64,000 bases of DNA from Paracoccaceae bacterium. GTDB taxonomy: Bacteria > Pseudomonadota > Alphaproteobacteria > Rhodobacterales > Rhodobacteraceae. The translations under genes were made by a program, and so were the position numbers. How positions within the stretch are numbered: position 1 is the stretch's first letter; every line of letters starts with the position of its first letter. The DNA is taken from positions 38,664 to 102,663 of the forward strand of contig JAAXIY010000043.1 in assembly GCA_012270125.1 (NCBI GenBank), written 5' to 3'. The notes beneath the pieces were generated by a model that saw only the letters and a list, made by a program, of their open reading frames with translations, had not been told where the DNA came from and searched no databases. This document shows positions 1 through 64,000 of this stretch, in pieces.

Positions 1-923
1 TCCGAAAGCTCACCAGGAGGTGTTATAAAGCTTTCGCCTGTGATTTTAAAATCAGTTTTAAATTGAATTCCATATTCAGCAGATACTTTGTCTATTTCTT
101 CCTCCAGCCATGAGATGAGCGACGATCCTGAATGACTATCATTAAATCTTATATTTATTGTAGCAGTGGTAGAAGCTGGTATTACATTAGATGCCTTATT
201 ACCCGTATCAACAGAAGTTATGGCTAAAGTTGAGGGGTCAAAGTGTTCAGTTCCTGTGTCAAGTTGATGAGAAGCTAAAATATCTAATAATTTTACCATG
301 GCTAAAATTGGATTTTTAGCCCGATCAGGATAGGCTGAATGACCTTGAACACCCGTTGCTATGACTTTTGCAGTCATTGAGCCGCGACGTCCGATTTTCA
401 TCATCTCTCCCATTTTCGAAGGAGATGTTGGTTCGCCAACTAAGCAGTGGTCAATCTTCTCACCATTCTGTTTCATCCAATCTAATATAGCCGCCGTTCC
501 ATCTTCAGCATCACCTTCCTCATCTCCCGTGATAGTTATTATGACAGACCCATCAGGAGGGTTATTGTTTACAAAATCAATTGCAGCTGCCACAAAAGCT
601 GCAACGCCTGATTTCATGTCCGTAGCCCCGCGGCCATATAAAAACCCTTCTTTTACTTCCGCACCAAATGGATCTACTGACCAAGAAGAAAGGTCGCCCA
701 CGGGAACAACATCTGTATGACCGTTGAATCCAAAAACTCTTCCATTTTTTCCAGATCCCCACTTAGCAAACAAATTGCTCACTTGTCCTCTTATGATCCT
801 CGTGCATGAAAAACCATTCGTCTCTAGTAAACGCTCTAATAATTCTATTGCTCCCCCCTCTTCGGGTGTAACGGAGGGACAACGAATAAGATCGGCTGTC
901 AATGATACTGGGTCTATCTTCAT
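1..923 (-). CDS. dapE: Succinyl-diaminopimelate desuccinylase (C-terminus cut by window edge)
   Basis: DapE is a cytoplasmic zinc metallopeptidase-fold enzyme that removes succinate from N-succinyl-LL-diaminopimelate in the succinylase route to lysine and peptidoglycan DAP. Reading leftward from the ATG at 923, about 307 codons are visible without a stop. The reverse strand encodes the metal-site motif [11 protein letters not shown] near residue 65 and the catalytic-glutamate motif [11 protein letters not shown] near residue 130, both diagnostic of the M20/DapE family. Family members are about 380 residues, so roughly the last 70 lie outside the window. The start sits one base after the stop of the HAD gene, which implies translational coupling. 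It lies downstream of dapD in the same transcription direction. Confidence 0.95.
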
Positions 924-924
924 T

Positions 925-1596
925 TTAATCTTTCCTTAATGGCAAGGCTTGCAAAATAACTTTTGCTAATTCCTCAGGGCTCTCAATTAAAAACTTCGCT
1001 CCTGATTTTAAAAGCTCATTTCTACTCCCGTAACCATATAAAACTCCAAGACCAAGAACTTTGTTATTTTTTGCTCCAATCATATCGTAGCTACGGTCTC
1101 CAACCATCACAGCATCTTCAGGTGCTATTTTTATTTTACTCAATGCAAAACTGATAAGGTCAGTTTTATCAGAACGAGTTCCATCTAGTTCGGAACCAAA
1201 CTCAAAGTCTAAAAATTTTGATGCGCCAAAGAACTTTGTTATCTTAGAAGCATAAGAAATTGGTTTAGATGTGACCAACGCTAACAAATACCCTTGCGCT
1301 TTGAGACTTTCTAGCTGATCTAAGACGCCAGCATAGAAAACACCATCATACATGGCTCCTTCTGTATAGCACTTTCTATACAGTGAAATTGCTTTCTCTA
1401 ATTCACTCTCCTCTATTCCAAGCTTTCTAAAGGTTGGCCAAAGTGAGGGGCCAACAACCCAAGAAGTATCGCCTTCAAGTTCTTTGTGACCCAAATTTAT
1501 TAAGGCGTAGTTTATTGACTTGATAATGGCTAACCCAGAGTTTGATAAGGTGCCATCTAAATCTAATAAAACTGTTTTGGGCATTTTTCTTTTCAA
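925..1596 (-). CDS. HAD-superfamily phosphatase, phosphoglycolate phosphatase-like
   Basis: This 223-residue protein has the subfamily IA HAD layout. The nucleophile motif DLDGT is at residues 12-16, a VTSKP motif (motif II/III region) is near residue 109, and [13 protein letters not shown] (motif IV acidic pair) is near 172. It therefore probably dephosphorylates a small metabolite. The substrate cannot be read from the sequence; phosphoglycolate or a nucleotide is usual for relatives. It overlaps the upstream small gene by 4 nt and ends 1 nt before dapE, so it is firmly inside the dap operon. A housekeeping phosphatase riding with lysine genes is an inference from position only. Confidence 0.85.
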
Positions 1597-1925
1597 TTTT
1601 CAAAAAAAGGTGTCATTTGAGCGATAATGACACTGTTTTCTTTTTCTGCCCGCTCCATCAATTCTAGCTCTTCTTCACCAATTTCCTCACCATCTGTTAA
1701 ACGGTCTTCTATAGTACCATGTCCAGCGACATCTAATGGTGCCAGATCAGCTTGCTTTAAAATTGCAACTGTTTCTCTTACTGCCTCTGGCTCATCGATA
1801 CCGCTAGCATAACACAACAAACCGGCTCCTGTTGAGCCTTTTGGCAGACCATCATTTTTTGCACGACCAACTTGAACAACTAAAGTATATACGGCCTTTT
1901 TTTTGTTCGTCATTTTCTTTGGCAC
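1593..1925 (-). CDS. Small conserved protein of unknown function in the dap operon
   Basis: This is a 110-residue acidic protein that I do not assign to a named family. After a lysine-rich N-terminus (KKMTNKKK) comes a predicted alpha/beta segment containing VVQVGRAKNDGLPKGSTGAGLL. It ends in a strongly acidic stretch (DGEEIGEEELELMERAEKE). No signal peptide or membrane segment is apparent. The reading frame opens with GTG at 1925; an ATG four codons in (1913) is an equally plausible start. It lies between dapD and the HAD gene and overlaps the latter by 4 nt. I recall similar small proteins in this position in Rhodobacterales, but no function. It is a real gene on the basis of coupling and codon use. 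Confidence 0.7.
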   Translation of the reverse strand: MPKKMTNKKKAVYTLVVQVGRAKNDGLPKGSTGAGLLCYASGIDEPEAVRETVAILKQADLAPLDVAGHGTIEDRLTDGEEIGEEELELMERAEKENSVIIAQMTPFFEN

Positions 1926-1943
1926 TTAATTATTAAGCTATTG

Positions 1944-2771
1944 TTAGTCCCTTAATAACTCATTTATTCCTGTTTTGCTTCGCGTTTTTTCATCAACACG
2001 TTTAACAATCACAGCACAATATAGACTTACGTTATTTTTAGATGGCATAGAACCCGAAACCACAACAGAGTAAGGTGGCACTTCTCCATACATGACCTCT
2101 CCTGTTTCTCGATCAACTATTTTTGTAGATTGACCGATGTACACCCCCATGCCCAAAACAGATCCCTCTCGAACTATGCAACCTTCAACAACTTCTGATC
2201 TTGCGCCGATAAAACAATTATCCTCTATTATAGTCGGTCCAGCCTGCATGGGCTCCAAAACACCTCCTATACCGACACCTCCAGAAAGATGAACATTTTT
2301 ACCTATTTGCGCGCAACTTCCTACTGTTGCCCAAGTATCAACCATTGTCCCTTCATCAACATAAGCGCCTAAGTTCACAAAAGATGGCATTAAAACAACA
2401 CCGGGAGCTATGTATGCTGACTTCCTAACCACACAATTAGGAACTGCTCTAAAACCCGCTTCTTTCCATGATTTTTCAGTCCAGTTTTTAAATTTACTGT
2501 CCACTTTATCCCACCAACCTGAAGACTGGGGACCGCCATTTTGGATTTCCATATCTTTAATTCTGAACCCAAGGAGAACAGCTTTTTTTGCCCATTGATT
2601 GACTTTCCAGACATTATTTTCTGTCTTTTCTGCTACACGAAGCTCACCTTTATCTAGGGCTTCCAAGGTTTCTTCTATTGCGTCGCGAACCTTTCCCTTG
2701 GTGCTAGGAGTTATAGTATCTCTTATATTCCATGCTGCCTCAATTTCACTTTCTAATATAGCATTAGACAT
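1944..2771 (-). CDS. dapD: Tetrahydrodipicolinate N-succinyltransferase
   Basis: DapD transfers succinate from succinyl-CoA to tetrahydrodipicolinate, opening the succinylase branch of lysine/DAP synthesis that DapE continues. The 275-residue product has the left-handed beta-helix hexapeptide pattern from about residue 115 to 235 (for example [20 protein letters not shown] and [20 protein letters not shown]), as expected for the trimeric enzyme. The frame is open further upstream to a TTG, but GAGGAG at 2780-2785 is a clean ribosome site. It puts the start at the second of two adjacent ATGs (2771), giving [14 protein letters not shown]. It heads the leftward run dapD, small unknown, HAD, dapE. 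Confidence 0.96.
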
Positions 2772-2833
2772 CATATCGCTCCTCAAACTTTTGTGACCCT
2801 ATAAACAGCGAATTTAAATGTTACAATGTTATT

Positions 2834-3754
2834 TTAAAAGTCTGGTGCCACAGTTGGATTTGCTCCACAAATTAAAATAGCTAATTTTTCATTCGGGCTA
2901 TGTTGATATTTACCTGAAATGATTGCTGCCAATGCGGCTGCCCCAGCGGGCTCCACCAACATACGATGTTTTTCCCAAAGCAGTTTTTGTGCTTCAACGA
3001 TTTCACTATCTGATACTAAAACACTCTCAATTTCATTTTGCGCTGACAGATTAAAACAAATATTTCCAATTAATTTTGCACCTAATGCATTAGCAGCAAC
3101 CCCGGAAACAGAAACACTCGTTGGCTTGCCATTTTCTAATGCAACATTTAATGTTGGGCACTTCTCAGGCTCGACTGCCACTATTTTTTTTGTCTTACCA
3201 AACCAAGAAATAGCTCCAGAAATTAACCCTCCACCACCAACGGCTATTATTAATGTATCTGCTTGTAGGCCCTGCTGTTCCCATTCACAAAACAGTGTTC
3301 CTTGGCCAACTACTGTTTCAGCTGTATCATAAGCATGAACAGAAATAGCGTTCGTCTCTGCTTGATGTTTGTTAGCAGCCTCTAACGCATCAGCATAAGT
3401 ACCCGGTACTATTGTTAAATTAGAACCAGTTTTTTTGATTAGTTCTATTTTTGTTTTTCCAGAAAGCTCTGGAACAAATATGTGGGACTTTATACCTAGC
3501 TTTTGCGCAGCATATGCAACTGCTGCTCCATGATTTCCTCCAGAAGCAGCAACTACTCCTTGACTCGCCATTCCATTATCTAAAAGTGAATTAAAGGCTC
3601 CTCTACACTTAAAACTTCCTGTGTGTTGTAAATGTTCCAATTTTAAATCAACTTTTTGTCCAAAAGAAGATGTTTCAAATGTTGGCGTTTCGACAATATG
3701 GGACCTTATTTTAGAAAGGCTGCCTTCAATTTCTTTTGTCCAATCTGGTAACAC
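2834..3754 (-). CDS. PLP-dependent serine/threonine dehydratase-family enzyme
   Basis: This is a fold-type II PLP enzyme of 306 residues. GSFKCRGAFNSL around residue 46 carries the Schiff-base lysine, SGGNHGAAVAYAA near 72 is the phosphate/substrate loop, and GGGGLISGA near 172 is the glycine-rich PLP-phosphate loop. It lacks a C-terminal ACT domain, so it resembles the short catabolic threonine/serine dehydratases or serine racemases rather than biosynthetic IlvA. The likely reaction is deamination of L-threonine or L-serine to a 2-oxoacid and ammonia; the exact substrate is not determined. It is transcribed toward dapD with 62 nt between them and is divergent from rpe. Confidence 0.82.
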   Translation of the reverse strand: MLPDWTKEIEGSLSKIRSHIVETPTFETSSFGQKVDLKLEHLQHTGSFKCRGAFNSLLDNGMASQGVVAASGGNHGAAVAYAAQKLGIKSHIFVPELSGKTKIELIKKTGSNLTIVPGTYADALEAANKHQAETNAISVHAYDTAETVVGQGTLFCEWEQQGLQADTLIIAVGGGGLISGAISWFGKTKKIVAVEPEKCPTLNVALENGKPTSVSVSGVAANALGAKLIGNICFNLSAQNEIESVLVSDSEIVEAQKLLWEKHRMLVEPAGAAALAAIISGKYQHSPNEKLAILICGANPTVAPDF

Positions 3755-3801
3755 TTTTTCAACCTTTCTGCTTCATTCATACACGTTAACCTAAACATTA
3801 A

Positions 3802-3816
3802 AGTCATAAAATGACT
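3802..3816. promoter_or_regulatory. Perfect 6-bp inverted repeat in a divergent promoter region
   Basis: AGTCAT and ATGACT flank a 3-nt AAA centre in the 124-nt gap between the dehydratase gene and rpe, which are transcribed away from each other. There is no T-run, so it is not an intrinsic terminator. It could be an operator. The regulator is unknown. Confidence 0.35.
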
Positions 3817-3878
3817 AATAGTTGAGATTTAAATTTTAAAAATGTATGGCTTAATTAACGAATTGTGAGGATACAAGT

Positions 3879-4562
3879 ATGAACTTTGACCGCTCTATTA
3901 AAATAGCACCGTCTATTCTGTCTGCCGATTTTGCTAATTTTGGAAAAGAAATCGAAGCCGTAGAAAGTCAAGGAGCAGACTGGATACATGTTGATGTTAT
4001 GGATGGGCACTTTGTTCCAAACCTGACTTTTGGCCCCCCACTTTGTAGTGCTATTCGTCCGCATATAAACACCACAATGGATGTGCATTTGATGATTTCA
4101 AACGTTGATAATTATATAAATGATTTTGTTAAGGCTGGAGCAGACATCATAACAGCTCATATAGAGGCGGGAAATCATTCACACAGGACAATGCAAGCAA
4201 TCCGTGATTCAGGTTGTAAAGCTGGTATTGCACTAAATCCGTCTACACCAGCAGAAAGTATAGAATATCTTTTAGAAGATATTGATTTAATTTGCGTTAT
4301 GACAGTAAATCCAGGGTTTGGAGGACAGAGTTTTATCCAATCACAACTTAGAAAAATAAAAAAGCTTAGAGAAATGATATCAGATCGACCAATTCATTTA
4401 CAGGTTGATGGAGGAGTGACCGCTGTGACAGCGCCACTTTCTGTAGAAGCTGGGGCAAATATATTAGTTGCTGGTTCTGCTGTTTTTAAAAACGGTTCAG
4501 TAACCAACCCTGCTCCTTACGGAGATAATATAAAATCCATTAGATCTGCTTGTGATTTTTGA
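3879..4562 (+). CDS. rpe: Ribulose-phosphate 3-epimerase
   Basis: Rpe interconverts ribulose 5-phosphate and xylulose 5-phosphate in the pentose phosphate pathway. The 227-residue TIM barrel shows [16 protein letters not shown] at the N-terminus, the metal/catalytic segment [16 protein letters not shown] near residue 37, HLMI near 69, VNPGFGGQ near 145 and the phosphate-binding region DGGVTAVTA near 179. Together these are diagnostic. GTGAGG about 10 nt upstream of the ATG is the ribosome site. It is monocistronic here, divergent from the dehydratase gene and convergent with coxG across 15 nt. Confidence 0.97.
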
Positions 4563-4577
4563 GAGTTTCGTTATTTT

Positions 4578-5069
4578 TTAAACCGATTTACCTTTAAACC
4601 AGCTTTTCTTTTCTTTTTGAGGAATTGGATCGCCTTCCACGGTGGCCTTAAAGTTTTCAAAAAACTGGTCTGCCATTTTTTTTGCAAATCCATCTATAAT
4701 TCTACTACCCAGTTGGGCCAACTTGCCACCAACTTTTGCATTCACTGTATAGGATAAAGTGGTCAAACCGTTTTCCTCCGACATGTTTACCCTTGCCTCT
4801 CCTTTTGCAAAACCTGCTGCTCCTCCTTTTCCTTCGCCTTTCAATTTTAAACTATTCTCCAATATCAGATCAGAAAGCGTAACTTGTCCTTTAAACGTAG
4901 CTTTTACTGGCCCTACTTTCTGGACTACAGTTGCCTCAAAACCATTTTCTGGATCACCTGTCATTTCTTTGCACCCTGGTATACATTTTAATAGAACATC
5001 AGGGGACATTAAAGCGTTCCAAACAGTGGCTTTGTCCGTATTAATTAGCTTACTTTCTTTCAGTTCCAT
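4578..5069 (-). CDS. CoxG-like SRPBCC-fold protein (CO dehydrogenase subunit G family)
   Basis: This 163-residue protein begins MELKESKLI and has the CoxG pattern: VWNALMSPDVLLKCIPGCKE (residues 16-35), the central KVGPVKATFKGQVTLSD, and the glycine-rich GEGKGGAAGFAKGEA. CoxG family proteins have an SRPBCC lipid/ligand-binding fold; in CO oxidisers CoxG tethers CO dehydrogenase to the membrane. No coxM, coxS or coxL lies nearby, so a CO-dehydrogenase role is not supported by context. AGGATA upstream of the ATG is a good ribosome site. It is followed on the same strand by the start region of no other gene and faces rpe. Confidence 0.85.
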   Translation of the reverse strand: MELKESKLINTDKATVWNALMSPDVLLKCIPGCKEMTGDPENGFEATVVQKVGPVKATFKGQVTLSDLILENSLKLKGEGKGGAAGFAKGEARVNMSEENGLTTLSYTVNAKVGGKLAQLGSRIIDGFAKKMADQFFENFKATVEGDPIPQKEKKSWFKGKSV

Positions 5070-5118
5070 TAACTGTATCCTACTTTTCCAAAAGATATTC
5101 GTTTACTTAATCGACTGG

Positions 5119-5682
5119 TTACTTTTTCTTTTTTAAATATACGTAATAAGCCCCACCACCACCATGCCTGACGTGAGCCTCAGTTGTTTGGAGGATTTTA
5201 CTGTTTACTGGCTCATTAGCCAACCAATTGGGAACATTGGTCTTTAATACACCTACTCTTCTAGGTATGATGTCGTTATTTTCAGTATTTCGACCTTTAC
5301 CGGTTATTACTAGTACGAGCCGAAGACCTTTATCATAAGAGTCCAAAACAAAATTTGTTAGTGCTGGCTGAGCTTGAGCCAAATTCAAACCATGCAAATC
5401 TAGCTTTGCTTGTGGTCTAAGTTTTCCTTGCTTTAATTTATTGTGAAGTTTTGCGTCCATTCTTAAAGAAGGCGCGAGCTTAGCATCTTTTATGATTTTT
5501 GTGTTGAGTCTAACATTCGTTACATTAGTAGTGTTTTTATTCAAATCATGGTTTTTTTGTTTTGTAGTTTTTATAGTGCTGGGATTTTTGTTTATTTTAT
5601 TTTGCGACCTTAGGGGCTTAGTTGATCTAGAGAATTCGTTCCATAACTCTTTTTCTTCATCTTTTAAAATACGCTGTTTCAT
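5119..5682 (-). CDS. Smr-domain protein (MutS2-type C-terminal domain)
   Basis: The protein is about 187 residues. The first 90 residues are basic and low-complexity, with repeated K/N/T. The C-terminal 95 form an Smr domain: LDLHGLNLAQAQPAL near residue 96, VLVITGKGRN near 125 and HVRHGGGGAYYVYLKKKK at the end. Smr domains nick or bind DNA or RNA, and stand-alone versions in proteobacteria are poorly characterised. The frame extends five codons upstream to a TTG, but the ATG at 5682 (MKQRILKDEE) is the usual-looking start. It lies between the Tim44-like gene and coxG on the same strand. Confidence 0.87.
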   Translation of the reverse strand: MKQRILKDEEKELWNEFSRSTKPLRSQNKINKNPSTIKTTKQKNHDLNKNTTNVTNVRLNTKIIKDAKLAPSLRMDAKLHNKLKQGKLRPQAKLDLHGLNLAQAQPALTNFVLDSYDKGLRLVLVITGKGRNTENNDIIPRRVGVLKTNVPNWLANEPVNSKILQTTEAHVRHGGGGAYYVYLKKKK

Positions 5683-5733
5683 ATCTTTCCCACCCAAGGT
5701 CTGGGTAAAATAGCTAAATGTACTTAGCAGGCG

Positions 5734-6387
5734 CTACTCACCAGTTGCCACCAGTAACCAATTTGGATTTGAAGATTTTATATCCTTAGAGAACGTCCAG
5801 GTATCTTTTTGCCTTTTTATTTGTTTAGAGTCGCCTTCAACTATCTCTCCTGAGGAATTTTTTACAACAGATGTCATTTCTCCAACAAAAGAAACTGAGA
5901 TCTCCGCAGTTTTGGTATTTGAGCTATAAGTTGCTTCCACCAACTTCATTTCTCTTATACCGATAAACTCTGCTTCTATTGTTAGACCTTGTGATACCCG
6001 TTGATCAACAACCGCATCAAAAGCTTCGGCAACCTCTTCACTCAATAGCTCTCTAATTTCATCAATTTCATTTTTTTCAAAAGACATAAGGATCCACTCA
6101 TAAGCAGATCGAGCTCCTGACAAAAATTCATTTACTGTAAAGTTTTCATCTTCAGACTTTATTAACTTTAAGGCTTCTGCAGATTTAGAGTTTTTATCTA
6201 CATTATCCGTAATGTCTTTGTCTTCTCCACCATCTATTACTTTGAAATCGCGCTTAGGCGCGTCATTTTTAGGCTGCATTCGTGGTTTTTCAAAACCTTC
6301 ACGTGTTCCAAGGACACTTCTCAGCCTTAAAAATAAAAACACGGCAATACCAGCCAGAATAATCAGTTCAATAAGCGCAGGGTTCAT
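5734..6387 (-). CDS. Tim44/TimA-family membrane-associated protein
   Basis: The N-terminus (MNPALIELIILAGIAVFLFLRLRSVLG) is a single membrane anchor, followed by a charged linker and a C-terminal Tim44-like domain of about 140 residues (residues 75-215, with FLSGARSAYEWILMSFEKNE and LLSEEVAEAFDAVV). Mitochondrial Tim44 tethers the import motor; bacterial members are inner-membrane proteins of uncertain role. AGAGG five bases before the ATG at 6387 sets the start over an upstream in-frame TTG. It is divergent from fxsA. The neighbouring secB makes an envelope or protein-export role attractive, but that is inference. Confidence 0.88.
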   Translation of the reverse strand: MNPALIELIILAGIAVFLFLRLRSVLGTREGFEKPRMQPKNDAPKRDFKVIDGGEDKDITDNVDKNSKSAEALKLIKSEDENFTVNEFLSGARSAYEWILMSFEKNEIDEIRELLSEEVAEAFDAVVDQRVSQGLTIEAEFIGIREMKLVEATYSSNTKTAEISVSFVGEMTSVVKNSSGEIVEGDSKQIKRQKDTWTFSKDIKSSNPNWLLVATGE

Positions 6388-6488
6388 TTTAGCCTCTGTC
6401 AAAGAATATGTGGAATTCCTCTATCTCATTATCTATGTAGGTGCAAAGACCCAACAAGTCCACCACACGATTAATTGGAGCAAAAAAT

Positions 6489-6959
6489 ATGTGGTTGTTA
6501 TTGTTATTTATTGTTGTTCCTGTTTTGGAAATTTGGCTTTTCATAATAATTGGAGGGGCAATTGGCACTTATATAACTCTTTTAATCATATTGCTCACAG
6601 CTATTTTGGGTACCTTTTTGGTTAAAGCACAAGGTATTTACGTATTAAAAGAAATCCAAGGTAAACTTAATGAACTAAAAAACCCAACCGAACCTATAGT
6701 ACATGGTGCAATGATCTTGTTTGCAGGTGCTTTACTTTTAACACCTGGTTTTTTTACAGATTCCGTGGGATTTCTGTTATTAATACCGGGTGTAAGAAGC
6801 GTCACATTTTCATGGTTAAAAAATAATTTAAAATTTATAAGCCTGTCTAGCGAGAGCAAACCTCACAGCAGCACACAGAGTTACACAGACATCGAAATAA
6901 CAGACTACAAAGAAGTCAGACCAGAAGAAAAGTCGCCATGGACCAATAATGGTGATTGA
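6489..6959 (+). CDS. fxsA: FxsA family membrane protein
   Basis: This is a 156-residue inner-membrane protein with the FxsA profile. It has an N-terminal hydrophobic pair of segments (MWLLLLFIVVPVLEIWLFI and GTYITLLIILLTAILGTFLV), a second hydrophobic block near residues 75-105 (MILFAGALLLTPGFFTDSVG), and a hydrophilic tail. In E. coli, FxsA relieves F-plasmid exclusion of phage T7; the cellular role is unknown. GGAG at 6477-6480 with 8-nt spacing supports the ATG at 6489 and not an in-frame GTG at 6441. It is followed 37 nt later by secB. Confidence 0.9.
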   Translation: MWLLLLFIVVPVLEIWLFIIIGGAIGTYITLLIILLTAILGTFLVKAQGIYVLKEIQGKLNELKNPTEPIVHGAMILFAGALLLTPGFFTDSVGFLLLIPGVRSVTFSWLKNNLKFISLSSESKPHSSTQSYTDIEITDYKEVRPEEKSPWTNNGD

Positions 6960-6996
6960 ATTAATAAATAAAATAAAAAACCATGTGGAGTTTTAA

Positions 6997-7491
6997 ATGG
7001 CAGAAGAAAAACAACCGGTACAACCCAACACCAAAGTTTTGGCGCAATTTATAAGGGATCTGTCATTCGAAAATATTTTGGCTCAGAGGGGATTGGATAG
7101 TAATTCTGCTCCAGATGTAAAAGTAAGGGTTAACCTTGATGCAAAGAAGAGAAAAACAGAAAGCCAATACGAGGTTTTAATTAAGTTATCAGTCGACTCG
7201 TCTGCCAAATCTGAAAAAGCAAATGACGGTGACGACGCCAAACTTTTTATATTGGAGATAGAATACGGTGGAATATTTGAAATAACGGGTGTTCCAGAAG
7301 ACCAGATCCACCCGTACTTGATGATCGAATGCCCTAGAATATTATTTCCTTATTTAAGACGAATTGTTGGTGATGTAACACGTGATGGAGGTTTTCCTCC
7401 TTTAAACCTTGAGCAGATAAATTTTCTAGCACTATATCAAAACGAAATTGCTAGGCGCCAAGCAGAAGCTGAAAAGGCGACAAAAAACTAA
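6997..7491 (+). CDS. secB: Protein-export chaperone SecB
   Basis: SecB keeps preproteins unfolded in the cytosol and hands them to SecA. The 164-residue protein shows YIRDLSFEN-type sequence (FIRDLSFENILAQRG, residues 18-32), a central beta-rich segment with LFILEIEYGGIFEI, and the SecA-contact/C-terminal helix region PRILFPYLRRIVGDVTRDGGFPPL near residue 122, with LEQINFLALY following. TGGAG upstream of the ATG is the ribosome site. Its stop codon overlaps the stop of the convergent dnaQ gene by 4 nt, leaving no room for a separate terminator. Confidence 0.97.
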   Translation: MAEEKQPVQPNTKVLAQFIRDLSFENILAQRGLDSNSAPDVKVRVNLDAKKRKTESQYEVLIKLSVDSSAKSEKANDGDDAKLFILEIEYGGIFEITGVPEDQIHPYLMIECPRILFPYLRRIVGDVTRDGGFPPLNLEQINFLALYQNEIARRQAEAEKATKN

Positions 7492-8186
7492 TTTTTTGTT
7501 TCTAATTTATTCCAAACAGCATTTTCTCCAAGTTGTTGTACAAAAGCTGCATGCGCGTCTTTTTCTTCTTCAGTTAGACGAACCTTTAGTGGTTTAGACC
7601 TTTTCAAGCTTTGCTTTTTTTGATCTATTTTCTTATCCTCTATATTATTAATATCGGAAAGACCAAAATCAGGTTGACGACCACCTATTAGTTCGAGGTA
7701 GACCTCTGCTAGAATTTCTGAATCCAATAAAGCACCGTGAAGCGTTCTTGATGAGTTATCGATATTAAATCGCCGACATAATGCATCTAAAGAGGCCGGT
7801 GAGCCTGGAAAATTTTTCCTAGCTATCGCCAAGGTATCTATTGCCATACTATTTGGCAGTTCTGCTTTTCTCACCAACGCTAGCTCAGAATTAATGAACT
7901 TCATGTCAAAAGAAGCGTTGTGTATAACTAGTTTTGAACCTTCAATGAATTCCAAAAATTCATCGACAATTTGAGAGAACACGGGTTTATCTTTTAAGAA
8001 ATCTTCCGTCAAACCATGAACGGCCTGTGCTTCGTCCGGCATATTTCGTTCTGGGTTCAAATATTTATGAAAAGTCTTACCTGTAGGCAGATGGTTCCAA
8101 AGCTCTACGGCCCCTATTTCCACTATTCTGTCACCTGCCCCTGGATCTAAGCCTGTAGTCTCTGTGTCTAAAACTATTTCACGCAT
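7488..8186 (-). CDS. dnaQ: DNA polymerase III epsilon subunit (3'-5' proofreading exonuclease)
   Basis: This 232-residue DEDDh exonuclease has ExoI DTETTGLDPGAGDRIVEIGA at residues 5-24, ExoII HNASFDMKFI near 93 and ExoIII HGALLDSEILAEVY near 150. It provides proofreading in the polymerase III core. The C-terminal tail carries the polymerase-contact region in this family. An in-frame GTG lies three codons upstream, but the ATG at 8186 matches the family start MREIVLDTETTG. It overlaps the end of coaE by 8 nt and is last in the leftward group maf-aroE-coaE-dnaQ. Confidence 0.96.
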   Translation of the reverse strand: MREIVLDTETTGLDPGAGDRIVEIGAVELWNHLPTGKTFHKYLNPERNMPDEAQAVHGLTEDFLKDKPVFSQIVDEFLEFIEGSKLVIHNASFDMKFINSELALVRKAELPNSMAIDTLAIARKNFPGSPASLDALCRRFNIDNSSRTLHGALLDSEILAEVYLELIGGRQPDFGLSDINNIEDKKIDQKKQSLKRSKPLKVRLTEEEKDAHAAFVQQLGENAVWNKLETKN

Positions 8187-8769
8187 TAAAATCACTTTCT
8201 ATTTTTTTTATAATATTCAAAACTTGTTTTTCGGTGTCTCGCTTATTGAAAGTCTCTATTACAAAATCAGCTAATTTACTTTTTTCCTCTATAGGCATTT
8301 GCTGATCAAGGATCTTTTTTATCTCTATATATTCCATTGTTTTTCGTGATTTTATTCTGTCCATCTGAATAGTCTTAGACACGTATACACATGCAACTTT
8401 ATCCATTAACTTATTCGCTCCTGTTTCAAACAGTAACGGTATATCAAAAACATTTATTTTAAATTTTGTCGTATCGATAAAATGTTTTCTATCTTCTGAA
8501 ACTAAAGGGTGAACTATGCTTTCCAGAGTTTTTATCTGAGTAAAGTCTTTTTTTAATATTTTTTTTAGCTCTTCTCTGCTTACCGAACCTCCTTTTACTG
8601 CGCCCGGGAAATATTTTTGAATTGGTTTCACTGCGGCGCCACCTTTGCTGTATAATCTGTGTACCGCTTTGTCTGCGTCCCAAACTCCACAATTATGCTT
8701 TTGAAATAATAAAGCTGTGCTTGTTTTTCCCATTCCCATGGATCCTGTAAGCCCAAGCTTGAATATCAT
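8179..8769 (-). CDS. coaE: Dephospho-CoA kinase
   Basis: CoaE phosphorylates dephospho-CoA in the last step of coenzyme A synthesis. The 196-residue P-loop kinase has GLTGSMGMGKTSTALLF (Walker A, residues 6-22), the substrate region VWDADKAVHRLY near 29, and VFDIPLLFETG near 110, which is typical of CoaE. It shares 4 nt with the end of aroE and 8 nt with the start of dnaQ, so all three are translationally coupled. Confidence 0.96.
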   Translation of the reverse strand: MIFKLGLTGSMGMGKTSTALLFQKHNCGVWDADKAVHRLYSKGGAAVKPIQKYFPGAVKGGSVSREELKKILKKDFTQIKTLESIVHPLVSEDRKHFIDTTKFKINVFDIPLLFETGANKLMDKVACVYVSKTIQMDRIKSRKTMEYIEIKKILDQQMPIEEKSKLADFVIETFNKRDTEKQVLNIIKKIESDFNA

Positions 8770-9599
8770 TGTAATAATAACTCTCTTAGATCTTCTGTGA
8801 TTAGTGGAGTTTTACCAAACCATGCCTCAAAACCTGGCACACCTTGATGAATTAACATACCTAAACCGTCAACGAATCTTATTTTTCTATTCTTGGCGAT
8901 TTTTAATAGGTTTGTTTCTAAAGGGGTATAAACAAGATCTGAAATAAGCGCTTTTTCAGATATGGCTTCTGGATTGATGTTAATCGCTGTTTCATCATTC
9001 ATGCCTAAAGACGTTGTGTTTATAATATTGTTACATGTAGCAACTATTTCGTTCAGTGAACTCCACTTTTCAACCCTTACTCTTTTATCATATTTATCTC
9101 TTAATTCTTGTGCTCTTTCTATAGTTCTATTCAACACAATAACGTCGCTTGACCCTTGCTCCAATAAAGCTGCAACAACAGCTCTACTAGCTCCTCCTGC
9201 TCCTAAAACTAATGATGAGCCTCTTCCTGGAATCCAATCAGTGTATTTACTTTTAATATTATTTATAAATCCATAACCGTCCGTATTGTCCGCATAGATA
9301 CTTCCCGCTTCTGTAAAAGTAAGTGTGTTTGCTGCGCCAATGTCTTGTGCTCTTTTAGAAGATTGGTGCGCAATATCTAAAGCCTTCACTTTATGTGGAA
9401 TAGTAACATTAGCTCCAGAAAAACCCATATCTTTTAAAGAATATATAGTTTCTTCTAGCTTATTATCTTCTACTTTTATTGGTATATAATAACCTTCAAT
9501 CTTGTTTTGTTTTAACCAATAGTTATGCATTCGGGGGGATTTTGAATGTGATATGGGATTTCCTAAAACGGCAGCTAACAGAGGCTTTTTATTACTCAT
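8766..9599 (-). CDS. aroE: Shikimate dehydrogenase
   Basis: AroE reduces 3-dehydroshikimate with NADPH in aromatic amino-acid synthesis. In 277 residues the shikimate-binding SHSKSPRMHNYWL (near 17), catalytic-lysine NVTIPHKVKAL (near 64), nucleotide-binding VLGAGGASRAVVAALLEQG (near 131), NTTSLGM and the C-terminal DGLGMLIHQG are all present. It overlaps maf by 8 nt upstream and coaE by 4 nt downstream. With aroC at about 30 kb, two steps of the shikimate pathway are in this window. Confidence 0.97.
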   Translation of the reverse strand: MSNKKPLLAAVLGNPISHSKSPRMHNYWLKQNKIEGYYIPIKVEDNKLEETIYSLKDMGFSGANVTIPHKVKALDIAHQSSKRAQDIGAANTLTFTEAGSIYADNTDGYGFINNIKSKYTDWIPGRGSSLVLGAGGASRAVVAALLEQGSSDVIVLNRTIERAQELRDKYDKRVRVEKWSSLNEIVATCNNIINTTSLGMNDETAININPEAISEKALISDLVYTPLETNLLKIAKNRKIRFVDGLGMLIHQGVPGFEAWFGKTPLITEDLRELLLQ

Positions 9600-10203
9600 C
9601 GATTGAGCCCTTTGTGCTTAGATAATTATTTATTTCTATTAAAGGCATTCCTAAAATAGAAAAAAAATCACCTGTAATTTTTGAAAACAAACGGCTACCT
9701 TCCTCTTCAATTTTGTATCCACCTACACTTTCTTTAATGCTTTCCCAATTCCTATTCACATATTTTGTAACATAATCCTCTTTATAATGGTTGGAATATA
9801 GTTCTGCTTTACCAACAAACCGCCATACAGGTTTACCATTTTCACATATAACAGCGCCTGAATATGCCACATGTTTTTTTCCTGACATTGTCAGTATCTG
9901 ATCTATCGCTTTTTCTTTACTGGCTGGCTTTTTTAGAATTGAACCTTCTAGTTCTAAAATTTGATCACAGCCAATAACTAAATTAGCGGGGTTCATCGAG
10001 GAAACTTTAGTGGCTTTTAGTTCCGCCAACGCATCGGCTATGTCTCTAGCTTTGTATTTTTCCATCAGCAGAGAAGCTTTAACTGACTCTTCATCTACAT
10101 TTGGCTTTACACACTTAACTGATACATTTGCTTTTTCAAATAATTGTTTTCTTATTGAAGACGAAGAAGCTAATAAAAGATCATTTACCATAAATAAAAC
10201 CAT
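9592..10203 (-). CDS. maf: Maf-family nucleotide pyrophosphatase
   Basis: Maf/YhdE/YceF proteins hydrolyse non-canonical or particular nucleoside triphosphates to monophosphates and have been linked to septum control. The protein shows LLLASSSSIRKQLFEKA (substrate loop with the conserved Arg), VIGCDQILELEG (metal Asp) and KKPASKEKAIDQI; KHVAYSGAVI follows. The ATG at 10203 or the one at 10191 (MVNDLLLASSSS) could be the start. It is the first gene of the leftward maf-aroE-coaE-dnaQ set and directly borders the putative origin. The same gene order borders the Caulobacter origin region, as I recall it. Confidence 0.93.
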   Translation of the reverse strand: MVLFMVNDLLLASSSSIRKQLFEKANVSVKCVKPNVDEESVKASLLMEKYKARDIADALAELKATKVSSMNPANLVIGCDQILELEGSILKKPASKEKAIDQILTMSGKKHVAYSGAVICENGKPVWRFVGKAELYSNHYKEDYVTKYVNRNWESIKESVGGYKIEEEGSRLFSKITGDFFSILGMPLIEINNYLSTKGSIDE

Positions 10204-10506
10204 GTATATTTTAGTGGATAAAAATTGTTTAGTTTTTGCTTAACTGTTTATTACAAATTTAAAAATTAAAATTTTTATCTTTTGATTAACTTAGGAACAC
10301 TTTACTTATTTCTTATCCTTTGTGGAAATGAATTTTATAAATTTTCCACACACTGTTAGCTTTTGTTTTTTTATATTATTTTTCAATATCTTACTAGGTT
10401 TTTAAACTGTGTAATACTATGGATAAATTTTAATCCACAGGTTATACTGACGCTACAACAATAAACTACTTTTTATATAAATCTTTTATTATTATATAGA
10501 GGCCGA
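10204..10506. other. Putative chromosomal replication origin (oriC)
   Basis: This 303-nt stretch without a gene lies between leftward maf and rightward hemJ and is extremely AT-rich. It has DnaA-box-like 9-mers: 10213-10221 (reverse strand TTATCCACT), 10321-10329 (reverse ATTTCCACA), 10342-10350 (TTTTCCACA, fits TTWTNCACA exactly), 10418-10426 (reverse TTATCCATA) and 10431-10439 (TAATCCACA). The others each differ by one base from the consensus. One near-CtrA-type pair, TTAA-N7-TTAC, lies at 10240-10254. Flanking genes diverge from it on both sides, and parA, parB and two parS sites lie 3-7 kb away. The origin call is inference from context plus boxes. It must also hold the promoters for maf and hemJ. 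Confidence 0.7.
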
Positions 10507-10968
10507 ATGCTTAATTATTTTAGTGATATACTTTCTACTTTGTACCCTTGGGTGAAAGGTTTTCATATAATAGCTGTTATATCCTGGATGGCTGGCTTGT
10601 TTTATTTGCCACGCTTATTTGTATATCATGTAGAAAAAGGTTCTGGAAAAGAAGATCTAGATAGTATTTTTCAATTAATGGAACTTAAACTCCTAAGAAT
10701 TATAATGAACCCTGCTATGATAATAAGTTGGATTTGTGGTATCTTATTATACTTAACACCTGGAATAGTTGATTGGTCTTTATATTGGCCTTGGCTTAAA
10801 TTATTTGGAATAATAGCAATGACCTGGTTTCATATGTGGTTAGCAAAAAGACGGAAAATTTTTATACAAGGAAATAATCTTCTAACAGGTAAGCAGTACA
10901 GATTAATGAATGAAGTTCCCACTGTTTTAATGGTAGTGATTGTATTTTCAGTAGTTGTAAAATTTTAA
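10507..10968 (+). CDS. hemJ: Protoporphyrinogen IX oxidase, HemJ type
   Basis: HemJ is the membrane-bound oxidase for protoporphyrinogen IX in many alphaproteobacteria. The 153-residue protein has four hydrophobic segments and the family signature WVKGFHIIAVISWMAGLFYL followed by PRLFVYH (residues 15-41), including the conserved histidine and the LPRLFVYH stretch. A second conserved part is PWLKLFGIIAMTWFHMWL near 97. GAGG sits 6 nt before the ATG. It is the first gene on the rightward side of the putative origin. Other haem genes in the window are hemW, hemD and hemY-like. Confidence 0.92.
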   Translation: MLNYFSDILSTLYPWVKGFHIIAVISWMAGLFYLPRLFVYHVEKGSGKEDLDSIFQLMELKLLRIIMNPAMIISWICGILLYLTPGIVDWSLYWPWLKLFGIIAMTWFHMWLAKRRKIFIQGNNLLTGKQYRLMNEVPTVLMVVIVFSVVVKF

Positions 10969-10971
10969 AGA

Positions 10972-11000
10972 AGTTGACTCAACTAAGCCATCGGTATACG
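10972..11000 (+). promoter_or_regulatory. Candidate rho promoter with overlapping 13-nt palindrome
   Basis: TTGACT at 10974-10979 and TATACG at 10995-11000 resemble -35 and -10 elements, though with a short 15-nt spacer. The -35 lies in the palindrome AGTTGACTCAACT (10972-10984), so it may be an operator. It precedes rho by about 70 nt. This is weak evidence. Confidence 0.3.
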
Positions 11001-11066
11001 TAATCGCTGCAACATTGTCCTATGTTGGTTTTCATAAAGTTTTAACAATTAATAACAGGTATCAGT

Positions 11067-12338
11067 ATGTCTTCTACGCGCCTAAATTTATCTGATCTTA
11101 AAGTTAAGAGCCCTAAAGATCTTCTTTCTATGGCTGAAGACTTAGAAATAGAAAATGCATCAACTATGCGCAAGGGTGAAATGATGTTTCAAATCTTGCG
11201 TGAGAGAGCAGATGAAGGCTGGGAAATTGCTGGAGATGGTGTTCTAGAAGTTTTGCAAGATGGATTTGGCTTTCTGAGATCACCGGAAGCAAATTATCTT
11301 CCGGGACCAGATGATATTTATGTCTCTCCTGATATGATTAGAAAATATTCTTTAAGAACTGGGGATACAATAGAGGGATTAATTAAATCACCAGAAGATA
11401 ATGAAAGATATTTTGCTCTGATAGAAGCGCACCAAATTAATTTTCAAGATCCAGATAAAGCGAAACATAAAATAGCTTTTGATAACTTAACACCGCTCTA
11501 TCCAGATGAGCGTCTTATAATGGAAATTGAAGACCCAACAGTTAAAGACAAATCTGCAAGAGTTATAGATTTAGTCGCTCCTATTGGTAAGGGTCAACGG
11601 TCACTTATAGTAGCGCCGCCCAGGACAGGTAAGACCGTTATTTTACAAAATATAGCTCATAGCATCGAGCAAAATCATCCAGAGTGTTATCTTATTGTTT
11701 TACTAATTGATGAAAGACCGGAAGAAGTTACAGATATGCAGAGATCTGTTAAGGGAGAGGTTATCTCGTCTACTTTTGATGAACCGGCAGCCAGGCATGT
11801 AGCTGTGTCAGAAATGGTTATTGAAAAAGCAAAGCGGCTCGTTGAACATAAGAGAGATGTTGTTATTCTTTTGGACTCTATTACTCGTTTAGGAAGAGCT
11901 TTCAATACAGTAATACCTTCATCTGGAAAAGTCTTAACAGGTGGTGTTGATGCCAATGCTCTTCAAAGGCCAAAAAGATTTTTCGGAGCAGCAAGGAATA
12001 TAGAAGAAGGCGGATCATTAACTATCATTTCTACAGCGTTAATAGATACGGGCAGCCGAATGGATGAGGTTATTTTTGAGGAATTTAAAGGCACGGGTAA
12101 TAGCGAGATAGTATTAGATAGAAAAGTTGCGGACAAAAGGGTATTTCCAGCAATTGATATTTTAAAGTCTGGTACAAGAAAAGAAGATCTGCTTATTGAT
12201 AAAATAGATTTACAAAAAACGTTTGTATTACGACGTATTTTGAATCCAATGGGTACAACTGATGGAATAGAATTTCTTCTATCAAAATTAAAACAAACTA
12301 AGACAAATTCCGAATTTTTTGACTCTATGAATACCTAA
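11067..12338 (+). CDS. rho: Transcription termination factor Rho
   Basis: Rho is the hexameric RNA-dependent ATPase that terminates transcription at C-rich unstructured RNA. The 423-residue protein has the N-terminal Rho_N helical domain ([20 protein letters not shown]), the RNA-binding cold-shock-like domain with [23 protein letters not shown] near residue 66, Walker A APPRTGKT near 184, [16 protein letters not shown] near 208 and the Q/R-loop [22 protein letters not shown] near 291. Its leader is 98 nt. Many convergent gene pairs in this window have no room for intrinsic terminators, which suits reliance on Rho. Confidence 0.98.
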
Positions 12339-12352
12339 TTTAGGGGTTTTCT

Positions 12353-13642
12353 ATGACTGATACCATTTATGCGCTTTCCACATCACAGGGACGCGCAGGA
12401 ATCGCGGTTGTAAGAATTTCAGGTCCTGATGCCTTTTTATCACTCAGGTCGATGAGTAAAGATATTCAAATAAAACCAAGAAAAACAATACTTTGTGATT
12501 TATTTACAAAAGAAGGGCTTCATCTTGATAGGGCACTAGTAATTTCGTTTAAAGGCCCAAACAGTTTTACAGGAGAGGATGTAGTTGAATTACATATTCA
12601 TGGAAGCATAGCTGTAATTCAAAAGACCTTAGAAACACTTTCAAAGATCTCTAATTTTCGACAAGCTTTACCCGGTGAGTTTACTCGCAGGGCATTTTTG
12701 AACGAAAAACTTAATCTGGCAGAAATAGAAGGCCTTGCTGATCTTATAGAGGCCGAAACAGAAGCTCAAAGAGTTCAGGCTTTGAAGGTTCTTTCAGGTA
12801 AACTGGGGGAAAGAGCTCAAGAATGGCGCTCAATGATAATTAAAGCGATGGCTTTAATAGAGGTTACGATAGATTTTGCTGATGAAGAGGTGCCCACAGA
12901 TGTTTCTAAAGACGTAAAATACATTTTAACTCATATAATCAATGACTTAGATAAAGAATCCAAAAGCATAAATGTAGCCGAACGAATAAGAACTGGTTTC
13001 GAGGTCGCTATAGTAGGGAAACCAAATGTTGGTAAGTCTACACTTTTAAACGCAATGGCGGGAAGAGAGGCGGCTATTACTTCAGAACAGGCTGGAACAA
13101 CTAGAGATATCATAGAGGTAAGAATGGATTTAGATGGATTACCTGTAACGATGCTTGATACAGCTGGTTTGAGGGAGACTAATAATTTGATAGAGACAAA
13201 AGGCATAACCAGGGCGATAGAAAGAGCAAATTCTTCGGATCTGGTGGTGATGTTAACAGAAGATGGTGAAACGCTGCCAGAAATAAAAAACCCAAAAACA
13301 TTAACGTTTATATCAAAGTGTGATGAAGGAAATCAGGAAAACGGTCTTTCAGCTGTTACAGGTTTTGGCTTAGATAACATGATAGGCTCTATAAAAAATG
13401 AATTAGAGAAAACTATTCAAAACCAAGGTCTGGCGACAAGATTTAGGCATAAAGAGGCTATTGATAGATCTATAAGCAAACTGAAAACTGCAAAAAAACT
13501 TGTGGATGATGGTCCTACTTCTTACGATCTGGTGGCAGAAGAATTAAGACAAACAGCCTACACCTTAGATGAGTTATTTGGTAGGGTGGATGTAGAAAAA
13601 GTCCTTGATGAGATTTTTTCTTCTTTTTGTTTGGGAAAGTAA
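12353..13642 (+). CDS. mnmE: tRNA uridine-5-carboxymethylaminomethyl modification GTPase
   Basis: MnmE works with MnmG to add a carboxymethylaminomethyl group to wobble U34 of certain tRNAs. In 429 residues: the N-terminal folate-binding domain (IYALSTSQGRAGIAVVRISG), GEFTRRAFLNEKLNLAEIEG near 110, the G domain with GKPNVGKSTLLNAMAG (near 222), the K-loop/switch AAITSEQAGTTRDIIEV and DTAGLRE near 269, and the C-terminal catalytic cysteine motif CLGK at the very end (usually C[IL]GK). It is 14 nt after rho and 3 nt before mnmG, so the modification partners are co-transcribed. Confidence 0.98.
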   Translation: MTDTIYALSTSQGRAGIAVVRISGPDAFLSLRSMSKDIQIKPRKTILCDLFTKEGLHLDRALVISFKGPNSFTGEDVVELHIHGSIAVIQKTLETLSKISNFRQALPGEFTRRAFLNEKLNLAEIEGLADLIEAETEAQRVQALKVLSGKLGERAQEWRSMIIKAMALIEVTIDFADEEVPTDVSKDVKYILTHIINDLDKESKSINVAERIRTGFEVAIVGKPNVGKSTLLNAMAGREAAITSEQAGTTRDIIEVRMDLDGLPVTMLDTAGLRETNNLIETKGITRAIERANSSDLVVMLTEDGETLPEIKNPKTLTFISKCDEGNQENGLSAVTGFGLDNMIGSIKNELEKTIQNQGLATRFRHKEAIDRSISKLKTAKKLVDDGPTSYDLVAEELRQTAYTLDELFGRVDVEKVLDEIFSSFCLGK

Positions 13643-13645
13643 GGG

Positions 13646-15520
13646 ATGTTTCACGTGAAACAATTTGATGTACTCGTGGTTGGAGGTGGACACGCTGGTA
13701 GTGAGGCAGCAGCAGCTTCGTCAAGGATGGGTGCTAGAACTGCGCTCGTCACTCTGAAGGCCTCTGATCTTGGTGTAATGTCTTGTAATCCTGCTATAGG
13801 AGGCCTTGGAAAAGGCCATTTGGTTCGTGAAATTGATGCTCTAGATGGGATTATGGCTCGATCAGCAGACGAGGCAGGTATTCAATTTAGGCTATTAAAT
13901 AGAAAAAAGGGCCCCGCTGTTCAGGGTCCGCGGGTTCAGGCCGACCGTTTGTTATATCAAAGCTCAATAAAAAAAGCCTTAAGCTCGATTGAAAACTTAT
14001 CCATACTAGAAGGCGAGGTTGTAGACCTTGTTGGCTCTCAAGCTAAGGTTAAAGGCGTGCTTTTAGCTGATGGCTCCGAAATTTTGGCAAAATCTACTAT
14101 TATAACCACAGGAACGTTTCTTCGAGGAAAGGTCTACATAGGAGAGGTTTCCTACTCGGCTGGTCGTATGGGATCTAACCCTTCATTAAAACTTGCAGAA
14201 AAGATAGAGGGTTTTGGCTTAAGGTTGGGCAGACTAAAAACGGGAACCCCTCCAAGACTAAATGGAAAGTCTATAAATTGGGAAGATCTGGAAAGCCAGC
14301 CTGGCGATATAGAGCCAACAATGTTTTCTTTTTTGTCCCAAAAACCAACAGCAGAGCAAATCTCATGTGGGATAACGTTTACTAATGAAAAGACACATGA
14401 GATTATAGAAAAAAACCTATCAAAATCAGCAATGTATGGAGGGCATATCGATGGCGTAGGTCCTAGATATTGTCCATCTATAGAAGATAAAATAGTTCGA
14501 TTTAGGGATAAGAGCTCACATCAAGTATTTTTAGAACCGGAAGGTCTTTCAGTAAACACTATATATCCTAATGGAATTTCTACATCCCTTCCTGAGAAAA
14601 TACAGGAACAATATGTACGCTCTATAAAAGGATTAGAGAATGTTGAGATCTTACAACCAGGCTACGCAATAGAATATGATTATGTTGATCCTCGGTCATT
14701 ATCGCAAACCTTAAGTGTTAATGGTGTTTCTGGCCTCTATTTGGCAGGTCAAATCAATGGGACAACAGGATATGAAGAAGCAGCAGCCCAAGGGTTGGTT
14801 GCCGGTTTGAATGCAGCAGCAGCTTCAGCCGATGCAGACACAATTACTTTCTCAAGATCAGATAGTTATATAGGTGTTATGCTAGACGACCTGATTTCTA
14901 AGGGAGTAAGCGAGCCATATAGAATGTTTACTTCTAGAGCAGAGTTCAGGCTTTCGCTACGTGCAGATAATGCGGACCAACGATTGACTCCGAAAGGTAT
15001 AGAGATAGGCTGTGTCTCTGCAGAGCGGCGGAAAGCTTTTTTAGAAAAAGCAGAGAAAATAGAAGAATGTAATAAAATTCTTTCTGAAAAAGAGTTTAGC
15101 CCAAACCAATTACTATCTCAGGGTATTTCGGTCAGCCAAGATGGAAATAAAAGAAACTTGAAGCAAGTGTTAGCTTTTCCAAATATCACTTTTGATAATA
15201 TAACAGTATTTGATCCTAGGCTGATACATATAGATAAAGAAATCCAGCAGCAAGCTCATAGAGATGCTCTATATTCCAACTATATTGACAGGCAAAAGAA
15301 AGACATTGAGGCTATCAAAAGAGATGAGGCTATAGAGATTCCAAATAACTTTGACTATTTGTCAATGTCTGGTTTATCGAATGAACTTACAAATAAACTA
15401 ATTTACCAAAAACCAAAAAATATAGCACAAGCTTCTCGTATAGAGGGAATGACACCAGCGGCTCTTTTTTTGATATTATCAAAAGTTAAACAGAGTCAGA
15501 ACCAAACCAAGGCCGGATGA
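13646..15520 (+). CDS. mnmG: tRNA uridine-5-carboxymethylaminomethyl modification enzyme, FAD-binding
   Basis: MnmG (GidA) is the FAD- and folate-using partner of MnmE. The 624-residue protein opens [20 protein letters not shown], giving the Rossmann FAD motif [10 protein letters not shown]. It then has [22 protein letters not shown] near 50, [12 protein letters not shown] near 155, [12 protein letters not shown] near 197 and the C-terminal tRNA-binding helical region. The first codons are made from a perfect parS site. The start is 3 nt after mnmE and the end overlaps rsmG by 4 nt. Confidence 0.98.
13647..13662. other. parS centromere-like site 1
   Basis: TGTTTCACGTGAAACA is the exact 16-bp ParB-binding palindrome known from Bacillus and most other bacteria. 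It is embedded in codons 1-6 of mnmG (MFHVKQ). It lies 3.3 kb right of the putative origin and 3.3 kb left of parB. It is the expected loading site for the ParB encoded here. Confidence 0.95.
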
Positions 15521-16131
15521 GTGACGATGTTTTAATAGATGTTTCACGTGAAACAATGGCGCTTCTAAAACAGCTTCGAACACTTGTTGAAAAGTGGAAC
15601 AAAAGTATAAATTTAATATCGAAAAGCACCGTGCCAGATATGTGGAACCGCCACATTATAGATTCTGCGCAGATCTTTTATGCTAGAAAAAAAAGCTTTA
15701 AAAAATGGTTGGACATGGGATCTGGCGCTGGTTTTCCTGGGCTGGTTGTTGCAATTCTTGCTCAAGACAAAAATATCAATGGAGAAATAGTGTTAGTTGA
15801 AAGTGACAGAAGAAAATGTGCTTTCCTTAGTACTGTTAAGCGTGAGTTGAACCTTAAAATATCTATTATAAACAACAGGATAGAGGTCTGTAACAAGCAA
15901 AATGCGGATGTTGTTTCAGCAAGAGCTTTAGCTGATTTAGCAAGTCTTTTGGAGCTATCATTTAATCATGCTAGTGATAATGCTTCGCTTATATTTGCAA
16001 AGGGAAAGTCTTGGCAAGAAGAGTTGGTTGCAGCACAGAAAGCTTGGAACTTTAGTTGGGAAGCTGTTACCAGTATAACTGATTCAAAGTCAGTAGTTTT
16101 GAAAATAGGAGAGCTTTCGCGTGCCAAGTAG
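15517..16131 (+). CDS. rsmG: 16S rRNA (guanine-527-N7)-methyltransferase
   Basis: RsmG (GidB) methylates G527 of 16S rRNA with SAM. The 204-residue Rossmann methyltransferase has [12 protein letters not shown] near 28, [12 protein letters not shown] near 42, the SAM loop [20 protein letters not shown] near 65, [18 protein letters not shown] near 90 and [13 protein letters not shown] near 128. Codons 9-13 are formed from the second parS. It overlaps mnmG by 4 nt, and its stop lies inside the start region of parA. Confidence 0.96.
15540..15555. other. parS centromere-like site 2
   Basis: This is a second exact TGTTTCACGTGAAACA, within the start of rsmG where it encodes part of DVSRET. That is a different frame from the first site, so the DNA sequence and not the peptide is conserved. 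It lies 1.9 kb from the first copy and 0.6 kb upstream of parA. Confidence 0.95.
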
Positions 16132-16915
16132 TGGATCCAAAGCTGCAAAAATAATCTCAGTGACGAACCAAAAAGGTGGAGTTGGTAAAACAACTACAAC
16201 TATCAACTTAGCGGCAGCGCTTTCACAATTAAAAAAGAAAGTTCTTATTATAGATTTGGACCCACAGGGGAACGCATCCACTGGTTTGGGGGTAGAGGTC
16301 GAAGACCGAGAACTATCAACATATGAATTTTTGGTTGAAGGAGCTCCTTTAGAAAAAGTTGCGATGGAAACAGAAATCTCTGGTTTAAGTATTGTTCCAG
16401 CAACAATAGACCTGAGCTCAGCTGATATAGATCTGATATCAAACGAAAAAAGAAGTCACTTGTTGCATGAAGCATTGCGAAAAAAGCAAGAAAACAAGAA
16501 AAAATATGACTTCATACTGATTGATTGCCCACCATCTTTAAATATTTTAACGGTAAATGCGATGGTAGCGTCTCATTCTGTTTTGATACCATTACAGAGT
16601 GAGTTTTTTGCACTGGAAGGGCTTTCCCAACTCTTGCTGACTGTAAAAGAGGTGCGTCAGACTGCAAATGAGAACCTTCGAGTTGAAGGGATAGTTTTAA
16701 CCATGTTTGATGGAAGAAATAATTTATCTAAACAGGTGGAAGCTGATGCTAGGAGCAATCTAAAAGAACTAGTTTTTGAAACGATCATTCCACGAAATGT
16801 ACGGGTGAGTGAAGCGCCTTCATATTCAATGCCCGTTTTAACTTACGATCCTTCCTCAAAGGGTTCAAAAGCGTATATGGATTTGGCCAAAGAGTTATTA
16901 GCTAATAATTCTTGA
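16121..16915 (+). CDS. parA: Chromosome partitioning ATPase ParA
   Basis: ParA is the Walker ATPase that moves ParB-parS complexes and segregates the origin. In 264 residues it has the deviant Walker A KGGVGKTTTTINLAAAL near residue 18, DLDPQGNASTGLG near 46 and DCPPSLNILTVNAMVAS near 138. The start is GTG at 16121, supported by AGGAGAG at 16107-16113 with 7-nt spacing. The GTG lies inside the last codons of rsmG. parB follows 12 nt after it. It is chromosomal-type (Soj-like), not a plasmid ParA, by its place beside mnmG and rsmG. Confidence 0.97.
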   Translation: MPSSGSKAAKIISVTNQKGGVGKTTTTINLAAALSQLKKKVLIIDLDPQGNASTGLGVEVEDRELSTYEFLVEGAPLEKVAMETEISGLSIVPATIDLSSADIDLISNEKRSHLLHEALRKKQENKKKYDFILIDCPPSLNILTVNAMVASHSVLIPLQSEFFALEGLSQLLLTVKEVRQTANENLRVEGIVLTMFDGRNNLSKQVEADARSNLKELVFETIIPRNVRVSEAPSYSMPVLTYDPSSKGSKAYMDLAKELLANNS

Positions 16916-16927
16916 TAGGAGATTTTG

Positions 16928-17824
16928 ATGGTAGAAAGAAAAGGTAAATCACGAGGCCTTGGAAGAGGATTATCGTCTTTAATGGGTGATATTAATAACG
17001 ATCCCATAAGTAGTAGCGCAAACTCAGAAAATCAGACACTTGAGAAGCTCGTACCGGTTGAAAAAATATATCCAAATCCAAATCAGCCTAGGAAAACGTT
17101 TCAAGAAGAAAAACTTATCGAATTGGCTAATTCGATAAAAACAAAAGGGGTAGTACAACCTCTGATTGTAAGAAAAAAGCAAGGAACCAAAGAAAGCTTT
17201 GAAATTGTTGCAGGAGAGCGCCGCTGGCGTGCGGCTCAAAGAGCACAAATTCATGAATTACCAGTCATTGTAAGAGAGTTTACTGATACAGAGGTTCTAG
17301 AAATAGCCATAATTGAAAATGTACAAAGGGCTGATTTAAATCCTGTAGAAGAGGCTCTTGGATATAAGAATTTAATGGATAATTTTAATCATACCCAAGA
17401 AGGTCTTTCTAAAGAAATTGGGAAAAGCAGGAGCCACATAGCGAATTTGCTAAGACTGCTTAATCTTCCAGCAGAGGTACAAGATTTTCTAATTTCAGGA
17501 AAATTGACTGCCGGACATGCCCGGGCCTTGGTAACATGTGATAACCCTCTGGCGTTAGCAAAACAGATAATTTCACAAGGCCTTTCAGTTAGAGATGCTG
17601 AACTTTTAGCTAAGAAAGAGAGTCTAAAAGAAGCAAAAACCAAGAATAAGACAAATGAAAAACCAGCTGATACAATTATCTTAGAGTCTGATCTGTCTGC
17701 AGCATTAAAAATGAAGGTGTCAATCAATCATGAAGAGGGCAAAGAAAAAGGTTTACTTTCAATAACTTATAAGACTCTGGATGAGCTCGATCGCATTTGT
17801 GAGAAACTTTTAAAGAGTACTTAA
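16928..17824 (+). CDS. parB: Chromosome partitioning protein ParB
   Basis: ParB binds parS, slides as a CTP-dependent clamp and recruits ParA. In 298 residues it shows GLGRGLSSLMGD at the N-terminus, IYPNPNQPRKTFQEEKLIEL near 47, the CTPase motif GERRWRAAQRA near 98, a helix-turn-helix (LSKEIGKSRSHIANLLRLL near 160) and a C-terminal dimerisation segment. The ATG at 16928 has AGGAG 6 nt upstream; an in-frame TTG directly before it is rejected. It ends 9 nt from the convergent hemW. Confidence 0.97.
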   Translation: MVERKGKSRGLGRGLSSLMGDINNDPISSSANSENQTLEKLVPVEKIYPNPNQPRKTFQEEKLIELANSIKTKGVVQPLIVRKKQGTKESFEIVAGERRWRAAQRAQIHELPVIVREFTDTEVLEIAIIENVQRADLNPVEEALGYKNLMDNFNHTQEGLSKEIGKSRSHIANLLRLLNLPAEVQDFLISGKLTAGHARALVTCDNPLALAKQIISQGLSVRDAELLAKKESLKEAKTKNKTNEKPADTIILESDLSAALKMKVSINHEEGKEKGLLSITYKTLDELDRICEKLLKST

Positions 17825-17833
17825 AAATAACCG

Positions 17834-18991
17834 TTAATTTAAAAGTTCTGTAAGAACAGAGTTTAAAACTTTTCTTCCAGAATTAGTTGTGGCTATGTAT
17901 CCGTCTTTCTCTTCGATGAGATTTAAGTCCTTCAAAAAATTAAGTTTTGTTTTAGAGAAAGCAGAACCTGATAAGTTTTTGAACCTTTGATAATTAATTC
18001 CTTCCTTCAATCTTAAGCCCATCATAACAAATTCGGCAGCCTGCTGTTGATCTGTTAACACAACAGAATTTGACTCTCCTGATCCATCACATTCTACCTT
18101 TTTAAGCCAAGCTTCTGGCGACAGGACTGTCTCGGTAGCGTATTTTTTTCCATCAATAGTAAGACGACCATGAGCACCTGGTCCTATTCCAATGTAGTCT
18201 CCATAGCGCCAGTAAATGAGATTATGTATGCTTTCGTAGCCTTGGTGAGCATAATTAGATACCTCATAAGATACGAGTCCGCGATCTTCACATAAGCTTA
18301 AAGTCAGATCATACATATCTGCAGAAGTATCATCATTAGGTAAGCCTTTTAACAAACCCCGATTGTAACGGTCGCCAAATGCTGTTCCCTGTTCAATAGT
18401 TAATTGATATAAAGACATATGGCTTGCCTCTAAGCTCAAGGCTAAGCTTAATTCTTTTTCCCACTGATTAATATTCTGGTTTTGTCTTGCATAAATTAAA
18501 TCAAAGCTTACGGCTTTGAAGTTTTGTCGAGCTATTTCAAAAGCAGCTAGTGCTTCCTCAACAGTATGAGTTCGGCCTAGGGCTTTTAAGTCTTTTGTAT
18601 TGAGAGACTGAATTCCCATAGACGTGCGATTAACACCGGCTTCTTTATATGCTTTAAAATTTTTAGCATCGACTGAACCTGGGTTTGCTTCTAATGTAAC
18701 CTCAAAGTTATTTTTTGTTTTCCAATGTTTTTGGATTTCGTTTAATACATCACCAATAATTGACGGCTCGATGAGGCTTGGTGTGCCGCCCCCAAAGAAA
18801 ACAGAATTTAATATTCGGTTGGACGTTTTTTCTGAGACTCTCTTTATCTCATTCAAATAAGCCTTAAGCCATTGTTTTTGATTAATATTACTTCTAACAT
18901 GACTGTTGAAATCGCAGTAAGGACATTTTGCTGTGCAGAAGGGCCAATGGATATAAATCCCAAACCCACCATTTTCCCAGTCCTCAGTCAA
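17834..18991 (-). CDS. hemW: Haem chaperone / radical SAM protein HemW
   Basis: HemW (formerly called HemN-like coproporphyrinogen dehydrogenase) inserts or carries haem. The 385-residue radical SAM protein has the cluster motif C19-x3-C23-x2-C26 in HWPFCTAKCPYCDF, FFGGGTPSLIEP near 64 and GIQSLNTKDLKALGRTH near 125. GDYIGIGPGAHGRL near 268 is a HemW signature. The only in-frame start before the cluster is TTG at 18991, inside the end of rdgB (8-nt overlap). Its ribosome site is weak. It is the last gene of rph-rdgB-hemW. Confidence 0.93.
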   Translation of the reverse strand: MTEDWENGGFGIYIHWPFCTAKCPYCDFNSHVRSNINQKQWLKAYLNEIKRVSEKTSNRILNSVFFGGGTPSLIEPSIIGDVLNEIQKHWKTKNNFEVTLEANPGSVDAKNFKAYKEAGVNRTSMGIQSLNTKDLKALGRTHTVEEALAAFEIARQNFKAVSFDLIYARQNQNINQWEKELSLALSLEASHMSLYQLTIEQGTAFGDRYNRGLLKGLPNDDTSADMYDLTLSLCEDRGLVSYEVSNYAHQGYESIHNLIYWRYGDYIGIGPGAHGRLTIDGKKYATETVLSPEAWLKKVECDGSGESNSVVLTDQQQAAEFVMMGLRLKEGINYQRFKNLSGSAFSKTKLNFLKDLNLIEEKDGYIATTNSGRKVLNSVLTELLN

Positions 18992-19595
18992 AACAAGCTC
19001 TGGCTAGTTTTTTAAAGGCAACAGATCGATGGCTTATCCTATTTTTATCTTCGAAACTCATTTCTCCACAGGTAATGCTATATCCCTCAGGTTGAAAAAT
19101 TGGATCATAACCATGACCGTCCAAACCTCGTGGTGGCCAAACAACCTGACCATCCAGGGTTCCCTCAAACACTTCGTCATGGCCATCTGGCCAAGCTAAA
19201 ACTAAGGTACATCTAAACTGGGCTTTTCTCGGATAGGGTGCGGATTTTTCCTCTAAAGCTCGATATGTTTTTTCCATCGCAACGAAAAAATCTCTACCGG
19301 CCGGCGTTTCAGCCCAATCAGCAGTATACACCCCTGGTGATCCGTTTAGAGCGTCAATAGTAATACCACTATCGTCAGCAAGAGCAGGTAGGTTGGTAAT
19401 TTTTGATGCTGAATGCGCTTTTATGCGCGCATTTCCAATAAAAGTATCCTCTGTTTCCTTGGGTTCTGGTAGATCAAGTGATTTACTACTTAGAATTTTA
19501 ACTGACTTATTTGCAAACAGTGCACGTACTTCTTCTAATTTTCCCTCATTATGAGTAGCAACCACTAATTTTTCCCCATGAAACTTTCGCATCAA
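18984..19595 (-). CDS. rdgB: RdgB/HAM1 family XTP/dITP pyrophosphatase
   Basis: RdgB removes inosine and xanthosine triphosphates from the nucleotide pool. The 203-residue protein shows [17 protein letters not shown] near residue 10, [27 protein letters not shown] near 70, and [21 protein letters not shown] near 158. All are family landmarks. It overlaps rph by 4 nt and hemW by 8 nt. Confidence 0.97.
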
Positions 19596-20305
19596 TGTCT
19601 GGCTGCCCTTTGTATGTCAAAGAGTTCTGAGGTACCCTTTTCTGCCAAATCTATTAGGCTATTTAGCTGATCTCTAGAATATGTGGCGCTCTCGGCGCTT
19701 ATTTGGGTTTCTATCAAATTACCGTTTTCAAGCATAATAAAGTTTCCATCCACGCCTGCTTCACTATCTTCAGAGTAATCAAGATCTAAAACAGGTTGTC
19801 CTGCATAAATACCACAACTAACAGCTGCAACTGGCGAAACCAAAGGGTCAGTTAGAATTATGTTAGAGTCCATAAGATTATCTATAGCAAGCCGTAGTGC
19901 CATCCAGCCTCCTGTTATGGAAGCACAGCGCGTGCCACCATCAGCTTGTATAACATCACAGTCGATAGTTATCTGTCTTTCGCCAAGTGAAAGCCTATCA
20001 ACGCCAGCCCTCAAAGACCTTCCGATCAGCCTTTGGATTTCTACAGTTCGGCCACCCTGCTTGCCAGAAGCCGCTTCTCTTCGCATTCTTGAGCCAGTTG
20101 ACCTTGGTAGCATTCCATATTCTGCTGTAACCCACCCCAGTCCAGACCCCTTGATAAATGGAGGTACCCTGTCTTCTACGGTAGCAGTACATATAACATG
20201 GGTATTACCCATTTTAATTAAGCAGCTACCTTCAGCATGCATAGTAATATTAGTTTCTATTGAGACGTTTCTTAACTCGTCTAACTTTCGACCAGATGGG
20301 CGCAT
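19592..20305 (-). CDS. rph: Ribonuclease PH
   Basis: RNase PH is a phosphate-dependent 3'-5' exoribonuclease that trims tRNA 3' ends. The 237-residue product begins [20 protein letters not shown] and has [20 protein letters not shown] near 72. [25 protein letters not shown] near 106 includes the metal/phosphate-site aspartates. It is the first gene of a leftward trio with rdgB and hemW and is divergent from hrcA. Confidence 0.97.
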
Positions 20306-20417
20306 TTTAAATCCTTTCAGCTTTAATTTGGGAATACAGCTCGATTAAGTGAATTTGCAACCCTGTTTGAAGTTTTTCAGTAGGCTAAATGAAATATATA
20401 AGCTAAAACACGTCGCG

Positions 20418-21488
20418 ATGATTGAAAAAAAAGAAATCCTTGAAGAAATGAATAATCGCTCGCGCGAAGTTTTCCGCCGAGTGGTAGAGGGTTATTTGAG
20501 CGATGGAGAGCCTGTTGGCTCTAGAACGCTATCTCGTGATTTTAGCGAAGATATTTCTGCGGCAACAATTAGAAACGTAATGCAAGATTTAGAGTTCTTG
20601 GGCCTTTTAGGAAGCCCACATACCAGTGCTGGTAGAATACCCACCCAGTTGGGCTTGCGCATGTTTGTTGACGGTATTTTGGAAGTGTCCGAGGTTGATA
20701 AAAATGATCGAAAAAAAATTGATAAGATAGTTTCAGATGAAACCAATCAAGTCGAAAATATATTGGACGACATTTCCACTACATTGTCCGGCGTGACACA
20801 AGGCGCCTCGCTGGTTTTGACCCCAAAACGCGAGGCCCCGATCAAGCATGTGGAGTTTTTACCGCTCTCGGCTAATCAAGCTTTAGTTGTTTTGGTTTTT
20901 GCAGATGGACATGTTGAAAATAGACTATTCAAGCCTCCACCAGGTCAAACACCCAGCTCTATGAAGGAAGCAGCAAATTTTTTGAATGCAATCATGGAAG
21001 GAAATACGCTTAGTGAAGCTAAAAAGCTTATCAAGAATGAAATTGATTATCGCCGCCAAGAGCTTGATACTTTGGCTCGTGACTTAGTACAGAGCGGTTT
21101 GGCTCTTTGGGAAGATACAGAAGAGCGTCACGAACGTTTAATTGTAAAAGGAAGATCAAATCTTCTAAGTGAGTCTGCACAACAAGAAGACTTAGATAGG
21201 ATAAAAAATCTATTTGACGATTTGGAGCGAAAGCGCGATATAGCAGACTTCTTGGAGCTTACTGAAAAGGGTGAAGGGGTAAGAATTTTTATAGGGTCCG
21301 AAAATAAACTTTTTTCTCTGACGGGTTCATCTTTAGTTGTTTCTCCCTATATGAATTCTGATCGTAAGATTATTGGTGCTGTAGGAGTAATAGGGCCAAC
21401 AAGATTAAATTATGGGCGAATAGTTCCTGTTGTGGATTATACAGCCCAACTTGTTGGCAAAATGATCTCTGATCGAAATAAGAGGTGA
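20418..21488 (+). CDS. hrcA: Heat-inducible transcription repressor HrcA
   Basis: HrcA represses class I heat-shock genes by binding CIRCE operators. The 356-residue protein contains the winged-helix N-terminus (MNNRSREVFRRVVEGYLSDGEPVGSRTL, ISAATIRNVMQDLEFLGLL, SPHTSAGRIPTQLGLRMFVD) and the C-terminal GAF-like domain ending in IVPVVDYTAQLVGKMI. The frame is open 69 nt further upstream to a GTG. The ATG at 20418 (MIEKKEILEEMNNRS) best matches relatives, but no start here has a convincing ribosome site. I see no CIRCE inverted repeat in the 112-nt upstream gap. grpE follows 3 nt after the stop. Confidence 0.92.
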   Translation: MIEKKEILEEMNNRSREVFRRVVEGYLSDGEPVGSRTLSRDFSEDISAATIRNVMQDLEFLGLLGSPHTSAGRIPTQLGLRMFVDGILEVSEVDKNDRKKIDKIVSDETNQVENILDDISTTLSGVTQGASLVLTPKREAPIKHVEFLPLSANQALVVLVFADGHVENRLFKPPPGQTPSSMKEAANFLNAIMEGNTLSEAKKLIKNEIDYRRQELDTLARDLVQSGLALWEDTEERHERLIVKGRSNLLSESAQQEDLDRIKNLFDDLERKRDIADFLELTEKGEGVRIFIGSENKLFSLTGSSLVVSPYMNSDRKIIGAVGVIGPTRLNYGRIVPVVDYTAQLVGKMISDRNKR

Positions 21489-21491
21489 CAA

Positions 21492-22052
21492 ATGGCTGAG
21501 CAAAAAAAAGAAGAGTTTTTGGATGAGATAGAAGATTCTGATTTGGATCAGGATGAACTAATAGATATCGATGCAGAAGCAGCTGAGTTAGAAAAGTTAG
21601 ATGAAGTTACTGCTGAAAGAGATGATTATCGCGATAAATTTATGAGGGCGCTAGCTGATGCAGAAAATGCTCGAAAGAGGGCTGATAAAGATCGAAAAGA
21701 AGCAGAAAATTATGGCGGATCAAAGCTAGCACGAGATTTATTGCCAGTTTATGACAATATGAAAAGAGCTGTTGAGTCTATAACCGATGAGCAAAAAGAA
21801 ATTGCCGGTTCGGTTATTGAGGGTGTCGAATTAACTATGAGAGAATTATTAAATGTTTTTTCAAAACATGGTATAAAACCGATTTCTCCCCAGGTTGGAG
21901 ACAAATTTGATCCACAGCTACATGAGGCAATGTTTGAGGCTCCTGTTCCGGGAACTAAATCTGGTGATATTATAGAAGTATCATCTGAAGGTTTTGTTTT
22001 ACATGATCGCTTATTACGGCCTGCTCATGTAGGTGTATCGTCAAATAGCTAA
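21492..22052 (+). CDS. grpE: Nucleotide exchange factor GrpE
   Basis: GrpE promotes ADP release from DnaK. The 186-residue protein has an acidic disordered N-terminus (residues 1-40), a long coiled coil (DKFMRALADAENARKRADKDRKE) and the C-terminal beta domain with GVELTMRELLNVFSKHGIKPI near 113. FDPQLHEAMFEAPVPG follows near 138. It is co-transcribed with hrcA. Its stop overlaps that of the convergent mutS by 4 nt. Confidence 0.96.
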   Translation: MAEQKKEEFLDEIEDSDLDQDELIDIDAEAAELEKLDEVTAERDDYRDKFMRALADAENARKRADKDRKEAENYGGSKLARDLLPVYDNMKRAVESITDEQKEIAGSVIEGVELTMRELLNVFSKHGIKPISPQVGDKFDPQLHEAMFEAPVPGTKSGDIIEVSSEGFVLHDRLLRPAHVGVSSNS

Positions 22053-24673
22053 GATTTTTTTTTATCAACCAGCGCTTCTTTAAGCTCATAAAGAAATTCT
22101 AAGGCATCTCTTGGAGATGTACTGTCTAAATTTATGCCATTGATTTTTTCCTGAAGCTCATCTTTAATATTTGCTTCTGCTTTACCACCATTTGAAAATA
22201 GAGGAAGATCGTTTACTAAACCTTCTAATTTAGTTTGACCTTGGTAATGGTCTGCCTCGAGCTTCTCTAATATTAATTTTGATCTTTTTATTACAGAGTC
22301 AGGTAAACCAGCGAGCTTCGCTACCTGAACACCATAAGACCTATCTGCTGCTCCCTTTTTAACTTCATGTAAAAAAACCACTTCACCTTCCCACTCTTTT
22401 ACAGCAACGGTAGAGTTTTCTAATCGATCCATATCATTAGATAGATACGTTAGTTCATGATAATGCGTAGCAAACAACGCTCTCGCTTTATTTATATCAT
22501 GCAGATGTTCTAATGTAGCCCAGGCGATTGACAAGCCATCATAGGTTGCTGTCCCTCTACCAATCTCATCTAGTATTACAAACGAGTTATGGTCTGCCTG
22601 ATTTAAAATTGATGCTGTTTCCACCATTTCCACCATAAATGTAGACCGCCCTCTCGCTAAATCATCTGATGCACCAACTCGACTAAAAAGCTGTGAGACG
22701 ATGCCTATTTTGGCTGAAGTGGCAGGAACGAAAGAACCGATTTGAGCTAATAAAACAATTAAAGCATTCTGACGTAGAAAAGTTGATTTTCCGGACATGT
22801 TTGGTCCTGTTAGCAAACATATTTTTCCGTCACTTAAATTACACTCATTTGAAATAAATGCTTTACCCTCTTTTTTCAGAGCGTGCTCAACGACTGGATG
22901 TCGTCCGCCAACAATTTCAAAGTCAAGAGAAGTATCGATCTTTGGTTTTACCCAAGATTCAATTTTTGCTAGTTCAGAAAAACAAACGGAGATATCTATT
23001 TCTGACAAAAATTCTGCTATACTGGTGATGTAATTTGCATATTTTAATATGCTTACAGATAAATCCCTAAAGGCTTGCTTTTCTATTTCTAAAGAAGTGT
23101 TAGCAGAATTTAGAATTTTAGTTTCAATTTCAGATAACTCAACGGTTGAAAAGCGAACTTGATTTGCGGTTGTTTGTCTATGGATAAAGGTATCAGACAG
23201 AGGTTGCGACAACATACGTTGAGCATGTGTTGCTGGTGTTTCAATAAAATACCCCAGTACATTATTATGTTTAATTTTGAGAGACTGAATGCCGGAGTTT
23301 TCAATATACTTCATTTGCATTTCTGCTATTATTTTTTTTCCCTCGTTTCTAAGTCTCCGTGCTTCGTCTAATTTGTCATCAAAACCTTCCCTGATAAACC
23401 CACCGTCTCTTGCTAAAATTGGTGGTTCGTCTACTAGAGCCTCATCAAGCAATTCTAAAAGTTTTGTTTGTTCGGGAAAGATAGAAGATTTTTCCCTAAT
23501 AAGTTCGGGTATATCGGACTTTGCAAGTGTTTTTGATACGATCAAAGATTGACGCAATCCTGTTCGAATAGCCACAAGATCTCTAGGGCCAGCTCTATCC
23601 AAAGCTATCCTAGATAAAGACCTGTCTAAATCAGGGACTTTTCGGAGTTCAGATTTAAGGTTAGACGATAAACTTTCATCTCCTATCATAAAGTCAACGC
23701 AAGCTAATCTTTTTTCAATTTCTTCTAATATAGTAGAGGGGGCAGAAATTCTTTTTTCTAATAACCGAGCCCCACCTGAGGTCAATGTATGATCAATTAC
23801 CGAAAGTAGTGAGCCATTTTTGTTACCTGAAGAAAGTCCTCTTGTAAGTTCTAAATTCTTTCGAGTTGCTGTATCTATAGACATATAGGTGTTGTTTAGT
23901 TCGCGCCGTGGTCTGGATAGCAGCGGACTTTTGCCTTTTTGGGTTACTCGTAAATATTCTATAATAGCTCCCATTGAAGATATTTCTGCTCTAGTAAAGC
24001 TTCCCAGACCATCAATGGTTTCAATGCCGAAAGTTTTTTTTATGCGCTCTCTAGCGGAACTACTGTCAAAAGAAGAGCTTCCAAGTTCTGTGACGCTAAT
24101 TCCTAATTCTTCTGCTAGGTTTCTATGTTCTTCAGCTAATTCACTGGACAACAGAATTTCGGTTGGCGAAAGCCTTGCTAATTCAGAGCCCAGCTTTCCT
24201 GACTGTACGCTAGAGATATAAAATGAACCTGTTGAAATATCTACCCATGATATGGAAGCATCGTTTTGTATAACTGAATAAGCGGCTAAGTAATTACTTT
24301 TTCTAGCATCTAATAAATTATCTTCTGTTAAGGTTCCAGGTGTTACGAGCCTAACAACCTCTCTTTTTACCACTGCTTTATAACCTCGTTTTTTTGCCTC
24401 TTCTGGGCTCTCCATTTGTTCACAAATGGCAACTCGAAACCCTTTATTTATTAGAGAAAAAATATAGTTTTCTGCAGAATGGTGAGGAACGCCGCACATC
24501 GGTATATCTTCGTCGTTATGTTTTCCTCGTTTTGTTAAGGCAATATCTAGGGCGCTTGCGGCTATTTTGGCATCTTCAAAAAAAAGTTCGTAGAAATCCC
24601 CCATCCTGTAGAACAGTAAAGCCTCAGAATAGTCTGATTTGATTTCCATATATTGCGACATCATTGGTGTCAC
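22049..24673 (-). CDS. mutS: DNA mismatch repair protein MutS
   Basis: MutS recognises mismatches and starts methyl- or nick-directed repair. In 874 residues: the mismatch-contact motif GDFYELFFEDA near 26, a connector/lever region, Walker A GPNMSGKSTFLRQ near 622, DEIGRGTATYDG near 698 and a helix-turn-helix at LHEVKKGAADRSYGVQVAKLAG near 770. The start is GTG at 24673, backed by GGGAG six bases upstream. It is a full-length MutS1 type. No mutL is nearby. Confidence 0.97.
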   Translation of the reverse strand: MTPMMSQYMEIKSDYSEALLFYRMGDFYELFFEDAKIAASALDIALTKRGKHNDEDIPMCGVPHHSAENYIFSLINKGFRVAICEQMESPEEAKKRGYKAVVKREVVRLVTPGTLTEDNLLDARKSNYLAAYSVIQNDASISWVDISTGSFYISSVQSGKLGSELARLSPTEILLSSELAEEHRNLAEELGISVTELGSSSFDSSSARERIKKTFGIETIDGLGSFTRAEISSMGAIIEYLRVTQKGKSPLLSRPRRELNNTYMSIDTATRKNLELTRGLSSGNKNGSLLSVIDHTLTSGGARLLEKRISAPSTILEEIEKRLACVDFMIGDESLSSNLKSELRKVPDLDRSLSRIALDRAGPRDLVAIRTGLRQSLIVSKTLAKSDIPELIREKSSIFPEQTKLLELLDEALVDEPPILARDGGFIREGFDDKLDEARRLRNEGKKIIAEMQMKYIENSGIQSLKIKHNNVLGYFIETPATHAQRMLSQPLSDTFIHRQTTANQVRFSTVELSEIETKILNSANTSLEIEKQAFRDLSVSILKYANYITSIAEFLSEIDISVCFSELAKIESWVKPKIDTSLDFEIVGGRHPVVEHALKKEGKAFISNECNLSDGKICLLTGPNMSGKSTFLRQNALIVLLAQIGSFVPATSAKIGIVSQLFSRVGASDDLARGRSTFMVEMVETASILNQADHNSFVILDEIGRGTATYDGLSIAWATLEHLHDINKARALFATHYHELTYLSNDMDRLENSTVAVKEWEGEVVFLHEVKKGAADRSYGVQVAKLAGLPDSVIKRSKLILEKLEADHYQGQTKLEGLVNDLPLFSNGGKAEANIKDELQEKINGINLDSTSPRDALEFLYELKEALVDKKKS

Positions 24674-24783
24674 GATAGTCTCCCAAAGCCTTAAATTAGC
24701 ATAACATTAGTCTGGTTTGGTAAAGCTCAAAAACCCTTTCTCTTCAATTCTTAATTTAATTAAAATTAACTTGTGGAGAGTTA

Positions 24784-25440
24784 TCAGTTCAAAAAAGCCT
24801 CTTTTCCCCAAAGTTCAATAAGGCGTTCATCTCTTCCACAAGCTTTACGATATCTTTTGTAAGCATTTTTTTGTTGGATGGGACCAAATCTAGTCAGCAA
24901 TAGATTTTCTCCCTTATAATAATCTTGGTGATAATCTTCAGCTACAAAAAATTCACTAATTTTTAGTATTGGCGTAACTATCTTTTTACCTAAAGCAGCT
25001 TCTGCCTCAATGAGAGCTCTCTCTGCTGTTAAAGTTTGGCTTGGTTTTGCAAAAATAGCTGACTTATAGCTATCTCCACGATCACAAAATTGACCGCCAG
25101 CGTCTGTTGGGTCTATAGACCTAAAAAACATATTTAATATGTCCTTTGTTGAAACTACCCCAGGATCAAAGTGAATGATGACAGCCTCATAATGTCCTGT
25201 GCCACCTTTTACTACCTGCTTGTAGGTTGGGTTTTTAACAAAACCACCAGTGTAGCCTGAAATGACCTCACTAACACCATTAACTTTTTCAAAGTCTGCT
25301 TCTACACACCAAAAACAACCGCCAGCTAAAATTATGGAGTCTTTTGATTGCGCGTTCAGTTTAAGGCTTCCGAATATAGGGCTAGTTTGTGTCGTAAGTA
25401 TTAAAAACAGAACAACGATGATTTTTATTTTAAAATACAT
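24784..25440 (-). CDS. msrA: Peptide-methionine (S)-S-oxide reductase, probably exported
   Basis: MsrA repairs methionine S-sulfoxide. The 218-residue protein has the active site GGCFWCVEADFEKVNGV near residue 40. GYTGGFVKNPTYKQV and HYEAVIIHFDP follow, and EDYHQDY is at about 172. Ahead of the catalytic domain is a hydrophobic N-terminus (KIIVVLFLILTTQTSPIFG) that looks like a signal peptide, so it probably acts in the periplasm. A resolving-type cysteine occurs near the C-terminus (KACGRDERL). GGAGACC before the ATG is a good ribosome site. It is divergent from the aminotransferase gene; no msrB is adjacent. Confidence 0.94.
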   Translation of the reverse strand: MYFKIKIIVVLFLILTTQTSPIFGSLKLNAQSKDSIILAGGCFWCVEADFEKVNGVSEVISGYTGGFVKNPTYKQVVKGGTGHYEAVIIHFDPGVVSTKDILNMFFRSIDPTDAGGQFCDRGDSYKSAIFAKPSQTLTAERALIEAEAALGKKIVTPILKISEFFVAEDYHQDYYKGENLLLTRFGPIQQKNAYKRYRKACGRDERLIELWGKEAFLN

Positions 25441-25577
25441 AAGGTCTCCCCATCACTATTATCTATAGGCTTAGGGTGAAAAAAGTTTTTGCCAACATAC
25501 AAATTTGCAAATGTTATTATTAAAAATTTCTTGGCTTAAATAAAATTCCCTACTAGCAATGTCCAAAAGGGGTAAAA

Positions 25578-26486
25578 ATGAAGCTAAGCGTCTCTACACA
25601 TCAATCAGAAGAAGATATCAGAAATGAGGATATTTTAATTTATTTGAATGGGAAGATAGTTCCTAAAAATGAAGCAGTGGTGAGTGTTTATGACAGTGGG
25701 TTTATGTTGGGAGACGGTGTTTGGGAAGGTTTGAGATTATACAACAACAAATGGGCCTTCTGTAATGAGCATATCGACAGGCTGTTTGAAGCGGCATTGG
25801 CAATAGACTTAGATATTGGATTGGAAAAATCAGAAGTCATCGAAGCCCTTATGATGACCCAGAAGTCAAACAATATGACAAATGATGCTCACGCTAGACT
25901 TATGATAACAAGAGGCCCTAAAAAGAGACCTTTTCAACACCCAGCCCTATCAATAGATGGCCCTACATTTGTAATTATCATGGAGCATTCCGTTCCAAAA
26001 ATACCAAGACCTATTTCTTTGGCAACTGTACCTCATTTAAGAGGTCTTCCAATGACTCAAGACCCAAAGCTTAACAGCCATTCCAAACTCAACTGCATTT
26101 TAGCTTGCATAGCTGCTGAGAAGGCAGGGGCTGACGAGGCCTTAATGCTGGATATTAATGGTTTCGTGAATACGACGAATGCTTGTAATTTTTTCGTAGT
26201 TAAAAAGGATGAGGTTTGGACGAGCACTGGCGACTATTGCATGAACGGGATTACGCGCCAAAAAGTGATAGATATTTGTCGAGCAGAAAGTATACCCGTC
26301 TACGAGAAGAACTTTTCTTTAGTCGAGGCATATAGTGCTGATGAAGCGTTTCTTACGGGCACTTTTGGGGCACAAACCCCCGTGGGATGTATAGATGGAA
26401 GAACGATAGGCACGGGTGAGTTGGGCCCAACCACAGAACATATCCGCAAGCTTTATAAGTTATTGATTGAAAAAGAGTGTAGATAA
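25578..26486 (+). CDS. Class IV aminotransferase (branched-chain/D-amino-acid aminotransferase-like)
   Basis: This is a fold-type IV PLP enzyme of 302 residues. GDGVWEGLRLY is near 46, NEHIDRLFEAALAI near 63, and the Schiff-base lysine region NSHSKLNCILACIAAEKAGAD near 167. The PLP-phosphate segment DINGFVNTTNACNFFVV is near 197 and TGTFGAQTPVG near 259. The substrate is not determined. The lack of the usual BCAT start and the bacterial partner gene argue for the special branch resembling the C-terminal half of plant BCAT-like fusion proteins. AGGGG is the ribosome site. Its stop shares one base with the start of the next gene (TAATG). Confidence 0.85.
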   Translation: MKLSVSTHQSEEDIRNEDILIYLNGKIVPKNEAVVSVYDSGFMLGDGVWEGLRLYNNKWAFCNEHIDRLFEAALAIDLDIGLEKSEVIEALMMTQKSNNMTNDAHARLMITRGPKKRPFQHPALSIDGPTFVIIMEHSVPKIPRPISLATVPHLRGLPMTQDPKLNSHSKLNCILACIAAEKAGADEALMLDINGFVNTTNACNFFVVKKDEVWTSTGDYCMNGITRQKVIDICRAESIPVYEKNFSLVEAYSADEAFLTGTFGAQTPVGCIDGRTIGTGELGPTTEHIRKLYKLLIEKECR

Positions 26487-27199
26487 TGAACTTAGCGGTT
26501 TGGTCTGGGCCGAGAAATATTTCAACAGCGTTAATGTATTCATTTGGCAATCGTGACGATTTTGAGATAATTGATGAGCCCTTTTATGCTAACTATCTGA
26601 TTGAAACAGGTTTAGATCATCCAATGCGAAAGGAGATTATTCTTTCGCAGCCAGAAAATGTCACCACTGTCATAAATAATTTGACAAAGGACAGATCAAA
26701 CATGGGAAAAAATCTATATCAAAAGCATATGACGCACCATATGGTTAATTCAGTACCCAGGGATTGGTTTAACCAGGTAAAACACGTATTTTTACTCAGA
26801 CATCCAGTACGAGTAATTTCAAGCTTCTCAAAAAAATACAAAAATGTAAGTGAGGATGATATTGGTTTCAAAAAACAGGTAGAACTGTTTTCAGAAATTT
26901 TAAAACGTGGATTGAATCCTATTGTTGTCAATTCTGAAGATATAAGAAAAGAACCTGAAGAGACGCTTACAAAACTATGTGAAAGGCTTAACTTAAGATT
27001 TCAAAAGTCTATGCTATCCTGGCCGATGGGTGGGAATAAGCAAGATGGTGTTTGGGCTTCGCATTGGTATGAGTCAGCACACAAATCAACTGGGTTTTCT
27101 GGTCCAGAAGATATACTTCCCAATTTGGAAGGAGATAACGCAATGCTAGCTGAAGCCTCTCTTCCACTTTACCGTTCTTTATTGAAATTTGCCATCTGA
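26486..27199 (+). CDS. Sulfotransferase-like P-loop protein paired with the class IV aminotransferase
   Basis: The 237-residue protein begins MNLAVWSGPRNISTALMYSF, where SGPRNISTAL is the PAPS 5'-phosphosulfate-type P-loop of sulfotransferases. EIIDEPFYANYL and HVFLLRHPVRVISSF (3'-phosphate-like RxPxxxxxS) follow. A WPMGGNKQDGVWASHWYESAHKS segment near residue 176 is distinctive. Real sulfotransferase activity is uncertain: relatives may be nucleotide-binding regulators. It is translationally coupled to the aminotransferase and followed 6 nt later by the FAH gene. Confidence 0.75.
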   Translation: MNLAVWSGPRNISTALMYSFGNRDDFEIIDEPFYANYLIETGLDHPMRKEIILSQPENVTTVINNLTKDRSNMGKNLYQKHMTHHMVNSVPRDWFNQVKHVFLLRHPVRVISSFSKKYKNVSEDDIGFKKQVELFSEILKRGLNPIVVNSEDIRKEPEETLTKLCERLNLRFQKSMLSWPMGGNKQDGVWASHWYESAHKSTGFSGPEDILPNLEGDNAMLAEASLPLYRSLLKFAI

Positions 27200-27204
27200 T
27201 AAAA

Positions 27205-27897
27205 ATGAAGTCTGTTTTTCCAATATCAGAACTGCCCTTAATTAAAGTAACTGGGAGAGACTACAGTTATCAAGTAAGAAGAATATTCTGTGTTGGCAGA
27301 AACTATGTTGAGCACGCGCTTGAGCTTGGAAATGCGGTAGAAAGAAAGCAGCCATTCTATTTTACTAAATCACCATTTTCTTTATTAGATGCAGATAAAG
27401 AATTTAATTATCCACCTATGACAAAAGATTTACATCATGAAATAGAATTGGTTGTTGCTATTGCAAAACCCCTTCAAAAAGCAACTAGGGAAGACATAGA
27501 AGGTTCTATATTTGGTTATGCATGTGGATTAGATATGACCCGTCGCGATTTGCAAAATGTTGCAAAAAAACAAGGCAAGCCATGGGATGTTTCGAAAGAT
27601 TTTGATGGCTCTGCTATAATAGGAGAAATTACAGAGGCCAAAGAAGTATCTAACGTTAAAAATTCAAAACTAAAGTTATTCTTGAATGACAGGCTTCAGC
27701 AGATGGGAAAAATCTCAGATATGATTCACTCAGTCGATGAAATTCTTTTAGATTTGTCCAGATATACTCACTTAGGTCCAGGGGATTTGATAATGACCGG
27801 AACGCCAGCAGGTGTTAGCGCCGTGAAAAAAGGTGATATATTGATTGCACAAATAGACGGACTAACAGATTTAAAGGTTAAAATATCGGAGAGTTAA
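27205..27897 (+). CDS. Fumarylacetoacetate hydrolase family protein (fumarylpyruvate hydrolase-like)
   Basis: This 230-residue FAH-fold enzyme shows CVGRNYVEHALELGN near residue 29. FYFTKSPFSLL and the metal-site run DLHHEIELVVAIAKPL near 75 follow, then the YACGLDMTRRDLQNVAKKQGKPW segment and LGPGDLIMTGTPAGVSAVKKGD near 190. The family cleaves C-C bonds in acylpyruvates or decarboxylates oxaloacetate; the substrate here is unknown. It closes the aminotransferase-sulfotransferase-FAH operon and faces the BKACE gene, with one base between the stops. Confidence 0.85.
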   Translation: MKSVFPISELPLIKVTGRDYSYQVRRIFCVGRNYVEHALELGNAVERKQPFYFTKSPFSLLDADKEFNYPPMTKDLHHEIELVVAIAKPLQKATREDIEGSIFGYACGLDMTRRDLQNVAKKQGKPWDVSKDFDGSAIIGEITEAKEVSNVKNSKLKLFLNDRLQQMGKISDMIHSVDEILLDLSRYTHLGPGDLIMTGTPAGVSAVKKGDILIAQIDGLTDLKVKISES

Positions 27898-27898
27898 T

Positions 27899-28726
27899 TT
27901 AACTCGATAGTCCGAGCAAACTTCTGGCCTCTTTTGAAGTTGCAACAGGTCTGCTATACTTTTCACATAAATCAACAGCCCGTTTAACGAGCGCTGCATT
28001 AGACGGTGCTAGAGTATTTTTATCAAGTCTAACATTGTCCTCCATTCCAACCCTCGTATGTCCACCAGCCTTAATAGACCATTCGTTTACCAGGATCTGG
28101 TTTGCCCCTATTCCCGCTCCACACCATTCAGATTTTGGTGCGCGATCTTTCATTAACTGTACATAAAAATCGAAAACATTTTTGTCTGCTGGCATAGCAT
28201 TTTTTACGCCCATAACGAACTGAATATATAGATCGCCAAAAAATAACCCGTTAGAGTGCATGGATATAGCGTTTAAAATATGAGAGAGGTCAAAGGCTTC
28301 TATTTCTGGCATAACTTTGTGGGTACGCATTTGCTCTGCTAACCATAATATAAGCTCAGGGGAGTTTTCATAAACTCGAGTTGGAAAATTGTTAGACCCT
28401 ACAGATAATGACGCCATATCTGGCTTCAAATACAGCATCCCCCCTCTTTCCTTTCCAGAACCAGACCTTCCTCCTGTTGAAAATTGAATAATCATGCCTG
28501 GGCAATGCTTTAAAATTCCTTCTTTTAATAAAGCAAACTTTTCTGGTTCAGAAGTTGGTGTTCCGTCTTCATTTCTTACATGAGCATGACAGATAGAAGC
28601 CCCCGCTTCATAAGCTTCATGTGTACTTTCTACTTGTTCGGATATTGAAATTGGTACATTCGGGTTGTCCTTCTTTGTTGGAACAGATCCCGTGATCGCA
28701 ACACAGATGATACATGGTTTGCTCAT
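27899..28726 (-). CDS. Beta-keto acid cleavage enzyme (BKACE/DUF849 family)
   Basis: The 275-residue TIM barrel begins SKPCIICVAITGSV. It has the zinc-site motif CHAHVRNEDGTPTSEPEKF near 46, IQFSTGGRSGSGKERGGML near 79 and a downstream EAFDLSH segment. BKACE enzymes condense a beta-keto acid with acetyl-CoA to give acetoacetate and a new acyl-CoA; 3-keto-5-aminohexanoate cleavage in lysine fermentation is the type reaction, but substrates vary widely. GGGA seven bases upstream supports the ATG at 28726 over an adjoining TTG. It is convergent with the FAH gene. Confidence 0.87.
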   Translation of the reverse strand: MSKPCIICVAITGSVPTKKDNPNVPISISEQVESTHEAYEAGASICHAHVRNEDGTPTSEPEKFALLKEGILKHCPGMIIQFSTGGRSGSGKERGGMLYLKPDMASLSVGSNNFPTRVYENSPELILWLAEQMRTHKVMPEIEAFDLSHILNAISMHSNGLFFGDLYIQFVMGVKNAMPADKNVFDFYVQLMKDRAPKSEWCGAGIGANQILVNEWSIKAGGHTRVGMEDNVRLDKNTLAPSNAALVKRAVDLCEKYSRPVATSKEARSLLGLSS

Positions 28727-28813
28727 CAAGCTTTCCCTAAGTTCAATAATGATTTACTTATATTTTTGCTTTACTAAACCATTTTACATAAATTCCAGCA
28801 AGGCCCAACGTGG

Positions 28814-29686
28814 ATGACAAATAACAAACGCCTATCAATTTTGACTGTAATCTTAGCAGCAATTTTGTGGGGCTCCACAGGAACAATTCAAGCGCTAATT
28901 CCTGATTATAAAGAGCCTTTGGTTATTGGCGCTGTTCGCCTCTATTTAGCAGCATTTTATCTACTGTTAATATCGATAGTTTTTGACAAGGACTTATTTT
29001 CTTCCGTTTTTCAATCTCCTGCTTTGATAGTTTGCTCTGGTCTTTTTATGATGTTGTACAATATGTCTTTTTTCGCGGCTGTTTTGATTTCTGGTGTCGG
29101 AGTGGGAACTGCAATAACCATAGGGAGCGCCCCTGTTTGGGCACTTTTATTTGAGTTTTTTATTTTAAAATCGAAACATAGATTAAATAAACTTTTTGGC
29201 GCCACTTTGGCGGTGATGGGTATCAGTTTCTTAATGCTTTTTGGTGATGACACCAAATGGTCAAGCTTAGGTGTCAGTTTGGCTCTAGTTGCTGGTTTGT
29301 CTTACGCTCTTTATTCTCTGTGTACATCTAGAATAGTTAAGAAAATTTCTCATCATAACACAGCAGCGTGGACATTTTTAATAGCTGCATTTTTTTCTAC
29401 GCCTGTTTTTATTTTTTACCCGTCCTCTTGGATTATTTCGAATGAAGCTATTTACCATTTAATTTTTTTAGGAATATTTGCCACTGGCCTTGCATATTCC
29501 TTTTTTACATTTGGGCTTAAATATTTGAATTCCTCTACAGCTGTGACCTTATCACTAGCAGAACCAGTGACTGCCGTATTTTTAGCAATAATAATTTTGG
29601 GAGAGTTTTTTTCTATCGCTCAACATTTAGCAATTCTTGTTATAATGATAGGATTATTTTTTACATCCAGAAGTGAGGCTGATTAA
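28814..29686 (+). CDS. EamA/DMT-family transporter
   Basis: This is a 290-residue inner-membrane protein with ten predicted hydrophobic segments in two EamA repeats. The first has [20 protein letters not shown] and the second [37 protein letters not shown] and [19 protein letters not shown] sit at the conserved repeat positions. Members export amino acids, nucleosides or other metabolites; the substrate is not readable. Its stop overlaps that of convergent aroC by 4 nt. Confidence 0.88.
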
Positions 29687-30786
29687 CCTATATGACCTCT
29701 GTTTTCACCTATTTGCCCTCTATGTAAAAGATAATGGTCAAGAAGAACACAAGCCATCATTGCTTCGCCAACGGGAACAGCTCGGATGCCCACACACGGA
29801 TCATGACGCCCCTTCGTTATAATCTCAGTTTCTTCTCCATTTTGGGTTATTGTTTTTTTTGGTGAAAGGATTGAAGAGGTTGGTTTAACCGCAAATCTCA
29901 CAACAATGTCTTGCCCGGTAGATATGCCACCAAGTATGCCGCCAGAATGATTTGACGAATATCTTGGTTTGTTGTTTCCATCCATGAAAATTTCATCTGC
30001 ATTCTGTGAACCTAATAGAGATGCGGCGTTCATTCCCTCTCCAATCTCCACACCTTTTACCGCATTTATTGACATCATTGCGGCCGCTAAGTCTGTATCA
30101 ATTTTTCCATATATAGGAGCCCCTAAACCTGGCGGGGCATTTTTGGCAATAATTTCAATTATTGCTCCCACAGAGTCACGAGATTTTCTGATATTTTCTA
30201 GATAGCCTTTCCACTTTTCAGCTGCTTTCACATCAGGACACCAAAAAGGATTATTGTTAATTTGATTTAAATCGATTTGGGATCTGTCAATTTTCTGATC
30301 ACCCATCTGTGTCATATAACCATATATTTCTATATTGGGAGCAAAATGATTTAATGCAAGCCGAGCTATTCCGCCTGCTGCAACTCGAGCAGCGGTTTCT
30401 CTAGCAGAAGATCTACCGCCTCCACGGTAATCGCGAATACCATACTTCTGCCAGTAGGTTATGTCTGCGTGACCAGGTCGAAAAGTTTGGGCTATTTCAC
30501 TATAATCTTTTGATCTTTGATCTGTATTTTTTATTAGCAGTTGAATGGGTGTTCCTGTTGAGACCCCCTCAAAAACGCCAGATAATATTTCAACGCTATC
30601 CGGTTCATTTCTTTGGGTTGTATATTTATTTTGACCTGGTTTTCTTTTATCTAGCCAGCTTTGTAATTGGCTTTGATTGATTTCAATTCCTGGCGGACAT
30701 CCATCTATAGTAGCACCAAGGCTTGGACCATGACTTTCGCCCCAAGTTGTCACTTTATAAATATGTCCAAAAGAATTTAGGCTCAT
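29683..30786 (-). CDS. aroC: Chorismate synthase
   Basis: AroC converts 5-enolpyruvylshikimate 3-phosphate to chorismate with reduced FMN. In 367 residues: [19 protein letters not shown] near residue 7, the RxxYT segment [39 protein letters not shown] near 103-135, and [24 protein letters not shown] near 335. These are the standard signatures. It is divergent from the TPP-riboswitch/thi operon and convergent with the EamA gene. Confidence 0.98.
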
Positions 30787-30935
30787 CTTTGTCCACTCTC
30801 TAGTATAACCATCCTGATACTGCCTCTTCTCGCGCTGGGCAAGTGTTACGCAAAAGTAAATTTTATTCTGTTAACATAAATTTAAAAAACCTTAATTTTT
30901 ATTGACCAAACCAAAATTTGTGATAATCGGTAAGC

Positions 30936-31064
30936 TACCTCGGGGAGCCTTACACTGGCTGAGATGCGCAAGCGAACCCGTAGAACCTGAACCGGATAAC
31001 GCCGGCGGAGGGAAGGATAAACTTATATAAGTTTGAACTTACTCTCCCCGAAAAAGTGAGGAGA
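30936..31064 (+). ncRNA. TPP riboswitch (THI element) with expression platform
   Basis: The aptamer spans about 30936-31019. It contains GGGGAGCC at 30942-30949, GGCTGAGATG at 30957-30966, ACCCGTAGAACCTGAACCGG and the GCCGGCGGAGGGAAGGATA end, matching the THI-box conserved core. P1 is short (TACCT with AGGATA, one bulge). Downstream lie a palindromic hairpin at 31019-31034 (AAACTTATATAAGTTT), CTCCCCGA at 31044-31051 (perfectly complementary to TCGGGGAG at 30940-30947), and TCTCC at 31043-31047, which can pair with GGAGA at 31060-31064 over the ribosome site. This layout suggests translational control of thiB, off with thiamine pyrophosphate. Confidence 0.93.
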
Positions 31065-31069
31065 TTGAA

Positions 31070-32047
31070 TTGAGATTTTTGATATTTTTGACGGGTATTA
31101 TTTTGGCAACATCAGCCTCAGCTAATAAACCAGTACTTACAGTTTATGCGCCTGATTATTTTGTATCAGAGTGGGGTCCAGGCCCATCTATAGAAGAAGC
31201 ATTTGAGAAAACTTGTGAATGTGATCTTAAGTTTTCAGCAGGGGATCTAGTGCCTCGTTTAATTTTGGAGGGGTCAAGTACAGAAGCTGATATTGTAATA
31301 GGTTTAAATACAGATGTAACAAAAAAGGCCCGGGAAACAGGATTGTTTGCACCCCACCAACAAAATAATGGGTCGCTATTTTTACCGATTAAATGGAATG
31401 ATGACACATTCTTACCTTTCAACTGGTCTTTTGTTTCTTTTGTATATGATGAAGCAAAGATTTCTCAGCCACCAACAAGCTTTGATGATTTGGCAAATAT
31501 GAAAAATGCTAAAATAGTTATACAAGATCCGCGAAGCTCAATATCAGGCTTGGCATTAGTTTTGTGGGTAAAGGAAATCTACGGTGACAAAGCAAAAGAA
31601 TATTGGTCAAAACTGGCTCCGAATATTGTAACAGTGACAAAGGGTTGGTCTGAAGCTTATGGGCTTTTTACTTCTGGTGAAGCTGAAATAGTATTATCGT
31701 TTAATACGTCGCCCGCTTATCATATTTCTGTGGAAAACGATCAAACAAAAAAAGCAGCCATTTTTGAAGAGGGCCACTATGCTTATTTTGAATTAGTTGG
31801 AAAATTGCGACAGTCCAACCAACCGGAGTTAGCTGATAAATTTATGCAATTCGTTTTATCTAATGAGTTCCAGTCGCTAATTCCATTTACAAATTGGTCT
31901 TATCCCGCGGCTCAAGATAGATCAGAGTGGCCTGAAGTATTTTCAAAACTCCCTTTTCCAGAAAAAGCATATTTTTTAAGTGAGGATAAAGCCAATGAGA
32001 TGCGCAAAAAGGCTATAGAAGAATGGCGCGCAGCACTGTCACAGTAA
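31070..32047 (+). CDS. thiB: Thiamine/TPP ABC transporter periplasmic binding protein
   Basis: ThiB (TbpA) binds thiamine, its mono- or pyrophosphate in the periplasm. The 325-residue protein has a signal peptide (MRFLIFLTGIILATSASANK), then LTVYAPDYFVSEWGPGPSIEEAF near 23, typical of ThiB, and CDLKFSAGDLVPRLILE near 52. EIVLSFNTSPAYH near 204 lies in the ligand-binding half. The start is an unusual TTG at 31070, with AGGAG at 31059-31063 six bases upstream; no nearby ATG fits. It is directly under the TPP riboswitch and overlaps thiP by 25 nt. Confidence 0.95.
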   Translation: MRFLIFLTGIILATSASANKPVLTVYAPDYFVSEWGPGPSIEEAFEKTCECDLKFSAGDLVPRLILEGSSTEADIVIGLNTDVTKKARETGLFAPHQQNNGSLFLPIKWNDDTFLPFNWSFVSFVYDEAKISQPPTSFDDLANMKNAKIVIQDPRSSISGLALVLWVKEIYGDKAKEYWSKLAPNIVTVTKGWSEAYGLFTSGEAEIVLSFNTSPAYHISVENDQTKKAAIFEEGHYAYFELVGKLRQSNQPELADKFMQFVLSNEFQSLIPFTNWSYPAAQDRSEWPEVFSKLPFPEKAYFLSEDKANEMRKKAIEEWRAALSQ

Positions 32048-33525
32048 TTAGTTCTGTATTTTTGGTGGGCCTATTATTGGGCCCACTTATTTCTCTCATA
32101 CACTTTAGCGGTTTGTCGGTGAGCTTAAATAGTTCTGATATAGCTGCCATTAAGTTTACATGTGTCCAGGCTGCCTATTCAGCCACATTATCCACGTTAA
32201 TAGCGATCCCGGTTGCTAAAGCTCTTAAAAGGCAAAAATTTTTTGGAAAACAATTTGTTGTTCTAATTTTAGGGGCACCTTTTATTTTACCGGTAATAGT
32301 AGCTGTTTTGGGATTAATTTTAGTTTTTGGTAATAATGGCGTAGTTAATAATATTTTGAATCTTATTGGTTTTGCCCCTGTTAAAATTTATGGTTTTTGG
32401 GGTGTAATTCTGGCGCACATATTTTTCAATCTCCCTTTGGCAATTAGAATTTTGCTTCAGGCTTTGAATAACGTTCCCGGCGAGCATTACAGGCTTATTT
32501 CGTCTTTAAAACTATCTTTTGTTCAAAAGTTCTTTGCCTTGGATTGGCCTGTCCTGAAAAAAGTTTGCCCGGGTATTTGGGCGGTTATATTTGCAATTTG
32601 TCTTTCCAGTTTCTCTGTAGCGTTGACTTTGGGTGGAGGCCCCAAGGCGACAACAGTCGAATTGGCTATTTATCAGTCATTTTTTTATGATTTGGATTTT
32701 TCAAAGGCTGCTCAACTGGCGTTAGTGCAAGTTTTTTTAGTCGTGAGTGTTGTTTTGTGTAGTCAATTTATAAACACACCCAAAACAGTCTTGGGTCTTG
32801 ATATTAAAATCGCAAATTACAAACCCTCTTTCTTTGAAAAGATTATAGATGCTCTGGTTATAATTGGAATATTGCTATTTATTTTTACCCCATTAATAAT
32901 GATTTTGTTCTATGGGTTTGCTAACATTTTTTCTTTACCCTTATCTGTATTTAAAGCAGCAAGCCTATCAATACAAATAGCCATACTATCATCTTTTATG
33001 TCTGTGTTTTTTGGATTGTGTTTAACCACAAAGATGGGAGAAATCTTTGGTTCTCTTGGTATAGCAATTTCTCCAATAGTAATGGGGGCAGGTACGTTTT
33101 TGATGCTTAAAAACTTTGGAAACCCTTATCTATTGGCTGTTCCAGTTACGGTTGTAGTGAACGCATTAGTTTCATTACCTTTTGTAATCCGGATATTAAA
33201 ACCATCAGCTTTAGAGATAAGAAAAGAGTTTGACAATTTATCTCATTCGATTGGCTTGACTGGTATTTACTGGGTTTGGTGGGTGTATCTACGACGGCTA
33301 AAAAGGCCCATAGGTTTTTCTCTTGGTGTAGCTGCTGCGCTGTCTATGGGTGATTTGGGAGTAATAGTATTGTTTGGCTCAGGTGAAATAACAACTTTAC
33401 CTCTGAAAATCTACCAGCTCATGGGCTCTTATAGAGTTGAGGAAGCTTTAGCTTCGGCCCTATTACTGTCTCTATTAGCATTTGGAAGCTTTGCTTTTTT
33501 TGATAAACTGGGGCGTACGCTTTGA
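32023..33525 (+). CDS. thiP: Thiamine/TPP ABC transporter permease
   Basis: This 500-residue membrane protein has two fused permease halves, each with an EAA-type loop: LISSLKLSFVQKFFALDWPVL near residue 160 and LSHSIGLTGIYWVWWVYLRRLKRP near 404. Some dozen hydrophobic segments are present. ThiP forms the channel of ThiBPQ in the inner membrane. It starts within the last codons of thiB and overlaps thiQ by 4 nt. Confidence 0.95.
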   Translation: MARSTVTVISSVFLVGLLLGPLISLIHFSGLSVSLNSSDIAAIKFTCVQAAYSATLSTLIAIPVAKALKRQKFFGKQFVVLILGAPFILPVIVAVLGLILVFGNNGVVNNILNLIGFAPVKIYGFWGVILAHIFFNLPLAIRILLQALNNVPGEHYRLISSLKLSFVQKFFALDWPVLKKVCPGIWAVIFAICLSSFSVALTLGGGPKATTVELAIYQSFFYDLDFSKAAQLALVQVFLVVSVVLCSQFINTPKTVLGLDIKIANYKPSFFEKIIDALVIIGILLFIFTPLIMILFYGFANIFSLPLSVFKAASLSIQIAILSSFMSVFFGLCLTTKMGEIFGSLGIAISPIVMGAGTFLMLKNFGNPYLLAVPVTVVVNALVSLPFVIRILKPSALEIRKEFDNLSHSIGLTGIYWVWWVYLRRLKRPIGFSLGVAAALSMGDLGVIVLFGSGEITTLPLKIYQLMGSYRVEEALASALLLSLLAFGSFAFFDKLGRTL

Positions 33526-34205
33526 TTAGGTTTGAAGATGTCATAGTTCAGATAGGTGATTTTCAGTTAACAGTAAATATGACTGTGCCAAAAGGCTTCA
33601 CAACGGTGATTGGACAATCGGGTGCAGGAAAGTCAACGCTCCTTTCGTTGCTCAGCGGACACCGTGAATTAACGTCTGGAAAAATTTTTGTAGATGGAAC
33701 TAGGGTAGATTTACTACCTCCATTTCAACGACCATGTTCAACCATATTTCAGGAATTTAATTTGTTTCCACACTTAACGATTTCACAGAACTTAAATTTA
33801 GTTTGTGGTAAGAGTTTTTTCGTTTCAGATATTTCCAGAGAAAAAATAAAAAGGGTTTTAGAAAAGGTAGGAATAGTTGAGTTAATTGACCGCTTGCCCT
33901 CTGAGATATCTGGTGGGCAACAGAGTCGAGCAGCTCTCGCACGAGTGCTTTTACAAGACAACCCAATCTTGTTGCTTGATGAGCCATTTTCTGCACTTGG
34001 TCCTAATCAAAAATCAGAATTGATTGAATTAGTGTATAGTTTATCGAAGGAGCAAGGTATTACCGTTTTGCTTATTACGCATGATCCAAAAGATGCGAAA
34101 CAGGTTGGGGGCCAGTGCATTGTAGTTAAAGATAAAAAGGCTTTAGGCCCCTTCGAAACCTCTGAAGCACTGAAAAAAAATGGGCTATTAAAGGGCTATT
34201 TGTAA
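33522..34205 (+). CDS. thiQ: Thiamine/TPP ABC transporter ATP-binding protein
   Basis: The 227-residue ATPase has Walker A GQSGAGKSTLL near residue 32, the Q-loop STIFQEFNLFPHLT near 69 and the ABC signature ISGGQQSRAALARVLLQD near 128. Walker B ILLLDEPFSALGP is near 147 and the H-loop LLITHDPKDAKQ near 180. The start is TTG at 33522, which overlaps the stop of thiP (TTGA). Its ribosome site is weak, consistent with coupling. It ends 3 nt from the convergent hslU. Confidence 0.95.
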   Translation: MIRFEDVIVQIGDFQLTVNMTVPKGFTTVIGQSGAGKSTLLSLLSGHRELTSGKIFVDGTRVDLLPPFQRPCSTIFQEFNLFPHLTISQNLNLVCGKSFFVSDISREKIKRVLEKVGIVELIDRLPSEISGGQQSRAALARVLLQDNPILLLDEPFSALGPNQKSELIELVYSLSKEQGITVLLITHDPKDAKQVGGQCIVVKDKKALGPFETSEALKKNGLLKGYL

Positions 34206-34208
34206 AAG

Positions 34209-35516
34209 TCAAAGAACATACCTACTGAGATCAGTGCTTTTGCTAAGCTCTCCAATATGCTTTTCAACAAAGGCTAAATCAACAGTTACTTTAGATCCTG
34301 ACTTGTCTGGGGCAGAAAACGAAAGTTCTTCAAAGACTCTTTCAAGCACAGTATATAGCCTACGGGCTCCAATGTTTTCCACTGACTGATTAACTTCAGC
34401 TGCAATTTTTGCTAAAGCTTGAATACCATCTTCTGTGAAAGAAACTTCTACTCCCTCTGTTCCCATGAGCGCTGAATACTGCCGAGTTAAAGCATTATCT
34501 GTTTCAGTTAAAATGCGCACAAAGTCATTTTCAGTCAAAGCTCTTAACTCAACACGAATAGGAAGACGTCCTTGAAGCTCTGGTAATAAATCAGAAGGCT
34601 TTGCCACATGGAAGGCTCCAGATGCGATGAAAAGGATATGATCTGTTTTTATAGGCCCATGTTTCGTACTAACAGTGGTTCCCTCAATAAGAGGGAGAAG
34701 GTCTCTTTGCACACCTTCACGACTAACGTCTGCGCCTCTTGCGTCGCTTCGGGCGCACACTTTGTCTATTTCGTCTAGGAATACTATACCATTGTCTTGA
34801 ACAGCTTCCAGGGCGGTACGAGTAACAACCTCGTCATCTAATATTTTGTCAGCTTCTTCGCTTAATAAAATATCATGGCTTTCTGCAACCGTCATTCTTC
34901 GTCGGGTTTTGCGGCCACCCATAGCTTTTCCAAAAATATCTCCTATGTTCATCATACCCATCTGAGATCCTGGTTGTCCTGGGATATCAAACATAGACAT
35001 TGGGTTAGAAGTATCGGTGACGTCTAATTCTATTTCGGTTTCATCTAGCTCACCGCTTATAAGCTTTTTACGAAACATCTCACGCGTTGAATCTCTGGCG
35101 TCCGTGCCGGCTATTGCATCTAACACTCGGTCTTCGGCAGCTTTTTGAGCCTTGGCCTTGACGTCTTCCCTCATATATTCCCTTGTGTCATTAATGGCAG
35201 CATCCACTAGGTCGCGAACAATTTGTTCAACATCTCGGCCAACATATCCAACTTCCGTGAATTTTGTTGCTTCCACTTTTATAAACGGCGCTCGGGCTAA
35301 TTTTGCTAAACGCCTACTTATTTCTGTTTTTCCAACACCAGTTGGCCCAATCATGAGAATGTTTTTGGGATAAACTTCATCTCGCAAATCGTCAGTTAGT
35401 TGCTTTCTTCTCCAACGCGATCTTAAGGCTACAGCTACAGCGCGCTTTGCATCTTTTTGACCTATTATAAAACGGTCTAATTCAGAAACGATTTCACGTG
35501 GTGTAAGGTCTGTCAT
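34209..35516 (-). CDS. hslU: ATP-dependent protease HslVU, ATPase subunit
   Basis: HslU is the AAA+ unfoldase of the HslVU protease. In 435 residues: [34 protein letters not shown]-type start (residues 3-35), Walker [21 protein letters not shown] near 55, [23 protein letters not shown], the intermediate domain near 110-230, and [10 protein letters not shown] (Walker B) near 249. The C-terminus ends LSRYVL, as in other HslU proteins, where it docks into HslV. AGAGGAA upstream of the ATG is a strong ribosome site. It is 65 nt after hslV. Confidence 0.98.
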
Positions 35517-35581
35517 TTATTCCTCTAGCTTGGTTTTTAATTGCTACTCAAACCGTTTGATATTTTCGCAATCAACTATCT

Positions 35582-36133
35582 TTAAAGAGTTTCGATAGTT
35601 AAATTTCCATTTGTATATACGCAAATGTCAGCCGCTATTGCCATTGCTTCACGAGCAATACTTTCTGCTGATTTTTTGCTGTTCATCATTCCTCGAGCAG
35701 CTGCTAGAGCGTAGTTCCCGCCCGATCCAATTGCAGCTACATCATGTTCAGGCTCTAAGACGTCGCCTGCACCGGTAATTACTAATAGGCTATCGCCATC
35801 TGTAACTATCAGCATGGCTTCCAATTTTTGCAAATATTTGTCTGTTCTCCAGTCCTTTGCAAGCTCAACAGATGCTCTTGCAAGCTGGCCAGGCATTGCT
35901 TCTAATTTAGCTTCCAAGCGCTCTAATAGGGTAAAAGCGTCGGCAGTTGACCCGGCAAAGCCACATATGACGTCGAACCCACCTGGAGATAGCTTGCGAA
36001 CTTTCTTGGCGCTTCCTTTTATAACCGTTTGGCCTAAGCTTACTTGTCCATCGCCAGCAACAACAACTTTGCCATCTTTTTTTACGCCAATAATTGTGGT
36101 TCCATGCCAGTTTGGAAAATTAGTTGATGACAT
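35582..36133 (-). CDS. hslV: ATP-dependent protease HslVU, peptidase subunit
   Basis: HslV is the proteasome-like threonine peptidase of HslVU. The 183-residue protein begins [21 protein letters not shown]. As in other alphaproteobacteria a short propeptide (11 residues) precedes Thr12, the presumptive N-terminal nucleophile after processing. [27 protein letters not shown] and [17 protein letters not shown] follow. AGGT seven bases upstream of the ATG is the ribosome site. It is followed by hslU and preceded by trxA on the same strand. Confidence 0.98.
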
Positions 36134-36161
36134 AGGTTTTACCTAAAAATAAATCAATTTT

Positions 36162-36482
36162 TTAAATGCTGTCGTCTATCCAGCTTTGCAAGGCTGCTTT
36201 AGGAGCCGCTCCAGCTCTGTTAGACACAACCTCACCATCTTTAAAGATGAATAAAGCAGGAATCCCTCTTACACCCATAGATGCAGCGGCATTGGGATTT
36301 GTGTCTACATCAACTTTTGCAATTTTGACTTTACCTTCGTATTCGGCGGAAAGCTCTTCTAAAGCAGGTCCGATTTGCTTGCATGGACCACACCATTCAG
36401 CCCAAAAATCTACTACAACCGGTATTGTTGAGTTGCGGACTTCTGCTTCAAATGTTTCGTCGGTTACTGCTACTGTACCCAT
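36162..36482 (-). CDS. trxA: Thioredoxin
   Basis: Thioredoxin reduces protein disulfides in the cytoplasm. The 106-residue protein has [23 protein letters not shown], with the WCGPCK active site near residue 30, and the cis-proline segment [17 protein letters not shown] near 70. AGGAG upstream fixes the ATG at 36482 ([11 protein letters not shown]); the frame is open upstream but its extra residues do not belong. It lies between addA and hslV on the same strand. Confidence 0.97.
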
Positions 36483-36541
36483 TAATTTACTCCTGATAAA
36501 AGTTATGTTCAACGTAGGAAGTGCAAAGCAAAACGTCAAGA

Positions 36542-39500
36542 TCAGGAACTATTTAGATTACTAAATTCTAAAAGGTCACTTTTCAGAAAATCAAGTTTTT
36601 TGCTGGCAGTCCATAATATAAAGCAGCTAATTTCTTTATCAGGAAATATCTGCATAACTGCCTGCTTGTATGCAGACATCTGCTTTAATATGCCAGTTGG
36701 AATCTGGTTTACATTTTCTGGGACAGTTGAGTTAGTTTTAAAGTCTATAATTTGCACCTTATTTTCCTCAATTATCAGTCGATCAATAATGCCATAAATT
36801 TTTTGATTTTCTAATTTTGGTAGACTTGCCGAGAAGGGCACCTCACTGAGAACATTTTTTTTGAAAATATAAGAAAATTTTGAGTCATTTAAAACTGACA
36901 AGGCTTCCATTATGGCACCCTGGAAATCTGGAGAACCATCAAAAAGTTTGCTGGATTTAAGTACTTTTACTGATAGATCGCGCCAATCTTCAGACGGAAA
37001 CCTTGGAAGTACCTCCAGCAGTTTATGTACACGAGAACCATGAAGTGCTGCCTCTTCCTCATTTAAGCCTTTTCCTTTTGATAATGTCTTGGATCCACCT
37101 AAATCAGATGGAACCAGGTATTTTGGCAATTTATTATGTTCAAAATTTTTGTTTTTAATCCAATCAGGAATTTCATTTTTAGAAACTTTGAACTGACTAT
37201 CAATTGTTTCTTTTTTGGCTAACCAGTTTCCTTCTTCCAGTCTTAGCCCCTCACCTGTAGGAAACTTATAAATTTTAGCGTTAGAATTTTGTAAACTATT
37301 TTTTATTTTTTCATGCCAGCAATTCTCGTCGAGCTCTCCTGCAGCCATTGCTATAAACCAAGTTTCGGCTCTTGTTATTGCAACATAAAGCAGCCTTTCC
37401 CGTTCAGCTTCTAAAGCTCGACTCTTTTGTAGTTTGATTTCAGCTTCTAAATGATGTGCTTCGCTTTTTTTATTATTCCAGACAGCTATGTTTTCCCCAG
37501 CTAAAATCCTATCACGAACTTCAACTTTCCTTTTTTGTGTTTCTGGCAAAATAACAATTGGTGACTCGAGACCTTTAGCGCCATGTATTGTCATGACACG
37601 AATCTGATTTTTTTGACTGCTTAATTGCCTTTTGACTTCAAAATTAGAGGCTGAAATCCATGACAAAAAACCTGTTAGACTCGGTGTTTCTTGTTTTTCA
37701 TAATCAATTGAAATAGATAGAAAAGCATCAATAGCATCTTCAGCTTCTGGTCCTAAGCGTGAAATTAAATTGGTGCGCCCTTCATATTGGTTGAGCATTT
37801 TTTCAAGAAGTTCATATGGCCTAAGATAGTCGGTGCTCGATATTAAATTATTTAGCACTGAATACTCATAGCTAAATATACCTGACTTTCTTTTTAACTC
37901 TCCCCATAAAGACCTCTCTTTTCGATTGCATGCCAAATCAAAAAGCTGTTGTTCACTCCAACTAAAGAGAGGTGACTTTAATACTGTTGCTAGTGACAAA
38001 TCATCCTGTGGCGTAGATAGAAAAGATAGAAAAGCTATTAGATCATTTACGGCAATTTCTTCCATAAGATTTAATCGATCTGCCCCCGCAACATCTAAAC
38101 CTTTTTTCTTGCAGGCTTTAATAACCTCATGGAATAAAACAGAACGGCGCTGGACTAGTATTAAAAAATCCCCAGGCTTAATTCGACGCATAACATATTC
38201 ATTGCCGGTTCTTTCTGGAATTAAGCTTTCGGAAGATATTAAGGTGCTTATTTGGTCCGCAATTAAGTTAGCCAACCTTATTCTCTCGTCTTCTTTCCCT
38301 GGCATATCTACAGGGTTTTGCCATTCTATATCTTTTGGTTGCTCCGCCTTACCTATTGCTGGCCAGAGATCAACCCGCCCAGGTAATTTAGAGTAAAATG
38401 AAAGATGCTTGTCAGACCTTTTAGGTTCACCTGGTTGCTTTAGAATATTATCAACAAACTTTAAAATTGTCGGAGACGATCTGAAGGAATATTGCAAGCT
38501 TAATTCTTTTAGTGGTGTGGCGGCATCTTCAAACAGTTTTTGAAATTCTTTTTGTATTCGTATGAGCTCAGAGGTATCTGCGCCTTGAAAAGAGTAAATG
38601 GATTGTTTTTTGTCCCCCACTGCAAAAAGAGTGCGCTTTACATTACCGCGAGACCCCTCTCCTGCATAAAACTCTTGCGATAATTGTTTAACAATTTGCC
38701 ACTGTGTGGGGCTTGTATCTTGAGCTTCATCAATGAGAATGTGATCAATACCACCATCTAACCTATACAAAACCCAAGCAGCTATTGAGGGGTCTATCAA
38801 TAGGTTTCTAGCTTTTAATATAAGATCATCAAAATCTAGCCAGCCACGAAGCAATTTTTCGTTTGAATAATGAAAAAGAAAAACTTTTGAAAAGTCATAG
38901 AGAGCACAAATTTTATCTGATGTCTCAAACGAGATTCTAATTTGCCGAAAAAGTTCTGTTTTTTCTGCTAACTCATTAAGCAATACTGTTTGTGAACTAG
39001 AAAGTTTGGTACGAACAGATTTAGAGGCAAAATCATCAATTTTTGCACTATAATCTGGTTTTTTAGTGCTACTTTTATACAAAAAAACATTTTCTAGAAT
39101 TTTTATAAAATTTAAATCGAGCCCCTCAATACTCGAAAGTTTTTTTGCAGTAGTCTGATCTCGGGCTCCACTGCTTTTCATCATTTCTTTTAAGGTTTCA
39201 ACAATCTTTAAGTCATCACTAGTGAAATGAGTTTTTAAATATTGCTCGAGACTCTTGTTATCAGTTAATCCAAACTCCGAATAGATTTCAGAACGATTTT
39301 TATAGTGAGATAAAATAGTACGATTTTTTAAGATATCGTTAAGCAGATCACCTAAATTAACATCGCTTGAGAATTTTGAAATTTTATTCAAAATTACTGA
39401 GTCAAACTTATCAGCTGCAATCTTTTCCAAGATTTCCATACAAAGGTTTTGTGTGGTTGGTTCATCTATTTCTGTAAAATTGGGAGAAACGCCAGCCTCA

Positions 39501-39910
39501 AGAGGAAAACGCCTTAGCAAAGATGAGCAAAAAGAGTGAATTGTTTGTATCTTTAAGCTTCCAGGCACCTCAATGGCACGGGCAAATAAAGTTCTAGCTT
39601 GTTTAAATTTTTGTTTGTTTAAACCTTTTTCCAAACCTATTTCGGCCAAGCTTTTTTTGAGTGCTTTATCGTCTTGCATGGACCACTTACCCAAACGTTT
39701 GAATAATCGGTTCTGCATTTCTGATGCTGCTGCCTTTGTATAAGTTAGGCATAAAATATTTTCCGGGGATGTGCCTTCTAAAAGCAATCGGGCAACTCTA
39801 TCTGTTAAAACACGCGTTTTACCTGAGCCTGCATTAGCGGAAAGCCACGTTGACGCGTTTGGATTTGATGCGAGAATTTGAGCATGGGTTGCCATGTTAC
39901 GGTTTTTCAT
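36542..39910 (-). CDS. addA: Double-strand break repair helicase AddA, alphaproteobacterial type
   Basis: AddA is the UvrD-family helicase/nuclease subunit of AddAB, which resects double-strand breaks and loads RecA. The 1,122-residue protein has Walker [21 protein letters not shown] near residue 24, [18 protein letters not shown] near 124, Walker [21 protein letters not shown] near 386, and [20 protein letters not shown]-type motif V near 760. The C-terminal RecB-type nuclease has IIDFKTNS near 1,075. Its start overlaps the addB stop by 4 nt (ATGA), so the complex is made by coupled translation. Confidence 0.96.
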
Positions 39911-42837
39911 GTGGCCTCATCCTCTATAGACCACTCGCCAAAACGAGAGATGCCATCATATTCAGAATGGTCTTCAGAACGATACATGGCTCGTCTAGCG
40001 GTAAAACCTTGGTTTGGACTAAGATATTTTTCAATTAATGAGTAAAATTTGCTCCGATGAGCTTCCAAGGATTCTCGTTCAAAGGGAGCAAAAACGATCT
40101 TTTTATCTCCAAGCCCAATGAAGGCCGCATTTGAAACTTTTAAGGGCTTAGTATTTAAAAAGCCGCCTTCTTCGGCAATTAAGGAAAGTAAGAAAAGCTG
40201 TTTGTCAAAATGTAGTTGAACGTTTTGATTTGGTACTGATCCTGTTTTATAGTCATAAATTATTGCTTCACCATTCTCACCACAATCAATTCGATCAACT
40301 TGTGCAGTCAGCTTGAAGTCTAGACCCGGGATTTTGATTTCACCTTTCTGCTCTAAAGTGATGGGGAAGCTTAAATTTCTTCTATTTACTTCTTCAGAGA
40401 CAAACCAATCTGCAATCTTTTCAATTCTTGAAAGCCAGAAGAGCTGCGCTGTAGGTGAATTAACCTTACTTTTTAGTTGCTTTTTTGTTAGATCTAACAA
40501 CTGGGCTTTTTGGTCTATAACTGAAAATTTTTGGTTCCAATTTTCAACGAACTGCTCCAAAACTTTGTGGATAATGACGCCCCTCAAAAGCGGGTCGGCC
40601 GCTTTATCTAGAGGTCTTAGTGGCTTTAATTTTAAAACATGTTTCGCATAGATGGCGTAAGGATCCCGAATAAGTGTTTTTATCTCAGTAACAGAAAGCT
40701 TTTTGGGTCGTGTTTCTTTTGGGGGCTTTGGCGATGGCCTTTGCGCAGGTTTTTTTCGAATGATATTTTTGCTTTCGTGAACCCAGTCTAACCACTTTTC
40801 GCCCCTATCTCTCATTTGCTTAATTGCCTCAGGGCCTTTATTTTCAGAAAGTCCACCGAGCATATTTAGGAGCCTGTTTAACCATCTTGAGGGTATCGTT
40901 TCAGAGTCATTATCTTTGATGCTTCTAGTGATTAAAACATTAGGTCCGCAGACTGACTGCTGATAATCATGTGCGGATAGGCCGATACGTCTTTCAGGAG
41001 ATAGCAATCCAGCCTCGCCCCTCATCTTTCTGTTTAACCAGGGATCTATGGCAGCTGGACTTGGCCAAGAGTCTTCATTCATACCAGCCAATATTAAAAC
41101 TTCGGCATGATGCGCTCGGGCCTCAAGTGTGCCCCAAATCATAAGGTTTGGGTGAGTTGGGTTTATTTCTGGTACATGCTCTTCCGCCAATATAGAGTTA
41201 AAAACATCAGCGTATCTAGCTATGGACACACAGCTAACGGTTGGAGAAGCTTCTTTTATTTTTTCAATTATATTTAGACAATGTCGACCATTGTTTTGTT
41301 TCCATAACCCACCAGACCTATTATCGTCATTTTGATCAGGGCCAGAAGCAATTAGATTGGCAAGCTTGATGTGCTTATCAAGAATTTTTTCAAAGCTATA
41401 GGGCTCCGTTAGTTTACATTCATCTAAAATGTGACAAATCCAGTTTGCCCATTTTAATGCATATGGATCTTTGTTTTGTTTTGACCAAACTAAAACGTTT
41501 TCAGAGAAAATATTGCTAACATCTTCCTTTCTGATGAAAAGCTCAAAACTCTGAACAAAATTTAAGTGATCAACCCTATAGTTTTCAACACTATGAGCGA
41601 TTGGATGTTTTAACAAAGAAAAAACTCTGGTGGCGGTTGCTGGCCCTTTCAAAAGGTTGAGCGCTAAACGCAAAAATCTGCCGGGTGGGGTTAATTGTAG
41701 CGGTACCCCGGCGCTGTCATCAGGAACAATACCCCAATTGGAAAGATACGCGGAAACCATTCTGGTTAACTTTCTGTTTGGAGATATTAAAACCAAACTT
41801 TGATTATCTCTGACCGTAGAAATCATTCGAAAAGTTATTGCTAGAGCTTCATCTCTAATGCTTTCAGCTTCAATTAGACTTATGTCTTTTGTGATATTTG
41901 AAATATCACCTAATTGGGGACCTTCATCTAACCAACAATCAGTAACTGGCGCTGGTCGTAAAGATAGGCTTATTAAGCTTTGCAGTGGAGCATTAGAGAC
42001 TTCTTCTAGGTGCCACTTTTTTAATCTTTCTGATGGATAGCTTAAAGTAAAAAAAGTCTTTAAATTTCTATATTGTGGATGATCCTCAGGTAAACCAATA
42101 CTTTCTTTTGATCCCCATAGTTCTCTTGGTAAGGTAAAATCAAAGCCTGGTAAAACAACTCCACCATTAGGCAATTTTATAATCCCTTCAATTAGTTTTC
42201 GAGTAGTCGCTCGTGAGCCTGAGGAGCCGGCGACAAGAATTGGGTTTTTTGGACTGTTTTCCGACCAGTAATCAATCAGGGTTTCTACAGTTTCTCTTAA
42301 CCAAGCTTCTTGATCGGGGTCATTTTTGCGATTTTCAAGATATTCTTTTATAATGTTTAAAAAAAGCTGACTTCTCTTCCAGTGGCCGGAGAGATCCGAA
42401 ACATTGAGGTTTAAGATTTTCTCAATGGGTACTTCCTCACCTTGCATTTCATCAATTAAATCAGAAAGGCTTTTTGTTATTGCATAGATTGATGATTGAG
42501 CAGCTATATCAGGCTGCGCCTCTACAAGTTTTTCAACCAGTGCCATTAGTTCAAATTTATGGATTAACGAATAACTTGGGCTTGGTTTGTAATTACGGGG
42601 AATAAGCTGAGATACTTCTGACAAGGTTAGAATTCGCGGATGAAGCATATTACCTAATTCAATTAACTCTTCTGTCAGTCTATGACGCATTCTTGTTGAG
42701 TTAACTATTACTTGTAAATTTGCTAATACGTTAGGCTCTGAAAGTGCAAAACGACTCATTATTCCCTTAGCAAGCTCACGTGGAAAATTTGCTCCAGGAC
42801 TGACGCCAAAAACTCCAGAAATATCAGGAAAAATCAT
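39907..42837 (-). CDS. addB: Double-strand break repair protein AddB, alphaproteobacterial type
   Basis: AddB is the second subunit of AddAB. The 976-residue protein has an inactive helicase-like N-terminal two thirds (LSEVSQLIPRNY, VAGSSGSRATTRKLIEGIIKLPNGGVVLPGFD, GTLEARAHHAEVLILAGMNEDSWPSP). The C-terminal nuclease domain has LRGVIIHKVLEQF near 752 and IIYDYKTGSVPNQNVQLHF near 872. No Walker A of ordinary form is seen at the N-terminus, as in alphaproteobacterial AddB. It precedes addA with 4-nt overlap and follows tsaE by 47 nt. Confidence 0.95.
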   Translation of the reverse strand: MIFPDISGVFGVSPGANFPRELAKGIMSRFALSEPNVLANLQVIVNSTRMRHRLTEELIELGNMLHPRILTLSEVSQLIPRNYKPSPSYSLIHKFELMALVEKLVEAQPDIAAQSSIYAITKSLSDLIDEMQGEEVPIEKILNLNVSDLSGHWKRSQLFLNIIKEYLENRKNDPDQEAWLRETVETLIDYWSENSPKNPILVAGSSGSRATTRKLIEGIIKLPNGGVVLPGFDFTLPRELWGSKESIGLPEDHPQYRNLKTFFTLSYPSERLKKWHLEEVSNAPLQSLISLSLRPAPVTDCWLDEGPQLGDISNITKDISLIEAESIRDEALAITFRMISTVRDNQSLVLISPNRKLTRMVSAYLSNWGIVPDDSAGVPLQLTPPGRFLRLALNLLKGPATATRVFSLLKHPIAHSVENYRVDHLNFVQSFELFIRKEDVSNIFSENVLVWSKQNKDPYALKWANWICHILDECKLTEPYSFEKILDKHIKLANLIASGPDQNDDNRSGGLWKQNNGRHCLNIIEKIKEASPTVSCVSIARYADVFNSILAEEHVPEINPTHPNLMIWGTLEARAHHAEVLILAGMNEDSWPSPAAIDPWLNRKMRGEAGLLSPERRIGLSAHDYQQSVCGPNVLITRSIKDNDSETIPSRWLNRLLNMLGGLSENKGPEAIKQMRDRGEKWLDWVHESKNIIRKKPAQRPSPKPPKETRPKKLSVTEIKTLIRDPYAIYAKHVLKLKPLRPLDKAADPLLRGVIIHKVLEQFVENWNQKFSVIDQKAQLLDLTKKQLKSKVNSPTAQLFWLSRIEKIADWFVSEEVNRRNLSFPITLEQKGEIKIPGLDFKLTAQVDRIDCGENGEAIIYDYKTGSVPNQNVQLHFDKQLFLLSLIAEEGGFLNTKPLKVSNAAFIGLGDKKIVFAPFERESLEAHRSKFYSLIEKYLSPNQGFTARRAMYRSEDHSEYDGISRFGEWSIEDEAT

Positions 42838-42884
42838 TGCTATAACTTTTTGCTCATCTGAGTTTTATAAATAAAATTAATTCG

Positions 42885-43352
42885 TCATTGGTCTTTTAAT
42901 ATTTTATCAAGGCGCGGTTTCCATTCACTAGAGGTGGTTGAAAAAATTATTTCACGCCTATCCCCTTCTAGAATGATTATTTCTATTGTAAGTGAGTCTT
43001 TTGGTTCAAGATAACCAAGCCGCTCTGGCCATTCTAGAAGGACGATCTCTTCACCAAAAGCATCAATTAAACCTAATTCAATTACATCACTATAATCATT
43101 CAATCGATAAAGGTCAGCATGCCAAATAGACCCAATAGTTGTGTCATAGACTTGCACAAGGGTAAATGTTGGGGAGGGCACCTCCTCTTTAATATACATC
43201 GCTGATTGTATTAAAGATCGGGCAAAATGACTTTTACCTGCTCCGATTTCCCCTTTCAGTAAGACTACATCGCCCTTCTGCAAATTGGCTTTAAATAATG
43301 TAGCGAGCTTTTTAGTTTCGAGTGGCCCGTTTGAGATAACAATTTTTTTCAT
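42885..43352 (-). CDS. tsaE: tRNA threonylcarbamoyladenosine biosynthesis ATPase TsaE
   Basis: TsaE is the ATPase that recycles the TsaBD complex in t6A37 synthesis on ANN-reading tRNAs. The 155-residue protein has Walker A LLKGEIGAGKSHFARSLIQSA near 33, EEVPSPTFTLVQVYD near 57 and the conserved HADLYRLNDYSDVIELGLIDAF near 79. LLEWPERLGYL is near 109. It lies between regB and addB on the reverse strand; tsaD is at 49.7-50.8 kb. Confidence 0.96.
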   Translation of the reverse strand: MKKIVISNGPLETKKLATLFKANLQKGDVVLLKGEIGAGKSHFARSLIQSAMYIKEEVPSPTFTLVQVYDTTIGSIWHADLYRLNDYSDVIELGLIDAFGEEIVLLEWPERLGYLEPKDSLTIEIIILEGDRREIIFSTTSSEWKPRLDKILKDQ

Positions 43353-43425
43353 TAGTTTTCTGTTATGAGTGATGTCTGCTTAAAGATATTTGCAAACAAA
43401 ACGAATAATAAAAAATTTAAAAAAC

Positions 43426-44802
43426 TTATACAGAAAAATTCTGATTTTCACCAAATAGGTTTGAGGCGGACTCAATTTTCTTTCTTGGCCAATAAATTTC
43501 AACAATAGCTCCATTTGGTTCTGTCTGTGATTTTTTTAAGATCTGGTTTTTGTTTCCATTAGCAAAACGTATTTTAGCACCTGTCCTCTCCAGCAATGTT
43601 TTAGCGATAAATAAACCTAGCCCCATACCTTCATTCCCGTGCCTATTTTCTTTTGATATTTTTGTTCCAAGGAATGGATCGCCCAGCCTTCCCAAAAGAT
43701 TTGGTGGATATCCTTGTCCATCATCCAAAATGGTAATTTTTACTGAGTCTTTGGTCCATGAGCTTTCCACCCAAACTTTCGATGTAGCAAAGTCAACTGC
43801 ATTTTGAATCATATTTCTTAAACCATGAATAATTTCTGGCCGACGTATTATGTGGGGTTCATCTATACCACCTTTGTGGTTATCTGCTATCTTTGTCTCT
43901 ATCGAAATACCTCGCTGTGAGTGTGGCTCCGCAGCTTCTCTAATTACTTCTGCCAGTAATGCCTGTTGCATATGTAAATCGTCTTTTCCAGCGCTGCCCA
44001 TGCTGTTCAGGATGTCTCTACATCGATCAGCTTGATCGCGAATTAGCACGACATCATCAACGAGTTCTGGAAACTTTTTGAGCTCGTCTATAAGCTCTGA
44101 GCTTGTGAGCTTTATCGTTGCAAGGGGCGTTCCCAGTTCGTGAGCTGCTGCTGCTATAACACCACCTAAATCAGTTAATTTTTGCTCCCTAGATAATGCT
44201 GTCTGCGTTGCAAAAAGAGCATCGCTCATGGTGTTTAACTCTGATGTAACTCGCATTGAATAAAACGCTAAAAATATAATACTAGTGCTTATTGCAATCC
44301 AGTTTCCAAATAAAAAGATGTCAGCAATAAATAGAGCTTCGCCCAATATATTTTCTAATGGCACATAATACTGTGACAGTAGGGCCACAAGCAAAATGGC
44401 AGTTGATCCAATAATAACAGTAGACCGTGTTTTAAGAGCTGTGGCAGAGACAACAACAGGTGCTATCAAGAGAACGGAAAAAGGATTGTTTAGTCCACCA
44501 GTTAAAAAAAGCAGAAAGGCCAATTGAAACAAGTCAAATAAAATCATGACTACATTTTCTAGCTCGCTTAATCTTTTGCTTTCCGGGTAAAATAAGCTTG
44601 CAATGATATTTGCTAATGCAGATAAGCCGACAGCAAAAAAACAGAGACTAAGGTTTAAAACCAGACCAAAATATTTGTAAGCGATAATAATTGCTGCAAT
44701 TTGACCGCTGATTGCTACCCACCTGATAAAAATCATGGTGCGAAGCCTTATCCATTCTCCACGGTTGCTCTCCGGAAAAAGATTTTGGTTGGACTCTTCC
44801 AT
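43426..44802 (-). CDS. regB: Redox-sensing histidine kinase RegB/PrrB
   Basis: RegB senses redox state through the quinone pool and phosphorylates RegA. The roughly 458-residue protein has six hydrophobic segments to about residue 200, the quinone-binding loop GGLNNPFSVLL near 100, and the H-box AAAAHELGTPLATIKL near 218. The redox cysteine in DQADRCRDILNSMGS is near 260. An N-box/G1/G2 ATPase domain follows (LDDGQGYPPNLLGRLGDPF, GNEGMGLGLFIAKTLL). AAGG five bases upstream favours the ATG at 44802; a second ATG lies at 44823. It is divergent from senC, with regA beyond. Confidence 0.95.
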   Translation of the reverse strand: MEESNQNLFPESNRGEWIRLRTMIFIRWVAISGQIAAIIIAYKYFGLVLNLSLCFFAVGLSALANIIASLFYPESKRLSELENVVMILFDLFQLAFLLFLTGGLNNPFSVLLIAPVVVSATALKTRSTVIIGSTAILLVALLSQYYVPLENILGEALFIADIFLFGNWIAISTSIIFLAFYSMRVTSELNTMSDALFATQTALSREQKLTDLGGVIAAAAHELGTPLATIKLTSSELIDELKKFPELVDDVVLIRDQADRCRDILNSMGSAGKDDLHMQQALLAEVIREAAEPHSQRGISIETKIADNHKGGIDEPHIIRRPEIIHGLRNMIQNAVDFATSKVWVESSWTKDSVKITILDDGQGYPPNLLGRLGDPFLGTKISKENRHGNEGMGLGLFIAKTLLERTGAKIRFANGNKNQILKKSQTEPNGAIVEIYWPRKKIESASNLFGENQNFSV

Positions 44803-44887
44803 AATAGCCTTACGTTGTTCCATTTAATCACATTAAGGTATACCCATTATGAACAATGTAGCATCTAACTGTCTAAAGGGAATTTAA

Positions 44888-45529
44888 ATGTCTCGATCAT
44901 TAAGTCTTTCGATCAGCCTTTTGGCGGCATGTTTGCTATTTTTGAGCTTATTTACTTTTTGGTACCTTACATCGGGTCGGGTTAATTTAATAAATGGTAC
45001 TGATCAATTTGCAGAATGTAGAACGAGCAACGCATTGGGTAGTTCTAACATTGGTGGTGCCTTTGATTTAATTAACCATCTAGGTCAATCTGTTACAGAA
45101 AAAGATATCTTCAAAGAGCCAACGATTTTGTATTTTGGTTATACATTTTGTCCAGACATCTGTCCTTTAGACGTTTACCGAAACAGTGAGGCAATTGATT
45201 TGCTTGATGCTATGGAAATTTCGGCAACGCCAGTATTTGTGAGCATTGACCCGGAACGAGATACTCCAGAGGTAATTGGGGAGTTTGTGAAATTTCATCA
45301 TCCTAAAATGATTGGTTTAACGGGAAGCAAGGATCAAATACAAAACGTTTCTAAATCCTACAAAACATATTATAAAGCGCAAAAAACTAATGATGATTTA
45401 TACTTAGTTGATCATTCAACTTTGACCTACTTGATTCTGCCTGAATATGGCTTTGTCGAATTTTTTAGGCGTGATAAGTCAGCAGAGGAAATTGCTGAAA
45501 TTACTGCCTGCTTTATTGGCAATAGTTAA
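44888..45529 (+). CDS. senC: SCO1/SenC/PrrC family copper-binding protein
   Basis: SenC/PrrC is a membrane-anchored thioredoxin-fold copper chaperone for cytochrome oxidase, known to modulate RegB/PrrB signalling. The 213-residue protein has an N-terminal anchor (residues 5-27). Its copper site is the CxxxC in LYFGYTFCPDICPLDVYRN near 88, with the histidine of LVDHSTLTYLILP near 176. It is divergent from regB across 85 nt (if regB starts at 44802) and precedes regA, the classic regB/senC/regA order. Confidence 0.95.
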   Translation: MSRSLSLSISLLAACLLFLSLFTFWYLTSGRVNLINGTDQFAECRTSNALGSSNIGGAFDLINHLGQSVTEKDIFKEPTILYFGYTFCPDICPLDVYRNSEAIDLLDAMEISATPVFVSIDPERDTPEVIGEFVKFHHPKMIGLTGSKDQIQNVSKSYKTYYKAQKTNDDLYLVDHSTLTYLILPEYGFVEFFRRDKSAEEIAEITACFIGNS

Positions 45530-45538
45530 ATACAGAGT

Positions 45539-45567
45539 TTGACCCTGACATATCACCGCCCTAAGTA
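45539..45567 (+). promoter_or_regulatory. Candidate regA promoter
   Basis: TTGACC at 45539-45544 and TAAGTA at 45562-45567 have a 17-nt spacer and lie in the gap between senC and regA. The -10 is a poor match. A promoter of regA's own is plausible, but read-through from senC cannot be excluded. Confidence 0.3.
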
Positions 45568-45594
45568 AATGATAGCCGGAAGGAGAGAGTTGGC

Positions 45595-46149
45595 TTGATA
45601 GAAAGAAAAATAGAGGAAATTGGCATAGATAAAACGTTGTTGTTAGTAGATGACGACGAGCCATTTCTGCGTCGATTAACAAAAGCTATGGAAAAAAGAG
45701 GATTTAAAGTTGAATCTGCTGGCTCAGTTGCTGCAGGACGAGCAATAGCGACTGCGCGACCACCAGCTTATGCGGTCGTTGATTTGCGCCTAACTGACGG
45801 CAATGGTTTAGACGTTGTTGAGGTTTTACACGAAAAGCGGCCGGATTGCCGCGTTGTGGTTTTAACCGGCTACGGAGCTATCGCTACTGCAGTAGCTGCA
45901 GTGAAAATTGGTGCAACAGATTACTTATCAAAACCTGCGGATGCATCAGACATAATGAATGCTCTCCTAGCGTCTGGTGATGATCTACCCCCTCCTCCAG
46001 AAAACCCGATGAGCGCTGATAGAGTACGATGGGAGCATATTCAAAGGGTTTATGAGCTGTGTGATAGGAACGTAAGCGAAACCGCGCGTCGCCTTAATAT
46101 GCATCGTAGGACGCTTCAACGCATCCTTGCAAAACGAAGCCCTAAATAA
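45595..46149 (+). CDS. regA: Response regulator RegA/PrrA
   Basis: RegA is the DNA-binding partner of RegB. The 184-residue protein has a receiver domain with LLLVDDDEPFLRRL near 15, the phospho-acceptor Asp in YAVVDLRLTDGNGLDV near 63 and the Lys in DYLSKPADASD near 113. A Fis-type helix-turn-helix at the end (VSETARRLNMHRRTLQRILAKRSPK) is strongly conserved in the family. The start is a TTG at 45595 with AGGAGAG at 45581-45587; no ATG fits before the receiver core. Its stop overlaps the convergent HD gene by 8 nt. Confidence 0.95.
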   Translation: MIERKIEEIGIDKTLLLVDDDEPFLRRLTKAMEKRGFKVESAGSVAAGRAIATARPPAYAVVDLRLTDGNGLDVVEVLHEKRPDCRVVVLTGYGAIATAVAAVKIGATDYLSKPADASDIMNALLASGDDLPPPPENPMSADRVRWEHIQRVYELCDRNVSETARRLNMHRRTLQRILAKRSPK

Positions 46150-46726
46150 ATAGTTCTTTAAATCTTAAAATATAGTCTTCTCGCACCTCTAATGGGGCTC
46201 TCAACTTTATAGTAAAATTGTCCACATTGTTTTTGGGAGCAGGCCCAATTAGCTTATTGGCTTCATCTTCTGAAAACCCAGCAATTTGGGTTGCTTCTAT
46301 CCAAGCACTTATTTTATCTGCTTTTTTAATCTGTTTTTTAATGTTTTCCGGTAATTTTGTTGGCAGGCCAAAACGAAGGTTAATTGCAGAACTTAATCGA
46401 TTTTCTAAAGATTGATAATCGCTGCCTATAGCGGATTTTACAGGTGAAATCATATCTCCAATTACGTATTCTGGCGCATCATGCAGTAGTGCTGCTAGGC
46501 ACCATTTTTTTTCTGGGTTTTTATAAAGCTTAGAATATATTTGTTCTACCAACAGTGAATGTTCTGCAACACTATATGGAAAGTCCCCATGCGTTTGCCC
46601 ATTCCATCTAGCAACAAAAGACAAACCATGCGCTATATCTTCAATTTCTATATCTAGAGGGGTGGGATCTAAAAGATCAAGCCGGCGCCCTGAAAGCATT
46701 CGTTGCCAAGCGCGATATTTCTTCAT
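46142..46726 (-). CDS. HD-domain hydrolase (YfbR-like nucleotidase family)
   Basis: The 194-residue protein shows HD metal-binding motifs: YSVAEHSLLVEQI (first His) near 51, LAALLHDAPEYVIGDMISPVKSA (HD pair) near 78, and a late Asp in KKADKISAWIEATQIAG near 138. YfbR-type enzymes dephosphorylate deoxynucleoside monophosphates, but the substrate here is inferred only from family. It opens in the 144-nt region before ahcY, transcribed away from it. Confidence 0.85.
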   Translation of the reverse strand: MKKYRAWQRMLSGRRLDLLDPTPLDIEIEDIAHGLSFVARWNGQTHGDFPYSVAEHSLLVEQIYSKLYKNPEKKWCLAALLHDAPEYVIGDMISPVKSAIGSDYQSLENRLSSAINLRFGLPTKLPENIKKQIKKADKISAWIEATQIAGFSEDEANKLIGPAPKNNVDNFTIKLRAPLEVREDYILRFKELFI

Positions 46727-46771
46727 AAGGATATAGACTTTCTATTTCGTTAAAAGTTTGATTTTCACAAA

Positions 46772-46819
46772 AATGTTATTATCTAAAATTTGTTACACTA
46801 TAGCCAATTTTATAACATT
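46772..46819. promoter_or_regulatory. Bulged 14-bp inverted repeat in the ahcY leader
   Basis: AATGTTAT (46772-46779) and AAAATT (46785-46790) pair with AATTTTATAACATT (46806-46819). A 5-nt bulge and a 15-nt loop interrupt the stem. The stem ends about 51 nt before ahcY. No T-run follows, so it may be an RNA leader structure or an operator. No known riboswitch core is recognised. Confidence 0.4.
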
Positions 46820-46870
46820 GAACCATTTTTTATTTGCTGATACTGAGCGTCAAAACCATGAGGACATAGA

Positions 46871-48259
46871 ATGAGCCAACAATATATTGTAAAAGATATT
46901 TCTCTATCCGACTTTGGTCGCAAAGAGTTGAGCATAGCCGAAACCGAAATGCCTGGATTGATGGCTCTTCGTTCGGAATATGGAGACACCAAGCCACTAA
47001 AAGGTGCACGTATTGTGGGTTCGCTTCATATGACGATCCAGACTGCTGTCCTTATTGAAACACTTGTAGCTTTAGGTGCCGATGTGCGTTGGGCATCCTG
47101 CAATATATTTTCAACTCAGGATCATGCAGCGGCAGCGATTGCGGCAGCAAATATTCCAGTTTTTGCAATTAAGGGTCAATCTCTAGAAGAGCATTGGGAT
47201 TACTTAGATAAATCTTTTATGTTTCCTGATGGCCCAAATATGATTTTAGACGATGGTGGGGATGCTACTTTGTATGTGCTTCTTGGTGCACGAGCAGAAG
47301 CAGGTGAAGACATCATTCCAGTTCCTCAGTCAGAGGAAGAAGAAGTCATAAAAGCGCAAATTAAGAAGCGTATGGAGCAATCACCTGGTTGGTTTACGAA
47401 AACACGAGATGCCATAAAGGGCGTGTCTGAAGAAACAACAACGGGCGTTCATCGGCTTTATGAATTAGTTAAGACCGGCCAGCTTCCATTCCCTGCGATT
47501 AACGTAAACGATTCTGTGACCAAGTCTAAGTTTGACAATAAGTATGGTTGTAAAGAATCTTTAGTAGATGGTATTCGTCGCGCAACTGATACAATGATGG
47601 CAGGTAAAACGGCCGTCGTATGTGGATATGGTGACGTGGGCAAAGGTTCTGCCGCGTCCCTTCGAGGTGCTGGTGCGCGGGTTAAGGTAACAGAGGTTGA
47701 TCCAATTTGCGCCTTACAGGCTGCTATGGATGGTTTTGAAGTCGTAACCTTAGAGGATACCTTAGAAAACGCCGATATTTTTATTACAACAACAGGTAAT
47801 AAAGACGTCATTCGAATAGAACACATGCGTGAAATGAAAGACATGGCAATTGTTGGTAATATTGGTCACTTCGATAATGAAATCCAAGTTGCTCATCTTA
47901 AAAATCACAAGTGGACAAACATTAAAGATCAGGTCGACATGATCGAAATGCCTTCGGGTAATCGATTAATATTGCTATCTGAAGGGCGCTTGCTAAATCT
48001 AGGAAACGCAACTGGGCATCCATCTTTTGTGATGTCAGCTTCTTTTACAAATCAAGTTCTTGCTCAGATTGAGTTATGGACAAAAGGTGATGGATATAAA
48101 AACGATGTCTACATTCTACCTAAGCATTTAGATGAGAAGGTTGCTAGGTTACATCTGGAACGCATTGGTGTGAAGCTTACCAAATTAGCAAAAGATCAAG
48201 CAGAATATATTGGTGTAACTCCTGAAGGCCCTTTTAAGCCAGAGCATTATCGCTATTAA
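46871..48259 (+). CDS. ahcY: Adenosylhomocysteinase
   Basis: AhcY splits S-adenosylhomocysteine into adenosine and homocysteine. The 462-residue enzyme includes [26 protein letters not shown] (near 55), the NAD-binding [24 protein letters not shown] near 252 and the C-terminal [20 protein letters not shown]-type and HFDNEIQ motifs lie between. The length and a central insert match the alphaproteobacterial form. GAGG precedes the ATG. It sits next to regA's region as in many Rhodobacterales. It ends 3 nt from the convergent EVE gene. Confidence 0.98.
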
Positions 48260-48262
48260 GAT

Positions 48263-48682
48263 TTAGGGGCTAACTCCACCTAGACTGCAAACTATTTTCC
48301 ACTCATGTTCTTTGACGGGTTGTACCGAAAGCCGTGGATTATTGACCAGCATCATACCATTAAGTTCTGGTTGCGTCTTAATTTGGTGTAGATGAACAAT
48401 TGTGTTCATTGATTTCAGGGCCTTAATTTGGACACACTGCCATCTCTTGTCCGTAGTGGTGCTATCCTGTCTTGCTTCTCTTATTACCTCAACAATACCT
48501 ACAACTGATTTTTCTTTCTGCGAATGATAAAAAAAACCTTGTTCCCCAACTTTCATATTGATCATAAAGTTACGCGCTTGATAGTTTCTTACACCATCCC
48601 ACTCTTCACCCACTTCACCTTTTTTTAATTGTTCATTCCAGCTCCAAGATGATGGCTCTGATTTAAATAGCCAATAGTTCAA
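48263..48682 (-). CDS. EVE-domain protein
   Basis: The 139-residue protein is a stand-alone EVE (PUA-like) domain: MNYWLFKSEPSSWSWNEQL at the start, WDGVRNYQARNFM near 29, and QGFFYHSQKEKSVVGIVEV near 48. EVE domains bind modified bases such as 5-methylcytosine derivatives. No modification-dependent nuclease domain or neighbour is present, so a role in restriction is not supported. It is convergent with ahcY. Confidence 0.88.
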   Translation of the reverse strand: MNYWLFKSEPSSWSWNEQLKKGEVGEEWDGVRNYQARNFMINMKVGEQGFFYHSQKEKSVVGIVEVIREARQDSTTTDKRWQCVQIKALKSMNTIVHLHQIKTQPELNGMMLVNNPRLSVQPVKEHEWKIVCSLGGVSP

Positions 48683-48733
48683 TGCTATCTCCTTTAAGTT
48701 TTCTTATAACAAATCTTCTGAGCTCATCAGACT

Positions 48734-49684
48734 TCATTCTTCTTTAGTTGGCCTGCTTAAAAGAGAATGAATTATTTCTTCTGTCGAAACTGAACCTTTT
48801 AGTAAAGCACAAATAGAAGAAGTGATTGGCATTTCTATCCCTAAAGCCTGTGCTTTTTGACTTACAGCAAATGCTGTGGCCACACCTTCTACAGTTGCAT
48901 TTTTATCGAAGAATTTTCCCGAGCCCAAGGCTACACCGAAAAGGAAATTACGAGACTTTATCGAATTACAAGTTAAGCTTAAATCTCCCAAACCCGACAA
49001 ACCTGAAAGCGTTTTCTCTTTGGCTCCATGAGCTTTTGCAAATTTGATCATTTCTGAAAAACCACGAGTCATAAGCGCTGCTTTGGCACTGTCACCCTGC
49101 TTGGCACCAATAGCTATACCACAAGCGATGGCTATTATATTTTTTAACGCACCTCCAAGCTCTACACCTAAAACATCTGATGTTCGGTAAAGCCTAAAAT
49201 TTTGCATTGAAATCTCTTTTTGCAGTTGTCTTAAAAAGCTGGCGTCGGTTGAGGCTAAAACTAATGCGGTTGGCATGTCATTGAAAATATCAATTGCAAA
49301 GCTAGGCCCTGACATCACGGCAACTTGAGATGAATATTCACTCAAAATTTCAGACGGCCTTTTCCCGGTAGCTCTATCTATACCTTTACAGCAAGCAATT
49401 AGCTGTTTTTCTTTTAAGAAGGCGATATTTTTTTCACAAAACTGGGCTAAATTTTGAGTCGGTATTGCTAAGAAAACACTCTTACAATCTTTAGTATTCT
49501 CTAATGAATTTATGATATTAATTTCTTTGTGAAGCTCAGTTTCACTAAGTTTCTTTGAAATTCTTGTGGCACTCAATTGTTTAAAATTAGTTGGCGAATA
49601 AAGTGTTATTTTGTGTCCACCTTTTGCCATAACTGAAGAAATTGCGGCCCCAAATGCTCCCCCGCCGATGACAGTTATATTCAT
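48734..49684 (-). CDS. gpsA: Glycerol-3-phosphate dehydrogenase [NAD(P)+]
   Basis: GpsA makes sn-glycerol 3-phosphate for phospholipids. In 316 residues it has the Rossmann motif VIGGGAFGAAISSVMAKGG at residues 5-23, ACCKGIDRATG near 97, SGPSFAIDIFNDMPTALVLAS near 125 and the catalytic lysine in GVELGGALKNIIAIACGIA near 178. GLGDLSLTCNS RSRNF follows as in other GpsA. It overlaps tsaD by 4 nt, the usual tsaD-gpsA pair. Confidence 0.97.
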   Translation of the reverse strand: MNITVIGGGAFGAAISSVMAKGGHKITLYSPTNFKQLSATRISKKLSETELHKEINIINSLENTKDCKSVFLAIPTQNLAQFCEKNIAFLKEKQLIACCKGIDRATGKRPSEILSEYSSQVAVMSGPSFAIDIFNDMPTALVLASTDASFLRQLQKEISMQNFRLYRTSDVLGVELGGALKNIIAIACGIAIGAKQGDSAKAALMTRGFSEMIKFAKAHGAKEKTLSGLSGLGDLSLTCNSIKSRNFLFGVALGSGKFFDKNATVEGVATAFAVSQKAQALGIEMPITSSICALLKGSVSTEEIIHSLLSRPTKEE

Positions 49685-50790
49685 GCCTTTGGACCCTTTT
49701 TACCACTACCTAAAATGGCAGACTTTTTGTTATCTAGCGGCCATCTTGGGCGCGCAGACAGCGTCATGTCATCATAGTCATCATTTAAAAACCTTTCTGC
49801 TGCAGCATAAGCAATGATAGCGGCATTATCAGTGCATAATGCTAAGGGTGGTGCTGAGAAAGTGACCTTTTTAGTCTTACAAATATTTTCAAGTGATTGC
49901 CTAATTTTCTTATTTGCAGCAACCCCACCAGCAATAGAAAATACAGGGTTTTCATTTGTTATTTCACAATATAGATCAATAGCGCGAATTGATTTTTTAA
50001 CTATAACGTCGTGCATCGCTTGTTGGAAACTAGCACTCAAATCGCATATGTCCTGTTTAAATAATCCTCCCTGTTCTTCGATAAGATCATTTCGTTTTCG
50101 CATTAAAGCTGTCTTAAGACCTGAAAATGAAAAATCACAACCTTCCCGATTCAGTAATGGACGCGGCAAGTCAAAGCGGTGTTCGTCACCTGTTTTTGCG
50201 GCCTCCTCAATCGAAGGACCACCCGGTTGTAGCAAGCCCAAAAGGCGCGCTGTTTTATCAAAGGCTTCGCCTGGAGCATCGTCTATTGTTCCACCTATTC
50301 TTTCATAATTATGATGACTATGAACTATTAGGAATTGACAGTGCCCTCCAGAAACTAACAATACGAGATAAGGAAAATTTACTCTATCGGTTAACCTTGG
50401 CGTAAGTGCATGACCAGCAAGATGGTTCACTCCAATTAACGGTTTATTTGTTGAGGCAGACAGTCCTTTTGCGAACATTACTCCAGACATGACACCACCA
50501 ATGAGCCCAGGACCAGCTGTGACCCCGATAGCATTTACATCTTGTATTGACACATTCGCTATTTTTAAAGCCTCTTCAACAACAACATCAATTAGTTCAA
50601 CATGAGCTCGAGCTGCTATCTCTGGTACAACTCCTCCATATTCTTGATGAAGATTGAACTGGTTGCGTATGATAGAGGACTTAATGTGTGACCCATTTGG
50701 ATTTATTTCTAAAATAGAAGCAGCGGTATCATCGCAACTACTTTCAATTCCCAAAATCAGCGCTTTGTCAAGATCCATGCTATGTTCCAT
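49681..50790 (-). CDS. tsaD: tRNA N6-threonylcarbamoyltransferase TsaD
   Basis: TsaD transfers the threonylcarbamoyl group to A37 of tRNA. The protein (about 369 residues) has LGIESSCDDTAASI near the start, metal-site HLAGHALTPRL near 120, VLLVSGGHCQFL and the GGVAANKKIRQ sequence. The start could be ATG at 50790 (MEHSMDLDK) or 50778 (MDLDK); neither has a convincing ribosome site, and an upstream in-frame extension runs into the hemD promoter region. It is divergent from hemD and coupled with gpsA. Confidence 0.96.
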   Translation of the reverse strand: MEHSMDLDKALILGIESSCDDTAASILEINPNGSHIKSSIIRNQFNLHQEYGGVVPEIAARAHVELIDVVVEEALKIANVSIQDVNAIGVTAGPGLIGGVMSGVMFAKGLSASTNKPLIGVNHLAGHALTPRLTDRVNFPYLVLLVSGGHCQFLIVHSHHNYERIGGTIDDAPGEAFDKTARLLGLLQPGGPSIEEAAKTGDEHRFDLPRPLLNREGCDFSFSGLKTALMRKRNDLIEEQGGLFKQDICDLSASFQQAMHDVIVKKSIRAIDLYCEITNENPVFSIAGGVAANKKIRQSLENICKTKKVTFSAPPLALCTDNAAIIAYAAAERFLNDDYDDMTLSARPRWPLDNKKSAILGSGKKGPKA

Positions 50791-50826
50791 TGTATCGCAG
50801 CCAGCATCGGAGTAGCATTTCAGAAT

Positions 50827-51564
50827 ATGACAAACAATCCCGACCAAAAAAATGTAATTTTACTTTTAACTCGGCCAGAAGGTGGAAATGAACGATTTTG
50901 TCTAAATATTGAACATCTACTAGGGCAGTGTGAAATTTTAGATAACCCACTTCAAAAAATAGAATTTTTAGAAACACTTATTGAGGTCAAAGAAGAGTCA
51001 ATTTTAATATTTACGTCAATTAATGGGCTTAGGGCTTCTGAAAAATATAACCTAAGAAATAAAAAATGTTTTGTGGTTGGTGAAAACACTCGAAAAATAG
51101 CAACGAGTGCTGGGTATGAAGTTTTAGCCACTTCAAGCGACCAAGAAAATTTATTGAAGCTAATCAATTTAAAGAATCCGACTGAAAGTATGGTTCACAT
51201 TAGAGGTAAGCATACAGCAGGGAACCTTTGTGATTCTTTAAAAAACAATGGCTTTAGTTGCTTTGAAATAACAGGCTATAATCAACAGCCCCTTAAGATA
51301 AAAAAACAAATTTTTCATAAAGTTAAGAGCGGTAGGCCAGTAATTTTACCAATATTTTCACCGAGATCTGCTAAGTTATTATTGAACGAATTGGATTTGA
51401 CCGGGTTTCATGTTGCTGCGATGAGCGAGGCTGTTTCTAAAGAGCTTGGGAGTGTTGATTTGGCTGAGCTCGTAATTTCGGAAAAACCCGATTTAATTAG
51501 CATGCAAGAAGCTACTCTTGCTATTTTAAGACGATTGATCAAATTTGATAGTTATACTAGTTAG
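50827..51564 (+). CDS. hemD: Uroporphyrinogen-III synthase
   Basis: HemD cyclises hydroxymethylbilane to uroporphyrinogen III. This rapidly evolving family has few fixed motifs. The 245-residue protein starts MTNNPDQKNVILLLTRPEGG, has ILIFTSINGLRAS, KCFVVGENTRKIATSAGYEV and HIRGKHTAGNLCDSL, and ends with LAILRRLI. The two-lobed pattern and TRPEGG start are typical. I see no ribosome site ahead of the ATG, so it may be leaderless. It lies beside the mitofilin-like gene and hemY, but hemC, often the neighbour, is not here. Confidence 0.85.
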   Translation: MTNNPDQKNVILLLTRPEGGNERFCLNIEHLLGQCEILDNPLQKIEFLETLIEVKEESILIFTSINGLRASEKYNLRNKKCFVVGENTRKIATSAGYEVLATSSDQENLLKLINLKNPTESMVHIRGKHTAGNLCDSLKNNGFSCFEITGYNQQPLKIKKQIFHKVKSGRPVILPIFSPRSAKLLLNELDLTGFHVAAMSEAVSKELGSVDLAELVISEKPDLISMQEATLAILRRLIKFDSYTS

Positions 51565-51591
51565 CAATTGGCTGGAGATTTGAGAAAAGTA

Positions 51592-52713
51592 ATGCCAAAG
51601 CCAAATTCGAAAAAGAAAGAAAGTGTTAGCGCAAATTCGCAAGAAGATGATTTGCCTTCGAATTCTGAGAAAAGTGAAATTGAAAACGACACTCTAATCT
51701 TGGGTGAAGCAGCACCTTCCGCTAGAAAAAATGATCAAAAAAGTAAAGCCATCTATTTTGTAATTATTATTGCTTCGGGTCTGGTAACGGCTACTTTTGG
51801 TTTGGGCGGTGCCTTTTTAATTAATTCTTTTTATCCCAATTTTTTCAAAAATCAGTCACAAATCATATTTGAGCAGAACGTAGAATTTAGGCTGGATGAC
51901 CTCTCTACTTCAATAAAGCAACTTGAATTTAGTTTGAACGAAGCAAAAAAAATTTCACAAAACTTTATTGATGAAAATAAATTAGTGACCAGTTTAGCTG
52001 GGCTTGAAGATGCAATCATAAAAAACAAAGAGGAATTCGATAGTATATATCTGGAGCTCGGAGATCTTAAAAAACAATTAGAAACTAAACTCACCATTAA
52101 TAAAGCGCTGGGGTCAGAAGAGCGCACTCCAGAGAAAGAAATTTTACCAAAAATGATGGAAGAGAATGAACCAAGCGATGAAAGTTTGAGAGTAGAACCA
52201 AAAAGATCCAATAAGCTAAAGACAAATGACAACTTAATTTATGAAAATATACAAGCAATTCAAACTGCAACGATATATGGCAACCCCTTTGAGGAAAATT
52301 TAAAAAATATCGAGACTGTTTTAAAACTAGAAGCCCCAGAAATATTAAGAAACTTGGCTAGCACAGGCATACCGACCATGACAGACCTTATCGAGTCCTT
52401 TCCAGATTTCGCTAGGTTGGCATTGGCTGCTGATAGGAAATTAACAGAAACGGGGAATTTTAAAATTTTAAAATTCTTAAAGTCTCAACTTCAGGCTCGG
52501 TCAACAATACCCCGCGAAGGCTTTGATACCGATGCTATTTTGTCAAGGTCTGAAGCATTTTTAAAATCAAACGATCTTGAAAACTCTCTTTTTGAACTGA
52601 GTCAACTAAATGATATAGCTAAGGAGGCTATGGAGCCTTGGCGCATTTCTGCAGAAAATAGAATTGAAACCCTTTTGGCTGTGGAGCAATTTGTTGAAAG
52701 TATCAAGGAATAG
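51592..52713 (+). CDS. Mitofilin/Mic60-like inner-membrane protein
   Basis: This is a protein of about 373 residues with a charged N-terminus and one membrane segment (AIYFVIIIASGLVTATFGLGGAFLI, near 55-80). A heptad-rich coiled coil (LDDLSTSIKQLEFSLNEAKK) follows, and a C-terminal domain has GIPTMTDLIESFPDFARLAL and ARSTIPREGFDTDAILSR. This layout matches alphaproteobacterial mitofilin (Mic60) found with hemD and hemY. Homologues shape inner-membrane invaginations. An in-frame TTG at 51568 is an alternative start. It is in series with hemD and hemY. Confidence 0.82.
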   Translation: MPKPNSKKKESVSANSQEDDLPSNSEKSEIENDTLILGEAAPSARKNDQKSKAIYFVIIIASGLVTATFGLGGAFLINSFYPNFFKNQSQIIFEQNVEFRLDDLSTSIKQLEFSLNEAKKISQNFIDENKLVTSLAGLEDAIIKNKEEFDSIYLELGDLKKQLETKLTINKALGSEERTPEKEILPKMMEENEPSDESLRVEPKRSNKLKTNDNLIYENIQAIQTATIYGNPFEENLKNIETVLKLEAPEILRNLASTGIPTMTDLIESFPDFARLALAADRKLTETGNFKILKFLKSQLQARSTIPREGFDTDAILSRSEAFLKSNDLENSLFELSQLNDIAKEAMEPWRISAENRIETLLAVEQFVESIKE

Positions 52714-52725
52714 AAAGACCGGCGC

Positions 52726-54216
52726 ATGTTAATATCGCTATTTAGGTTATCATTATTTTTAATCATTGTAATGGTTTTTGCTTGGGGCGTGAGCTATTTA
52801 GCGAGTAACGATAATAAAATCATTGGAAGCACAATTATAGAGATATCGGGCTTTGAGTATTCAATTAGTCCTACACAATTACTTTTATTTTTGGGCTTGA
52901 TGATATTAGCTGTTTGGATTTTTCTTAAAATAGCTTCGCTTTTTCTAGCTGTTTTGCGCTTCATTAATGGTGATGAAACAGCAGTTTCTCGATACTTTAG
53001 CCGCAATAGAGAGAGAAAAGGCTATAAAGCTTTATCAGAGGGAATGATGGCTTTGGCATCTGGCGAAGGATCTGCTGCATTAATAAAAGCAAAGAAAGCA
53101 GAGAAGTATTTAAGAAAACCTTCTTTGACCAATCTATTAGCAGCACAGGCAGCTGAAATAGCAGGTGAATCTGAACATGCAGAAGAAATATACAAAGAGC
53201 TGATTTTAGATCCAACGACAAGGTTTGTAGGTGTTAGAGGTATAATGAAAAAGCGCCTATCTGAGGGTGACACTGATACAGCTTTAAAATTAGCCGAAAA
53301 AGCTTTTTCATTGAAGCCAAAGCATGAAGAGACACAAGATGTTTTAATAAATCTGCAAACGTTAGCATCAGATTGGCGCGGAGCGCGAAAAACTCTAAAA
53401 GCAAAAATGAAATATGGTAATCTCACGCAGGACGTTCACAAGCGACGCGATGCCGTTTTGGCTTTATCAGAGGCGGCTGAAATAACTGAAACCGATAAAA
53501 AGACAGACACTCAGGTAATGGCCATAGAGGCAAATCGAATGTCGCCTGATTTGGTTCCGGCTGCTGTTTTAGCTGCTAGAGAACATTTGGCAGATAGTAA
53601 GAAAAAAAACGCAATAAAAGTTATCAAGAAAGCGTGGGAATCTCAGCCACATCCTGATTTAGCGGCTGTTTATTCGGAGATTTTTGAAGAAGAAAGCCAA
53701 GAGGAAAGAGAAAAAGGGTTTAAACTGCTTGCTAAAATGAATTCTAAGCATATTGAAACTAAAACTATGATGGCGGAAATGTATCTTCAGGCTGAAGACT
53801 TTCCGAGTGCAAGAAGGTCCCTTGGTGATTCATACGAGACTTCTCCTAACGTACGCACGCTTACCATTATGGCAGCTATTGAAAAAGGTGAAGGCGCTGA
53901 TGATAATGTTATCCGAAAGTGGCTAACAAAAGCGCTCGCAGCCCCACGTGGACCTCAATGGGTTTGCGAAAACTGCTCTACAATACATGCGGTTTGGCGA
54001 CCAACATGTTTCAATTGTAATGCATTAGATACTTTAGCTTGGATGGACGCCCCTGAGGTAAAAGAAGAGCTCACACTGGGTAATGAAAAGTTGCCTTTTG
54101 TATTAGATGTTTTGAATAGTGAAGGCAGTGAGGCTGATCAGATTAATTTTCAAGTAGAAGAAAATTCTGCTGAATTAGAAAATATAGAAGTTGATGAAGC
54201 CAAGTCAAAAAGTTGA
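52726..54216 (+). CDS. hemY: HemY-like TPR membrane protein with C-terminal zinc-ribbon-like segment
   Basis: The 496-residue protein has two N-terminal membrane segments (LFLIIVMVFAWGVSYLAS and LLLFLGLMILAVWIFLKIASLF), the HemY N-terminal domain, then a TPR array from about 120 to 400. The end carries VCENCSTIHAVWRPTCFNCNALDTLAW (CxxC...CxxC near 408-430), a rubredoxin/zinc-ribbon pattern. Despite the name it is not protoporphyrinogen oxidase; the haem role is indirect and uncertain. It follows the mitofilin-like gene by 12 nt. Confidence 0.85.
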   Translation: MLISLFRLSLFLIIVMVFAWGVSYLASNDNKIIGSTIIEISGFEYSISPTQLLLFLGLMILAVWIFLKIASLFLAVLRFINGDETAVSRYFSRNRERKGYKALSEGMMALASGEGSAALIKAKKAEKYLRKPSLTNLLAAQAAEIAGESEHAEEIYKELILDPTTRFVGVRGIMKKRLSEGDTDTALKLAEKAFSLKPKHEETQDVLINLQTLASDWRGARKTLKAKMKYGNLTQDVHKRRDAVLALSEAAEITETDKKTDTQVMAIEANRMSPDLVPAAVLAAREHLADSKKKNAIKVIKKAWESQPHPDLAAVYSEIFEEESQEEREKGFKLLAKMNSKHIETKTMMAEMYLQAEDFPSARRSLGDSYETSPNVRTLTIMAAIEKGEGADDNVIRKWLTKALAAPRGPQWVCENCSTIHAVWRPTCFNCNALDTLAWMDAPEVKEELTLGNEKLPFVLDVLNSEGSEADQINFQVEENSAELENIEVDEAKSKS

Positions 54217-54283
54217 ATCAAGTGCTCTTGTTAAACCCATGATTAGATCTTATTTAACTAGCAATATTTAAGGAAAAGGTGAA

Positions 54284-54571
54284 ATGTCAGCTATATACGG
54301 CCCTGTCTTTCTGATACTAGACGTAGCGTTTTTTATTATGATTGCTCATATAATAATGAGTTGGTTAATTAGTTTTCAAGTTTTAAACCTTTATCAACCT
54401 CTTGTCGCTCAAATCTGGACGGGCTTGAACCGCTTGTTGGAGCCTATATACGGGCCAATCCGAAGAGTTTTGCCAAACACTCAACCGTTGGATTTATCGC
54501 CCTTGGTCGCATTTATTATTTTGATTTCCTTACGAGACTACATTCTTCCTGAATTGTTTGGCCTTAGATAG
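54284..54571 (+). CDS. YggT family membrane protein
   Basis: The 95-residue protein has two hydrophobic segments (VFLILDVAFFIMIAHIIMSWLI and LVAFIILISLRDYILPELF). Between them is the YggT signature RLLEPIYGPIRRVLP, with the LDLSPLVAF start of the second part. Family members are linked to osmotic tolerance or cell-division factors in other bacteria. AAGGAAAAGG precedes the ATG. Confidence 0.9.
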   Translation: MSAIYGPVFLILDVAFFIMIAHIIMSWLISFQVLNLYQPLVAQIWTGLNRLLEPIYGPIRRVLPNTQPLDLSPLVAFIILISLRDYILPELFGLR

Positions 54572-54644
54572 AGTAAAGAAAAGCTAAGCTGCTATTTTAG
54601 TAAAAAACGCTGTAAAGGTATTATTTATTTTATAGTTTTGGCTA

Positions 54645-54663
54645 TGATCTTGTTTCAAGATCA
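54645..54663. promoter_or_regulatory. Perfect 8-bp inverted repeat upstream of yaaA
   Basis: TGATCTTG and CAAGATCA with a TTT centre lie 47 nt before yaaA. Just upstream, ATAG-N6-CTAT at 54632-54645 is another short inverted repeat. There is no T-run, so an operator is more likely than a terminator. The regulator is unknown. Confidence 0.4.
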
Positions 54664-54709
54664 AATTGATTTAACTTAAAGGTTATGGAAAATAAAAGGA
54701 ATTGTTTGA

Positions 54710-55471
54710 ATGCTTGTTGTTGTTTCTCCGGCTAAGAAATTAGACATGAGCCCGAAAGCTGAAAACTTAGAAACATCAGAACCTATATTTTCTGATGATG
54801 TCGATAAGTTGGCTAAAGTTGCAGCAAATTTATCGGAAAAAAATCTGCAAGACCTTATGAAGATTAGTCCTTCTTTAGCGCGCCTTAATAAAGAACGTTT
54901 TAATGCTTTTGGAAGTCAAGAACGAAAGCCTGCAGCGTTTGCTTTCGCAGGAGATACCTATGCTGGTTTTGATGCCCAATCACTAGATGAAGACGCTTTG
55001 AGGTGGGCCCAGAATCATATGCGAATTTTATCCGGTCTTTATGGGCTCTTAAGGCCATTAGATGAGATTGAGCCATATAGGCTTGAAATGGGTAGCCGTT
55101 TAAAAGTTGATGAGACCTCCGATTTGTATACCTATTGGGGAAATAGACTGGCTAATGAGCTAAATAATCAGGCAAAAAACACAAATTCTTCAGTGCTTTT
55201 AAACTGTGCAAGTCAAGAGTACTTCAAAGCAGTAGATAAAAGTTCATTAGAATTAGAAATTGTTACACCTCAATTCTACGAGGTATCCTCAAAAGGTCCA
55301 AAGCAAATTAGCTTCTATGCAAAAAAAGCAAGAGGTGCGATGGCTAGGTATGTAATTGAAAACAGAATTAATACTGTAAAAGATTTGGTTCAATTTGACC
55401 TTGCTGGTTATAGCTATAATAAAAATGAGTCCTCTCCTTCCTCTCCTGTTTTTTTCAGGAAGAGCTCTTAA
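54710..55471 (+). CDS. yaaA: Peroxide stress protein YaaA
   Basis: YaaA (DUF328) limits iron-driven damage during peroxide stress. The 253-residue protein begins MLVVVSPAKKLDM and has LSEKNLQDLMKISPSLARLN near 42, AFAGDTYAGFDA near 77 and LSGLYGLLRPLDEIEPYRLEM GSRL near 110-133. KSSLELEIVTPQFYE and a KKARGAMARYVIENRI segment follow. It is flanked by yggT (138 nt upstream) and the pyrophosphatase gene. Confidence 0.95.
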   Translation: MLVVVSPAKKLDMSPKAENLETSEPIFSDDVDKLAKVAANLSEKNLQDLMKISPSLARLNKERFNAFGSQERKPAAFAFAGDTYAGFDAQSLDEDALRWAQNHMRILSGLYGLLRPLDEIEPYRLEMGSRLKVDETSDLYTYWGNRLANELNNQAKNTNSSVLLNCASQEYFKAVDKSSLELEIVTPQFYEVSSKGPKQISFYAKKARGAMARYVIENRINTVKDLVQFDLAGYSYNKNESSPSSPVFFRKSS

Positions 55472-55543
55472 CTTTTCTAGTACGTGACAAGCATTTTAAA
55501 GATGCTTATAAGGCGGTCGATTGATTAGTAAAAAGGTATAATA

Positions 55544-56464
55544 ATGGAATTGCAGGTTTTTGGACATCTGTCTCCTGACACAGACTCAACGGGATCTCCA
55601 ATAATATGGTCATGGTATTTAAATGAAAAGAAAGGAATGAGTGCTTCTCCTAAGTTGTTGGGCGAACCAAATTCAGAAGCTTTGTTTGTATTAAATCGCT
55701 GGGGGTTTGAAAAACCAGACTTAATACAAGGTATAAATGCGAATGATAGTGTAATAATTGTCGATACAAACAACCCGGCTGAACTACCAGAAAACATAAA
55801 CGATGCAGACATTCAGGGAATAATTGATCATCATAAATTAGTTGGTGGTCTCGAAACCTTGGGACCCATTGACATAACTATCAGACCATTGGCTTGTACT
55901 GCGACTATAATGTGCGAGTTAATAGGTGACGACAAAATTGACATGCCAGATGCGATAAAGGGTTTGGCTTTATCATGTATAATCTCCGACACTTTGGAAT
56001 TTCGAAGCCCTACAACTACCATTAAAGATCGGGAAGTTGCAGAATGGTTGGCTAATGAATTGAATATAGACATACCAAGTTATGCTGCAGAATTATTTCG
56101 AGCAAAGTCAGATGTTTCTGCTTTTTCTGATACAGAACTTTTGAGAATGGACTCAAAAAAATATCCAATTGCCGATCTTAACTTTCGTGTTTCAGTTTTG
56201 GAAACAACTGAACCTGATATCATACTCGATAGAAAGAAGAGTATAATAAACGCAATGGAAGCGGTCTGCATAGAGGATACGGTTGACCATGTATTGTTTT
56301 TCGTTGTTGACATACTGAAAGAAGAGTCAATTCTTTTTGTTCCTAACGAAAACATTAAAAGTGTCGCCCAAAAATCTTTTGGTGTGAATGTAGTTGCTGA
56401 TACAGTGGTTTTGCCGGGAGTTGTGAGCCGTAAAAAGCAGATAATACCAAATTTAAAGCTTTAG
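55544..56464 (+). CDS. ppaC: Manganese-dependent inorganic pyrophosphatase (family II)
   Basis: Family II PPase hydrolyses pyrophosphate with Mn2+. The 306-residue DHH-superfamily protein has FGHLSPDTDSTGSPIIWSW at residues 6-24, VDTNNPAELPENI near 72 and the DHH motif IIDHHKLVGG near 91. CTATIMCELI follows, with the C-terminal GVVSRKKQIIP substrate-binding motif (SRKKQ) near 295. The GHLSPDTD/DHH/SRKKQ set is diagnostic. It precedes the HAD gene by 21 nt. Confidence 0.95.
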   Translation: MELQVFGHLSPDTDSTGSPIIWSWYLNEKKGMSASPKLLGEPNSEALFVLNRWGFEKPDLIQGINANDSVIIVDTNNPAELPENINDADIQGIIDHHKLVGGLETLGPIDITIRPLACTATIMCELIGDDKIDMPDAIKGLALSCIISDTLEFRSPTTTIKDREVAEWLANELNIDIPSYAAELFRAKSDVSAFSDTELLRMDSKKYPIADLNFRVSVLETTEPDIILDRKKSIINAMEAVCIEDTVDHVLFFVVDILKEESILFVPNENIKSVAQKSFGVNVVADTVVLPGVVSRKKQIIPNLKL

Positions 56465-56485
56465 AAAATTCTAGGTGAAATTTCT

Positions 56486-57358
56486 GTGACAGAAGTTATA
56501 AAATCTTTAGCTGACATCTCTGATAGATATGATGCTTTGTTTGTCGACCTATGGGGGTGTGTACATAATGGTATCAAGGCTTTTTCTAGCGCCAATGAAT
56601 CTTTAAAAAAATATAGATACCAAGGTGGCAAAGTTGTTTTGGTTACAAATTCACCTCGACCACGGTCTGGTGTGGAAAAGCAGTTGACAAAGTTTGGTGT
56701 AGACTTTGAGGCTTGGGATTTAATAGCAACATCTGGGGATAGCGCTAGAATGGCGATGTTTCGGGGTGTTGTTGGCAGTAAAATCTATTTTATTGGTACA
56801 CCATTTGAAGAAAATTTCTTTGAGCCCCTTAATGTTGTTAATGATCCAGTTAATATAGAGCGTGTTCCAATCGATGAAGCAGAGGGAATTGTTTGTACAG
56901 GGCCATTCAGCAGTTTAGAAGATTTAGATGTCTATTTGCCGGACTTTGAGTTTGCGAAAAAGCGGGGTTTAAAGTTGCTTTGCGCTAATCCAGATATCAT
57001 CGTTGATCGAGGTAGTGTTAGAGAATGGTGTGCTGGAGCATTAGCTAAAATGTATACCGATTTAGGTGGGGAAAGTTTGTATTTTGGAAAACCATTTAAA
57101 CCTATATATGATTTGGCCAGAAGGCGGCTTGAAGCTAGTGGAGTTCAAATAAAAAATAATCGCATCTTAGCTATTGGCGATGGAATAACGACTGATATTC
57201 TTGGTGCTGAGCAAGAAGGTATAGATAGCTTATTTATAACTGGGGGTTTAGCTGCACTAGAAACTGGAACTAAAGAGCAGCCAGATCAAGACTTATTAAA
57301 ACACTATTTAGATCAACAAAAGCTCAGCCCGGCTTATTCTATTGGGTTTTTGCGATAA
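56486..57358 (+). CDS. Class IIA HAD-superfamily protein (TIGR01459-like)
   Basis: This 290-residue protein has the IIA cap arrangement. Motif I is FVDLWGCVHNG: the nucleophile Asp21 is present, but the second Asp of the canonical DxD is Trp23, as is usual for this branch. VLVTNSPRPRSGVEKQLTKFG follows near 53. The late motif is ILAIGDGITTDILGAEQEG near 228, after LYFGKPFKPIYDLA. The substrate is unknown. The start is GTG at 56486, with AGGTG eight bases upstream. Confidence 0.85.
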   Translation: MTEVIKSLADISDRYDALFVDLWGCVHNGIKAFSSANESLKKYRYQGGKVVLVTNSPRPRSGVEKQLTKFGVDFEAWDLIATSGDSARMAMFRGVVGSKIYFIGTPFEENFFEPLNVVNDPVNIERVPIDEAEGIVCTGPFSSLEDLDVYLPDFEFAKKRGLKLLCANPDIIVDRGSVREWCAGALAKMYTDLGGESLYFGKPFKPIYDLARRRLEASGVQIKNNRILAIGDGITTDILGAEQEGIDSLFITGGLAALETGTKEQPDQDLLKHYLDQQKLSPAYSIGFLR

Positions 57359-57454
57359 ATTAGAAAACCATATTAAAATTCTGCAGTTGCAAAGTAATTA
57401 TATTTCATTTATTATCCTAAAAGTTAATAAAAATTGCTTAGTGGTGGAATGCTG

Positions 57455-57898
57455 ATGCTGGATAATAATCCGAGAGGAACGATTTGTATTGAAGATATAG
57501 AAATGGGGATGACTCGGTATGTTCGCAAAGTCATTACCGATCAGGATATAGAAAAATTTGCGGAAATCTCAACTGATCATAATCCAGTTCATTTGGATGA
57601 CGAATACGCTAGAGATACAATTTTTGAAGGAAGAATTGCTCATGGTATGTTAACTGCAGGATTAGTCTCTGCAGTGATAGGCGAACAGCTTCCGGGCCAT
57701 GGGACCATATATATGAGCCAGAACTTAAAATTTTTGGCTCCAGTAAGGCCGGGAGATTTGGTTCATGCAGAAGTTAAGGTTATTGACATGGTAATCGATA
57801 AGCGTCGAGTAAAATTAGACTGTCGCTGTGAAGTAAACGGAAAAAATGTGCTCGTTGGTGAGGCTATGGTTTTGGCGCCAAGTAGGAAGTTTGACTGA
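57455..57898 (+). CDS. MaoC-like (R)-hydratase
   Basis: The roughly 147-residue hot-dog protein has the hydratase motif DHNPVHLDDEYARDTIFEGRIAHGML, containing the catalytic Asp and His near residues 42-66. LKFLAPVRPGDLVHAEVKV and a further beta-rich tail follow. Such enzymes hydrate trans-2-enoyl-CoA. GGTGG at about 57441-57447 supports the ATG at 57455 (MLDNNPRGTICIEDIE); an ATG at 57449 also exists. It is separated by 96 nt from the HAD gene and 61 nt from ribF. Confidence 0.88.
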   Translation: MLDNNPRGTICIEDIEMGMTRYVRKVITDQDIEKFAEISTDHNPVHLDDEYARDTIFEGRIAHGMLTAGLVSAVIGEQLPGHGTIYMSQNLKFLAPVRPGDLVHAEVKVIDMVIDKRRVKLDCRCEVNGKNVLVGEAMVLAPSRKFD

Positions 57899-57959
57899 AT
57901 TAAATCGATTAAATAAATTCAAACTTGTTTTAAAATGATTTGAGAGATACTTGAAAATC

Positions 57960-58898
57960 ATGAAAATTATTCGTGATTATCAATTTGTAAATACTTCTGA
58001 TAGAGGTGCTAGTGTAGCAGTCGGAAATTTTGACGGCGTTCATTTAGGACACCAGCATGTTATAGAAATCGCAAGAGTTTGGGGAAAAAAAAATAAATCT
58101 CCCTTAGGCGTTTTGACTTTCGAACCTCATCCGCGATCATATTTTGCTCCTGAAAGCCCTAGTTTTCGTTTGATGAACTCTGATGCAAAATCAACTCGTC
58201 TAAATAAATTAAATGTTGAGAAATTATATGAACTTAACTTTAACAAAACGTTATCATCTTTATCGCCATTTGAATTTGCTGACCAGGTGATAAGTAAAGG
58301 TCTGGGCTTACGTCATCTTGTTGTTGGCGAAGATTTTTGTTTTGGAAAAGGCCGATCAGGAACCGCAAAAGATTTGATTTCATTGGGCAACTCTATGGGT
58401 TTTGATGTAACAATAGCTGAATTAATGGAGACTGAAATAGGCCAAGTTTCCAGCACTTCAATAAGAAATGCTTTATCTGAGGGTAGGCCAAAGGATGCTG
58501 CAAAACAGTTGGGGCATTGGCATAGGATAGAAGGCTTGGTTATTGGCGGTGAACAAAGAGGGCGGGAGCTTGGATATCCTACTGCTAACATGTCTCTAGA
58601 TGGTCTCCATATACCACATTTAGGTGTTTATGCAGTACTGATAGATGTTTTAAATGGAGAACATATCGGTTCATATAACGGTGTTGCAAGTCTTGGTGTT
58701 CGACCAATGTTTGGAGAAAATGCTCCAAACTTAGAAACATTTATCTTTGACTTTTCTGGAGATCTATACGGCTCTACTCTTTCTGTTGCATTGATAGAGT
58801 TCATGCGGCCTGAAATTAAATTTGACACATTGGATAATCTTATAAATCAAATGGATCAAGATAGTCTTAACGCAAAAGAAATTTTGAAAAGCCTATGA
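57960..58898 (+). CDS. ribF: Bifunctional riboflavin kinase / FAD synthetase
   Basis: RibF phosphorylates riboflavin and adenylylates FMN. The N-terminal nucleotidyltransferase shows AVGNFDGVHLGHQHVIEIA near 20 and LTFEPHPRSYFAPE near 48. FRLVVGEDFCFGKGRSGT-type sequence follows near 118, with STSIRNALSEGRPKDAAKQLG near 160. The C-terminal kinase has RGRELGYPTANM and GVASLGVRPMFGE near 244. An in-frame TTG at 57951 is an alternative start; the ATG gives the familiar MKIIRDYQF. It overlaps the next gene by 4 nt. Confidence 0.96.
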   Translation: MKIIRDYQFVNTSDRGASVAVGNFDGVHLGHQHVIEIARVWGKKNKSPLGVLTFEPHPRSYFAPESPSFRLMNSDAKSTRLNKLNVEKLYELNFNKTLSSLSPFEFADQVISKGLGLRHLVVGEDFCFGKGRSGTAKDLISLGNSMGFDVTIAELMETEIGQVSSTSIRNALSEGRPKDAAKQLGHWHRIEGLVIGGEQRGRELGYPTANMSLDGLHIPHLGVYAVLIDVLNGEHIGSYNGVASLGVRPMFGENAPNLETFIFDFSGDLYGSTLSVALIEFMRPEIKFDTLDNLINQMDQDSLNAKEILKSL

Positions 58899-59368
58899 CG
58901 AAAAATAGTTCACATAATAGTGGACCTCAGAAGGCATTTTGGAAAACAAAACCCATATCCGATATGTCTCATAGTGAGTGGGAGTCTTTGTGTGACGGAT
59001 GTGGAAAGTGTTGTCTAAATAAACTAGAAAATGACGACACGGGAGAAGTCCATTACACTAAAATAGCTTGTAGGCTACTTGATAATGAGAGTTGTAAATG
59101 TAGTCAGTACTCAATTCGTCATCAATTTGTTCCAGATTGTATAGTGTTGACACCAAAAAATATTAGTGAACATGCTTATTGGCTGCCTAAAACCTGTGCT
59201 TACTATCTTCTTTGGAAGGGAAAAGATCTTTTTGATTGGCATCCACTTGTTTCGGGCGATACAAATACTGTTCATGAAGCAAACGTTTCAGTGAAAGAGA
59301 AAACTATTGCAGAGTTCGAGGTAGACGAGGATGAGTGGGAAGATTACTTATGGGATGAAGAGGTTTAA
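58895..59368 (+). CDS. YcgN/UPF0260 family cysteine-cluster protein
   Basis: The 157-residue protein has FWKTKPISDMSHSEWESLCDGCGKCC near residues 14-39, IACRLLDNESCKCSQY near 63 and VPDCIVLTP near 87, the UPF0260 (YkgJ-related) cysteine pattern. Up to eight cysteines suggest metal or iron-sulfur binding. HAYWLPKTCAYYLLWKGKDL follows. The function is not known. It is coupled to ribF upstream and its stop abuts the next ATG (TAAATG). Confidence 0.9.
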   Translation: MTKNSSHNSGPQKAFWKTKPISDMSHSEWESLCDGCGKCCLNKLENDDTGEVHYTKIACRLLDNESCKCSQYSIRHQFVPDCIVLTPKNISEHAYWLPKTCAYYLLWKGKDLFDWHPLVSGDTNTVHEANVSVKEKTIAEFEVDEDEWEDYLWDEEV

Positions 59369-60415
59369 ATGATTTATTCATCAGATAACTATAGTCCTGT
59401 CCCCCCTGAGGTACTTGAAGCTTTGGTCGATGCAAATGAAGGTTATCAACCAAGCTATGGGGCAGATAGCCAAATGACAAAAGTTCGTCATTTGATTCAG
59501 AAAATATTTGAGGCCCCTGATGCAGCAGTTTACTTGGTTGCGACTGGAACAGCTGCTAATTCGCTTATACTTTCTACCCTGTGTGAACCTTGGCAAACAA
59601 TATTTTGTAGCCCAGTATCACATATTCATGAGGATGAGTGTAATGCACCAGAGTTTTTTTCTGGTGCGAAGCTCACACTGGTTGGTGATAGTGATAAAAT
59701 CAACCCAACAGAGCTAAGGAAATCTATATTAGCCGAAGAATCCAGAGGGGTTCACGGCCCCCAAAGAGGCCCAATTTCAATAACTCAAATCACTGAAAAG
59801 GGCCAAGTCTATACACTGAATGAAATTAAGGAATTATCTCAAATAGCTAAGGAATTTAATTTGCCAGTCCATATGGATGGTGCTCGATTTGCAAATGCGC
59901 TAGTTTCTCTCAACTGTACTCCGGCTGAAATGACCTGGAAGGCAGGAGTGGATGCAGTCACTTTTGGTGGCACAAAAAATGGTCTAATGGGTGTAGAAGG
60001 TGTTATATTTTTTGATCCCGATAAAGCATGGGAATTTGAGTTAAGAAGAAAAAGAGGAGCCCATCTTTTTTCGAAACACCGTTATCTTTCTGCCCAGATG
60101 TTAGCTTATTTAGAAAATGATCTTTGGATAAAATTGGCGAATAAAGCCAACAAATCTGCATCTAGATTAATTGAGGGCTTGAAGGATATTAAAGATGTAA
60201 AGTTTTTAGTTGAGCCAAAGGCAAATCTTATGTTTGTAACCATGCCAGCATCAATGCATAGAAAGGCATTTGCAGCTGGATTAGAATATTATACTTGGTC
60301 TGAGCTTGATGGTGTAAGTGACGAAACGCCCGTTTTGGCTAGGTTCGTGGTAGATTGGAGCCGTTCGCTGGATGATATTGATGAATTTTTAGCAATTATG
60401 AAAAACCTGGTTTAG
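59369..60415 (+). CDS. ltaE: Low-specificity L-threonine aldolase
   Basis: The 348-residue fold-type I PLP enzyme opens MIYSSDNYSPVPPEVLEAL. It has YGADSQMTKVRHLIQKIF near 30, VATGTAANSLILSTLC near 56, HMDGARFANALVSL near 169 and the PLP lysine in VDAVTFGGTKNGLMGVEG near 200. The usual reaction is L-threonine or allo-threonine cleavage to glycine and acetaldehyde. The gene starts directly on the preceding stop and ends 17 nt from the convergent gyrB. Confidence 0.93.
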   Translation: MIYSSDNYSPVPPEVLEALVDANEGYQPSYGADSQMTKVRHLIQKIFEAPDAAVYLVATGTAANSLILSTLCEPWQTIFCSPVSHIHEDECNAPEFFSGAKLTLVGDSDKINPTELRKSILAEESRGVHGPQRGPISITQITEKGQVYTLNEIKELSQIAKEFNLPVHMDGARFANALVSLNCTPAEMTWKAGVDAVTFGGTKNGLMGVEGVIFFDPDKAWEFELRRKRGAHLFSKHRYLSAQMLAYLENDLWIKLANKANKSASRLIEGLKDIKDVKFLVEPKANLMFVTMPASMHRKAFAAGLEYYTWSELDGVSDETPVLARFVVDWSRSLDDIDEFLAIMKNLV

Positions 60416-60432
60416 GTAGGTAAATATTATGG

Positions 60433-62925
<2,493 letters not shown>

Positions 62926-62979
62926 TCATAAATCCATAATTATGTCCCTTGGCAATGGCTCTGAAGTGGATATTAGCAA

Positions 62980-64000
62980 TTAGCTAGAGACAGAAAGTGT
63001 AGAAATGCCATCAGCAGCGGTAACTTCAATGAACTGAGCTTTATCTTTAAGCTCGGAAAATAATTCAAGCTCAGTTCCAGTCATCCAGGCCTGAACGCCC
63101 AACTGGCATATTTCATCGTATAAAGCAGCTCGTCTTTCGTTATCTAAATGGGCAGAAACTTCATCGAGTAAAACAATTGGAGAAACGTTGCTAATTTTTG
63201 CAAGCGATTTTGCATTCGATAAAATAATTGAAATTAAAAGGGCCTTTTGTTCTCCCGTTGAGGAGTCTTTAGCCGGCATAGACTTGTTTAAATAGATAGC
63301 TTGGAGGTCTGATTTATGTGGCCCAACGCTTGTTCTGCCTATTATCATATCATTTTGACGTGAACACTTCAGGGCTCGTACAGCTTCATCTTCGTCGGTT
63401 ATTATATTTTGTTCTGGATCGATTAAAAGTAATTCAGCTTTAGGAAAATTTCCGGTTAATTGATTTTGAGCTTCAGTCAAATATTGTATAGCTTGCATCC
63501 TTGATTTCTGAATGCTAACCGCACTTTTCGCCATCTCAATTTCAAGAGCATTGTACCATTGGTCATTGTATATTTTTTCTTTTAAAAGCCGATTTCTTTC
63601 TTTCATCGCCTTCTCATATAAAAGACTTACTTCAGCATGTTTTGGAAAGTAACTTAAGGTTAATCTGTCTAGGAATTGTCTTCGTCCGCTCGACCCTTCT
63701 GTCCATAATCTATCCATTGATGGCACTAGCCAAACAATTCTTAAAATTTGACCAAGCTTCATAATAGAAGCCTTTTTTCCGTCCAATAAAAGCCGGCGTG
63801 CCTCTCCATTCTCGGACGTAATAACTATTTCATTTTCTGAAATACTATTTGTTACCTTGCCTTCAATTTTCCAACCTATTGCTTCAGGGTTGCGCGTAAC
63901 ATCTTTAGCTGAAGCACGCCGTATCCCCCTGCCTGGCGAAAATAAAGAAACAGCTTCCAAAATGTTAGTTTTACCTGTCCCATTATTGCCAAAGACCACA
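62980..64000 (-). CDS. recF: DNA replication and repair protein RecF (N-terminus cut by window edge)
   Basis: RecF is an SMC-like ATPase that helps load RecA at gaps with RecO and RecR. The visible 339 residues have Walker A VFGNNGTGKTNILEAVSLFSPG right at the window edge, the conserved RRQFLDRLTLSYFP near 116 and the signature GRTSVGPHKSDLQAIYL near 225. STGEQKALLISIILSNAK and the Walker B VLLDEVSAHLDNERR come near 260-300. About 20-30 N-terminal residues lie beyond 64000. It precedes gyrB; dnaN and dnaA would be expected further right. Confidence 0.96.
   Translation of the reverse strand, partial: VVFGNNGTGKTNILEAVSLFSPGRGIRRASAKDVTRNPEAIGWKIEGKVTNSISENEIVITSENGEARRLLLDGKKASIMKLGQILRIVWLVPSMDRLWTEGSSGRRQFLDRLTLSYFPKHAEVSLLYEKAMKERNRLLKEKIYNDQWYNALEIEMAKSAVSIQKSRMQAIQYLTEAQNQLTGNFPKAELLLIDPEQNIITDEDEAVRALKCSRQNDMIIGRTSVGPHKSDLQAIYLNKSMPAKDSSTGEQKALLISIILSNAKSLAKISNVSPIVLLDEVSAHLDNERRAALYDEICQLGVQAWMTGTELELFSELKDKAQFIEVTAADGISTLSVSS

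Follow-up and report, generated by a model that had tools for sequence, protein, structure and literature searches.

We propose that the 303-bp gap between a maf-like gene and hemJ (positions 10204–10506) is the chromosomal replication origin, a reading to which we give a probability of about 96% on evidence that is sequence inference throughout and comes in large part from draft genomes. The gap lies in a window of 64,000 nucleotides, the whole stretch of DNA analysed (38664–102663 of contig C49, 135,509 bp; the genome itself is an 85-contig draft of 2.16 Mb). It combines the features by which an oriC is recognised, namely (i) a cluster of DnaA boxes beyond chance, (ii) easily melted AT-rich DNA and (iii) the cumulative GC-skew minimum of the contig. 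The strongest evidence is a natural deletion: congeners that lack hemJ retain the gap, its boxes 1 and 5 and, in most cases, box 4. An earlier note had suggested a candidate origin between maf and hemJ, and the suggestion is now supported by the box cluster, the GC-skew minimum, the skew of relatives and the hemJ-less congeners. The location of the origin is well supported by gene order and skew, while DnaA binding, unwinding and initiation at this site are predicted. The origin is an ordinary one for its class. With its position fixed in a genome that is not closed, replichores, gene dosage and coverage-based growth-rate estimates can be set for the lineage.

Setting, DnaA boxes and skew of the maf–hemJ gap

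The gap is AT-rich (22.1% GC) and contains no ORF of at least 100 aa, in agreement with its earlier description as a gene-free stretch of 303 nt. Its surroundings are as follows.

7488–8195, minus strand: dnaQ (NCBIfam cut-off passed)
8179–8769, minus strand: coaE (NCBIfam cut-off passed)
8766–9599, minus strand: aroE (NCBIfam cut-off passed)
9592–10203, minus strand: maf-like gene, left flank (NCBIfam match, below curated cut-offs)
10204–10506, no strand: putative oriC, the maf–hemJ intergenic region (box density, skew minimum, low stability, kept in hemJ-less congeners)
10507–10968, plus strand: hemJ, right flank (NCBIfam cut-off passed)
11067–12338, plus strand: rho (NCBIfam cut-off passed)
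13647–13662, no strand: parS, perfect palindrome TGTTTCACGTGAAACA (motif scan)
15540–15555, no strand: parS, perfect palindrome TGTTTCACGTGAAACA (motif scan)
16121–16915, plus strand: parA (family matches below cut-offs; position ahead of parB)
16925–17824, plus strand: parB (NCBIfam cut-off passed)

Leftward run dnaQ, coaE, aroE and the maf-like gene, and rightward hemJ, rho, mnmE, mnmG, rsmG, the parA-like gene and parB (rsmG is above its NCBIfam cut-off, mnmE and mnmG above Pfam cut-offs). Coding direction does diverge from the gap, as had been noted: within 10 kb, the plus-strand share of coding bases is 74% to the right and 17% to the left. This coding-strand bias vanishes by 38 kb (0.50 against 0.52), and since it is only local here, genes that lie head-on to the fork further right are no strong objection to an origin. 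The two parS sites previously placed within 5.3 kb are perfect, at 13647 and 15540; they lie 3.1 and 5.0 kb to the right of the gap. Chance would give 0.13 matches with up to two mismatches. The dnaA gene, followed by dnaN, is found ~55 kb to the right of the gap (at about 66 kb). It encodes a full-length DnaA whose domain IV signature GGRDHTTV was aligned to the DnaA of PDB 8btg. Elsewhere in the window, a TPP riboswitch at 30931–31030 on the plus strand (RF00059, 65.6 bits) is the sole Rfam match above cut-off.

Scored against the consensus TTATCCACA, the gap contains the following sites.

10213–10221, minus strand: DnaA box 1, TTATCCACT, one mismatch (motif scan; conserved in congeners)
10313–10318, plus strand: half-box TTATCC (alignment; identical in the window and six congeners)
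10321–10329, minus strand: weak DnaA-box-like site 2, ATTTCCACA, two mismatches (motif scan)
10342–10350, plus strand: DnaA box 3, TTTTCCACA, one mismatch (motif scan)
10418–10426, minus strand: DnaA box 4, TTATCCATA, one mismatch, left arm of an inverted pair with box 5 (motif scan)
10431–10439, plus strand: DnaA box 5, TAATCCACA, one mismatch, nearest the presumed unwinding element (motif scan, alignments)

All five box-like 9-mers reported earlier were recovered at their positions, four with one mismatch and the one at 10321 with two. The four one-mismatch boxes compare with a mean of 0.074 and a maximum of 2 in 500 first-order Markov copies, and only 8 of 13,521 overlapping 303-bp segments of the contig, all starting at 10138–10208, hold as many; the gap is the densest one-mismatch DnaA-box cluster on the 135.5-kb contig. 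The fifth box adds little, because a count of five with up to two mismatches is also reached by 5 of the 500 Markov copies and at eight other places on the contig. An exact TTATCCACA is absent from the gap, the sole exact copy on the contig being at 40566.

Over the 135.5-kb contig, the cumulative GC skew reaches its minimum at window position 10547, the turn near the gap that the earlier note had predicted for the whole replicon; the replicon here is in 85 contigs, and relatives stand in for it (see below). Since gene direction confounds skew, four-fold degenerate sites were split by strand. From left to right across the locus, their GC skew rises from -0.185 to +0.019 in plus-strand genes and from +0.008 to +0.188 in minus-strand genes, and the four-fold minimum falls at 11269 after correction for orientation. 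The uncorrected four-fold skew (minimum at -4033) and the contig's keto (3241) and purine (74821) skews have their minima away from the gap and were rejected as pointers to it. By nearest-neighbour energies, duplex stability on the contig is lowest, at lengths of 200 and 300 bp, in the stretches that begin at 10205 and 10201, respectively, and the gap ranks second on the contig for low stability at 50 and 100 bp.

The gap in relatives and in genomes without hemJ

The 80 closest HemJ loci come mostly from Rhodobacteraceae or genera of that family. In 88 of 110 hemJ loci, our own included, maf is the divergent neighbour of hemJ (the two collected locus sets may overlap and duplicates were kept). 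The intervening gap measures 288–434 bp in 86 of these 88 and about 1.2 kb in the other two because a Kinase/PPPase gene (PF03618) sits between; we take this family to be COG1806/DUF299. Of the other 22 loci, 11 belong to other families, one (L026) is of the same family and has hemE in that place, three (L029, L060 and L076) are cut by a contig end and seven are Paracoccus loci without a maf match there. After our own locus (L009) and the two with an extra gene in the gap (L018 and L024) were dropped, the mean count of one-mismatch boxes in the gaps of 85 relatives is 2.34; equally long pieces of these loci average 0.064 and shuffled gaps 0.035. Only one gap of the 85 has none. The skew of relatives was read from chromosome-length contigs of Pseudooceanicola spongiae (G061, from L056), Rhodobacteraceae bacterium QY30 (G062, from L099) and a same-family genome (G018), in 20 stretches of ~10 kb per contig spaced ~170–220 kb apart, a sampling that brackets the locus without pinpointing it. 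When each contig is oriented so that hemJ reads rightward, the stretches to the left of the locus have negative GC skew in 8/10, 9/10 and 8/10 cases, respectively (25/30 in total), and those to its right have positive skew in 8/10, 10/10 and 10/10 (28/30).

In six same-genus genomes (G001, G002, G004, G005, G014 and G015), maf faces rho across 443–493 bp with no hemJ between them, and the first ~290 bp of this stretch align with the gap of the window. The gap is therefore retained where no hemJ promoter role is possible. At box 1, all six carry the exact TTATCCACA; box 5 is found within one mismatch in all six and box 4 in five, while boxes 2 and 3 are never within one mismatch in these six (box 3 has a mean identity of 0.65 in the alignment). 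Taken jointly, the five box positions are conserved at 0.774 against 0.586 for the rest of the gap, a value equalled by none of 299 circular shifts; box 1 and the 4–5 pair reach 0.839, matched by 2 of 299. In a further genome (G003), a decayed hemJ fragment remains at the locus. Sister species that lack hemJ reveal the part of the locus that selection maintains.

A role limited to promoting the divergent maf and hemJ, with DnaA acting there as a transcription factor, would fit the gap's position between these two genes, and the gap probably holds promoters as well. As a full account we consider this very improbable: hemJ is absent from the six same-genus genomes, in which the gap persists with boxes 1 and 5 in register, a two-gene promoter cannot account for the skew pivot in relatives, and other lineages have the gap beside other right-edge genes (hemE or hemH). 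In many bacteria oriC adjoins dnaA, and the true origin could be sought elsewhere, most plausibly beside dnaA–dnaN at about 66 kb, in the same half of the contig as the purine skew minimum at 74821. However, the region from 63.5 to 69.5 kb holds four one-mismatch boxes that are scattered and form no cluster, and the cumulative GC skew is -517 at 66337, well above the minimum of -1006. A skew minimum beside dnaA–dnaN, which the earlier note had named as one observation that would tell against its proposal, is not what was found, the GC-skew minimum being at 10,547 and dnaA–dnaN at ~66 kb. We thus rejected dnaA–dnaN as the origin, for it has no box cluster and is not the GC-skew minimum, and we regard an origin outside the maf–hemJ gap as highly unlikely.

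Several further observations concern the hemJ locus of the genus. Most genomes of the genus yielded no hemJ (L180–L187 and L200–L206). Of 16 examined, many of them incomplete, 4 have PF03653 above cut-off and one more (G003) has a decayed copy; in the same 16, the ferrochelatase HemH is found in 13 and HemY is above cut-off in none. In four same-genus drafts, contigs break in or beside the origin–hemJ–rho region (G008:C2/C29, G009:C18, G010:C79/C12 and G011:C63); AT-richness or differences among strains at the origin may be the cause. The stretch upstream of rho (10969–11066) carries TTGACTCAA and a CAACA...TGTTG inverted repeat, kept in hemJ-less congeners, and in the congeners sequence without recognisable hemJ lies between the origin part and this stretch. 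An RNA structure between hemJ and rho was rejected, as 190 of 200 shuffles fold as well.

A presumed unwinding element

To the right of box 5 lies the last feature of the gap.

10453–10500, plus strand: presumed unwinding element, CTA followed by a degenerate, DnaA-trio-like T/A-rich run (predicted)

The boxes and this run suggest how the origin may work. DnaA would bind boxes spread over the gap, with the firmest contacts at box 1, the leftmost, and at the inverted pair 4–5 close to hemJ. A DnaA filament starting at box 5 would cross the 13-nt spacer, continue along the complement of the CTA-led run (10453–10500) and stretch this run open. The helicase could then be loaded at the opened run and two forks depart in opposite directions, and ParB bound to the two parS sites 3–5 kb rightward would move the new origins apart.

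According to excerpts from the description of the basal unwinding system (PMC8287927), 3'-GAT-5' is the most frequent DnaA-trio beside the box and spacers peak at 10–13 bp. The gap resembles that system in having a box, a 13-bp spacer and CTA, which is 3'-GAT-5' as first trio: CTA starts exactly 13 nt after box 5, so that a DnaA box, a spacer of at most 16 bp and a first 3'-GAT-5' trio are all present, in a pattern that was chosen post hoc. This pattern, TAATCCACA-N13-CTA, chosen after seeing the alignment, has one exact match in the assembly; at one mismatch there are 10 matches against 16 for a backwards control. Across relatives, the box nearest hemJ was defined as the best of 80 positions (at most one mismatch in 73 of 88 rows), a choice that favours good matches, and the distance from it to the first CTA is 13 nt in 31 of the 73 good-box rows, our own and two congeners included. 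A looser signature, itself defined with the alignment in view, is present in 44 of 85 gaps; none of the reverse strands carries it, and among 2150 control pieces 2 do.

A second likeness, as far as the same excerpts (PMC8287927) go, is that 11 same-genus sequences continue after CTA with [CT]T[AT] units in phase. These make up 38 of 88 units, and the other two phases give 18 and 10; single-base shuffles average 18.3 and none of 2000 equals the observed count, the 11 sequences being related. The likeness ends in the window's own later units, which are degenerate after the first CTA, and in the family, where 31 rows show no phase preference for [CT]T[AT] (38, 46 and 39 of 186) and place CAT in phase with CTA instead (40 of 186 vs 2 and 1 in the other phases). 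The window does not show three consecutive trios in phase with its CTA; among the 11 same-genus sequences, 4 have three [CT]T[AT] units in a row from the first CTA. In T-rich DNA, chance readily produces the published loose trio pattern NAN. Its counterpart NTN gave a weak signal in the genus, with 48 of 88 units in phase against a shuffle mean of 37.8 (14 of 2000 shuffles reach it), and in the family it was stronger in a neighbouring phase (110 of 186 vs 52); hence it was not used. A Rhodobacteraceae variant of the element, in which CTA stands at a fixed distance of 13 nt from a DnaA box and is followed by in-phase CAT units (3'-GTA-5' on the bound strand) replacing the 3'-GAT-5' trios, with CTA/CTT-type trios in the AT-rich genus of the window, is a tentative and rather doubtful reading. 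The family alignment condenses the Rhodobacteraceae unwinding element into a short description that can be tested.

Relation to known origins

Origins of 101 closed Rhodobacteraceae genomes have been predicted with Ori-Finder, according to excerpts from PMC6699656, and such predictions are collected in DoriC (excerpts from PMC10225481); we therefore make no claim to a first description. As in that same-family set (PMC6699656, in excerpt), the GC-disparity minimum, DnaA boxes and closeness to parAB are found here on the contig, whereas the genome, unlike those of the set, is unclosed. The main text of PMC6699656 contains no occurrence of hemE/heme, hemJ or maf, and none of the titles and abstract openings returned by the literature search names the maf–hemJ gap as the Rhodobacteraceae origin.

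Excerpts from PMC1914354 place the Caulobacter crescentus and Rickettsia origin between hemE and COG1806, with five DnaA boxes in Caulobacter. The gap of the window apparently is the same chromosomal locus, because COG1806 and hemE adjoin the gap in more distantly related genomes. Flanking gene order is shared with the COG1806/hemE-type locus, the genes on the left being common. The earlier remark that the Caulobacter origin has the same maf/aroE/coaE/dnaQ side fits both these excerpts (PMC1914354) and the gene order of class relatives, the latter read from the relatives' own sequences. In contrast to the Caulobacter/Rickettsia locus as given there (PMC1914354), the COG1806 gene and hemE flank neither edge here: PF03618 (COG1806) has no match in our assembly and hemE is on contig C39, away from the gap. 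The gap also differs from a Caulobacter-type origin in the exact CtrA motif TTAA-N7-TTAA, of which there is none in 10204–10506 (five in the window vs a chance mean of 6.42); a CtrA-regulated origin was set aside on this exact-motif basis.

Among 14 upstream stretches from same-family and same-class genomes, a COG1806-type (Kinase/PPPase) gene lies between maf and the gap in 10, with hemE, hemH or hemJ on the other side (hemE in L222). Class relatives such as L227 have the order dnaQ-coaE-aroE-maf-Kinase/PPPase gene, gap, hemE-hemH-hemJ, the families of the query proteins being assigned by Pfam. Three stretches (L229, L230 and L231) show no COG1806-type gene, and hemE forms their right edge; their densest 400 bp contain 8, 7 and 2 one-mismatch boxes, respectively. 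L225, L226 and L227 have the expected gene order and only one box in the densest 400 bp, and L232 has a different neighbourhood. Finally, a contig filed under a Verrucomicrobia MAG (L047, JAAAPI010000392.1) carries a Rhodobacteraceae-like locus with a HemJ 68% identical to the query, and is probably mis-binned.
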